Source: Prochloraceae cyanobacterium
Lineage (GTDB): Bacteria > Cyanobacteriota > Cyanobacteriia > Cyanobacteriales > JASJDA01
Assembly (NCBI GenBank): GCA_030065755.1
Contig: JASJDA010000054.1
Span: forward strand, 1 to 44,145
Reading direction: 5' to 3'
Length of the DNA stretch: 44,145 bases
This document shows, one piece after another, positions 1-44,145 of this stretch. The first letter of the stretch is position 1; every line of letters starts with the position of its first letter. The notes under the pieces were generated by a model, which ran no database searches, was not told the origin of the DNA, and saw only the letters and a list, made by a program, of their open reading frames with translations. Made by a program: the position numbers and the translations under genes.

Positions 1-25
1 ATTCTCACCAACATGGTTATTAAGT

Positions 26-124
26 TGTCATCTGTTGAGGATTAAAGTGCGAACTCTACCTTATGGTTACTCAACAGAAGCCAGTTTTCCCCCTGTTTCC
101 AGGTTTAAACTGAACGAATCGCAC
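26..124 (-). ncRNA. Candidate omega-RNA (TnpB guide-RNA scaffold)
   Basis: Read on the minus strand, the 3' end of the tnpB-like gene and the DNA after it can fold compactly. An outer stem GTGCGA/TCGCAC pairs 119-124 with 47-52. Inside it is a hairpin CAGTTT/AAACTG (107-112 with 82-87), capped by CCTG-GAAA-CAGG (92-103) with a GNRA-type loop. A second pairing, TCTGTTGAG (70-78) with CTCAACAGA (31-39), joins the loop of the outer stem to sequence beyond it, which makes an H-type pseudoknot. Omega-RNAs of TnpB elements lie in this place, overlapping the end of the ORF, and contain pseudoknots. The fold was found by eye; expression is not shown. A small tracr-like RNA of a type V-U effector is an alternative. 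Confidence 0.5.
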
Positions 125-1213
125 CCTACTTTTTGAGGTATAAGATTCTTCAGTTTCAGTAAAAATAATTCCTATTGATTCTGCTAATTCTTTAATTCTA
201 TTCTTGAGCCTAGCTGTTGGTATTTGTACAAAATTTTGATTATTACGTTTGCCAAGACTAGACTCGGTTTTTACTCCTTGCCCCCAGCCAAAAATAATAT
301 TACCAATTCTGTATTTTAGACAATAGTTAATAATAAACCGAGCAGCTTTGTTGACGGCATCTCTCATTTGACAATTACGTTTATGAGTTATGCTATCTAA
401 ATAATCGTCCCAATAAAAATCGGATTTACCCTTTTTGTATTTAGCGATCGTCTTGTTGTATCTTTGATTAATTGATTTAATCTTTTTTCCACAGACAATA
501 AAGCTTTTACCAAGAGTGTTAACTACTGTTAGCCAATTAGTTACACCAGGGTCGATTCCTATTGCTTGCTTGTAATCTAACTCTGTTGCTGTTTTTAGTT
601 CACTTTTGTAAACATATTCAGCCCAAAGTTGTCCGACTGCTGGAACTATTCTCACTTCAGCTAATTGAGAGGAGCTAAAACCAGAACCACCAGGAATAAT
701 GATTGCTTTATTAACTAATTCTGACTTACATTCTCTGCTAATAGCTAGTTTGCAAATCCCTTCATATTCGTCATAAGTAACAGCTTGAGCGGGACAAACC
801 ACTTGATATAAACCTCTTTTTTTACGATATTTAGGTATTCGAGGTCTATCAAATAGATCTCCACTCCAATATGAACTGAGTAACTGGTTGTAACTAGTTA
901 CTCCTTCGACAACACTTTTTAGGGTTTGCTGTGCTTGTTGACCTCCTAAAGCAATATAGTGTTTATTAGTTTTAAAATCTTTGCAAAGCTGAGGGTAACT
1001 AGCTTTGACATACCGACTTTTAAAAGCAACAAGATATTGGTCGTCTCGAGCGAAAAAAGTGCGATTTTCACACTCCTCAAAGTGAGCTTGTCTAACTGCA
1101 AATAAAGCCGAGTTATAAAGACTATTTGATTGATAGCAGCACCAAAGTAAGTAGGCTTCTGCCTCGTCGTCTATGTTTCCTGTTAACAGTATCTTCTGCG
1201 TTTGATATTTCAT
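71..1213 (-). CDS. tnpB: TnpB-family RuvC protein (IS200/IS605-like), C-terminally truncated
   Basis: This 380-residue protein has the TnpB layout. An N-terminal helical region includes the Q-rich stretch near 91-97. A basic RPRIPKYRKKRG segment lies near 123-134. RuvC-I is GIDPGVTNW, with the Asp at 221. RuvC-II-like sequence (IIFGWGQGVK) lies near 306-315, followed by GKRNNQNFVQIP and EESYTSK at 355-361. In normal relatives the last motif leads into a Cys4 zinc ribbon and the third RuvC Asp (N-A-D-x-N-G-A). Here the protein diverges immediately and stops 19 residues later, so both are missing, and the DNA instead enters a structured RNA-like segment. It is therefore probably not an active nuclease. 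It could be a deletion relic, or a retained RNA-guided binding protein. The ATG start lies 38 bp from the divergent RHH gene. Confidence 0.8.
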   Translation of the reverse strand: MKYQTQKILLTGNIDDEAEAYLLWCCYQSNSLYNSALFAVRQAHFEECENRTFFARDDQYLVAFKSRYVKASYPQLCKDFKTNKHYIALGGQQAQQTLKSVVEGVTSYNQLLSSYWSGDLFDRPRIPKYRKKRGLYQVVCPAQAVTYDEYEGICKLAISRECKSELVNKAIIIPGGSGFSSSQLAEVRIVPAVGQLWAEYVYKSELKTATELDYKQAIGIDPGVTNWLTVVNTLGKSFIVCGKKIKSINQRYNKTIAKYKKGKSDFYWDDYLDSITHKRNCQMRDAVNKAARFIINYCLKYRIGNIIFGWGQGVKTESSLGKRNNQNFVQIPTARLKNRIKELAESIGIIFTETEESYTSKSRVRFVQFKPGNRGKTGFC

Positions 1214-1251
1214 GTTAATATAATATTATAGCGTACTAACAATGTATATAC

Positions 1252-1398
1252 GTGAATAAGAAAATTTTTAGCATTAGATTAAGTTATAGAAGACTAGAAA
1301 AACTAAGACTTTATGCCGCGCAAAAAGATAAAACTATGACTCAGTTAATAGAAGATTGGATAGATAGATTAAGATTAGAAGAGGATACGCGAGGTTAA
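1252..1398 (+). CDS. Small ribbon-helix-helix (CopG/MetJ-like) DNA-binding protein
   Basis: This 48-residue protein is too short for routine ORF calling. A GTG start is chosen because upstream ATG frames close at once. It begins with a short strand, KKIFSIRLSYRRLEKL, followed by a helix, a turn (AAQKDKTMTQL) and a second amphipathic helix, IEDWIDRLRLEE. This is the beta-helix-turn-helix pattern of CopG/Arc dimers, in which alternate residues of the strand contact DNA. It is divergent from the tnpB-like gene, with a 38-bp AT-rich gap that must hold both promoters. By analogy with other RHH proteins it probably represses itself and possibly tnpB. No toxin partner is seen, so an orphan antitoxin is less likely. 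Its stop codon lies within a terminator hairpin. Confidence 0.65.
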   Translation: MNKKIFSIRLSYRRLEKLRLYAAQKDKTMTQLIEDWIDRLRLEEDTRG

Positions 1399-1415
1399 AA
1401 CCTCGCTCTTGTTTT
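1389..1415 (+). terminator. Rho-independent terminator of the RHH gene
   Basis: A perfect 8-bp inverted repeat, GCGAGGTT/AACCTCGC, has a 2-base AA loop and is followed by TCTTGTTTT. The left arm overlaps the last codons and stop of the RHH gene. Confidence 0.6.
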
Positions 1416-1421
1416 CATCAT

Positions 1422-1607
1422 ACGGTTTGAAACCGTAGGCTCTCAACTGGAAGATTTATGGTAGATTTTTGTAATGCTCAACAGCTTTCTTTTAAGGAGT
1501 AAGGAGTAATGAGTGAGGTTATTACCTGAAACGAAGTTTTTACTTATAAGTTATAAACTCAGTAACTAGGGCGATGACTTAAACTCGTTACTTATTGCTC
1601 CTTACTC
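1422..1607. repeat. Intergenic inverted repeats upstream of thiL
   Basis: Two structures fill the gap before thiL. ACGGTTT-G-AAACCGT (1422-1436) is a perfect short palindrome. An imperfect inverted repeat pairs the AAGGAGTAAGGAGTAATGAGT tract at 1494-1514 with its near-complement at 1583-1607. The GGAGTAA-type direct repeats look like the simple-sequence intergenic repeats common in cyanobacteria, or a small non-autonomous palindromic element. No conventional ribosome binding site or riboswitch is visible before thiL. Confidence 0.45.
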
Positions 1608-1614
1608 AATCCCG

Positions 1615-2607
1615 ATGAATCATCCTTCAAAAATAGTTAAAGATATTGGAGAACAAGGTCTTTTACAACGGCTCCAGCTTTTTTGTCCGACAAATATTAT
1701 AGGAGACGATGGTGCAGTAGTTAATTTGTCTGCTGGTCAGTCTCTGGTTGTAACAACTGATGTATTAGTAGAAGGGGTGCATTTTAGCGATCGTACCACT
1801 AGTGCTTTTGACGTGGGCTGGCGCGGTGCTGCGGCTAATTTATCCGATTTAGCCGCTATGGGAGCAACTCCTGTGGGTATTACGGTTGGTTTGAGTCTTC
1901 CTGGCAATGTGGCTGTGGAGTGGGTTGAAAATCTTTACCGAGGACTCAATAGCTGTCTGAAAAAGTATCGTAGCAGTATTCTCGGGGGAGATATCACCCG
2001 ATCGAACGTCATTACTGTTTCAATTAATGCTTTTGGTCAAGTATTTCCCAATAGAGTTATTCGTCGCTGTGATGCTCGATCGGGCGATGCAATTGTTGTT
2101 ACTGGCAGCCACGGAAATTCGCGATCGGGTTTAGAATTACTTTTACACCCAGAAAAGGGTCAAAATCTCGAAGAGAAAGAGCGAGATTTTCTAATTGGAA
2201 CGCACCAAAGACCATTACCTAGATTGGACGTGTTGGATTATTTATGGCAAGTATACGAACAACCTCGCATTGCTGGGGCTGACAGTAGCGACGGTTTAGC
2301 AGATGCCATAATCCAAATTTGTCGTTGCAGTGAAGTTGGTGCAAAAATAGAACGTTTTGCTATACCTATTTCACCTTATTTGAGTAAGTTTACATCTCCC
2401 GATCGAGCCTTAGAATATGCTTTATATGGCGGTGAAGATTTTGAGCTAGTCTTATGTCTTCCTACCTCTGCAGCTAAAGCCTTAGTCAAACATCTCGGAA
2501 AAGAAGCTGCGATTATTGGTAATATTACCGCTGAACGAGAAATAAAATTAATTGATGGCGATCGCTCCCAATTACTTACTCTCACTGAAGGATTTCAACA
2601 TTTTTGA
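1615..2607 (+). CDS. thiL: Thiamine-monophosphate kinase
   Basis: ThiL phosphorylates thiamine monophosphate with ATP to give thiamine diphosphate, the last step of cofactor synthesis in the cytosol. The 330-residue protein has the usual length and the PurM/ThiL ATP-grasping motifs in order: IGDDGAVV near 30, TTDVLVEGVHF near 48-58, NLSDLAAMGATPVG near 75-88, GGDITRS near 124, and GADSSDGLADA in the middle. The C-terminal YGGEDFELVLCLP is diagnostic. The gene is tail-to-tail with the pentapeptide gene, with one base between the two stop codons. Its product is the cofactor used by the 2-oxoglutarate decarboxylase encoded further along, but nothing shows they are coregulated. Confidence 0.95.
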   Translation: MNHPSKIVKDIGEQGLLQRLQLFCPTNIIGDDGAVVNLSAGQSLVVTTDVLVEGVHFSDRTTSAFDVGWRGAAANLSDLAAMGATPVGITVGLSLPGNVAVEWVENLYRGLNSCLKKYRSSILGGDITRSNVITVSINAFGQVFPNRVIRRCDARSGDAIVVTGSHGNSRSGLELLLHPEKGQNLEEKERDFLIGTHQRPLPRLDVLDYLWQVYEQPRIAGADSSDGLADAIIQICRCSEVGAKIERFAIPISPYLSKFTSPDRALEYALYGGEDFELVLCLPTSAAKALVKHLGKEAAIIGNITAEREIKLIDGDRSQLLTLTEGFQHF

Positions 2608-2608
2608 G

Positions 2609-3439
2609 TCAATCACAAAAGACGGCGCCCTTTTGAGCTAGGCTGAGCTGGATTGCCTTGGAAATTCCCAAATTATATCTAAAACGAGTGCGTCTAACTT
2701 TGACATCATCTAGTATGGCATTCCTCAAGTTGGCTCCACTCAAGTCAGCCCCGCTCAAATCAGCCCCACTCAAGTCAGCCCCACTCAAGTCAGCTTTAAT
2801 TAAGTTAGCACTTCTTAAGTTAGTACCTCTTAAATTAGTACAACTACAGTTAGCACGAATCAAAACAGCACCACCGAAATTAGCACCAATGCAATCAGCA
2901 ATATTTAAATTAGCTTCTATTAAGTTGGCTTCTATCAAATTACTATTAATCAAATAGGCTCCACAAAGGTTGGCACTTTGGAGATTGGCACCCTTGAGAT
3001 CTGCTTCCCGTAAGGAAGCATGAATTAAATAGGCTCCAGCCAGATTAGCATTATGCGCGCAAGTACGAACTAAATTAGCACTACTAAGAGAAGCATCCCG
3101 CAGATCGGCAAAGTCGAGCTTAGCGTTACTGAGATTACTTTCGATCAAATTGGCTTTGATTAAATTAGCACCACTGAGATTGGCACTGACAAGATTAGCT
3201 CGATCGCAAATTGCACGATAAAGATTCGCATTCCTCAAGTCCGCATTGCGCAGATCTCCTTGAGAAAGATTCGTTTGACAAAAATCTACCCCACTGAGAT
3301 TTTCGCTAAACAAATAAGCTTGGACTAGATTGGGAACGATATCAGGATTATTGTTTTTCCATAAATTCCATTTTCTTACTCCCTCTTTGAGAAGTATTCT
3401 GTGCGACGATCGAATGTATTGCTTTTGAAGATTTTTCAT
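2609..3439 (-). CDS. Pentapeptide-repeat protein
   Basis: About 40 consecutive A(D/N)Lxx pentapeptides occupy residues 45-250 of 276 and predict a right-handed quadrilateral beta-helix. The head of about 44 residues is basic and aromatic (RKWNLWKNNNPDIVPNLVQ), and the tail (RRTRFRYNLGISKAIQLSLAQKGAVF) may cap the helix. No enzyme domain, membrane segment or signal peptide is visible. Such proteins are abundant in cyanobacteria and most have no known function; a few act as gyrase-protecting DNA mimics. Near 208-236 the repeats are almost identical (ADLSGADLSG), suggesting recent internal expansion. It lies 74 bp downstream of the FAD oxidoreductase on the same strand, so cotranscription is possible. 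Confidence 0.9.
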   Translation of the reverse strand: MKNLQKQYIRSSHRILLKEGVRKWNLWKNNNPDIVPNLVQAYLFSENLSGVDFCQTNLSQGDLRNADLRNANLYRAICDRANLVSANLSGANLIKANLIESNLSNAKLDFADLRDASLSSANLVRTCAHNANLAGAYLIHASLREADLKGANLQSANLCGAYLINSNLIEANLIEANLNIADCIGANFGGAVLIRANCSCTNLRGTNLRSANLIKADLSGADLSGADLSGADLSGANLRNAILDDVKVRRTRFRYNLGISKAIQLSLAQKGAVFCD

Positions 3440-3513
3440 TAATTTAGTTATAAGAATTTAAAATTTTCTTTTTTTGTAACACAAATCACTAGTTGTTTGC
3501 GATCTATTGACAT

Positions 3514-5319
3514 TTATTTTTTCAATAAATTTTCTACCACTAACCAACCCCCAGCCATATTGCAACGACCCACAAGAGAAATTAACTCTCCTTCTGTGCA
3601 ACTGAGCAATTGTTGGTTTACTTTTGGGTCTAAAGTCACTAAATTCCAAACTCGCTCTTTGCGATCTCGAAGAGATCCGCGCAGCGCCTCACTTTGGGCT
3701 AGATCGCCTTTGTCTGTCAGAGTAATACTGTATTCGAGATCGTCTTGTCGGTGAAAAACACCTCGATAAAAATCCCCAGTCCCTCGCTCCGTGGAAATAT
3801 CTTTACAAGGACAGTTTCCATCTGCAGGATAAAGATCGGGATTATCTAAATAGTAGCGCTGCCAATTGAGCCATTCGGGATGTTGAGGGACTAAATTGTA
3901 TAAAGGAACTACTGCTGCTGGTGCCAAAGAATCGGTTAATAATGCTTCCTGAAGACTTCTCACTGATAATTCTGCTGGCTGGCAATTTAATTCAATACAC
4001 AATGCAGCAGCCATCCCTGCTGCTTGTCCCACATTTATCACTACTGGTTGCAAGCGGGTGCTACCGTTAGCTATGTGAGATACAGAAATATTCTTCTCGC
4101 AAACCAAAAAACCTTCGATCGCGTCTGGGACTAAAGCACCGTAAGCAATAGTAAATGGAGTACCAGTCCAACGTCCTCCCCAACGAATTGATTTGGGTTG
4201 TAAAGGGAATTCTACCCCAGGATAGTGGTGGTCGTTAGGGTAGTTTCCCACAACAATAGAAGCTACTTTTCCGTCTATTGTTGGCAAGGGAGCTACACTT
4301 GCTCGCTCAACTGGTAAGATATCTTTCTCTGTTATTATTACCTGTCCTTTGATTCGTCGGCTTTCCCGATAATAGGGAAGAAGGGCGAATGAATTGGGAA
4401 TTTCTCGATTTTGAGGGAAAATATCTTCTGCTAAACCATAACCCCTTCCTAACTCGGATTGGATGAAGTGGGCAAAATTTAGACTGTGCTGGAAAGCTGC
4501 GTCGAGAAACTCTTGGCGAGATATTACAGAATCTACTAAACGTCCTAACCCTTCACCATAATCGTTACCGCACAGGGGCCAATTCATCATAAATAGTCCA
4601 CCTGGTAGTCGTCCGTAATTTAAGAATTTTTTGGCTCCATAACCTTCCCAAGCACCCCTAAAAAGCTCTGGTGTAGGACTGCTGGCGTGAATTAGAGGCG
4701 CTTCAGCGCAGTCTTTTAGTAAAAACACCCAGGTAGGGGCTTGTACGGGATATTTATTGGTTAATTCATTGAACGATACAGGAGCGCTTGCTTCGTTAAA
4801 TTCCTCTTGTAATTCCCAGCCCCAACGGAATGGTATTTCTCCTAGGGGGAGTAAGTCTCCTAATTCTGTCCCGTCAATTGTAATTTTCGCTTCAACTACT
4901 AAATCTTCAAATCTTACCCCTGTAATTCTATTTCGGTATCGTAATAGTTTTTGAGGAGTTTTGCCGCTTATCCATTTTAGATTTGGTAATTGCTGCACCC
5001 ATTCAGCAAATATGTTCGCCCCCGTAGAAGGAGCGTAAGTAAACATACTGACCCAGCCGTTATCTAATCCTCCTGCTTGTCGCCTTTTCAATGCTTGTAA
5101 ATAGGCACCCCAAAGCCCCGTTTGAAATGCTAATAATTCGTTGCCATCTGGGGCGCAAACCCCTGCTGAGGTTAGCATTCCGCCCAACCAAGGCTCTTGA
5201 GAGACTAGGACGGTTTTAGCCCCGCGTCGCGCAGCTTGAATAGCCGCTGCTGTACCCCCTGTACCTCCCCCAACAACTAAAACGTCTGCAACTATTTTCT
5301 GTTTCGTTGAAAAATTCAT
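3514..5319 (-). CDS. FAD-dependent oxidoreductase (FAD_oxidored family)
   Basis: This 601-residue flavoprotein has an N-terminal Rossmann dinucleotide site, VLVVGGGTGGTAAAIQAA, near residues 13-30. It is followed by LGGMLTSAGV, which in this family contacts FAD. DGTELGDLLPLGE near 150 and a C-terminal NVGQAAGMAAALC near 430-445 match the FAD_oxidored group (PF12831-like). Members are described as reductases or oxidases of uncertain substrate. No signal peptide or membrane segment is seen, so it is likely cytosolic. The terminal 100 residues carry a separate, less conserved region. The neighbours give no pathway, and the substrate cannot be deduced. ATG start; a HIP1 site lies just upstream. 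Confidence 0.85.
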   Translation of the reverse strand: MNFSTKQKIVADVLVVGGGTGGTAAAIQAARRGAKTVLVSQEPWLGGMLTSAGVCAPDGNELLAFQTGLWGAYLQALKRRQAGGLDNGWVSMFTYAPSTGANIFAEWVQQLPNLKWISGKTPQKLLRYRNRITGVRFEDLVVEAKITIDGTELGDLLPLGEIPFRWGWELQEEFNEASAPVSFNELTNKYPVQAPTWVFLLKDCAEAPLIHASSPTPELFRGAWEGYGAKKFLNYGRLPGGLFMMNWPLCGNDYGEGLGRLVDSVISRQEFLDAAFQHSLNFAHFIQSELGRGYGLAEDIFPQNREIPNSFALLPYYRESRRIKGQVIITEKDILPVERASVAPLPTIDGKVASIVVGNYPNDHHYPGVEFPLQPKSIRWGGRWTGTPFTIAYGALVPDAIEGFLVCEKNISVSHIANGSTRLQPVVINVGQAAGMAAALCIELNCQPAELSVRSLQEALLTDSLAPAAVVPLYNLVPQHPEWLNWQRYYLDNPDLYPADGNCPCKDISTERGTGDFYRGVFHRQDDLEYSITLTDKGDLAQSEALRGSLRDRKERVWNLVTLDPKVNQQLLSCTEGELISLVGRCNMAGGWLVVENLLKK

Positions 5320-5772
5320 GTGGCGATCGCACAGTTATTTATGTTTTTAATTTTTCTTTTTCTATTGAACTTTAAATATCAGCTTCATGAAAAATTTACA
5401 ATTAAGCTATAATTTTGGCTAACACACATAAATTGTTTGTAAAGTTGCCAGAAAGTAATTGCAATTGTTAAGAAAGTTGTCACCTTGTAGAAATTGATTA
5501 ATAATATAAAAATATATGAACCACTAAAAATTAACCGCTTTTTTCTCCAAACGATCTAAATCACAATTTTTTTGTTAAATAGATCTCTTTTAAAAAAGTG
5601 ATAGTAATAAAATTAATATTTTCTTAAGATATGCTTCTGTTTTAATCAATAGACGATCGCTTTATCCACAGGATAGTTATAAAATTAATATAAATTTCGA
5701 CTAATTTAAAAAATTGTCTCTAAAAAAAACATCTTTAAAAAAGCCAGAAAAAAAAATAAGGATTGGAAAAAA
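5320..5772. other. Divergent AT-rich intergenic region (about 450 bp)
   Basis: This lies between the divergent FAD oxidoreductase and binding-protein genes, so it should hold both promoters. It contains one HIP1 site near 5323 and long A/T runs. No convincing Pho box, RNA gene or ORF was seen. AAGGA near 5758 is a plausible ribosome binding site for the next gene. Confidence 0.4.
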
Positions 5773-7149
5773 ATGCTGATTTTAAATTCCGAGGATATCG
5801 AACATTCTATTAACGAATCAAAAGAACAAAAAATACTTTGTTGTAAATATCGAGAACATTTTTACTTTAAGTTAAAATCTTATAAACCCTATCAATTAGA
5901 AATTGCTAAAAGAGAATGTAAAGATTTATTAGATGGAAAAATACAAGTTAGAGCCATAATACTCAAAGAACCAGAAGTTATTAGCGTTTGGCTGTCATCT
6001 TTAGAAGAAACAAAGACGCAGTTAAAATCTGAAAAAGACAAAGTTTCGACAAACACAGAAAAAAAAGTTTTAACAGAAACAGAAAAAGAGTCTGGCAAAC
6101 CTGCCGTAACAAAAAGGAAAATTGAACCTTTTGTCTTTCTAACTTCTGTGGGCGCGATCGCTTCTATATTAATAGGAACGAGTGCAGTTAAGTTATACCA
6201 AACATCTTCAAGAGCTGATGTAATTAAAGCAAAAACTGCTTCCGTATTGAGCAGTCGCCCCCTAAATGAATTAAAATGGCCTGAAATGTACGTTCCTTCA
6301 GGAGTATTTAACTATGGAGGTAGTAGCGCTTGGAATCTTATCAGAAAAAAAGTAGATACAGTTATTGAGTCTGAATTTCCAGAATTTGAACTGCGTTACC
6401 TGGAACATCCCATTCAACCATCTGGTTCAAATATTGGCATTAGGATGCTTTTAAAAAGTCAACTTGCCTTTGTTCAATCATCTCGACCCCTCAAACCCTC
6501 GGAATATAAATTAGCTAAACAACAGGGATATTATCTCAAACAAATTCCGATCGCAATTGATGGAATTGCTTTTGCGGTTCACCCTAACTTAAATGTTCCT
6601 GGTTTGACAGTATTTCAACTTAGGGATATTTACTTAGGAAGAATTACTAATTGGCAAGAAGTTGGCGGACCAAATCTAGAAATTAGACCTTACTCTCGCT
6701 CTCACGAAGTAGATGGAGCAGTTAATTATTTTTTGGAAAACGTTTTGGAAGGGGAGGAAAAATTACCTTACCAAGTACAAATTGTTCCCACAACTAAGGA
6801 AGGTATCGAGACTGTTGCTAACAACTTAGGTGCAATTTACTACGGATCTGCTTCGAAAATTATTTCTACTTGTAATGTTAAAGCACTTCCAATAGGACGC
6901 ACGCCCGATAATTATGTTTCCCCTTACGTCAATTCTTCAGATACGGTAGAAGAATGTCAAGCAAACGCCAATCAAATTAATAGCGAAGCATTTCGCGAAG
7001 GTACTTACCCTTTGACTCGCATTTTATTTGCGATCGTCAAGAAAAATGGAGATCTTGAAGAACAAGCAGGAATTGCCTATGCTAATTTACTCTTGTCAGA
7101 AGAGGGACAAAAGTCAATCGAAAAAGCGGGATTTGTTCGTATCCGTTAA
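5773..7149 (+). CDS. Membrane-anchored PstS-like substrate-binding protein with N-terminal cytoplasmic domain
   Basis: The 458-residue protein has three parts. Residues 1-113 are hydrophilic and end in a Lys/Glu/Thr-rich linker. A single membrane helix lies at about 119-140 (FVFLTSVGAIASILIGTSAV). A PstS-like periplasmic binding domain (PBP_like_2) runs from about 155 to 458. Features of that family include FNYGGSSAWN near 178, the Q-SSRPL segment near 236, DGIAFAVHP near 263 and LRDIYLGRITNW near 282. Free PstS proteins have a cleaved signal peptide; here the domain is tethered and has an internal extension. The next gene on the strand is a large hybrid kinase 150 bp away, so it may present a ligand to that sensor. 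Phosphate binding is not assured. Confidence 0.8.
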   Translation: MLILNSEDIEHSINESKEQKILCCKYREHFYFKLKSYKPYQLEIAKRECKDLLDGKIQVRAIILKEPEVISVWLSSLEETKTQLKSEKDKVSTNTEKKVLTETEKESGKPAVTKRKIEPFVFLTSVGAIASILIGTSAVKLYQTSSRADVIKAKTASVLSSRPLNELKWPEMYVPSGVFNYGGSSAWNLIRKKVDTVIESEFPEFELRYLEHPIQPSGSNIGIRMLLKSQLAFVQSSRPLKPSEYKLAKQQGYYLKQIPIAIDGIAFAVHPNLNVPGLTVFQLRDIYLGRITNWQEVGGPNLEIRPYSRSHEVDGAVNYFLENVLEGEEKLPYQVQIVPTTKEGIETVANNLGAIYYGSASKIISTCNVKALPIGRTPDNYVSPYVNSSDTVEECQANANQINSEAFREGTYPLTRILFAIVKKNGDLEEQAGIAYANLLLSEEGQKSIEKAGFVRIR

Positions 7150-7167
7150 GTTCGAGGCTCAAAAGAT

Positions 7168-7211
7168 CGACTAGTATAGTCGAAAGGGGGTTTAGATTTA
7201 TTATTTCCCCC
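7168..7211 (+). terminator. Two hairpins after the binding-protein gene
   Basis: CGACTA-gta-TAGTCG (7168-7182) is a perfect 6-bp hairpin. GGGGG (7186-7190) can pair with CCCCC (7207-7211) across an AT loop, followed by AT-rich sequence. The pair could terminate or attenuate transcription before the kinase gene. The segment at 7176-7193 recurs with one mismatch at 43837-43854. Confidence 0.4.
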
Positions 7212-7299
7212 AAATTTAATTTACCAATTAATAGAATAGCGAGTTGGCTCGGAATACTCGCACTTTTAGACCGATTTTTATATTTTCAAACCTAACTGT

Positions 7300-10200
7300 A
7301 TGCTCGCAGAATTCTGGTATCTAGGACAAATAGAATTACTTTGGTTGTCTGCAATTTCAGACGCACTAATCGGTATAGCTTGTTTTGCCATAGCTATCTT
7401 AATACTATATTACATCAGAAAATTCAGTGATGTCAATCTCAAACAAAATTTTATATTTATCACAGCTTTTATTATTTGCTGGGGCACCATTAATATCGTA
7501 AAAATATCGACAATTTGGGCTCCTACGGACTGGTTATATGGCGCGATCGATGTATTTACAGCTTTAATATCATCTTATACAGTCCTAATCTTAATTCTCA
7601 AAATTATAATCAATGGCGAGCCCACAGAAGAAACAGCCATAAATTCTAATATAGAGAGTAAGATATTTAGAGTTGACCCCAATCTTTCTCAACAAATAGC
7701 TGACAACACAGAGCAAATACAAAAACTAGGGGAACAACTTAAAAGGGAAATTACAACATTCCAGAAAAGACAGAACAGATACCAGTCATCAACTGAAGAA
7801 CTTTGGGGAAATTTTCCAGATCGAATCATCTCCGATCTCTCCCCTGAAAAAGAACTCATATTTTATCAATTTACATTCGATCGCGTTAGAGATGCAATGT
7901 TTTTAATCGACCCAGACGCTAAATTTGTCTGTGTTAATGAGGCAGCTTGTAAAGCTCTAGGTTATTCTCGCGAAGAGCTTCTCAATATGAGCATTTCTAA
8001 AATATATCCTTACCTTACCAAAGAAGTGTGGGAAAATCATTGGGAGCAAGTCAGACAGCATAAATCTTTGACGACAGAAGCGATCCATCGCAGCAAAAAC
8101 GGTAAAAACATCCCTGTAGAACTCACTCTCAATTACTTAAAATTAGACGATAAAGAATACCAGTGCGCGATCGCCAGGGATATTAGCTCTCGCAAACAGA
8201 TAGAAGAAAACTTGCGCCAAAGTGAATCTTCTATTCGAGCCTTATATAAGGTAGCTTCAGCTAGAGATCTGAGTTTTGAAGAAAAAGTAGAAGAATTTTT
8301 AGTAATGGGTTGTCGTCGTTTCGATCTCGATATCGGCATTCTCTCTCGCATAGAAGGCGATCGCTACGAAGTAATAGCCGTACATTCAGCAGAACAAAAT
8401 ATACCCAAAGGGGCAATTTTCAATTTGAGCCAAACTTATTGCTGCGAAACCCTTAAAGCCCAAGGTCCAATAGGCTTTGAATCCGCTAGCGACTCAGAAT
8501 GGCACCAACATCCCGCTTATAAGCAACTTAAGCTAGAAGCATACATGGGCATAGCTGTCATCGTAAATCATACAATATACGGCACCCTCAATTTTTCTAG
8601 CGCCAATAAACGCTCTCGAAGCTTCAGCTCAGTAGATTTTCAAACCATCGAACTAATGGCACAGTGGTTAGGGAATCAAATAGAGCGTAACGAAGCAACG
8701 GTTGCTGTCGAAAATCAATTCCAGCGAGTTATGTTGCTCGAAAAGATTACTCAAGGAATACGCAATAGTTTAGAGACGGAGAAAATTTTCCAAACCGCTG
8801 CAGTCCAAGTAGGTAAAGTTTTTGGCGTTAATCGCTGCATCATTCGCACCTACCATGGGGGCAAAAAAGAGCTGGAAAGCCCTCAGGTAGCAGAATATCT
8901 CGAACCAGGTTATAAATCAGTTTTAGACTTAAAAATTCCCTACGAAGGAAATCCCCACGCTCAAAAAGTATTAGCCACAGATAAAGCCATCGCTTCCGAC
9001 AACGTATATGAAAATCCTCTTTTAGAAAACACAAGATCTGTTTGCACCCAGATGGGCTTAAAATCTATGTTAGCCATTCGCACCTCTTATCAAGGTAAGC
9101 CCAACGGTATTATTGCTCTACATCAGTGCGATCGCTTTCGAGTTTGGAATCAAAACGAAATCGAACTTTTAGAAACCGTTGCTGCTCAAGTAGGTATAGC
9201 CCTTGCTCAAGCTCAACTTCTAGAACAAGAACAAAAGCAAAGAAAAGAAATTGCAGCTAGCAACCTCGCATTAAAAAAAGCCACACAGGAAGCTGAAGCA
9301 GCAAACCGAGCGAAAAGCGAATTTCTAGCAGTGATGAGCCACGAAATCCGTACCCCGATGAACGCAATTATCGGCATGACGGGGTTATTGCTAGATACAC
9401 AATTAACCCGCGAACAGTATGATTTCGCCGAAACCATACGCAGCAGTGGAGATTCTCTACTGAGCCTCATCAACGACATTTTAGATTTTTCCAAAATAGA
9501 ATCAGACAAACTGGATTTGGAAAAACAACCTTTTAACCTCAGAAATTGCGTTGAGGAAGCTTTAGAGTTGTTAGCTCCTGCTGCTGCAAAAAAACAGATA
9601 GAATTAGCTTACTTAATTGACCCCAAAGTACCCTCCGCTATTTTAGGCGACGTTACTCGGCTGCGCCAGATTCTCGTTAATTTGCTCAGTAATGCCGTTA
9701 AATTTACCGAGTCGGGAGAAGTGGTCTTGACCGTTACCTTCGGCATGTCTCTATCTTATGGAAAAGAACTTTACCAGCTTCAATTTGCAGTCAGAGATAC
9801 CGGAATTGGTATTGACCCCGATCGAATGCACCGTCTATTTAAGTCCTTCAGTCAAATAGATACATCGACAACGCGGAAATATGGCGGGACGGGGTTGGGA
9901 CTGGCAATTAGCAAGCGCCTCTGTGAAATGATGGGGGGTAAAATGTGGGTAGAAAGCGGCGGCATATTAGGAGGAGAACCGCCTTTAGGATGGAATCGAT
10001 CGTCAGGGCTAAATCTGCCTTCTCTCAAAAGTGGCTCCACTTTCTATTTCACTATTGTTGCCTCTTCCGTACCAGATTCCAGTATCATTAACCTGCAGAA
10101 AATCCCTTCTTCATCCATTATTGGCAAGCGCTTGCTAGTTGTTGAAGATAACGAAACTAACCGTAAAATTCTCACCCTGCAAGCAAACTCTTGGGGTTTT

Positions 10201-11379
10201 GAAGTAATTGCTGTGGATGGGTTTAGAAAAGCTCTTAAATTACTCAAACAAGAAGAAGTTTTTGACGCTGCCATTCTAGACCTGCACATGCCAGAAATGA
10301 ATGGATTGAATCTGGCTTCTACGATTCATTCTCTTCCCTTTTATAAGGATTTACCGATCGTAGTTCTTTCTTCTGTAGGTAGTTGTTCTTGCGACGTAAC
10401 TGAACCAGATTCAGATATTACTATCTGTCTTTCCAAACCTGTTAAGCAATCCCATCTTTACGAGGTTCTCCACCAGATCTTCAGTAAAAATTTGGCTGAA
10501 ATCCAAATCTATAAAAGCAAACCAAATGCAATTCACAGCAATCTAGCTCAAAAACTTCCTCTCCGCGTACTATTGGCAGAAGACGTACCCGTCAATCAGA
10601 AAGTTTTCCTGAATATGCTTCGACGCTTAGGCTACCGCGCCGATACTGCTAGTAACGGAGTCGAAGTATTACAAGCTTTGCGGCGCCAAACTTACGACGT
10701 TATCTTCACCGACATACAAATGCCAGAAATGGACGGTTTGGAAGTCACTCGTCGAATCCGCAAACAACAAGGCTCCCTCATTTCACCCTGGATTATTGCC
10801 ATGACTGCCCATGCCATGAAGAGCCATCGTCAGCAATGTTTGGATGCTGGCATGAATGATTATATTAGTAAACCCGTGCGTTTAGAAGATATCGTCGAAG
10901 CACTACAAGGATATCAACAGTTTCTCAAGACTAACAACAGGAGCGTTCCTCAAGAACAAAACAATTTAAAACCACAAAAAAACCAAAATATCAATAAAGC
11001 CCCAGTTCTCGACTACAAAGTTCTAGAAAATATTAGAGAGATAGCAGAAGACGACGCAGACGAACTACTATCCGATATTATTAAAACTTATATAGAAAAT
11101 GCTCCAGAGCGATTGTCAGCGATCGCCTATGCCATAAAAAAAGACAATCCAACTGACTTATCAGATTCGGCGCACGCTTTCAGTTCCGTGTCCGGTACCA
11201 TGGGAGCAATGGGCTTAAATAAGATTTGTAAGTCTCTAGAAGCGATCGGCGACGCTGGAACTACTAATGGGGCTAAAACCCTACTATATAAACTAGAGAT
11301 TGAATCCCAACAAGTCATTGCTGCTTTGCAAGAAGAACTTAAAAAGATGGAACGCACCCAAACTAAACCGAGGTTCTAG
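7300..11379 (+). CDS. Hybrid histidine kinase with degenerate ethylene-binding-like membrane domain (PAS-GAF-GAF-HK-REC-REC-HPt)
   Basis: The protein has 1359 residues. Residues 1-105 form three membrane helices laid out like the ETR1 ethylene-binding domain (LSAISD, then [12 protein letters not shown]). The Asp is kept (D21), but the copper-ligand positions carry Trp61 and Asn65, and Tyr and Pro of the second motif are Cys28 and Ala32. A short coiled coil, a PAS (about 195-300) and two GAF domains (about 315-465 and 480-640) follow. The HisKA H-box SHEIRTPMN has His681, and the ATPase has DTGIGI and GTGLGL. REC1 has Asp994 and Lys1046, REC2 has Asp1138 and Lys1191, and the HPt has His1292. 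All phosphorelay residues are present, so it should be a working phosphorelay whose membrane sensor has lost ethylene binding. Confidence 0.9.
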
Positions 11380-11478
11380 TTAGAGAATTAAAGATCTTAA
11401 CGAGATTTTGAGATGTAAACTAGAAGTATCAGATAAAAAAAATTATAATTTCTCTGACAAAAAAAGAGGAGGAAATAA

Positions 11479-12846
11479 ATGGGGATCGCTACAGTTAACC
11501 CAGCAACCGGAGAAACATTAAAAACATTTAAGCCTTTAACAGATGAGCAAATAGAAGAAAAATTAGCTACAGCACAATCGAGTTTTGAGCAATATCGCCA
11601 AACCTCAATGGAACAAAGAAGTGAATGGTTGATTGCAGCAGCAGAGATTTTAGAAAGAGATAAAGAAAAATTTGCCCAGATAATGACAACAGAAATGGGC
11701 AAACCCATAAAAGGAGCGATCTCCGAAGCCCAAAAATGCGCCTGGGTCTGCCGTTACTACGCCGAAAACGCCCCTAAATTCCTCGCAGATACCCCAGTAT
11801 CCACCGATGCAACATCTAGCTTTGTTCGCTATCTACCTTTAGGAGTCGTCTTGGCAGTAATGCCTTGGAATTTTCCTTTTTGGCAAGTATTCCGCTTCGC
11901 TGCACCCGCATTAATGGCAGGAAACGCAGGTCTACTAAAACACGCCTCCAACGTCCCCCAGTGCGCCCTAGCAATAGAAGCAATAATTTCCGAAGCAGGA
12001 TTTCCCCAGGGGATATTTCAAACCTTACTCGTAGGGTCAGATAAAGTAGAAAAAATTATTAGCGACGATCGCGTTAAAGCAGCAGCCCTGACTGGAAGTG
12101 AAAAAGCAGGGGCGAGTTTAGCTTCAGCAGCAGGAAAACAAATCAAAAAAACCGTCCTAGAATTAGGCGGTAGCGACCCATTTGTGATTTTAGAAAGTGC
12201 CGATCTAGAAGCAGCAGTCTCCACAGCAGTAACAGCGAGAATGCTCAATAACGGTCAATCCTGTATAGCAGCCAAAAGATTCATCGTCGCCGATCGCATT
12301 GCTGACGAATTCCAGCAGAAACTAATAGAGAAATTTCAAACCCTCAAAGTCGGAGATCCGACCGACGAAAATACAGATATTGGCCCCTTAGCAACTCCAG
12401 GGATCGTAGCAGATATAGACCGACAAGTACGAGAAACAGTATCCATGGGTGGAAAAATCCTCATAGGAGGTAAACCCTTGGACGATCGCCCAGGAAACTT
12501 TTATCCTCCGACCATTCTCGCCAATATACCTAAAGGTTCTCCAGGAGAAATAGAAGAATTTTTTGGTCCAGTCGCCTTAATGTTTCGAGTCGCAAATATA
12601 GACGAAGCTATTGCCCTTGCTAATAATAGCGAATTTGGACTCGGTGCGAGTGGTTGGACAAAAGACGAAAAAGAGCGCGATCGCCTCATTAACGAATTAG
12701 AAGCTGGTGCAGTATTTATCAATGGTTTAGTTAAATCCGACCCTCGTCTTCCCTTCGGAGGAATCAAGCGATCGGGATACGGAAGAGAATTAGGTGTTGA
12801 CGGTATTAGAGAATTTGTTAACATCAAGACCATTTGGGTTAAATAG
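11479..12846 (+). CDS. gabD: Succinate-semialdehyde dehydrogenase
   Basis: This aldehyde dehydrogenase oxidises succinic semialdehyde to succinate with NAD(P)+. It has 455 residues. The catalytic Cys262 lies in [12 protein letters not shown] and the general base Glu228 in [18 protein letters not shown] and LTGSEKAG form the coenzyme site. A strong ribosome binding site (AGAGGAGG) precedes the ATG. The next gene on the strand is an acetolactate-synthase-like ThDP enzyme. In Synechococcus sp. PCC 7002 this gene pair encodes SSADH and 2-oxoglutarate decarboxylase, which together bypass the missing 2-oxoglutarate dehydrogenase and close the TCA cycle. That context decides the substrate here; by sequence alone other short aldehydes would be possible. 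Confidence 0.9.
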
Positions 12847-12919
12847 TAATAGCAACAGTCAGTTGGTATGGCTAAAAAAAAAATTAGTGGCTAAATTAAA
12901 AACACTATCGATTAAGTTA

Positions 12920-12963
12920 GCTCCCGCAAGGTTAGTTTGCAAGCAGACAAACCCAGCGGGAGC
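12920..12963 (+). promoter_or_regulatory. Intercistronic hairpin between SSADH and 2-OG decarboxylase genes
   Basis: GCTCCCGC (12920-12927) pairs perfectly with GCGGGAGC (12956-12963). An inner stem GTTTG/CAAAC lies at 12935-12939 and 12948-12952. There is no T-run after it, so it is not a standard terminator. It may set mRNA stability or the ratio of the two enzymes. Confidence 0.5.
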
Positions 12964-13015
12964 CAATATGCATAAACTAACAAATTAGGCACGACAACTA
13001 TTGGGAGGAAAAGTC

Positions 13016-14665
13016 ATGGGGGAGTTAAACACAGCCGAATTACTAATTCAATGCTTAGAAAATGAAGGGGTTGAATATATTTTTGGACTTCCAGGAGAAG
13101 AAAACCTACACCTTTTAGAAGCAATCAAAAATTCATCAATTCAATTCATTACCACCCGTCACGAACAAGGTGCAGCTTTCATGGCTGACGTTTACGGACG
13201 TTTGACAGGTAAAGCCGGAGTTTGTCTTTCTACTTTAGGACCTGGGGCTACTAATTTGATGACAGGAGTTGCCGATGCCAATCTAGACGGCGCACCCCTG
13301 GTTGCAATTACCGGACAAGTTGGAACCGATCGGATGCACATCGAATCCCACCAATATTTAGATTTAGTGGCGATGTTTGCACCAGTAACGAAATGGAACA
13401 CTCAAATTGTTCGACCCAGTAACACCCCAGAAATTATTCGCAAAGCCTTTAAAATAGCGCAAAGCGAGAAACCAGGAGCAGTTCACATTGACTTGCCAGA
13501 AAATATTGCTGCCATGCCAGCCCCAGGTAAAATTCTCAAAAAAGACACTCTAGAGAAAGTTTATAGTTCTTGGCGAAGTCTAAATGCAGCCGCAGCAGCT
13601 ATTTCTAAAGCCAAAGACCCCATAATTTTAGCTGGAAATGGTACAATTCGTTCCGCAGCTAGTGATGCTTTAACTAACTTTGCCACCAACCTCAATATTC
13701 CAGTAATTAATAGTTTTATGGGTAAAGGAGCAATTCCCTACACCCATCCCCTTTCCCTCTGGACTGTAGGACTGCAACAAAGAGATATTATTAGCTGTGC
13801 TTTTGACAAAGCCGACCTAGTAATTGCTATTGGTTATGACTTAATCGAATATTCTCCTAAAAAATGGAATCCTGAAGGCAAGATTCCCATTATTCATATC
13901 GGCACGACCCCAGCAGAAATCGACAGCAGTTATATTCCCTCGGTCGAAGTAGTAGGGGATATTTCCGATTCTCTCGATGAAATAAGCAAACGGGCCGATC
14001 GTCAAAATCAACCCAAGTCAGTAATAGCCCATTTGCGGACTCAAATCGTAGAAAATTACGAACGCTACGCAAACGACGAAGGATTTCCTATCAAACCGCA
14101 AAAGATAATTTACGATCTCAGGCAAGTAATGGGGCCAGAAGATATTGTTATCTCCGATGTCGGGGCTCATAAAATGTGGATGGCACGCCAATATCATTGC
14201 GATTGTCCCAATACTTGCATTATTTCCAACGGTTTTGCTGCTATGGGAATAGCTATTCCAGGGGCGCTAGCAGCTAAGTTAGTTCATCCCGATAAAAAAG
14301 TAGTAGCTGTGACTGGCGACGGCGGTTTTATGATGAACTGTCAAGAATTAGAAACCGCCTTGAGGGTAGGAAATCCTTTCGTAACTCTGATTTTTAACGA
14401 TAACGGTTATGGTTTAATCGAGTGGAAGCAAATTAATCAGTTTGGCGAACCTGCTTTTATTAGATTTGGCAATCCCGATTTTGTTAAATTTGCCGAAAGT
14501 ATGGGCCTCAAAGGTTACCGAGTCGAATCTGCTGTCGATTTAATTCCCATACTCAAAACAGCCCTGGCAGATGACGTTCCCTCCGTAATTGACTGTCCGG
14601 TAGATTATGGAGAAAATCTGCGCCTCTCCCAAGAATCTGGAGATTTGACCTGTCAAGTTTTGTAG
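13016..14665 (+). CDS. 2-oxoglutarate decarboxylase (acetolactate-synthase-like ThDP enzyme)
   Basis: The start is placed at ATG 13016 because GGGAGGAA lies 5 bases upstream; this gives 549 residues. The protein has the full ThDP-enzyme architecture: an N-terminal PYR domain with the catalytic Glu50 in TTRHEQGAAFMADVYGR, a central Rossmann-like domain, and a C-terminal PP domain with GDGGFMMN followed by NDNGYG. Sequence annotation would read acetolactate synthase. However, it lies behind SSADH exactly as the 2-oxoglutarate decarboxylase of Synechococcus sp. PCC 7002 does, and no small regulatory subunit is nearby. It should convert 2-oxoglutarate to succinic semialdehyde and CO2 in the cytosol. 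The 169-bp gap holds a strong hairpin. Confidence 0.85.
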   Translation: MGELNTAELLIQCLENEGVEYIFGLPGEENLHLLEAIKNSSIQFITTRHEQGAAFMADVYGRLTGKAGVCLSTLGPGATNLMTGVADANLDGAPLVAITGQVGTDRMHIESHQYLDLVAMFAPVTKWNTQIVRPSNTPEIIRKAFKIAQSEKPGAVHIDLPENIAAMPAPGKILKKDTLEKVYSSWRSLNAAAAAISKAKDPIILAGNGTIRSAASDALTNFATNLNIPVINSFMGKGAIPYTHPLSLWTVGLQQRDIISCAFDKADLVIAIGYDLIEYSPKKWNPEGKIPIIHIGTTPAEIDSSYIPSVEVVGDISDSLDEISKRADRQNQPKSVIAHLRTQIVENYERYANDEGFPIKPQKIIYDLRQVMGPEDIVISDVGAHKMWMARQYHCDCPNTCIISNGFAAMGIAIPGALAAKLVHPDKKVVAVTGDGGFMMNCQELETALRVGNPFVTLIFNDNGYGLIEWKQINQFGEPAFIRFGNPDFVKFAESMGLKGYRVESAVDLIPILKTALADDVPSVIDCPVDYGENLRLSQESGDLTCQVL

Positions 14666-14756
14666 TAATAAGTATGCACGAGAAAATTTGACGAAGTGCG
14701 ATCGTCTGCTAATGCTTCATTAATTTTTAGTTTCAGAAAACGGTAATCAATCGACA

Positions 14757-16901
14757 TTAAGGAGTCAAAAAAACTAAATGCTCGCCCTCAAGCTGACCTA
14801 ACTGTTCTGCAGTACCAGTTAGTCTCAACTTTCCCTTATCTAATAAGGCGATAAAATCCGCACGCAGAATTACTCTGGGGCGGTGGCTAATTATAATTGT
14901 CGTTTTGCCCTGTCTGTAATATAAAAGTTTATCTAGCACTTGGGTTTCGCTAACTGGATCGAGAGAGCCTGTAGATTCATCTAAAATTAGCACTGGTGGG
15001 TCATTGACAATTGCTCTAGCTATGGCTAATCTTTGCCTCTGACCCCCTGAAAGATTGGCGCCAAATTCCCCTAAAACTGTTTGGTATTTGTCGGGCAGTT
15101 CGCTGATAAACTCGTCAGCACTAGCGATCTGGCAAGCTCTAACAATCTGCTCAAAACCGATCTGAGGCGAACCCAGACGGAAGTTTTCCATAATTGAGCG
15201 ACTCCAAAAATGCGGTTCCTGGGGAACTAGCACTACTTGCTGTCGCAAACACTCCAGAGAGAGATCTTGCTGGTTGTAGATGCCAAAGCAGATATTGCCA
15301 GACTGAAGCTGATATAATCCGGCAATCAGTTTAACAAGGGTACTTTTGCCACAGCCAGATTGACCGATTAAGGCAGTTACTTGACCGCCAGGAATAGTAA
15401 GAGAAAAATCTTGTAGCAGGTCAACTCTCCCGATGTGGTGAAAGTTGAGCTGGGTGCAGGCGATATCGGCATTGCTAGGAATTTCTACCCAAGGCAAAAT
15501 ATTCTCCTCTCGCTCTTCTGGGGTGCTATCAATTATCTCACCAAGCCTCTGGGTAGCAGTTTGGGCGCGGGCGAATTCATCGACAAACTCGACTAAGATT
15601 TTGATTAAGGAAGTAAAATTGGCATTCATGGCATGAAATGCCAGCAGTTGACCGATGCTTAATTCTTGGCGAATCACCAGGGTACTGCCAAACCAGAGGA
15701 TTCCGATCGTGCCAATGCCAGAAACTAATTTAGAGAAGACCCTGTTGATAATATTAATTTGAATCGTTTGCAAGGTGATGTTGGCAAGGCGACCAAAGCG
15801 GCTTTGTAATTCTTCCCAGGTTTGGGGAGCGGCGTTGGTAGTTTTGAGGGTGAGGGCACCTTTGAAGGTTTCTACTAATACCCCCTGGTTTTCGGCTGCT
15901 GTAACTAAAACTTTGCGAGTTTTCTGTCGCAGTGCGGGCAGAAAAATGAGAGTGGAGACCGTCATGCTAGCGGCAACAAATAAAGCGGCGATCGTGAGTT
16001 TCCAACTATAGAAGAACATGAAACCCAAGGAAACCAAGGCGATAAAAGACTGACTGGGTATCCTAATAACAACTCGGGAGACGAGTCGGTTAATTTCGCG
16101 AATGTCTCGCAGGCGACTGACGATTTCGCCACTGCGACGGGCTTCGTAGTAATTGAGGGGCAAGCGCAGGATTTGTCGTCCGAATTCCAAAACTAATCCT
16201 AATTGCAGGCGCTGAGCGAATTGAGCAATTAAGTGGGACTGCACCAGTTGAAATGTGCTGCTGAATAGATTCATCGTCACCACCCCAATAACCACTGCAG
16301 TCAGCAGTTGAGTATCTCCCCGCACTAACACGTCATCGGTGAGGATTTGTATCAGGAGGGGAGTGGCGAGGGAGAGGAGTCCGACGACGAGATTGATCGC
16401 CAGCGCCTCGAGAATAATAGGGCGGTATGTCCCAACTCGTGCCAAGAAGCGTCCGAAGCCGCTAACTCGATCGTCTGGTTGCTCGTAAAAGCGACTTTCA
16501 TCTGGCACTAGCAGCAGCATGACCAAATTAGCCCAACCTGCAGTTAATTCCTCGCGGCTGAGGTAGCGAATGCCCACGCCAGGATCTGCGATCGCGTATT
16601 TTTGGCCCTTTTTCCCGTACAAGACAACCCAGTGGTGACCTTTCCAGTGAACGATCGCGGGTAGAGGAGCTCGATCGAGTTGGTCGATAATTTCAGGAGA
16701 GGCTTTGACTTGGCGGGCGTTGAATCCCAAAGCTTCTGCACCCCGCCTCAAACCCAGCAAAGTAGTACCCAATTGCCCCGTTCCGATCGCTTCTCGGATG
16801 CGATTGATGCCAAAGGTACGCCCGTAGTATTTGACTACCGTAGCAATACAGGCGGCACCGCAGTCTTCCTCACTATGTTGGAGTACGCACGGGTATTTCA
16901 T
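14757..16901 (-). CDS. C39-peptidase ABC exporter for double-glycine peptides (PCAT; PteB-like)
   Basis: The 714-residue protein is a peptidase-containing ABC transporter. The N-terminal C39 domain (1-135) has the oxyanion Gln8, catalytic Cys14 in EEDCGAAC, His90 in KGHHWVVL and Asp106 in ADPG, so it should be active. The membrane domain (about 155-440) has six hydrophobic helices. The ATPase has Walker A GQSGCGKST, the signature LSGGQRQRLAIARA, Walker B VLILDEST and the H-loop ISHR. It would cut leaders after Gly-Gly and export the core peptide across the inner membrane. A matching substrate gene lies 360 bp upstream on the same strand. The HlyD adaptor usually found beside such exporters is only a stub here. 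Confidence 0.93.
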   Translation of the reverse strand: MKYPCVLQHSEEDCGAACIATVVKYYGRTFGINRIREAIGTGQLGTTLLGLRRGAEALGFNARQVKASPEIIDQLDRAPLPAIVHWKGHHWVVLYGKKGQKYAIADPGVGIRYLSREELTAGWANLVMLLLVPDESRFYEQPDDRVSGFGRFLARVGTYRPIILEALAINLVVGLLSLATPLLIQILTDDVLVRGDTQLLTAVVIGVVTMNLFSSTFQLVQSHLIAQFAQRLQLGLVLEFGRQILRLPLNYYEARRSGEIVSRLRDIREINRLVSRVVIRIPSQSFIALVSLGFMFFYSWKLTIAALFVAASMTVSTLIFLPALRQKTRKVLVTAAENQGVLVETFKGALTLKTTNAAPQTWEELQSRFGRLANITLQTIQINIINRVFSKLVSGIGTIGILWFGSTLVIRQELSIGQLLAFHAMNANFTSLIKILVEFVDEFARAQTATQRLGEIIDSTPEEREENILPWVEIPSNADIACTQLNFHHIGRVDLLQDFSLTIPGGQVTALIGQSGCGKSTLVKLIAGLYQLQSGNICFGIYNQQDLSLECLRQQVVLVPQEPHFWSRSIMENFRLGSPQIGFEQIVRACQIASADEFISELPDKYQTVLGEFGANLSGGQRQRLAIARAIVNDPPVLILDESTGSLDPVSETQVLDKLLYYRQGKTTIIISHRPRVILRADFIALLDKGKLRLTGTAEQLGQLEGEHLVFLTP

Positions 16902-17106
16902 CGCAATTTTAATCTGAGTTGGACTTAAACTGTTAAAAGGCTATCGCATTTGGGAAATAAGCTTAGTCTTCTTTTGAAATCCTTAATTCTAGATCGAAGT
17001 ACGCTCTTACTCATTGTTTAATTTAATAGTAAGCATTTTCAATAAGATAGTTTTTTTTAGCTTTTAAAGCTAACTTTTTTCTAATTATATTTTATCTCTT
17101 TGACAA
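16902..17106. other. Leader region of the exporter gene
   Basis: This AT-rich stretch lies upstream of the ABC exporter. A palindrome, TTAGCTTT-T-AAAGCTAA (17057-17073), sits between T-runs. It probably contains the exporter's own promoter, because a terminator-like hairpin separates it from the peptide gene. There is no clear ribosome binding site before ATG 16901. Confidence 0.35.
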
Positions 17107-17136
17107 CAAAATACTGCCTTTTGAAGACAGTATTGG
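17098..17136 (-). terminator. Terminator downstream of the double-glycine peptide gene
   Basis: AATACTG/CAGTATT (17110-17116 with 17128-17134) has a further CTT/AAG pairing inside. On the minus strand it is followed by a TTTTGTTGT tract. It would end the small peptide transcript, or allow partial read-through into the exporter. Confidence 0.5.
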
Positions 17137-17148
17137 AGTTAATTATTT

Positions 17149-17222
17149 GAGAATATCTACTCCACCGGAGCTGACAGTTTAATTGATGTTAAATCAGGGG
17201 GAAAGTTCTGGTAGATATTCTC
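17149..17222. repeat. Long 12-bp inverted repeat
   Basis: GAGAATATCTAC (17149-17160) and GTAGATATTCTC (17211-17222) are perfect inverted copies about 50 bases apart. A T-run follows on the plus strand. It lies just past the stop of the peptide gene. It may be a second terminator, a processing site, or the ends of a tiny palindromic element. Confidence 0.55.
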
Positions 17223-17260
17223 TTTTTTCAAAAACTTACTTTACTTGTTTTTAAATCTAT

Positions 17261-17416
17261 CTAGCCGCCGTCAGGACCGCTGTCAGGGAGGTCGGAGTCG
17301 CCGTCGTCTTTTTTGTCGTCGCCGTCGTCGCCGTCGTCGGGGACGATTTCGTCGCCGCCAACAAGTTTGCTAGCTAATTCGTCACTAAGGTCTTGGAAAA
17401 ATAGTTCGTCAAACAT
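17261..17416 (-). CDS. Double-glycine-leader secreted peptide precursor with Asp/Gly-rich core
   Basis: This 51-residue peptide has an excellent ribosome binding site (AAGGAGAAAGGAA) directly before its ATG. The first 21 residues form a bacteriocin-type leader, with hydrophobic positions before the processing site: FFQDLSDELASKLVGG. The predicted core of 30 residues has 13 Asp, one Glu, two Lys and eight Gly, in DDGDDGDDKKDDGDSD-type repeats, and no Cys, Thr or aromatic residues. A lanthipeptide or sactipeptide is thus excluded. The net charge near -12 suggests Ca2+ or cation binding after export. The C39 exporter downstream is its obvious processing enzyme. It recalls the EbfG biofilm peptides of Synechococcus elongatus, but homology to them is not shown. 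Confidence 0.75.
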   Translation of the reverse strand: MFDELFFQDLSDELASKLVGGDEIVPDDGDDGDDKKDDGDSDLPDSGPDGG

Positions 17417-17601
17417 TTCCTTTCTCCTTGTTTAGCCTTATGTTTCTGAGATGATAAATAGAATATTAGATTAGTCGTTGTATTCAAAACCGAGTTCTAT
17501 TTCGATTTTGTAGTTAAGAGATTGGAGAATTAGTTAGGTATCAATTTTTTTTCTTTCTTTCCATCTCTTTGCTTAGATTGTAACTTTAAAAAAATGGTTG
17601 A

Positions 17602-17716
17602 TTCATGAGAAAATTCTGATAATTTTCTAAGAAAGTTCTTATCTTTGAATAAGTAAAAACTTTGTGGTTTCATGAGAAAATTCTGATAAATTCCTAAGAA
17701 AGTTCTTATCTTTGAA
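17602..17716. repeat. 48-bp direct repeat, two copies with internal dyads
   Basis: Copies at 17602-17649 and 17669-17716 differ at two positions and are separated by 19 bases. Copy 1 contains AGAAAATT-N5-AATTTTCT. Both copies contain TAAGAA-AG-TTCTTA. They lie between the peptide gene and the HlyD stub. Duplicated dyads of this kind suit tandem regulator sites, though a chance duplication of AT-rich DNA is possible. Confidence 0.6.
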
Positions 17717-17760
17717 CACTCCTTGTTGACGATGGCTGAAGGGGAACAAACCCGATGGAG

Positions 17761-17895
17761 ATGAATCTAACTCAGAATTTCTCCACCTCGTTAACTCCAG
17801 ATGAATTTTTGCCCGCCATCGGACGCTGGACAATTCTAGGCGGAGTAGTCTTGTTGGTTGCTTTTGGGGCAGCGATCGCTCTTTGGAGTGATTAG
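17761..17895 (+). pseudogene. N-terminal stub of HlyD-family secretion adaptor
   Basis: A 44-residue reading frame starts MNLTQNFSTSLTPDEFLP and continues AIGRWTILGGVVLL, then VAFGAAIALWSD. The DEFLPxIxRW motif followed by one membrane helix is the N-terminus of cyanobacterial HlyD adaptors that work with C39 exporters; full proteins have roughly 400-500 residues. The frame stops straight after the helix, where relatives continue with the periplasmic coiled coil, and no continuation is found in the window. It faces the opposite direction to the exporter, so a rearrangement probably broke the operon. In-frame starts at 17755 and 17761 are both possible. A small expressed membrane protein cannot be excluded. 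Confidence 0.6.
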
Positions 17896-17959
17896 AAAAA
17901 CAGAAATCATTTACTATATAGTAATAAAGGAATTTAATATTACTCCCAAAGCGATCGCG

Positions 17960-20900
17960 ATGCTGGAATTTTTTCATAACTTACTATTTCCACGAGAGTA
18001 TATTCCTAACGGGCACTGTTATCTTTGGCAAACTAACCTTTTATGGCTGCACGTTGTCTCAGACCTAATGACTGCCTTAGCTTACTATTCAATACCGCTA
18101 ATGTTGCTGTATTTTGTACGGCAGAGACAGGAGGTGCCTTTCAAAGGAATATTCGTTCTCTTTAGTGCCTTTATCATTACCTGCAGCACTACTCACTTGC
18201 TAGAAATATGGACTCTTTGGCATCCAGCATATTGGCTTTTAGGTTTCGTTAAACTATTGACAGGCTTAGTTTCTATTTATACTGCTATCGAACTGTTTCC
18301 AGTCATACCCCAAGCCCTAGCTTTACCTAATCCAGCTCAATTAGAAGCAACTAACCGAGCCCTAAAACAGACTAACGAACAGCTCCAGTTTGCTCAATTT
18401 TGTCTCGATCGCTCTGCCGATGCTATCTTTTGGTTCAATTCTGATTCTCAAATATTTTACGTCAACGAAGCCGCAACTAAAACTCTAGGCTATACCCGTG
18501 AAGAATTGCTCTCGATGAAAACATGGGATATCAATCCTAACTATAGAGAAGATGACTGGGAGCAAAACTGGAACCAATTCAAGTCGATCGAGTCTGCTAT
18601 CGTCGAATCTACTCACCGCACCAAAGAAGGTAAAATTATTCCAGTTGAGATTAACAGTAATTATTTAGAATTTAACGGACAAGAATATAGTTGCTGCTTC
18701 GCACGGGATATTAGCGATCGCAAAATTGCCGAAGCAGCATTAAGCCAAAAAACAGAAACACTGGCAAAATTTAGCGCTCATCTCCAACAACTACATCGCA
18801 TTACCACCACCCAATATCAAACACTAGAAGAACTGTTTGCAGACTATATAAAAACTGGATACGAAATCTTAGGACTATCTACAGGGATTATTGGCGAAGT
18901 TGAAGGGGAAACTTTCATTACTCGTGCAGTGAAATCTGAATTTGATTTCTTAGAACCAGGAATGGAATTTCCCCTTAAAGATATTTACTGTACCAAGGTA
19001 ATTCAAGCGAAAACAACTCTTTCTTTTACTCATATTGGCTCGATCGAGGATATGAGAGAGCTACCACTATATCAAAATCTCAAACTAGAAACTTATATTG
19101 GCGCTCCTATATTTGTTAACAACAGCATCTGGGGTACTTTAAGTTTTATTTCCACAGAAATGGTCGACCGAGACTTTGAAGAATATCAAAAAAAAATTAT
19201 TGAATTGATTGCTAGAGGGATAGGTAACTCTATTACTACCGATCTAACAACAGCAGCTTTATCGGAAAGTGAAGAGAAGTTTCGAGCGATCGTTGAAGGA
19301 ACCACTCTTCCCTTTTTAATCAGTCGTTTTGACGACGGTAAAGTTCTCTATGGCAACTCTCTATTGTGTTCCACCTTTGGCATTTCTCCCGAAAAAATAA
19401 TTGGCATAAAAACTCCCAACTATTACTACAACCCTGCCGATCGCCAAATAATTCTCGAAAAAATAGCAACTGTTGGCTATCTTCACCCTTACGAACTCCA
19501 AGCCAAAAAAGCTGACGGCACCTCTTTTTGGGTCATTCTCTCTTGTCGGCGCATTATATTTCAGGGAGAAGATGCTCTACTGGCTACTCTGTACGATATA
19601 AGCGATCGCAAGCAAATGGAGGAAGCGCTGCAGGAAAGCGAAGAACGATATCGTTCTTTATATCAAAAAACACCAGTTATGCTGCACTCGATCGATCGCG
19701 ATGGCAATTTGATTTCCGTTAGCGACTATTGGCTAGAAAAACTAGGCTACGAGATCGACGAGGTAATTGGTCGCAAATCGATCGACTTTTTAACCCCCGA
19801 ATCTCGTAGCCATGCCGTTGAAATAGCACTTCCAGAGTATTACCGTCGAGGATTTTGCCAACATATCCCCTATCAGATGGTCAAGAAAAATGGTGAAATT
19901 ATTGACGTGCTTCTCTCAGCGATCGCCGAACGAGACGAACGAGGAAATATATTACGTTCTTTGGCTGTTTCAATTGACATTACCGATCGCAGGCGAGCAG
20001 AATTAGCCTTAGAAGAAACTCAGCATTTAATTCAAAAGATTACCGATACTTTACCTAATCTAATATACATATACGATTTAACAAAACAGCAAAATATCTA
20101 TACCAATCGCTTTGTTGTAGAAATCCTCGGATACAGTACCGAAGAATTCAAAAAAATGGGTTCAGACCTTTCGAGCGAGATATTTCATCCTCAAGATTTA
20201 TCAAAAATCGTAGACTATCACCAAAAAATTGCCCGCACTAAAGATAAAGATGATTTTGAAATAGAATATAGAATTAGAAATGCGACTGGAGATTGGCAGT
20301 GGTTTTACAGTCGAGATACCGTATTCGCTAAAGACGATCGAGGATATCCAACTCAAATTCTCGGTGCTGCAATAGATATCACCGATCGCAAACGCTCGGA
20401 AACACAATTGCAGATATTAAATGAGGAGTTGCTCAGATCTAATCAGGAATTGGAAAGATTTGCTTATATAGCCTCTCACGACCTCCGAGAACCTCTACGC
20501 ATGGTAACAAACTTCACTCAAGTATTAGGAAAACGCTACTCTGGTAAGCTAGATGAGGATGCTGACCAAATTATTAACTTTGCAGTAGATGGGGCAAAAC
20601 GCATGGATGCCCTGATACAAGATCTACTAAATTACTCTAGAGTAGGAAAAGCCGAAAAAGTTTTAGAGATAACAGACTGTGAAGTCATATTCGACGAAAC
20701 TTTGTCTAATCTTCAGCTTTTAATTCAAGAGACTGGCACGATCGTAACTAGACATCCTCTACCCAAAGTAATGGCCTATCCAGCACAATTGACCTTACTA
20801 TTTCAGAACTTAATTGATAACGCTATTAAATATCGCAGCAACAAGCCCCCAGAAATTAATATTGGAGCTAAATTAAATGGGAATAAATGGTTATTTTGGG

Positions 20901-21112
20901 TCCGAGATAATGGCATCGGCATAGATCCCAAATATTTCGAGCGCATCTTTTTCGTTTTTCAACGCCTTCACACCATAAAAGATTATCCTGGTACTGGTAT
21001 AGGGCTGGCAATCTGCCAAAAGATCGTCGATCTCCATCAAGGGGAAATCTGGGTAAATTCAGAAGTAGGTAAGGGTTCTACCTTTTATTTTACTATTCCC
21101 CGAATTAACTAA
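17960..21112 (+). CDS. etr1: Ethylene-receptor-like sensor histidine kinase (EBD-PAS-GAF-PAS-PAS-PAS-HK)
   Basis: The start is placed at ATG 17960, since homologues begin with the ethylene-binding domain; this gives 1050 residues. The domain is canonical, with every ETR1 key residue at the right spacing: Asp35, Tyr42, Ile45, Pro46, and copper ligands Cys75 and His79 in ITCSTTHLLEIW. It should bind ethylene through Cu(I) in the membrane. A PAS (about 165-280), a GAF (about 300-450, with a YC motif but no typical bilin Cys-His pair) and three further PAS domains follow. The kinase core has SHDLREPL with His840, DNGIGI and GTGIGLAI. In Synechocystis the related Slr1212 controls phototaxis. Two signalling genes follow on the same strand. 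Confidence 0.92.
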   Translation: MLEFFHNLLFPREYIPNGHCYLWQTNLLWLHVVSDLMTALAYYSIPLMLLYFVRQRQEVPFKGIFVLFSAFIITCSTTHLLEIWTLWHPAYWLLGFVKLLTGLVSIYTAIELFPVIPQALALPNPAQLEATNRALKQTNEQLQFAQFCLDRSADAIFWFNSDSQIFYVNEAATKTLGYTREELLSMKTWDINPNYREDDWEQNWNQFKSIESAIVESTHRTKEGKIIPVEINSNYLEFNGQEYSCCFARDISDRKIAEAALSQKTETLAKFSAHLQQLHRITTTQYQTLEELFADYIKTGYEILGLSTGIIGEVEGETFITRAVKSEFDFLEPGMEFPLKDIYCTKVIQAKTTLSFTHIGSIEDMRELPLYQNLKLETYIGAPIFVNNSIWGTLSFISTEMVDRDFEEYQKKIIELIARGIGNSITTDLTTAALSESEEKFRAIVEGTTLPFLISRFDDGKVLYGNSLLCSTFGISPEKIIGIKTPNYYYNPADRQIILEKIATVGYLHPYELQAKKADGTSFWVILSCRRIIFQGEDALLATLYDISDRKQMEEALQESEERYRSLYQKTPVMLHSIDRDGNLISVSDYWLEKLGYEIDEVIGRKSIDFLTPESRSHAVEIALPEYYRRGFCQHIPYQMVKKNGEIIDVLLSAIAERDERGNILRSLAVSIDITDRRRAELALEETQHLIQKITDTLPNLIYIYDLTKQQNIYTNRFVVEILGYSTEEFKKMGSDLSSEIFHPQDLSKIVDYHQKIARTKDKDDFEIEYRIRNATGDWQWFYSRDTVFAKDDRGYPTQILGAAIDITDRKRSETQLQILNEELLRSNQELERFAYIASHDLREPLRMVTNFTQVLGKRYSGKLDEDADQIINFAVDGAKRMDALIQDLLNYSRVGKAEKVLEITDCEVIFDETLSNLQLLIQETGTIVTRHPLPKVMAYPAQLTLLFQNLIDNAIKYRSNKPPEINIGAKLNGNKWLFWVRDNGIGIDPKYFERIFFVFQRLHTIKDYPGTGIGLAICQKIVDLHQGEIWVNSEVGKGSTFYFTIPRIN

Positions 21113-21142
21113 AAATTATCTAACATACCTCAATTACATAAA

Positions 21143-21170
21143 TGGTTAATTAAACAAATTTAATTAACCA
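21143..21170. repeat. 12-bp perfect palindrome between kinase and regulator genes
   Basis: TGGTTAATTAAA and TTTAATTAACCA flank a CAAA loop. The hairpin contains no G or C except at its base and has no T-run after it. It could be a regulator site for the response-regulator promoter or a weak terminator. A CTCAC-TTT-GTGAG hairpin follows near 21193. Confidence 0.55.
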
Positions 21171-21311
21171 AACAAATAACAAGCTATCTCCTCACTTTGT
21201 GAGATAAGCTATTGAAGTGATATAAAACACAAAATAAATAAGATTTCAGTCAATGCTTAGTTGTTTTAGACTATTCATTGCATAACAATTAGTCTATAAT
21301 AAACGTACAAA

Positions 21312-21767
21312 ATGAATAAGTCTCAAATCAATAGATCGATAAAGCTTCTCCTGGTTGAAGATAACCCAGGAGACGCATACATAATAAAAAACTATTTACA
21401 AACAAGTAAAATTCCTTATAACTTCGATCATTTAGTTGATGGAGAGCAACTAATGTCATATCTATATCGAGAAGGTGATTATGCGAAAGTATCTCTTCCT
21501 GAATTGGTTTTACTAGATTTAAACTTGCCTAAAAAAAATGGTTTTGAGGTTCTAAAAGAAATTAAATCTCATCCACAACTAAAATCAATCCCAGTAATAA
21601 TTCTGACTTCTTCAAGAGCAGAAAAAGATATTCTTGAGAGTTACAGGCTTTATGCCAATTGTTATATTACAAAACCATTTGAATACAGTGAATTTATAGA
21701 TACTATTAGAAAAATTGAAATATTTTGGCTTAAACTCGTACACTTACCATCTTTAAAATCAATTTAA
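21312..21767 (+). CDS. Rcp1-like single-domain response regulator
   Basis: This 151-residue receiver domain has no output domain. It has the acidic pair in LLLVEDNPGDAY, the phosphoacceptor Asp69 in LLDLNLPKKNGFEVL, Thr in ILTSS and the conserved Lys in ITKPFEYSEF. The NPGDA signature and the longer loop after the first helix are typical of Rcp1-type regulators, which take phosphate from phytochrome-like kinases. It lies between the ethylene-type kinase (199 bp upstream) and a REC-kinase (34 bp downstream). It is therefore likely the shuttle between the two, passing phosphate from His840 of the upstream protein. ATG start with no strong ribosome binding site. Confidence 0.9.
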   Translation: MNKSQINRSIKLLLVEDNPGDAYIIKNYLQTSKIPYNFDHLVDGEQLMSYLYREGDYAKVSLPELVLLDLNLPKKNGFEVLKEIKSHPQLKSIPVIILTSSRAEKDILESYRLYANCYITKPFEYSEFIDTIRKIEIFWLKLVHLPSLKSI

Positions 21768-21801
21768 AAAAACTTAAATTAGTGATGGAAAAAAGTTAAT
21801 A

Positions 21802-23094
21802 ATGAAAGCACAAATTATTAAAATTTTACTAGTAGAAGATAATCCAGGAGATGCTTTCTTAATTCAAGATAAACTGAAGAACGATAGTAATATTAAGTTT
21901 GAGCTAACTCACGCAGAATATTTATATCAAGCGATCGCGCTGTTAAAAAAAGAATACTTTGACGTAATTTTATTAGACTTGTTATTACCCGACTCTCAAG
22001 ATCTAGAAACATTTGTAAGCATACAAGAAGAAGCTCCAAATTTACCAATTGTCGTTTTAACTGGCATAAAAGATGAAAAGATAGCTATTCAAGCAGTAAG
22101 ACAAGGAGCACAAGATTATTTAGATAAACAAAAAGCAACAGGAGAAACTTTAGGACAAGCAATTCGCTATGCCATCGAACGCAAGCTAACCCAACAACAA
22201 CTGAAACAGCACAGCAAAAAATTAGAAAAAGCCAATCGCGAGTTAGAAGCTTTAAATCAAGAATTAGAAGCCTTTAGCTATTCAGTATCCCACGACCTGC
22301 GCAATCCCCTAACAAGTATAAATGCTTGCTGTTCTCTGCTGCTAGAACAAAACAACGATCGCCTAGGAGAAGAAACTCAAGAATACATCCAACTGATACG
22401 CAACTGTTCTCACCGCATGGAGGAAATAATAGACGATCTATTGACTCTCTCTCGCATGAAGTACTCTCAGATAAAAATTGAGTCGGTACAGTTAAGCGCT
22501 ATGGTAGAAACAATTACTAAAGAACTACAGCAAAAACAACCACAACGCAACGTAGAATTCGTAATTGAACCTGAAATTGAAGTTCGAGGCGATCGCGCTT
22601 TACTCCAAATAGCCTTGGAAAATTTACTCAACAATGCCTGGAAGTATAGCAGAGAAAAACAAACAGCGATCTTAGAGTTTGGTATTTGTCAGTTAGACGA
22701 TAAAGAGCAAATCAAGAACGAAGAAGGAGAAAACAAGAACCTTACTAATTCTTCTCAAGCACATTCAGCTTATGGTAGAGTATGTACGCAAAAAACTGTA
22801 GGACTTTTAGAGAGAAATTCAAAAACATCTTTTCCCAGTCCACCAGACTTCGATCGCAAAAAAGACACTAAACAATTAGTCTATTTCGTGCGGGACAATG
22901 GCGTAGGTTTTGACATGGAAAAAGCTGAAAAGCTATTTACTCCTTTCCAACGCTTACATAGCGCCAGCAAATTTGAAGGAACTGGTATCGGTTTAGCCAC
23001 AGTTCAACGTATTATTCACCGTCATAGTGGCAAAATTTGGTGTAATGCAGCAGTCGATCGAGGAGCGACTTTTTATTTTACCCTGGAACTTTGA
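21802..23094 (+). CDS. Response-regulator/histidine-kinase fusion (REC-HisKA-HATPase)
   Basis: The 430-residue protein has an N-terminal receiver (about 1-125; LLVEDNPGDAFLI, LLDLLLPDSQD, YLDKQKATGE) and a coiled linker. The kinase has SVSHDLRNPL (His164), LENLLNNAWKYS, RDNGVGFDM and GTGIGLATV. There are no membrane segments, so it is cytosolic. Between the N-box strand (ILEFGICQL) and the G1 box there is a hydrophilic insert of about 60 residues (about 297-355) not usual in this fold, although the ATP-binding motifs on both sides are intact. It lies close behind the Rcp1-like regulator and probably receives signals through its REC domain as the next step of the same relay. Confidence 0.88.
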   Translation: MKAQIIKILLVEDNPGDAFLIQDKLKNDSNIKFELTHAEYLYQAIALLKKEYFDVILLDLLLPDSQDLETFVSIQEEAPNLPIVVLTGIKDEKIAIQAVRQGAQDYLDKQKATGETLGQAIRYAIERKLTQQQLKQHSKKLEKANRELEALNQELEAFSYSVSHDLRNPLTSINACCSLLLEQNNDRLGEETQEYIQLIRNCSHRMEEIIDDLLTLSRMKYSQIKIESVQLSAMVETITKELQQKQPQRNVEFVIEPEIEVRGDRALLQIALENLLNNAWKYSREKQTAILEFGICQLDDKEQIKNEEGENKNLTNSSQAHSAYGRVCTQKTVGLLERNSKTSFPSPPDFDRKKDTKQLVYFVRDNGVGFDMEKAEKLFTPFQRLHSASKFEGTGIGLATVQRIIHRHSGKIWCNAAVDRGATFYFTLEL

Positions 23095-23096
23095 AG

Positions 23097-23203
23097 CATA
23101 GGGAGTGTGGGGAGTGTGGGGAGAGGGGGAGAGGGGGAGAGTGGGAGAGGGGGAGAGGTGGAGAGAATAATAAACAAACAGCCAATAGCCAATAGCCAAC
23201 AGC
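23097..23203. repeat. Purine-rich GGGAGA tract followed by CCAATAG repeats
   Basis: A G/A-only-like tract (about 23100-23165, mainly GGGAGAG and GGGGAGTGT units) is followed by GCCAATAGCCAATAGCCAACAGC (in units of 7). The same two-part arrangement occurs at 35320-35453. It is a dispersed low-complexity repeat family, not a coding region or a CRISPR. Confidence 0.7.
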
Positions 23204-23207
23204 AAAA

Positions 23208-23993
23208 ATGAAAGTCGCAACCTGGAACGTCAATTCAATTCGCACTCGTCAACAGCTAGTAGTTGAGTGGTTGGAAGAAACCAAAGTAGACGTTCTTTGC
23301 TTGCAAGAAACTAAAGTAGTAGATAAAGATTTTCCTACAACCCCTTTTGAACAACTAGGATATCATCTCTACATTTCCGGACAAAAGGCTTATAACGGTG
23401 TGGCTATATTCAGTCGAATTCCGATGGAAGATGTGAGTAATGGTTTTGCCAAAATTGTTGACGATTGCCTAGCAGAAGATTTCGACGCGCAAAAACGAGT
23501 TATTACTGGTGTTATTGGAGAAGTTCGTATAGTCAATCTTTACGTACCCAACGGTTCTGGTATTGGAACTGAAAAATATGACTACAAACTTAGATGGTTA
23601 AAAGTATTGGGAGAATATTTACAAATATTGGCGCGATCGCACCGAGAAATCTGCGTCTGTGGCGATTTTAACATTGCTTTAGAAGATAGAGATATTTACA
23701 ATCCTAAAGGCAAAGAAAATCATATAATGTCTTCTGATGCGGAACGCCAGGCTTTACGAGAAATTTTAGCAATTGGTTTACGAGACGCTTTCCGCAAATT
23801 TAACTCCCAAGAAGGTCATTTTACTTGGTGGGACTATCGCGCTGCTGGCTTCAGACGCAACCGAGGTTGGCGAATTGACACTCACTATCTGACCAAAGAG
23901 CTTTACGAGAAAGCAATTAGCTGCCACATTGATGTAGAACCGAGAAAGCAAGAAAAACCTAGCGATCATGCTCCTGCGATCGTCGAATTTTAG
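23208..23993 (+). CDS. xthA: Exodeoxyribonuclease III (AP endonuclease)
   Basis: This 261-residue enzyme of the Exo/Endo/Phos superfamily cuts DNA 5' of abasic sites and removes 3' blocks in base-excision repair. Motifs in order: WNVNSIRTR at the start, CLQETKV (metal Glu), YNGVAIFSR, VCGDFNIA (Asp/Asn pair), FTWWDYRAAGFRRNRGWRID, and the terminal SDHAPAIVEF with the catalytic Asp-His. Length and motifs are complete. The ATG lies just after a low-complexity repeat. The last 12 codons form the first copy of a 55-bp tandem repeat that continues past the stop codon. Confidence 0.95.
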   Translation: MKVATWNVNSIRTRQQLVVEWLEETKVDVLCLQETKVVDKDFPTTPFEQLGYHLYISGQKAYNGVAIFSRIPMEDVSNGFAKIVDDCLAEDFDAQKRVITGVIGEVRIVNLYVPNGSGIGTEKYDYKLRWLKVLGEYLQILARSHREICVCGDFNIALEDRDIYNPKGKENHIMSSDAERQALREILAIGLRDAFRKFNSQEGHFTWWDYRAAGFRRNRGWRIDTHYLTKELYEKAISCHIDVEPRKQEKPSDHAPAIVEF

Positions 23994-24127
23994 CTTTTTT
24001 TTCTCCTGATAACCTAGCGATCGCGCTCCTGCGATCGTCGAATTTTAGCTTTTTTTTCTCCTGATAACCTAGCGATCGCGCTCCTGCGATCGTCGAATTT
24101 TAGCTTTTTTTTCTCCTGATAACCTAG
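23958..24127 (+). repeat. 55-bp tandem triplication of the xthA 3' end with terminator-like hairpins
   Basis: Three head-to-tail copies (23958-24012, 24013-24067, 24068-24122) and the first bases of a fourth are present. Copy 1 is the xthA C-terminus, stop and an 8-T run. Copies 2 and 3 are identical to each other and differ from copy 1 by two bases, turning GCGATCAT into the HIP1 site GCGATCGC. This creates a 7-bp hairpin, CGATCGC-GCTCCT-GCGATCG, followed by T8. The hairpin could act as a terminator; in copy 1 it is weaker. Confidence 0.9.
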
Positions 24128-24230
24128 AACACCGATTCAGTAATCAGAATCCACTCCCATTCAGAGGTTTCGGGGTTTCTTAAAAAGGCGAGATTTCGTT
24201 AACTTTACGTCTGGAAAAGTAGCTTTAAAT

Positions 24231-25073
24231 TTAATCAACTAGATAAAATCTCTTGAAAGGTTTATAAACTACTATAACTTTTCCTTTGATTTGTTTGCGG
24301 TGTATAGTCCCTATTTCAAGACTATTGTCTTGACTTTCACTCAAATTATCCCCTAGGACAAAATAGGAATTCGATGGAATATAAAGTGAGTAATTAAGTT
24401 GTCGATCGAAAGTCCCATTCAAATATTCTCTCTCAAAAAGTTTTCCGTCGATATAGATAGTGTTGTCTTTGATTGTTATTTGTTCTCCAGGAAGTCCAAT
24501 TATACGTTGTATGACATTGATTTCCTTTCTATCTGACTGTTTTATTTTAATAACAACAATATCTTCTCGACTGGGAATAAAGTAATTATTAAAAAATGTG
24601 TTGGCAATAACTGTATCTCCCATTCTGATTGTCGGAGCCATTCCATTGGATCTTCTTATAAATCTCTGAGTGAAAAACAAGAAATACAATAAGAAAACAG
24701 TAATAATTATCGTGAAAAATGAGCTAATAATACTGAAAAATGAAGATGTAATTGTAGACTCAATTGTCGGTATATCTTCTTCTAATACCAAAAGTTTAAA
24801 AAGATTAGAAATATTTTGTCCGCACCTTAGATTAATTATTTGATTCGGTAAAACGTTTACTTCAAGCGATCGACTGCGATAAAAATCTATTTTTATTTGA
24901 ATGGTATGCAAACCTGGAGAAACTTGATATCTTTCTTCCGATCCATTGCGAATGCGTCCGACCTGTTCTCGATCGATATATACTCGAAAAGAACGTCCAC
25001 CATAGGGAAATTGCCATTTACGTTGAATATAAATAGTTCCCCTCTCATTATCTCGATCTAGTTCTGGCTTCAT
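24231..25073 (-). CDS. Signal peptidase I homologue lacking both catalytic residues, with N-terminal beta-domain
   Basis: The 280-residue protein has an N-terminal hydrophilic beta domain (about 12-85, PEGA-like, GRSFRVYIDREQVGRI and SPGLHTIQIKID). One membrane helix follows at about 112-134, then an S26 signal peptidase domain. The fold motifs are clear: GMAPTIRMGD, RIIGLPGE and VLGDNLSESQDN. Active enzymes have S-M-x-P-T and K-R-x-x-G-L-P-G. Here the nucleophile is Gly144 (GGA codon) and the general base is Gln189 (CAA codon). The reading frame is intact, so it is not simply decaying, but it should not cleave. It could bind signal peptides or membrane proteins. The membership is certain and the loss of activity is very likely. 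Confidence 0.85.
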   Translation of the reverse strand: MKPELDRDNERGTIYIQRKWQFPYGGRSFRVYIDREQVGRIRNGSEERYQVSPGLHTIQIKIDFYRSRSLEVNVLPNQIINLRCGQNISNLFKLLVLEEDIPTIESTITSSFFSIISSFFTIIITVFLLYFLFFTQRFIRRSNGMAPTIRMGDTVIANTFFNNYFIPSREDIVVIKIKQSDRKEINVIQRIIGLPGEQITIKDNTIYIDGKLFEREYLNGTFDRQLNYSLYIPSNSYFVLGDNLSESQDNSLEIGTIHRKQIKGKVIVVYKPFKRFYLVD

Positions 25074-25327
25074 TATTTCTAATAATAGAAAAGTGAAAAA
25101 TTAAGAGTAAAATTTGCTCAGAATTGACAATAAAACATTTAATAGAATATTCTCAATGAAAATATTCCCACTTTGTGCCAAAAATACTGCATCGATCCCC
25201 AAAATTTCGTGCTAGCGAGCGATAAAGTGCTTATTTCTGTGCCCCAAAATTAGATAAGCCAAGCTATCAGCTATTTAGTAACGATTTATAACTATTATCT
25301 TGACAAAATGCGCGCCATCTTTTGCTA

Positions 25328-26563
25328 CTAATGTTTGGTTTCTAACAATTCTTGTAATCTTTTACTCAAAGCCTTTTTACTAAATTTAGCCAGAGCTTGT
25401 TCTCGCAACCATTCACCGTTACAGCGTTTGTCGTTTCCTTGCAAAATTTCAAGACAAGCAGTAGCAACTGCATCGGGATCTCGGTGAGGAACCTGCCATC
25501 CCAAATCGCCATCCTGCAAGGGATCTGCGGAACCGTCAGCATCTCCAGACAAGACTGGGATACCGCAAGCCATTGCTTCGAGATAAACTATGCCGAAACC
25601 TTCCTGAGAAGGCATAATATAGGCATCGGCAACTCGATAGTGGTCTACTAACTCTTCTGTCGGGACAAAACCAGCAAAAATAACCCGATCGCTAACTCCT
25701 AAATCCTTTGTCAATTGTTCTAAACGAGGTCGATCGTCTCCCCGACCGATGACCAGATATTTTACTTCTGGAAAAACTTTTACGATCTTAGGTAAAGCGC
25801 GAATAGTTACGTCAACTCCTTTATAGATATCCCCAGACCACAACCTAGCCACAGTCATCAGCACTTTGGCATCATTCAAGCCGTACTTTTCCACTAATTG
25901 TAGAGGTTTAGGTGCTGGTGTAAAGAGATCGCCATCGACTACACAAGGTAAAATTTTAACTGTGTCGGGATTTATTTGATTGGCGTCACATAGACGATCG
26001 CGACTGTAGCGGCTAATTGTCCAAATTTCAGCAGCTTCTTGGAGCGCTTTTCGTTGTAGCGCGGGTAAAGGTTTCCAAACCTCCTTCCCATAAGTTAAAA
26101 CCGTGTAGGGAATTCCTAAAGGCTGACATAAAAGTTTAATTAATGCTGCGAGATTAACGTGACCGCACAAAACCTGTTGGGGACGACGTTGTATTAGACA
26201 ATTTATTAGAGACAAGGATAACTTTAAACGTCCCATCCAAGCCGATCGAGTTTTAAAGTAATGAAATTTCATCGAACCTCGATCGAAAGGATTTGCGCAT
26301 TCAGGTTCGTCTCGAAGTAAAAATATTTCAGTTTTTCCCCCAGTACGATCGGGGGGAATTAGCGATCGATAAGCCTGAAAAATATCTTTAACGTAAGATT
26401 GTATGCCACCTTCGCGAGCAAAAATTTCTAAAAACACAAATACTCGATGAGATGAGATGTTAGTTTTTTGGCTGAAGTTATTCTTATTCACCCTCGCGCT
26501 CTCTAGAATATCTTTGCCAAAACTAACATAGCAAAGTAAAGAGGGAAAATCCCCCTTTTCCAT
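25328..26563 (-). CDS. Family 4 glycosyltransferase
   Basis: This 411-residue GT-B fold enzyme has the acceptor-domain GGIQSYV near 53-58. The C-terminal nucleotide-sugar domain has GRGDDRPRLEQL near 274-284 and the EX7E motif (Glu321 to Glu329, EGFGIVYLE). It is a retaining transferase, probably making cell-surface or exopolysaccharide chains in the cytosol. The ATG follows AGGAA and starts 8 bases after the stop of the secreted Cys protein gene, so the two are likely cotranslated. A second possible start, GTG at 26491, lies closer to the conserved N-terminal strand. The sugar and acceptor cannot be deduced. Confidence 0.88.
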   Translation of the reverse strand: MEKGDFPSLLCYVSFGKDILESARVNKNNFSQKTNISSHRVFVFLEIFAREGGIQSYVKDIFQAYRSLIPPDRTGGKTEIFLLRDEPECANPFDRGSMKFHYFKTRSAWMGRLKLSLSLINCLIQRRPQQVLCGHVNLAALIKLLCQPLGIPYTVLTYGKEVWKPLPALQRKALQEAAEIWTISRYSRDRLCDANQINPDTVKILPCVVDGDLFTPAPKPLQLVEKYGLNDAKVLMTVARLWSGDIYKGVDVTIRALPKIVKVFPEVKYLVIGRGDDRPRLEQLTKDLGVSDRVIFAGFVPTEELVDHYRVADAYIMPSQEGFGIVYLEAMACGIPVLSGDADGSADPLQDGDLGWQVPHRDPDAVATACLEILQGNDKRCNGEWLREQALAKFSKKALSKRLQELLETKH

Positions 26564-26571
26564 TTTTCCTA

Positions 26572-27048
26572 CTATTCATCACCTATTTCTGGTGCTTGTT
26601 GATTGCAAGGTTTGATAGTAGGGCCTGGTATGATTATATTTCCTTCTACTCCTCTTGCTATGCCCCGTATTTGGCGCAATGCATTAATAGAGTTAACGCA
26701 GTCGCAGTTAAACATTTTCATAGCAGCGTCACTTTCTTCTTCGGTAAATTCCAGAATTAGATCCCCTTCTGGAGTTGTTTCGAGATTAGCAAACTCGTCT
26801 TTGGGAAGATTTCCCTTACCCGATCCTTTGTGAAAAATATTAATAAAGCTAGCTAGATGTCTATTTCCCGTACAATTGGCGCGAGAACAAGGTAAATTCG
26901 TCTCAGGTGTTTTTGTTACTTTTTGAGCCTTTGCTGAAGTCTCTGTCTCTGCTGCTTGCGCTGGTTTGTCAGAGACGAACATTAATAGCATTGAGGCTAT
27001 AGCTGGACTGGAAAATAAAATTAGCGACAGTTTATTCATTATTTTCAT
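26572..27048 (-). CDS. Small secreted cysteine-containing protein of unknown function
   Basis: The start is chosen at ATG 27048, six bases after AGAGGAG; a GTG two codons earlier abuts the ribosome binding site. The product has 158 residues. It begins with a signal peptide (basic start, hydrophobic LSLILFSSPAIASMLLMF, cleavage after AQA). The mature part has a Thr/Lys-rich linker, a CSRANC pair, an acidic helix EFTEEESDAAMKMF, a CDC pair, and a late Cys (KPCNQ). Five cysteines suggest disulfides outside the cytoplasm. No family is recognised. It is upstream of, and closely coupled to, the glycosyltransferase, so a role in the envelope or in polysaccharide export is possible. Confidence 0.7.
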   Translation of the reverse strand: MKIMNKLSLILFSSPAIASMLLMFVSDKPAQAAETETSAKAQKVTKTPETNLPCSRANCTGNRHLASFINIFHKGSGKGNLPKDEFANLETTPEGDLILEFTEEESDAAMKMFNCDCVNSINALRQIRGIARGVEGNIIIPGPTIKPCNQQAPEIGDE

Positions 27049-27359
27049 AATCACTCCTCTTTACGCCAGATACTTTATCAAAATTGATGCACCTGTAAAA
27101 CTTTGATTTTTTGAATTTAAGTAGCAAAAAGGAGCATATATTACCGTCGTACTTGCTATATCGTACAATTTGACAGAAATACAATTATTAGGTAAAGAAT
27201 AAACAACTAAAAAACAAGATAGGCAGAATAAGTCCTTGTACTCGTAGGGCTCAAGCCATCTGAAGTTTTTTGGTTTTGCTGTTGAAAATAATATCTGTTA
27301 GAGTTACTAGACGATCGAAATTAAGGATTAGATACAATAAATTCAGCGAGTTTGTTATA
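27049..27359. other. Intergenic region between secreted-protein gene and dnaK
   Basis: The genes diverge, so promoters for both sides should lie here and in the rest of the gap up to 27581. No CIRCE element (TTAGCACTC-N9-GAGTGCTAA) is seen before dnaK. No RNA gene is recognised. Confidence 0.4.
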
Positions 27360-27427
27360 TTATGTGACAACTCCACACGCTCGTGTTTTACATGGGGCGT
27401 GGGCTTCTAACTAACCAGAAGCCTTTG
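27360..27427 (-). mobile_element. Solo IS200/IS605-like right-end/omega-RNA fragment
   Basis: On the minus strand, GGCTTCT-N8-AGAAGCC is followed by GAAGCCCACGC, a loop, GCGTGTGGAG and TTGTCACATAA. This GAAGCCC-stem-GGAG-TxTGTCACA layout is the usual right end of IS200/IS605 elements, where the omega-RNA scaffold ends. A second copy lies at 34345-34400. No transposase remains. It sits about 150 bp upstream of dnaK. Confidence 0.5.
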
Positions 27428-27581
27428 TCATTGCGTCCACAGATAGGAAAAAGGAGAAAAATTGACGAGGAAAGGTTGAATATCTCCGTTTTTACCTTCC
27501 ACGTTAACTTTCCTATCAGCTTCAAAGAGCAAGCATCTGCAACAAAAAATCAGGGAACTAATCTAGGAGATCGAGATACGC

Positions 27582-29693
27582 ATGGGAAGAGTAGTCGGCA
27601 TTGACCTGGGGACAACCAATTCCGTGGTAGCCGTAATGGAAGGCACAAAGCCAATAGTAATAGCCAATTCAGAAGGAATGCGAACGACTCCTTCTGTAGT
27701 TGGCTTTACTAAAAAAGAAGGGGAATTGGTAGTAGGGCAAATAGCACGACGACAAGCAGTGACCAACCCTCAAAATACCTTTTATGGGGTGAAGCGCTTC
27801 ATGGGTCGCAGATACGCTGAACTAGAACCAGAATCAAAAAGATTTCCTTACACTATTCGTCGGGACGAAGTTGGCAATATTAAAATTCGCTGTCCTCGCA
27901 TCAAAAAAATGCTTGCTCCCGAAGAAATATCGGCAATGATTTTGCGAAAACTAGCAGAGGAAGCAACCCGCTATCTAGGAGAAGAAGTAACAGGGGCAGT
28001 AATTACAGTTCCTGCCTATTTTAACGACGCTCAAAGACAAGCGACCAAAGATGCAGGGAAAATAGCAGGCTTAGAAGTATTGCGGATCTTAAACGAACCA
28101 ACAGCAGCATCTCTAGCATACGGTTTAGACAAGAAAGAGCGCGAGACAATTTTAGTATTTGATCTCGGTGGAGGAACTTTTGACGTTTCCGTATTAGAAA
28201 TTAGGGATGGAGTATTTGAAGTAAAAGCAACCAGCGGCGATACTCAGCTTGGAGGCAATGATTTCGATAACAGAATTGTAGACTGGCTGGCAGATCGATT
28301 TCTTCAACAAGAAGGAATAGACCTGCGCAAAGATCGCCAAGCCTTGCAAAGACTCAGAGAAGCAGCAGAAAAAGCTAAAATAGAACTCTCAGGAATCAGT
28401 AGTACCGAGATTAATTTGCCCTTTATTATCGTCACAGAGCAAGAAGGGCCGAAACACATAGAAACCAGGCTCACTCGCTCCCAATTTGAAAGTATGTGTG
28501 GGGACTTGGTAGGGCGCATGAGAAACCCCCTCAAAATTGCCCTCTCAGATGCGGGTATAACTCCAGTACAAATAGACGAAGTAGTAATGGTAGGAGGAGC
28601 GAGCCGCATTCCCGTAGTACAAAAAATGGTGCGCAGCTTCATCGACAAAAAACCCAATCAAGGAGTTAATCCCGATGAAGTAGTAGCAGTAGGGGCAGCA
28701 ATTCAGGGAAGTATCTTAGCAGGGGAAATCAAAGATATCTTGCTGTTGGACGTAACCCCAATTTCTATTGGCTTAGAAACCATTGGCGGACTAATGAAAA
28801 AACTTTTGCCTCGCAATACGACTATCCCCACCCGAAGGTCAGATATCTTTTCTACCGGAGAAAATAACCAAACGATGGTAGAAATTCACGTAATTCAGGG
28901 AGAAAGGGAAATGGCAGCAGATAATAAATCCCTGGGTCGATTTAAACTTAATGGAATTCCCCCAGCACCTAGAGGTGTACCCCAAATACAAGTAGCTTTC
29001 GATATCGATGCTAACGGGATCTTGCAAGTAACAGCTAGAGATAGAACCACGGGGAGAGAACAAGGTATAACTATTCAAGGGGCTTCTAATTTAAGCGAGG
29101 CAGAAATCAATCGCATGATTCGCGAAGCAAGCCAATTTGCCACCGAAGATCGAGAAAGACGGGAAAGAGTAGAAAAAAGAAACAGCGCTTCAGCTTTAGT
29201 AGATAAAGCAAGACGACAATTAAGAGAAGTAGCTCTCGACTTTGGCTCTCAGTTTGTTAGCTATCATCGCCGTCGTATAGAAAGTTGTTGTGAAGAAGTA
29301 TTAGAAAGTTTGAAACTCAATGACGAGCGAGGAATCGATCGCGCCGAATCAGATTTGCGAGATGCCTTAGACGAGTTAACTAGGGAAGTACGCTGGCAAT
29401 ACGAAGACGAAGACGATGGGGACTTTTTTGGCACTATTCGCCGCACTTTCACCGGAGAAAGAGAACCTGAAGATCTTCCCTACTCCTCTAGAGGATACGG
29501 CAGCCGCGATCGCGAGGACTATCGCTATGGAGGCGGAGGAGGCTACGACGATTATTACGACGAGAGAGACTCCGGAAGGCCTAGATATTCTAACTCTTAT
29601 CCCCCAGAACCTAGTAGAGACTATCCTCGCAGTAGGGGAAGAAATATGCCCCGTGAAAATAATTGGGATGAAGAAGATGATGAATGGTTCTAA
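27582..29693 (+). CDS. dnaK: Hsp70 chaperone DnaK (DnaK3-like)
   Basis: The 703-residue protein has a full Hsp70 core. The ATPase domain (1-385) has [25 protein letters not shown] and [11 protein letters not shown]. After the linker (DILLLDVTP) comes the substrate domain. The lid is followed by a tail of about 90 residues rich in Asp, Arg, Tyr and Gly ([15 protein letters not shown]) ending DEEDDEWF, instead of the usual EEVD-like end. The [16 protein letters not shown] segment and the long tail match cyanobacterial DnaK3, which is essential and associated with thylakoid membranes. A DnaJ lacking the zinc finger follows after 100 bp, as in Synechocystis, so the two form a dedicated chaperone pair. 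Confidence 0.93.
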
Positions 29694-29793
29694 ATAGTTT
29701 TTGGTTGTTGTTTGTAACTGATTTTTTGTGTTTAGCTAATGATTGAAGACTCGATAAAAAAAACTAAAAACAAATAACCGATAACTAATTTTT

Positions 29794-30780
29794 ATGCAAA
29801 GCTTTAAAGATTACTATGGAATTTTGGCAGTTTCAACAAATGCCAGCACTGAAGAAATTAAAAAGTCATATCGCAGACTAGCTAGAAGATATCATCCCGA
29901 TCTAAATCGAGAAGATAAAGGAGCAGAAGAAAAATTTAAAGATATCAACGAAGCTTACGAGATCCTTTCCGACGAAACCAAGCGATCGCAATACGACCAA
30001 TACAGTCGTTCTTGGAACCAAAGAGGTTGGGGAAGTAAAGCTGGCGGAACGAGAATACAAACAGTATTTAAACGCAATGGTAACGGTAGTTCTGCAGACG
30101 AGGTCGATTTTAGCCAGTATGGAGACTTCAACAGCTTTGTAGAACAACTGCGCCAGCGCAACGCAGCAGGAACTAGCCAGGGCGATCGCAGAAGCATAAG
30201 AGTCGATACAGCAGATGCTTACCGTCCAGGAACCACCAAAACCACAAAAGTAGTAACTCCTCGCCCCAACCGTCGCGATATAGAAGCTAGGTTGACCCTA
30301 CCTTTAGAAAAAGCCTACCAAGGAGGAAGAGAGCGCATTCGCCTAGAAGACGGACGCTCTCTTGAGGTAGAAATGCCCACAGGAATGTTTAACGCTCAGA
30401 AAGTTAGATTAAAAGGGCAAGGTATCGGCGGGGGGGATCTGTACTTAAAAATTACTGTAGCACCCCATCCTTTCTTTAAATTGCAAGGCTCCGATATTTA
30501 CACCCAGGTGCCAGTGACTCCTAGCGAAGCCGTATTAGGAGGTGCGATCGAAGTACCGACTATTGACGGTTTAGTGAAGATGAACGTACCCAGTGGAGTT
30601 AAGTCCGGTCAGAGGTTGCGCCTCGCTAATAAAGGATATCCTCGCGAGCGAGGAGGTCGCGGAGATCAATTAGTAGAAATTCAAATTGTAGTTCCCGATA
30701 ATATAACCGCTGAGGAAAGAAAAATATACGAACAACTGCGACAAGTAGAACGATTTAATCCTCGTCGAAATCTATTTTAA
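29794..30780 (+). CDS. dnaJ: DnaJ-type cochaperone without zinc finger
   Basis: This 328-residue type II J protein has a J domain at 4-68 with the HPD motif (YHPDLNRE) that stimulates Hsp70 ATPase. A Gly/Ser-poor linker of about 80 residues follows, then two C-terminal substrate-binding barrels ([14 protein letters not shown], ending [17 protein letters not shown]). The four CxxCxGxG zinc repeats of DnaJ proper are missing, as in CbpA. It lies behind dnaK3 and is likely its partner. The stop codon runs into AAGGAA, the ribosome binding site of the next gene, so the symporter may be cotranscribed. Confidence 0.92.
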
Positions 30781-30791
30781 GGAATCGAATT

Positions 30792-32234
30792 TTGGATAAT
30801 TGGCAATGGAACAATTTGCTGCTGGGCATTGACGAGATCTTCTCTGGCATAGTTGCAGCAATAGAAAAAGTATTTTTCTTCGACATTGGGGGTATGCCCC
30901 TAATAATACTTTGGATCCTTGGTGGGGGAATTTTTTGCACCTTACGCATGGGTTTTATCAACATTCGCGGGTTCAAACACGCTATCGACGTAGCGCGAGG
31001 AAAATACGATCGCCCAGAAAGCAATAATGAGGGGGAAGTTACTCCTTTCCAAGCTTTAGCAACTGCACTTTCAGGAACTATTGGACTGGGAAATATTGCT
31101 GGGGTAGCGATCGCCATTCAGATGGGAGGGCCAGGTGCTGTATTCTGGATGAGTGTTGCCTCGATTTTAGGAATGTCGAGTAAGTTTGTTGAATGTACCC
31201 TGGGCATGAAATACCGCAACATAAAACCAGATGGTACTGTAGCTGGCGGACCCATGTATTATCTTTCTGAGGGTTTATCCAAACGAGGGCTGCCCCAAGT
31301 AGGTAAAAATCTCGCCTTATTCTTTGCTATTTTCACCGTAGGGGCATCTTTTGGCGGGGGTAATATGTTCCAAGCCAATCAGTCTTTTGCCGCTCTATCA
31401 GCCGTTATACCCCCTGTAGCTAATTACAATTGGCTTTTCGGTCTGACAGTAGTATTTCTCGTAGGGCTAGTCATAGTAGGAGGTATTAGCCGCATTGGTG
31501 TAGTTACTAGCAGGTTAGTACCAGTAATGGTAGTTATTTACCTGATTGGTTGCTGTTGGGTTTTAGCCCTCAGATATAGCGAAGTTCCTGCTGCTTTTAT
31601 GACGACCATCGATCGGGCTTTTTCTCCTGTTGCAGTTGAAGGAGGGGCGATCGGGGTATTGGTACAAGGAATTAGACGTAGTGCTTTTTCTAACGGTGCT
31701 GGTTTGGGATCGGCTGCGATCGCTCACTCAGCAGCTAAAACAAAAGAACCTGTTAGAGAGGGTATTGTTGCGGTTTTAGAACCTTTTATCGATACTGTGG
31801 TTATTTGTAACTTAACTGCACTGGTAATTATTATTACGGGAACCTATGGCGAAGGAATCAGTTCGGATCTCAGTGGTTCTCAGATGACAGCAGCAGCTTT
31901 TGAGAGTGTAATTGATTGGTTTCCGCCACTCTTAGCTATAGTCATCTTCTTGTTTGGTTTCTCCACTATGATTACTTGGAGTTACTACGGACAGCAGTGC
32001 TGGGCTTATTTATTTGGCGCTGAAAGTATTCTGACTTATAAAGCTATTTTTCTATTGTTTATTTTTATCGGTTCTGTAGTTAACCTAGGATCTGTGGTAG
32101 ATTTCAGCGATATAATGCTCTTAGCGATGTCTATTCCTAATCTTCTCGGTTGCGTTCTTTTGTCTGAAGAAGTTGCAGCAGATTTAAAAAATTATTGGCA
32201 TAGTTTAAAAATTCCTGAGTGCGATCGCTCTTAA
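30792..32234 (+). CDS. Alanine/glycine:cation symporter (AGCS family)
   Basis: The 480-residue inner-membrane protein has about eleven hydrophobic helices. Family motifs include FQALATALSGTIGLGNIAGVA near 85-105, GGPGAVFWMSVASILGMSSKFVE and GGPMYYLSEGL, and SNGAGLGSAAIAHSAA in the second half. It would import alanine or glycine with Na+ or H+. It starts at TTG 30792, where AAGGAA lies 8 bases upstream; the first Met is internal (residue 35) and would remove conserved sequence. The gap to dnaJ is 11 bp, which suggests an operon with the chaperone pair, an unexpected combination. A HIP1 site overlaps the stop. Confidence 0.9.
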   Translation: MDNWQWNNLLLGIDEIFSGIVAAIEKVFFFDIGGMPLIILWILGGGIFCTLRMGFINIRGFKHAIDVARGKYDRPESNNEGEVTPFQALATALSGTIGLGNIAGVAIAIQMGGPGAVFWMSVASILGMSSKFVECTLGMKYRNIKPDGTVAGGPMYYLSEGLSKRGLPQVGKNLALFFAIFTVGASFGGGNMFQANQSFAALSAVIPPVANYNWLFGLTVVFLVGLVIVGGISRIGVVTSRLVPVMVVIYLIGCCWVLALRYSEVPAAFMTTIDRAFSPVAVEGGAIGVLVQGIRRSAFSNGAGLGSAAIAHSAAKTKEPVREGIVAVLEPFIDTVVICNLTALVIIITGTYGEGISSDLSGSQMTAAAFESVIDWFPPLLAIVIFLFGFSTMITWSYYGQQCWAYLFGAESILTYKAIFLLFIFIGSVVNLGSVVDFSDIMLLAMSIPNLLGCVLLSEEVAADLKNYWHSLKIPECDRS

Positions 32235-32389
32235 TACTGAATTAGCCCTCTTTTGTTATTTTCGGGAGTCAAATGTAGAAACTTTAGCTATAAATAAGTC
32301 TTTATATTAAATTAATATTTGCATCAGTAGCGCCGAGCAAATGATTAATTATTATTATAATTAGTGGCTTCCTCAAAGATTAAGTAGTC

Positions 32390-33463
32390 GTGCCAAATAA
32401 AATTCAAAGCGCTATCAAAATTTTCCTACCAGGTCGGCTTTGTCTGTTTGGCGAACATAGTGATTGGGCTGGAAAATATCGCAGTATAAATAGTGAAATT
32501 GAAAAGGGTTATGCCCTAGTTGTGGGAACAAATCAGGGGATTTATGCTGATGTCAAACACCATCCTCGCAATTTAATTTTTCAGGCTACCTTCAACGATG
32601 GCAGTAAGTATAAACCGATCGAATTGCCCATGAAACCTACTGCTCTTTTAGATGAAGCCAAAAAAGGAGGGTTTGCCAGTTATATTGCGGGAACAGCTTA
32701 TCAAATTTTGACTAATTATGGGGTCGCGGGAGTAGAAGTTGATAATTATCTAACAGATTTGCCCATCCAAAAAGGATTATCTTCGAGTGCGGCAGTATGT
32801 GTACTGATTGCGCGGGCGTTTAATCGTCTCTATAATTTGAAGCTAACTATTCGAGAAGAAATGGAAATTGCCTATCTTGGCGAAAGAACGACCCCTAGTC
32901 TTTGTGGACGAATGGATCCAGCTTGTGCTTTTGGCAATAAACCAATCTTGATGACTTTTGATGGGGAGGAGATAGAACTTAGGGAGTTAAAGGTAAAGCA
33001 AGAGTTATTTCTGGTAATTGTCGATTTAGCAGGGAGTAAAGACACTAAGAAAATCCTTCGCGACCTGAACAGTTGTTATCCTTTTCCTAGAAATCAAATG
33101 GAGCAAAATGTTCAACAATATCTAGGTGCTATCAACGCTCAATTTACCCAACAAGCCGTTGGCGCAGTATTGAAAGGAGATGCCCGACTTCTTGGCACTC
33201 TAATGAATCAGGCTCAAGCTGAATTCGATCGCCATTTACTCCCAATTTGTCCCGACCAATTAACAGCCCCAAAGCTCCACCATTTACTAAACCATCAAGC
33301 TCTGAAGCCGTTTATAGAAGGGGGTAAAGGGGTAGGCTCTCAAGGCGATGGCACAGCGCAATTAGTGGCGAGAGATCGAGAGAGTCAAACAAGTGCGATC
33401 GCTATTATTGAGAGGGATTTTCCCGAAATGCAAGCTTATTGTCTCACAATTTCCAGATGTTAG
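32390..33463 (+). CDS. GHMP-family sugar kinase
   Basis: This 357-residue GHMP kinase has motif 1 LPGRLCLFGEHSDWAG near 14-29, the ATP loop LPIQKGLSSSAAVC near 123-136, and motif 3 GGKGVGSQGDG near 308-318. The GEHSDWAG sugar-binding motif resembles galactokinase and glucuronokinase types rather than mevalonate or homoserine kinases. It probably makes a sugar 1-phosphate. The next gene overlaps it by 7 bases and encodes a sugar nucleotidyltransferase, so the two should convert a free sugar to an NDP-sugar. The substrate is unknown; galactose, glucuronate or arabinose are candidates. GTG start. Confidence 0.8.
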   Translation: MPNKIQSAIKIFLPGRLCLFGEHSDWAGKYRSINSEIEKGYALVVGTNQGIYADVKHHPRNLIFQATFNDGSKYKPIELPMKPTALLDEAKKGGFASYIAGTAYQILTNYGVAGVEVDNYLTDLPIQKGLSSSAAVCVLIARAFNRLYNLKLTIREEMEIAYLGERTTPSLCGRMDPACAFGNKPILMTFDGEEIELRELKVKQELFLVIVDLAGSKDTKKILRDLNSCYPFPRNQMEQNVQQYLGAINAQFTQQAVGAVLKGDARLLGTLMNQAQAEFDRHLLPICPDQLTAPKLHHLLNHQALKPFIEGGKGVGSQGDGTAQLVARDRESQTSAIAIIERDFPEMQAYCLTISRC

Positions 33464-34368
33464 CCCCCCAATCAAAAGTCAAGAAAGCGGTAATTCCCGC
33501 CGCTGGTTTCGGAACTAGGATGTTTCCTGTAACTAAAGTTATCAAAAAAGAACTTTTACCGATTATCGATCGCGATGGTCGAGCCAAACCAATTATATTG
33601 AAAATTGTAGAAGAGGCCCTCAATGCAGGTATTGAAGAAGTGGGCATTGTCGTGCAAAAAGCCGACCTCGAAATTTTTCAAGAATTTTTCTTGGCGGCAC
33701 CTAAGGCCGAACTATTAGCCAAACTGTCTCCAGAAAATCGGGAATATAGCCAATATCTTCAAGATTTAGGTCAGCGCATTACTTTTTTGATTCAAGATCG
33801 CCAAGAAGGTTTCGGTCATGCTGTTTTTTGCGCCCAAACTTGGGTAAACAACGAACCTTTTTTGCTCTTGTTGGGAGATCATATTTATCTTTCTCAAGAG
33901 GGACTTTCCTGTGCTGGACAGTTGTTAGCCGCATTTGAGCAAGCCGAGTGCAGCGTAGTAGGCTTAACAGTAATGCCTGGAGAAATTATCCACAAAGCAG
34001 GGTGTGTCGCGGGAGTCTGGCAAAAACCCAATTCTCTTTTGCAAGTTACCAAACTCTATGAAAAGCCAGATCTAGAATACGCCAAAGCCAATCTTCACGT
34101 GACCGGATTGCCAGAATCAGATTTTCTAGGGGTATTTGGCATGTATGTCCTCACTCCAGAAATTTTTGATTATTTAGAAGCAGAAATTGAGAATAATCTT
34201 CGCTATCGAGGAGAATTTCAGCTGACTACTTGCTTAGATCGCTTGCGAGAAGAAAAAGGAATTGTTGGCTATTTAGTTAAGGGAAAATATTTTGATGTCG
34301 GGATGCCTCAATTTTATTGGCAGACTGTGCGTGATTTTTATCAGTTATGTGACATACTCCCGCGCTAA
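33457..34368 (+). CDS. Sugar-1-phosphate nucleotidyltransferase (GalU-like)
   Basis: The ATG at 33457 overlaps the upstream stop codon (ATGTTAG), giving 303 residues and translational coupling. The Rossmann nucleotidyltransferase core has AVIPAAGFGTRMFPVTKVIKKELLP near the start (nucleotide loop and catalytic Lys). It also has QEGFGHAVFCAQ and LLLGDHIYL (metal Asp), and ends with KGKYFDVGMPQFYWQTVRDF. It is closest to UTP-glucose-1-phosphate uridylyltransferases. The last seven residues (LCDILPR) and the stop codon come from an IS200/IS605-like right-end fragment, so the native tail was replaced without touching the core. Confidence 0.88.
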   Translation: MLAPQSKVKKAVIPAAGFGTRMFPVTKVIKKELLPIIDRDGRAKPIILKIVEEALNAGIEEVGIVVQKADLEIFQEFFLAAPKAELLAKLSPENREYSQYLQDLGQRITFLIQDRQEGFGHAVFCAQTWVNNEPFLLLLGDHIYLSQEGLSCAGQLLAAFEQAECSVVGLTVMPGEIIHKAGCVAGVWQKPNSLLQVTKLYEKPDLEYAKANLHVTGLPESDFLGVFGMYVLTPEIFDYLEAEIENNLRYRGEFQLTTCLDRLREEKGIVGYLVKGKYFDVGMPQFYWQTVRDFYQLCDILPR

Positions 34369-34400
34369 TTGTTAACACAATATAGCGCGGGCTTCTCATC
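34345..34400 (-). mobile_element. Solo IS200/IS605-like right-end hairpin; also shared terminator
   Basis: On the minus strand, GAAGCCCGCGCTA runs through a hairpin into TAGCGCGGG, then AGTATGTCACATAA. The outer arms (34359-34367 and 34383-34391) are perfect. Inner arms ATTGT/ACAAT flank TAAC, with a one-base bulge. The GAGTATGTCACA end is the usual IS200/IS605 right-end sequence. It lies between two convergent genes and may act as a bidirectional terminator. Confidence 0.55.
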
Positions 34401-34408
34401 AACTCCAG

Positions 34409-34843
34409 TTAACCAATTTGTGACAGAATATCCTGAGCGTGAGAATCGGTTTTAACCTTTTCATCAACGTAGGTAATTTTGCCCTCACCGTCAATAATGT
34501 AGGTGACGCGCTTGGAATAGCCACCACCATCAACGTCGAAAGCTTTAGTAATTGCACCGTCAGTATCGACGAGAAGGCGGAAAGGTAAGCCATACTTCTC
34601 TTTAAACTTCTCGTGAGAGGTTTTATCGTCCATACTCACTCCTAGCACTACCATGTCTTTACTTTGGTACTGCTCGTAGTTATCCCGAAAGCTTTCTGCT
34701 TCCTTAGTGCAACCTGGAGTATCGTCTTTAGGATAAAAATACAAAACCACAACTTTCCCTTGGAAATCTGACAAGGAAACGCTATTTCCTTCGTCGTCTA
34801 TAGTGGAAAAAGATGGTGCTGTTGTACCAACTGCTAAAGCCAT
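34409..34843 (-). CDS. bcp: Thioredoxin-fold peroxiredoxin, BCP/PrxQ type
   Basis: This 144-residue peroxiredoxin reduces hydroperoxides with thiol donors. The peroxidatic Cys45 lies in DDTPGCTKEA, with the usual FYPKDDTPG before it. In PrxQ/BCP of the two-Cys type a resolving Cys sits five residues on; here that position is Glu50 (ESFRD). The only other features are the FRLLVDTDG and YIIDGEGKI strands. With one cysteine it should act as a 1-Cys enzyme recycled by thioredoxin or another thiol directly. It is divergent from the Npun_F0494-type gene, with a 44-bp gap. Confidence 0.93.
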   Translation of the reverse strand: MALAVGTTAPSFSTIDDEGNSVSLSDFQGKVVVLYFYPKDDTPGCTKEAESFRDNYEQYQSKDMVVLGVSMDDKTSHEKFKEKYGLPFRLLVDTDGAITKAFDVDGGGYSKRVTYIIDGEGKITYVDEKVKTDSHAQDILSQIG

Positions 34844-34887
34844 AAATTTTATTGTTTAAATTTCGTCTTTATCTAGATAATACCTTG

Positions 34888-35310
34888 ATGAGTTCAACTT
34901 CAGTATCAAATAAAAAATCAATTCAATACTCCAATAGTATTGTTAAACGAGCAGAAAGAGCTATTAGCTGTTCGCCTTTCAAACTAGCTCTATTTGCCAC
35001 AATGAGGAATCAAAGCGTATCTTTGGGTAATATTTCCGGTCAAACAGGAATCGATCGGGGTTACGCCAAAAAAATCCTTTCCGAGCCAAAAGTAGAAAGC
35101 GAGTTAACCTGGTTAATTCAGGTAGGATTGCTGCGAAGAGAAGTAGACGGTCAGGGAATCACAGACAGTTTTCGTCTCACTCCTCTAGGAAGACAACTGG
35201 TAGAAAAATGGGAAGCTAAAGGAGGTTATTTTCCAACTCCGTCTCAGTGGGAGCTTCTTTTTAATAATTTACAAAAAACCACAAGCATTTTTCTCTCATC
35301 GATCGGTTAA
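34888..35310 (+). CDS. Npun_F0494-type conserved cyanobacterial protein, winged-helix-like
   Basis: The start is placed at ATG 34888, where the conserved part begins, giving 140 residues. The sequence (KRAERAISCSPFKLALFATM, TWLIQVGLLRREVDGQGITD, FRLTPLGRQLVEKW) matches a conserved cyanobacterial family of unknown function. A pattern of three helices followed by SFRLTPLG resembles a winged-helix DNA-binding fold. No metal site, membrane segment or catalytic motif is visible. It is divergent from the peroxiredoxin gene and may regulate it, but this is inference. Confidence 0.75.
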   Translation: MSSTSVSNKKSIQYSNSIVKRAERAISCSPFKLALFATMRNQSVSLGNISGQTGIDRGYAKKILSEPKVESELTWLIQVGLLRREVDGQGITDSFRLTPLGRQLVEKWEAKGGYFPTPSQWELLFNNLQKTTSIFLSSIG

Positions 35311-35319
35311 CCTAGCCTT

Positions 35320-35453
35320 GAAGGGAGTGTGGGGAGCAGGGGGAGAGTGGGAGAGGGGGAGAGGGGGAGCAGGGGGGAGAGGGAAATGGGGAGATGGGAA
35401 GAAACAAACAGCCAACAGCTAACAGCCAACAGCCAACAGCTAACAGCAAATAG
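35320..35453. repeat. Second purine-rich tract with CCAACAGC repeats
   Basis: GGGAGTGTGGGGAGCAGGG and further GGGAGA units (about 35322-35402) are followed by multiple GCCAACAGCTAACA units. It has the same order as 23097-23203, directly after a gene end and before a start, so it is the same repeat family. The G-runs could form a quadruplex on one strand. Confidence 0.7.
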
Positions 35454-35525
35454 CACGATCGCTGACCGACCCGAAAAAATTCGTTAAAGTAAAAGGGAAA
35501 GGTTTGGTGTTGCGATCGGAGTAAA

Positions 35526-36176
35526 ATGACATCCTCATCCTCAATGGCCCCCAGCACGATTAGAGAACTCCCATTATTTCCACTTGCGGAAGTGGTTTTA
35601 TTTCCTAGTCGTCCTCTTCCCCTACATATCTTTGAATTTCGTTATAGAATCATGATGAACACGATTCTGCAAAACGATCGCCGTTTTGGGGTGTTGATGG
35701 TCGATCAGGTTCAAGGTCAAATTGCTAATGTTGGCTGCTGCGCCGAAATCGTTCACTATCAACGCTTGCCAGACGATCGCATGAAAGTGTGGACTGTAGG
35801 GCAACAAAGATTTCGAGTTTTAGAATACGTCCGCCAAAAACCTTATCGGGTTGGTTTAGTGGAATGGATAGAGGACATACCTCCAACTAAAGACCTCAGA
35901 CCGATGGCTGAAGATGTAGAAAAACTACTGCGAGATGTAGTTCATCTGTCTGCTAAATTGTACGATCAGAAGATAGAACTGCCAAAAGACCTCCCTAGCT
36001 TACCCACAGAATTATCTTACTGGGTGGCAAGTAATCTTTATGGAGTAGCATCAGAACAGCAGGCACTTTTAGAAATGGTCGATACCCACGCTCGCTTACA
36101 ACGAGAAATAGATATTCTCACCTCTACTCGCAACCATTTTGCCGCACGTACCGCCCTCAAAGATGCTTTAAATTAA
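35526..36176 (+). CDS. LON substrate-binding domain protein
   Basis: The 216-residue protein consists of a LON N-terminal domain. ELPLFPLAEVVLFPSRPLPLHIFEFRYR near 14-41 is the hallmark, followed by FGVLMVD and VGCCAEIVHYQRLPDDR. The C-terminal helical half carries LPTELSYWVASNLYG near 154-168. There is no ATPase or protease domain, so it is not Lon itself; homologues are widespread in cyanobacteria and plastids. GGAG lies shortly before the ATG. It is tail-to-tail with pheA, with no base between the stop codons. The function is unknown, possibly as an adaptor in protein turnover. Confidence 0.9.
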   Translation: MTSSSSMAPSTIRELPLFPLAEVVLFPSRPLPLHIFEFRYRIMMNTILQNDRRFGVLMVDQVQGQIANVGCCAEIVHYQRLPDDRMKVWTVGQQRFRVLEYVRQKPYRVGLVEWIEDIPPTKDLRPMAEDVEKLLRDVVHLSAKLYDQKIELPKDLPSLPTELSYWVASNLYGVASEQQALLEMVDTHARLQREIDILTSTRNHFAARTALKDALN

Positions 36177-37037
36177 TTATCTGTCGCTCGGTGAAGATTC
36201 AATTTTTAAAACGCTATAGTTACCAAAAATTTTGATAACTTCGGCGCAATTAGATAATTCTTCTATAGCTCCTTTAGTCGATTCTTCGTTAATATTTCCT
36301 TCTAAATCGATAAAGAAAAGATATTCTCCGAGCGATCGCTTAGTGGGGCGAGACTCAATTCTACTAAGATTAATACCTCGATCGGCAAATACTTGTAGTG
36401 CTTTAACTAATGCTCCAGGAACATTCGCAGGAATACTAAAGGCAAGTGAGACGTGAGAGCCGTTTAGAGCCGGTTTTAAGCCCAATACCCAGAAGCGGGT
36501 GCAGTTGTCAGGATAATCGTTTATGGAAGCAGCGAGAATGGGCAAATCGTATATTTTAGAAGCTCTCTGTGAAGCGATCGCCCCAGCGCTGAGATCTCTA
36601 GGTAAATATTGCAATGCTTCTGTGGTTGAATTGGTAGGAATTAGCTGAGCAGAGGGAAGAAAACGCTCTAGCCACTTTTGACATTGAGCTAAAGCTTGGG
36701 GATGAGAATAAACTGTGTGAATTGCTTCAATTGAGGTAGCTCGAGACAATAGGACGTTAGAAATGGGGAGGGTCAACCCTTGTTGAATCTGCAATTGCTC
36801 CAATTCCCAAAGACTGTCAAGAGTAATTGCTACGCTTCCTTGAATTGAATTTTCCACTGGTACTACAGCTAGTTGAGTTTCTCCCCTAGCTACTGAGTGT
36901 AAAGTTTGGTTAATATTAGGATAAGGACACAAAATAGATTCAGCACCAGTTTCATTAGCTAACCAATTTGTATAAGCCAATGCTGCCGTTTCTGTGTTAG
37001 TCCCAGTTGGTCCTAAATATGCAATGGAAATGGTCAT
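36177..37037 (-). CDS. pheA: Prephenate dehydratase
   Basis: This 286-residue monofunctional enzyme converts prephenate to phenylpyruvate in phenylalanine synthesis. The N-terminal catalytic domain starts AYLGPTGTNTE and has VVPVENSIQGSV, SHPQALAQC and the catalytic DNCTRFWVLG (Thr-Arg-Phe). The ACT domain (about 195-280) has VPGALVKALQVF and GINLSRIESRP, the Phe-binding ESRP motif, so feedback inhibition by Phe is expected. There is no chorismate mutase domain. Length is normal and the start is ATG. Confidence 0.95.
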   Translation of the reverse strand: MTISIAYLGPTGTNTETAALAYTNWLANETGAESILCPYPNINQTLHSVARGETQLAVVPVENSIQGSVAITLDSLWELEQLQIQQGLTLPISNVLLSRATSIEAIHTVYSHPQALAQCQKWLERFLPSAQLIPTNSTTEALQYLPRDLSAGAIASQRASKIYDLPILAASINDYPDNCTRFWVLGLKPALNGSHVSLAFSIPANVPGALVKALQVFADRGINLSRIESRPTKRSLGEYLFFIDLEGNINEESTKGAIEELSNCAEVIKIFGNYSVLKIESSPSDR

Positions 37038-37102
37038 AAATTGCCAAAATTGCCCGCCCAGTATAGAGAACAGGCAAATTTTACCATAATATTTTTGTTA
37101 TT

Positions 37103-38836
37103 TTACCATCCCCGACGCCAAAGCAAGCCATTGGGCATGATTGCTCCTTCTAAATTAGCGCCTATTAAATCTGTATGCCTGAGTTTTGCTCCTCTCAAGT
37201 CTGCATTTCGGAGGTTAGCACCTTTGAGATTAGCACCTCTGAGATTGGCATTAGTGAGGTTAGCTCCTTCTAGATTAGCATTAGTGAGGTTAGCATTTTC
37301 GAGGTTAGCATTCTGTAGGTTGGCCCCCTTGAGGAAAGCCGAGTTCATATTAGTATCTTTGAGATAGGCCGAATATAGAGAAGCAGACTCTAGGTTAGCA
37401 AAATTTAGATCCGCACCAGTCAGGTTAACGTTATCGAGAAAAGCAAATCCCAGGTAAGCATAGCGCAGGTCAGCATCTTGTAACTTCGCTCCTTCTAAAT
37501 AGGCACTTTCTAGTTTCGTTTCTTTTAATTTTGCTGCCTCAAGATTAGCACCCCGAAGTTGAGCTTGTCGCAAGTTGGAAAGAGATAAATCTGCACCGAA
37601 AAGATTAGCGCCATTTAGCTTAGCTCTTACCAGATTAGCATCTCGCGGATAAGCACCAGAAAGATTTGCTCCCTGCAACACAGCTTCTTTGAGGTTACTC
37701 GTCTGAAGATTTGCTCCTTGCAACATACTTCCTTGAAGATTAGCTTGTTGTAGATTGGCAAAATGTAAGTTGACACCCTGTAAATTGGCTTCTTTGAGAT
37801 TTGCTCCATATAGGTCGCAATAAGCACATTGTCCGCTTTTTAACAATTTGGCAAGATTGCTATTTGTTTTGGGAGCATTGAGGTTAGTACCGATCGGATC
37901 TGTAATTAGTGTATTCCTGAAACTACTAATAAATCCTGCGGCTACACTTAGAGCAGCAATAGCTGCTAGGGGAGGTAAAACTTTAGTAGGAAGACCTTCA
38001 AAAAGAGTCGAAAAGCTAAATGATTTCACCACAGGAGTCGCTTTGAGTGCTGTGAGTGCGGCTGCTGCATTAGGATAGCGATCTTTAACCTTAGGTGCAA
38101 CCATCTTAGAGAGCCATTGAATAAATTTAGGACTGACTTTAGACTCTAAAGATTCCAGATTAAAGGCATAAGTCTCGTCGAGCAGTTGAGATACATCCTG
38201 CGATCGCACTTCCATTAACAAACAGATTATACTAGCTCCCAGGCTGTAAAGATCTGATGCTTGGTTTAGAGGGTGTTTGAGTATTTTCTCTGGTGGCATA
38301 AAACCCAGTGTCCCTTCAACAGCACTGGGAGCTACTATTTCCTCATCTATTTGACTCCCACCGCCAAACCCGATTAAATATGTTTGTATGCGTCCGTTGC
38401 GATCGACTAATATATTTTCTGGTTTAATATTTCCGTGGATTATGGGGGGATTTTGCTGTTGCAGGTAAACTAAAATCTCTAGAATGCCAATAGCAATCTC
38501 TTTAATTTCTTCAAGGCTAAAGTTTTGCTCGAAAACTACTGAATGTGCTGGTTTATATTCGGTAACTAAGCACAAACCATTTGGAGTTTCAAAGTCATTT
38601 AGGTAAAGAGGAATATTGGGATGAGAAAGGCGCTTCAATACTTCAACTTCTTGCTGGTATGTTTCATATTCTGTCCAGCTAGCTCCAGATTGAGCAAATT
38701 TAAATTGTTTAATAACTACAGGCAACTTGGTTTTGGTCTCAGTAGCTAGGTAGGTAGCATTACCTCCAGAAAGGTTTTCTCCCAATTGCCTTATTATGTG
38801 ATATCCCTGAGGGCTAAAGTTTAGATTTTTATTCAT
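37103..38836 (-). CDS. Pseudokinase (Ser/Thr kinase fold) with membrane helix and pentapeptide repeats
   Basis: The 577-residue protein has a kinase-fold domain (about 10-265), a membrane helix at about 286-305, a CAYCDLYG segment, and about 45 A(N/D)Lxx pentapeptides (about 335-572). The N-lobe Lys43 (VVIKQF) and helix Glu63 are kept, as are KPENIL and DLYSLG. The catalytic Asp of HRD is Asn136 (HGN, AAT codon). The metal-binding Asp of DFG is Gly156 (GFG, GGG codon). Both catalytic acids are therefore lost, and phosphotransfer is not expected. Active relatives in cyanobacteria (SpkB-like) share the kinase plus pentapeptide layout. The repeats would lie across the membrane from the kinase domain. 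Confidence 0.88.
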   Translation of the reverse strand: MNKNLNFSPQGYHIIRQLGENLSGGNATYLATETKTKLPVVIKQFKFAQSGASWTEYETYQQEVEVLKRLSHPNIPLYLNDFETPNGLCLVTEYKPAHSVVFEQNFSLEEIKEIAIGILEILVYLQQQNPPIIHGNIKPENILVDRNGRIQTYLIGFGGGSQIDEEIVAPSAVEGTLGFMPPEKILKHPLNQASDLYSLGASIICLLMEVRSQDVSQLLDETYAFNLESLESKVSPKFIQWLSKMVAPKVKDRYPNAAAALTALKATPVVKSFSFSTLFEGLPTKVLPPLAAIAALSVAAGFISSFRNTLITDPIGTNLNAPKTNSNLAKLLKSGQCAYCDLYGANLKEANLQGVNLHFANLQQANLQGSMLQGANLQTSNLKEAVLQGANLSGAYPRDANLVRAKLNGANLFGADLSLSNLRQAQLRGANLEAAKLKETKLESAYLEGAKLQDADLRYAYLGFAFLDNVNLTGADLNFANLESASLYSAYLKDTNMNSAFLKGANLQNANLENANLTNANLEGANLTNANLRGANLKGANLRNADLRGAKLRHTDLIGANLEGAIMPNGLLWRRGW

Positions 38837-39193
38837 AATGCCTGTTGTCTGAAGGGTGCAAGGAGGGTAGATACTCTAAGGGCAAGGGTAGCATCAAATA
38901 ATAGCACAAAGGTGAATGGACTGCCTCTGTGAAATACTAGTTAACGAATCATCTAAGATATAATGACTAGTTTTTGTCTCAGTTGTTTCCTCATAGCGTG
39001 TTATTTGCTATACTTTTTTAGGCAGTTGCTCCGTAGTTTTTAGCATTTTGATTTTGACCTATTTTTCCCAACGAATCAAGATTACGCAAATCCCTGTTGC
39101 TTTTAGTGGAGTGACATAGCCGGAAACACTTGGAAAAACACGGGTTTTACAAGGCTTTTTCAGGAAAACTTTTAGTTATCGCCGATAGTTGCT
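38837..39193. other. Divergent intergenic region before the helicase gene
   Basis: This holds promoters for the pseudokinase (minus) and the helicase (plus). Two ACTAGT palindromes lie at about 38936 and 38963. TTGCTATACTTTTTT near 39005 resembles a -10 region. No RNA gene or ORF is recognised. Confidence 0.35.
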
Positions 39194-42100
39194 ATGTCTA
39201 GTGTACACGGTAGTTGGATCTTGCAGGACAACGGTTATTTCTTCATTTGGGGAGAAACCTGGCGCTCGATCGAAGATGGAGAATCTACTTCAGTTTCTGC
39301 CCATCCTTTCAACTGCGATCGACAAGAATTGATCTCTATTTTAGGAAATTGCAATATTTCTTTAGAGAAATTCCTAGACATAGATAATCTAGATTGCCGA
39401 TGGCAGAGAGAATTTATCGCTTTACCCAGCCAGCAAGGGACTAAGGGCAAAGCAGCTATACCTATATTATCTGACAAAATACTAGACGAGACAATAGATA
39501 TAAACTCCCTTTCTCTAAATCTTTGGCAAGTTGAGGGTTGGCGTTTGCGCGTCCCTGAAGCCATAAAATTTCTCCAACTATTACCTCTTAGTTCTTGGCA
39601 GCAAACAAGAGATACTTATATAGGAGAAGATTTACGTTTTTGGACTCACGTCTACCGTTGGAGTATAGATTTATTATCTAGAGGTAAGTTGTTACCTGGA
39701 ATATTCAAAAAAGACCAAATAGTAAAAAGTTGTTGGCAACCTTTACTAGATAGTACTGTCGATCGAACTCGTTTGGCTAAATTTATTCAGTTAATGCCTC
39801 CTGTTTGTCGCGCTTACGATCGACAAATAAATAAAGAAATTAAATTAGCAGAAAGCCAAGAAATATTACTAGATTTTTTGCGGAATATTCTCGACGTTCA
39901 ATTACGCAATTATATCGAAGAAAGTACTATTAATGGTAAAACGGGTACTGTTATATCTTGGTTGCGATCGCTGACTGGGAAATCTGCTATTTTTGAGTCC
40001 GAACCCAAAAATATTAAAGGCTTACAAACAGCTCTCGATCGCTGGACTTTACCTGTTAGAGACTATCTCGTTAGTTCTAGTAAGCGTCAGTTAGCTCCCA
40101 ATTTATTTAATACTTGTTTTTCTTTGGTTCCACCTACTCCCGAGGGAATAAGATCTGGAGATATTGATTGGGAATTAAAATACAATTTACAAGCAATAGA
40201 CGACTCCAATTTTTTAGTCAGCGCTGACACTATTTGGCAGCATCCAGTCGAACGGTTACTCATAAACAATCGCTCGATCGAAAAACCCCAAGAAACTTTA
40301 CTTAAAGGATTGGGACTAGCTTCTCATTTATACGAACCAATAGCAGAAAGTTTGCAACAAAGTCAGCCTAGTGAATGTCAGCTCAACCCCATTCAAGTAT
40401 ATGAATTTATTAGATCGATCGCCTGGCAATTACAAGATAGCGGACTGGGGGTAATTTTACCTCCTGGCTTAGCGTCAGGAGAAGGAGAAAAACGCCTCGG
40501 AATAAAAATTAAAGCAGAAGTAGAACAAAAAAAAGGCAGTCGTTTAGGACTGCAAAGTTTACTCGACTACAAACTAGAAATAGCAATTGGAGACCAAAAA
40601 ATCTCTAAAAAAGAATTTGAATTATTATTAGCACAACGATCTCCTTTAGTAGAAGTAAATGGGGAATGGATTGCCTTACAACCTGCTGACGTCCGCGCAG
40701 CACAAGCAGTTTTAGAGCAATCTAACCAGGAAATTAACTTGTCAGTTGAAGATGCTTTGCGTTTGAGTACTGGAGACACTAAAACTATTGCTAAATTGCC
40801 AGTAATTGGTTTTGAAGCTTCTGGTATCTTACAAGAATTAATTAATAATTTGACTAATAACCAGTCGATCGAACCACTAGAAACCCCCAAAGAATTTCGC
40901 GGTCAATTGCGACCCTATCAAGTTAGAGGCGTAAGTTGGCTAGCATTTTTAGAACGCTGGGGTTTAGGTGCTTGTTTGGCAGACGATATGGGGTTGGGAA
41001 AAACTATTCAGTTAATTGCTTTTATTTTACATTTAAAAGAACAGGAAATATTAGAACAACCAACCCTCTTAGTTTGCCCTACTTCTGTACTAAATAACTG
41101 GGAAAGAGAAGTAAGGAAATTTGCTCCCAGTCTCTCGACACTAATTCATCACGGAGACAAGCGCAGCAAAGGGAAAACATTTGCCAAACAAGTTAAGAAG
41201 AAGGATTTAGTAATTACTAGTTATTCTCTAGTATATCGAGACGAAAAAAGTCTCGAAGAAGTAGAATGGCAAGGAGTAGTATTAGATGAAGCACAAAATA
41301 TCAAAAACGATCGGGCGAAACAGTCTCAAGCAGTAAGAAAATTACCAGCCGGATTTCGCATAGCACTGACAGGAACTCCAGTAGAAAATAGATTGTCAGA
41401 ATTGTGGTCAATTTTAGATTTTCTCAATCCAGACTTTTTGGGGAATAAACAATTTTTTCAAAGAAGATTTGCCATTCCAGTTGAAAAGTATGGGGATAGG
41501 AAATCATTACAAATATTGCGATCGCTAGTTCAACCTTTTATTCTCCGACGACTGAAAACCGATAAAACCATTATTCAAGATTTGCCAGAAAAACAAGAAA
41601 TGAATGTATTTTGCGGTCTGTCAGCAGAACAAGGGCAAATCTATCAAAAATTGGTGGACGATTCTCTGAAAAAAATAGACGAAGCAGAAGGGATTCAACG
41701 CCACGGATTGATTCTGACTTTATTATTGAAGCTAAAACAAGTTTGCAATCATCCAGCGCAATATTTGAAACAAAAAAGAATAGATAAAAGCGAGCGTTCG
41801 GGTAAATTACTTCGTTTGGAAGAAATGTTAGAAGAGGTAGTAGAAGAAGGCGATCGCGCTTTAATTTTCACTCAATTTTCCGAGTGGGGGAAACTCCTCA
41901 AACCCTACTTAGAACAAAAAATAGGTGGGGAAGTACTGTTTTTATACGGTGCAACTCGCCGCAAACAAAGACAAGAGACGATCGATCGCTTCCAAAACGA
42001 TCCCAATGGTCCCCGCATATTTATTCTCTCATTAAAAGCAGGGGGTACGGGTTTAAATCTCACTAGAGCAAATCACGTCTTTCACGTCGATCGCTGGTGG

Positions 42101-42352
42101 AACCCTGCAGTAGAAAATCAAGCCACCGATCGGGTTTTTCGCATCGGTCAAAAACGTAACGTTCAGGTACATAAATTTGTTTGCACCGGAACCTTAGAAG
42201 AAAAAATAAACGAAATTATTGAAAGTAAAAAACAACTAGCCGAACAAACAGTAGATGCTGGGGAACAGTGGCTAACCCAATTAGATACCGACCAATTACG
42301 CAACCTATTGTTGTTAGAGCGAGATTCTATAATAGACGAGGAAAATAGCTAA
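39194..42352 (+). CDS. SNF2/SWI-type DEAD-like helicase
   Basis: The 1052-residue superfamily 2 ATPase has an N-terminal half (about 1-560) of bacterial SNF2-associated type. The translocase core follows: motif I DDMGLGKTIQL (about 597-607), motif II LDEAQNIKN (about 698), motif III LTGTPVENRLSELWS, and the second lobe with LSLKAGGTGLNLTRANHVFHVDRWWNPAVE and DRVFRIGQ. It should move along duplex DNA and remodel protein-DNA complexes, for example RNA polymerase, as RapA does. There is no nuclease or zinc-finger domain. Bacterial SNF2 genes sometimes belong to defence islands, but no phage-defence partner lies nearby here. Confidence 0.93.
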   Translation: MSSVHGSWILQDNGYFFIWGETWRSIEDGESTSVSAHPFNCDRQELISILGNCNISLEKFLDIDNLDCRWQREFIALPSQQGTKGKAAIPILSDKILDETIDINSLSLNLWQVEGWRLRVPEAIKFLQLLPLSSWQQTRDTYIGEDLRFWTHVYRWSIDLLSRGKLLPGIFKKDQIVKSCWQPLLDSTVDRTRLAKFIQLMPPVCRAYDRQINKEIKLAESQEILLDFLRNILDVQLRNYIEESTINGKTGTVISWLRSLTGKSAIFESEPKNIKGLQTALDRWTLPVRDYLVSSSKRQLAPNLFNTCFSLVPPTPEGIRSGDIDWELKYNLQAIDDSNFLVSADTIWQHPVERLLINNRSIEKPQETLLKGLGLASHLYEPIAESLQQSQPSECQLNPIQVYEFIRSIAWQLQDSGLGVILPPGLASGEGEKRLGIKIKAEVEQKKGSRLGLQSLLDYKLEIAIGDQKISKKEFELLLAQRSPLVEVNGEWIALQPADVRAAQAVLEQSNQEINLSVEDALRLSTGDTKTIAKLPVIGFEASGILQELINNLTNNQSIEPLETPKEFRGQLRPYQVRGVSWLAFLERWGLGACLADDMGLGKTIQLIAFILHLKEQEILEQPTLLVCPTSVLNNWEREVRKFAPSLSTLIHHGDKRSKGKTFAKQVKKKDLVITSYSLVYRDEKSLEEVEWQGVVLDEAQNIKNDRAKQSQAVRKLPAGFRIALTGTPVENRLSELWSILDFLNPDFLGNKQFFQRRFAIPVEKYGDRKSLQILRSLVQPFILRRLKTDKTIIQDLPEKQEMNVFCGLSAEQGQIYQKLVDDSLKKIDEAEGIQRHGLILTLLLKLKQVCNHPAQYLKQKRIDKSERSGKLLRLEEMLEEVVEEGDRALIFTQFSEWGKLLKPYLEQKIGGEVLFLYGATRRKQRQETIDRFQNDPNGPRIFILSLKAGGTGLNLTRANHVFHVDRWWNPAVENQATDRVFRIGQKRNVQVHKFVCTGTLEEKINEIIESKKQLAEQTVDAGEQWLTQLDTDQLRNLLLLERDSIIDEENS

Positions 42353-42681
42353 ATTACTTGCCGCCGCCTATTAAAGCAAAAATGTCTTACTTTATACCAA
42401 TTCTATTTAATACTTTTACATATAGCAATATTTAAAAAAAACGTATTACTTATCTACCCGCAGTGGGGGATGAGGTTTGAGGTCATTGGGTGAAGGTATT
42501 GGAAAAAAAGATCGAGAAGTAGATCTAATAATCTATCGATCTATTATATTAATAATTAAGAGATAATTAAAAAAAGTATCTCGCGAGTATATTGTCCTAG
42601 GATGCAACTTTTAAAATTAAAGAAATTCTCTAGGAATTTGACTATTTATTTGAAAACAAATCTTTTATCTGACTTAATCCC
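42353..42681. other. Intergenic region before the PatA-like gene
   Basis: This AT-rich stretch of about 330 bp includes short palindromes (ATCTCGCGAGTAT-like near 42578 and TCCTAGGA near 42597). No ORF, RNA gene or terminator is convincing. Confidence 0.35.
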
Positions 42682-43824
42682 ATGAAAAAAACGATTCCTA
42701 CTCCGATGAAAATGTTAGAAGAAATATCTCAGATGCAATTTTCAGGCAGTCTGGTAATTTCAGATATCAACGATAAGTCTGTTGGTTGGAAGCTATATTT
42801 AAATGACGACAAAATACAATATGCAACAAGTACTGTAGGTAAAAAAGAAAGGTTAGTTTGTCTGTTAAAAACCCTAATACCTCCAAACTTAAGCGTACCA
42901 GAATTTATTTCAGAAGAATTTGAATACGACGACTTATATGCTTGGCTATATCAGCAGGACTTGAGACCCTCAGAGTTACAGAAAATTATTGTTTTGCTGA
43001 CTATGGAAGCCTTCGTTCAGGTGATTAGTTTTGAAGAAGTAGCTGTGGAAATAATAGACAAGCGCATTTTATCTAAACCTGTTATTAATCTCGATTGGCG
43101 AGAATTGAGCAAAAAAATGGAGAAATCAATTGGCGATCGGCAAAGATTTCGCTTGTACGGTTTGTCTTTTTTTAATCGACTCTATTTAGAAAATAAGGAC
43201 ATGCATTTATTTTATAGAGTCTGGAAGAAATTACACAATATCAATCCATTTTCAGAGTTTGTTAAAAATCAGAAAATGTCCTTCTGGATCGAAATATTGT
43301 CTAAAAAAGTATGCTTGTATGAGTTGTCAGTAATGACGGGAGTCAAGCCTTTGAATATAATTAAGTACTTACAGCCTTTTTTTCAAGCAAAATTAATTCA
43401 AATACTGCCATTTAAAGAAGAGTCAAAACAAACATCAATAGAACCAGGATATCGACCCGTAGTTGCTTGTATTGATGATAACAAAACAGTTCAGATACAA
43501 GTAAAGAAAACTCTAGAATCAGTAGGTTATGAAGTCGTTAGCATCACAGATCCCTGTACCAGCTTAATTGCTCTAGCACGTCAAAGACCAGCACTAATTC
43601 TGATGGATATAAATATGCCAGAATTAGACGGCTACGAACTGTGTACAATTCTCAATCGTTCCAGTAAATTACGAAATGTACCTATAGTAATGCTCACCGG
43701 ACGAGAAGGAATAGTCGATCGCATTAAAGCCAGATTACATAGGGCTACTCATTACTTAACAAAACCCGTCAAACCCAATGAATTAATCGAGACGGTCAAT
43801 AACTTAGCCTGCTGTACGGCATAA
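42682..43824 (+). CDS. PatA-type response regulator (PATAN/DUF4388 plus REC)
   Basis: The 380-residue protein has an N-terminal PATAN domain (about 1-110; MLEEISQMQFSGSLVI, WKLYLNDDKIQYATS), a helical middle section, and a C-terminal receiver (about 258-378). The receiver has the acidic pair in VACIDDNKT, Asp309 in LMDINMPELDGYELC, MLTGREGIVDRIKARLH and Lys in YLTKPVKP. This is the architecture of PatA, PilG and PixG. In cyanobacteria these start chemosensory operons for phototaxis and type IV pili. The next gene, 199 bp on, is a CheY-like regulator, as expected for a pilG-pilH or pixG-pixH order. Output is through protein contacts, not DNA binding. Confidence 0.9.
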   Translation: MKKTIPTPMKMLEEISQMQFSGSLVISDINDKSVGWKLYLNDDKIQYATSTVGKKERLVCLLKTLIPPNLSVPEFISEEFEYDDLYAWLYQQDLRPSELQKIIVLLTMEAFVQVISFEEVAVEIIDKRILSKPVINLDWRELSKKMEKSIGDRQRFRLYGLSFFNRLYLENKDMHLFYRVWKKLHNINPFSEFVKNQKMSFWIEILSKKVCLYELSVMTGVKPLNIIKYLQPFFQAKLIQILPFKEESKQTSIEPGYRPVVACIDDNKTVQIQVKKTLESVGYEVVSITDPCTSLIALARQRPALILMDINMPELDGYELCTILNRSSKLRNVPIVMLTGREGIVDRIKARLHRATHYLTKPVKPNELIETVNNLACCTA

Positions 43825-44023
43825 ACTTTCCACAGCATAGTCGAAAGGCGGTTTGCTGGAAGTAAGAAAATAATTTCTTTTCAATAGCAACTGATAAATT
43901 TTTAACAATATGACGGGAGCGAAATTGAATTTTTGTTTTAGTTATTTTGTTATTTAAATCAAAGCAAATATATCAATATCATTCCTGTTATTATATTGAT
44001 GTTATTCTTAGTAAAAAAAACTC

Positions 44024-44145
44024 ATGAAAACTATACTCGTTGTTGATGACGTTCGGGCAGAACTGCTAATGATATCTGCACTTTTAGCTAATGCAGGCTT
44101 TAACGTAGCAAAAGCAGAAACAGCAGAACAAGCATGGAAGTGGTT
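44024..44145 (+). CDS. CheY-like response regulator, N-terminal part (cut by window end)
   Basis: The first 40 codons are present: MKTILVVDDVRAELLMISAL, then LANAGFNVAKAETAEQAWKW. The VVDD acidic pair and the alternating strand-helix pattern are those of a receiver domain, so this is a PilH- or PixH-like regulator. It continues beyond the window. It follows the PatA-type gene by 199 bp and likely belongs to the same chemosensory operon, in which CheW, MCP and CheA genes would be expected next. Confidence 0.8.
   Translation, partial: MKTILVVDDVRAELLMISALLANAGFNVAKAETAEQAWKW

What the first reader, a model, noticed from the sequence alone, without database searches (positions are those of the whole stretch)
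24231..25073. Signal peptidase fold with Ser and Lys replaced (Gly144, Gln189)
The S26 boxes around both catalytic sites are intact but nucleophile and base are gone, and an extra beta domain precedes the membrane helix. An intact frame suggests selected non-enzymatic function, for example a receptor or decoy for signal peptides or a membrane-protein chaperone.
Basis: partly seen in the sequence, partly recalled or inferred. Interest (0 to 1): 0.68.

Follow-up and report, generated by a model that had tools for sequence, protein, structure and literature searches.

The report
Signal peptidase look-alike without catalytic residues
A cyanobacterial membrane protein looks like the enzyme that trims signal peptides but lacks both of its catalytic amino acids, and a distant relative in another cyanobacterium lacks both too, so it is probably a maintained non-cutting protein rather than a broken copy.

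Summary
The 280-residue frame at 24231-25073 (-) has a type I signal peptidase (S26) domain with Gly144 at the Ser position and Gln189 at the Lys position, behind a membrane helix and an N-terminal beta domain. The boxes are only partly intact: box B's leading YIP and parts of box E are changed too.

One full-length homologue was found, in Coleofasciculus sp. LEGE 07092. It also lacks both residues: same Gly, but Ser instead of Gln. Codon positions show constraint on the S26 domain (44 vs 13 codons, p = 4.7e-5), and 0 of 300 simulated neutral pairs kept both frames open. A single decaying copy is unlikely.

Ser is also missing from 22 of 120 cyanobacterial S26 frames in a biased survey and from 9 of 75 in a search by N-terminal repeat. 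Non-catalytic S26 proteins are already known (SipA, SpsA), so this is a new variant of a known kind.

Function is inferred: most likely a non-cleaving, membrane-anchored binding or assembly factor. Partner and membrane side are open.

The parts
24231..25073 (-). Whole gene, 280 aa, single open frame, no evident operon partner
24768..25046 (-). N-terminal beta-sandwich domain, aa 10-102 (DUF2846 match 22.5 bits, below cut-off; transthyretin-like fold in models)
24675..24755 (-). Membrane helix, aa 107-133
24645..24677 (-). Positively charged stretch before the nucleophile site (aa 133-143, net +3); 94 of 94 Ser/Lys frames surveyed are at +1 or less
24249..24659 (-). S26 (type I signal peptidase) domain, aa 139-275
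24642..24644 (-). Gly144 codon at the nucleophile Ser position
24507..24509 (-). Gln189 codon at the general-base Lys position, inside box D (VIQRIIGLPGE)
24309..24353 (-). Degenerate box E, aa 241-255 (GDNLSESQDNSLEIG): Gly-Asp-Asn and the box Asp kept, Arg and Trp lost, one residue inserted

Best explanation
A membrane-anchored pseudo-signal-peptidase. Shown: S26 sequence and predicted fold, loss of both catalytic residues in two distant genomes, constraint on the S26 domain between them, and a conserved N-terminal beta domain. Inferred: it cannot cut peptide bonds (about 0.9); it is kept for a non-enzymatic job (about 0.85); and the job is to hold a peptide or membrane-protein segment in the old substrate groove, or to dock on an envelope protein, as an accessory or assembly factor (about 0.4). 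In this picture the N-terminal beta domain links that binding to a second partner. The genome has three other signal peptidases with Ser/Lys intact, so processing should not depend on this protein.
For: Dyad lost in both members: Gly/Gln and Gly/Ser. The two are sisters in the tree with support 93/82, just under the tool's starred level. In the S26 domain 44 codons agree at position 2 but not 3, against 13 the other way, p = 4.7e-5; neutral simulation kept both frames open in 0 of 300 pairs at each of six distances. Identical blocks include SNGMAPT, RIIGLPGE, YFVLGDN and PFKR. Three Ser/Lys signal peptidases lie on other contigs of the same genome. Precedent: SipA lacks the dyad (Asp48, Gly85), keeps the cleft, shows no peptidase activity and is essential for pilus polymerisation (PMC4049620, passages).
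Against: Only one full-length homologue, in 388 order genomes and in one pattern scan of genome contigs. Neighbours differ: exonuclease-type and glycosyltransferase genes here, frames that I read as XRE-type and replication-type in the other (no search run). Box B's front and box E have also changed, so a working groove is not certain. In SipA a cleft mutant and an Asp/Lys double mutant had no effect on polymerisation. The window's S26 domain has a very long branch, 4.64, and the bootstrap had not settled. Four-fold synonymous sites are not saturated (18 of 36 identical, 12.1 expected by shuffling, sd 2.7). The codon test cannot say in which lineage selection acted.
Confidence: 0.5

Rival explanations
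1. The N-terminal beta domain does the work and the dead S26 domain is only a membrane-side scaffold or anchor, kept for folding.
For: The N-domain is about as conserved as the S26 domain: 41 of 95 against 55 of 133 aligned residues identical, with blocks RKWQF, RSFRVYID, HTIxIKID and LRCG. Box B's front and box E have changed.
Against: Codon-position constraint is clear in the S26 domain (p = 4.7e-5) and only borderline in the shorter N-domain (23 to 11, p = 0.058). The blocks flanking the catalytic sites are among the best kept parts.
Confidence: 0.25
2. A negative regulator: it binds signal peptides without cutting and competes with, or tunes, the resident Ser/Lys signal peptidases.
For: Three Ser/Lys signal peptidases in the same genome. 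Inactive homologues as regulators of active proteases are suggested for rhomboids (PMC1560137, passage).
Against: No genomic link: those genes lie on other contigs. The residue two before Ser142, in the strand that I recall as lining the S3 side of the groove, is Arg here.
Confidence: 0.12
3. It still cleaves, using other residues as nucleophile and base.
For: Ser142, two residues before the lost nucleophile, and Lys183 are kept in both members.
Against: Ser142 matches a Ser that stands two residues before the nucleophile in most surveyed frames, so it is not new. There is no Ser, Thr or Cys at 144 and no Lys or His at 189 in either member. SipA also has a nearby Lys and showed no activity.
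Confidence: 0.06
4. A recently duplicated, decaying copy whose frame is open by luck, or a sequencing error.
For: Long branch in the S26 tree; low GC, 0.324 against 0.401 for the window, though one window gene is lower at 0.294; no full-length copy in the only other genome of the genus held.
Against: A second genome has the same architecture and loss at the same two sites; neutral simulations never kept both frames open.
Confidence: 0.05

Closest known systems
SipA/LepA of Streptococcus pyogenes pilus assembly (PDB 4n31, 4k8w)
   Same: S26 fold with both catalytic residues replaced (Asp48, Gly85 in the paper); one N-terminal membrane helix; first row of the structural comparison, Z 15.0, tied with E. 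coli signal peptidase.
   Different: No N-terminal beta domain mentioned in the passages seen. Works in sortase-built pili (its place in a pilus gene island is recalled), whereas no pilin or sortase was among eight neighbours of the window gene. Different replacements.
SpsA of Staphylococcus aureus
   Same: Signal peptidase homologue listed as inactive, lacking two conserved catalytic residues, beside an essential active SpsB (PMC12445088, passages).
   Different: Not compared by sequence here; no extra domain mentioned in the passages seen.
Ordinary cyanobacterial type I signal peptidases
   Same: Same Pfam and NCBIfam families and order of boxes.
   Different: Ser/Lys dyad kept; near-neutral flank before the nucleophile (94 of 94 at +1 or less); the N-domain was found in only 3 of 388 order genomes, one of them weakly.
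Cyanobacterial S26 proteins with an N-terminal membrane repeat (weak DUF5683/DUF6677 matches)
   Same: The best S26-only match of the class search, L015, has the same Gly/Gln pair; Ser is replaced in 9 of 75 members read, once by Thr.
   Different: N-terminal part is a hydrophobic repeat, not a beta domain; 65 of 75 keep Ser/Lys.
Pseudo-orthocaspases of cyanobacteria
   Same: Dyad-less members of a protease family in the same phylum that are thought to keep the fold (PMC6426788, abstract).
   Different: Unrelated protease family; reported in nearly all sequenced cyanobacteria, whereas this architecture was found in two genomes.

Membership tests
Peptidase family S26 (by homology) | Family profile match above the curated cut-off | tested here: met
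   PF10502 102.6 bits against 22.9; TIGR02227 111.8 against 47
Peptidase family S26 (by homology) | Type I signal peptidase fold | tested here: met
   Predicted model only: Foldseek 4me8, 4wvi, 1t7d at E 5e-6 to 1.1e-5; VIA Z 14-15
Active type I signal peptidase | Ser nucleophile in box B | tested here: not met
   Gly144
Active type I signal peptidase | Lys general base in box D (or His, as in the ER type) | tested here: not met
   Gln189; Ser in the homologue
Active type I signal peptidase | Cleaves signal peptides | not testable with these tools
   Needs an assay
SipA-type pilus assembly factor | S26 fold lacking Ser and Lys | tested here: met
SipA-type pilus assembly factor | Gene beside pilin and sortase genes (recalled feature) | tested here: not met
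   Eight neighbours scanned: two kinases, a response regulator, an exonuclease-type protein, a glycosyltransferase, Hsp70, DnaJ, one without match
DUF2846 (N-terminal domain) | Profile match above the curated cut-off | tested here: not met
   22.5 bits against 34.3; not listed at all for the homologue
Two-member subfamily: beta domain + membrane segment + dyad-less S26 | Same N-domain and loss of both catalytic residues | tested here: met
   L048, 34% identity over aa 6-275, Gly and Ser; N-domain alone 190 and 199 bits, by the model built from these two

The most novel reading that the evidence does not exclude
The S26 domain has been re-purposed as a binding module that may no longer face the outside. 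Both members carry net +3 in the eleven residues before the nucleophile site, where 94 of 94 Ser/Lys relatives are at +1 or less. The homologue has a hydrophobic stretch long enough for two helices with basic residues on both sides. By the positive-inside rule (recalled) the domain may sit on the cytoplasmic face, sensing signal peptides, membrane-protein tails or anionic lipid together with the beta domain. It would belong to a wider habit in cyanobacteria of turning S26 into a non-cutting module, seen also in NACHT-S26 fusions without the dyad.
Probability: 0.15. Interest if true: 0.75.

Novelty: new variant of a known kind. Interest (0 to 1): 0.5.

Why it matters
The score is far above NCBIfam's equivalog cut-off for signal peptidase I, so dyad-less members can hide among annotated enzymes. 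The case is a testable example outside Gram-positive bacteria of a signal peptidase fold kept without catalysis. The survey suggests that the dyad was altered several times in cyanobacteria: the label 'not Ser/Lys' needs 13 changes on the tree, at least 7 by starred branches. A function for one of these proteins would show what the fold can do besides cutting.

Tried and rejected
Single decaying copy or sequencing error: rejected after the homologue and the codon test. G/Q as a fixed pair: rejected, the homologue is G/S. Membership of DUF2846: below cut-off. Defence function: PADLOC listed no match for this protein or its homologue. Relatives on plasmids: none by tblastn at E 1e-20; in viral contigs: 221 stretches matched a pattern, none confirmed. 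A first scan of genome contigs with the single protein confirmed nothing out of 102 stretches; the second, with the two-row alignment, confirmed 1 locus out of 81 stretches. These scans need exact short peptide matches and can miss divergent members. Own-family search: 2 genomes, no second full-length copy. N-domain alone: 1 of 30 relatives, the own genome; 3 of 388 order genomes, namely own, G533 and a weak 27-bit match in G639 whose 97-aa frame I did not read. Charge around the membrane helix does not separate sides in ordinary members (28 of 72), so it cannot settle topology. Promoter and terminator scans were near chance: 7 against 5.8 expected, 1 against 0.6. Synonymous saturation cannot be claimed.

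Paper searches: seven. No title or abstract listed was about dyad-less S26 proteins in cyanobacteria; most subscription journals are not held. Seen: passages of PMC4049620, PMC12445088 and PMC1560137; abstract and outline of PMC6426788; the rest as listings only. Recalled, from no call: the positive-inside rule, the residues lining the substrate pockets, SipA's place in a pilus island, the ER-type Ser/His dyad as a defining alternative, and that HGSNAT's matched domain is luminal.

Rows dropped: the structure-job alignment has this protein plus 61 of the other 119 surveyed frames (the NACHT-type frames, L120 and many close relatives left out; for L048 the frame from its ATG was used). The repeat alignment used 23 of 24 pieces (L078 dropped, cut short by my pattern). 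The family count uses 75 of 79 places (four frames held no S26 part), and one of the 75 is cut before the Lys site. The 120-frame survey is biased: it was drawn from the best matches to this protein and from frames picked for their length.

Full report
What is there. The frame 25073-24231 on the minus strand encodes 280 residues. The window is one contig of an 8.46 Mb draft genome of 455 contigs. A predicted model (mean pLDDT 81.5) shows eight strands between aa 12 and 99, a long helix at 107-133 and a mostly beta domain from 154 to 271. Pfam (aa 116-270) and NCBIfam (aa 119-273) both place the C-terminal part in the type I signal peptidase family, well over their cut-offs. The structural search gives signal peptidases first. 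The second look puts SipA, a known non-catalytic member, at Z 15.0 and E. coli signal peptidase at 14.6; rows that close count as tied.

The catalytic sites. Against other cyanobacterial frames and against PDB chains, Gly144 stands at the Ser nucleophile and Gln189 at the Lys base. M-x-P-T and RIIGLPGE are kept. The YIP that precedes the nucleophile in many relatives is IRR here. Box E has lost an Arg and a Trp found in 94 of 94 Ser/Lys frames and gained one residue. The homologue keeps that Arg and has no such insertion, but also lacks the Trp.

The homologue. The search of 388 genomes of the order found one full-length relative, in genome G533: 40% identity over aa 7-275 in the tool's table, 34% over aa 6-275 by BLAST. 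The named scan of genome contigs gave the same gene in Coleofasciculus sp. LEGE 07092, contig NZ_JADEWY010000188.1. That G533 is this genome is my inference from the identical frame and translation. Its catalytic positions are Gly and Ser. The letters SNGMAPT are identical in both. The only other genome of the window's genus held has no such gene; its best match covers the S26 part only, with Ala at the Ser site.

Is it maintained? Over the S26 domain (133 aligned codons) 44 codons agree at position 2 but not 3, and 13 the other way, p = 4.7e-5. For the N-domain the split is 23 to 11 (p = 0.058), for the linker and helix 18 to 9 (p = 0.12), for the whole gene 86 to 34 (p = 2.3e-6). Starting from this gene, neutral substitution left both frames open in 0 of 300 pairs at each of six distances; the simulation has substitutions only and an assumed base composition. 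Synonymous sites are not saturated. If the shared Gly means that the common ancestor had already lost the nucleophile, the constraint acted on a non-catalytic protein. The tree puts the pair together (93/82, just under the starred level), but both branches are long and the bootstrap had not settled. The test cannot say in which lineage selection acted.

How common is the loss? In a survey biased towards this protein and towards long frames, 94 of 120 distinct S26 frames are Ser/Lys. Ser is missing from 22, of which 11 lack both residues and 2 have Thr with Lys and could be active; 4 more keep Ser but lack Lys. The label 'not Ser/Lys' needs 13 changes on the tree, at least 7 by starred branches. 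Of 31 frames with an N-terminal membrane repeat, picked by motif, 15 are not Ser/Lys. For a fairer figure I searched 378 class genomes with the repeat alone: 79 places in 77 genomes, 75 with an S26 part. Of these 65 are Ser/Lys, 4 Ala/Lys, 2 Gly/Lys, 1 Gly/Gln, 1 Ala/Gln, 1 Thr/Lys and 1 cut off before the Lys site. So loss recurs but is the exception there. A DNA pattern for box D with Gln matched 4 of 388 class genomes: this one, G167 (Gly/Gln), G280 (Ala/Gln) and G046 (Ser/Gln).

The N-terminal domain. It is rare: 3 of 388 order genomes at E 0.001, one of them weak. Pfam's DUF2846 scores it below cut-off. Its own model from two sequences (pLDDT 76.9) and the full model point to transthyretin-like beta sandwiches, such as domains of HGSNAT (Z about 10), PepT2 (9.1) and AlgF (8.7). 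A shared fold shows no function. I see no signal peptide before it, so in the ordinary topology of this family it should be cytoplasmic (inference).

Neighbourhood. The gene stands alone: 254 bases after a glycosyltransferase gene on the same strand, and tail to tail with an exonuclease-type gene whose end overlaps a 55-base tandem repeat. The homologue's neighbours look different. The same genome has three other signal peptidases with Ser/Lys, two close together on C357 and one on C26, and a small S26 protein that keeps SM and KR.

Mechanism. The best reading is a membrane-anchored pseudo-signal-peptidase that binds without cutting. Shown: predicted fold, loss, loss in the homologue too, constraint. 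Inferred: inactivity, binding by the groove, the role of the beta domain. SipA is the model: no dyad, cleft present, no peptidase activity found, essential for pilus polymerisation, although its cleft mutant and Asp/Lys mutant still worked (PMC4049620, passages). SpsA is the second precedent (PMC12445088, passages). Nothing found here ties the window protein to pili.

An odd feature. In the eleven residues before the nucleophile site both members have net charge +3. Of 94 Ser/Lys frames, 59 have 0, 34 are negative and 1 is +1. The homologue also has a hydrophobic stretch long enough for two helices. This could mean a changed topology or contact with acidic lipids. Charge around the helix does not predict topology even in ordinary members (28 of 72), so I leave it as the novel case.

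Verdict. A selected non-enzymatic protein is well supported on the evidence of two members; the specific role is open. It is a new architecture of a known kind of pseudo-enzyme, of moderate interest.

Noticed in passing
L131 (429-2969 -), L132, L133, L135 (23-2500 +): Proteins of 826-854 aa with a C-terminal S26 domain that lacks the dyad (Thr/Met in three, Tyr/Arg in one); the two scanned, L131 and L135, carry a NACHT domain.
   Followed up: partly
L015/L046, L045, L049, L078, L008, L043, L113: Cyanobacterial S26 proteins with an N-terminal membrane repeat (or of similar length) in which Ser is replaced by Ala, Gly or Glu, some also lacking Lys.
   Followed up: yes
window 23956-24127: Tandem array of a 55-base unit, 3.1 copies, 98% matches, holding GCGATCGC sites; it overlaps the end of the exonuclease-type gene and runs towards this gene.
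   Followed up: no
L005 1432-1788 (+), same genome, contig C356: Small S26 protein of 118 aa with SM and KR kept, downstream of a frame that looks like a nickel superoxide dismutase (my reading, no search run).
   Followed up: no
L075 4514-9031 (-): Very long protein with a stretch that looks like a Hint/intein-type processing domain, on the homologue's contig (my reading, no search run).
   Followed up: no
L016: Ordinary-length S26 protein (202 aa) that keeps Ser but has Gly at the Lys position.
   Followed up: no
L160 (G290, a genome of 2 contigs): The N-terminal membrane repeat stands in a 144-aa frame without an S26 part, so it may exist on its own or the gene may be broken.
   Followed up: no
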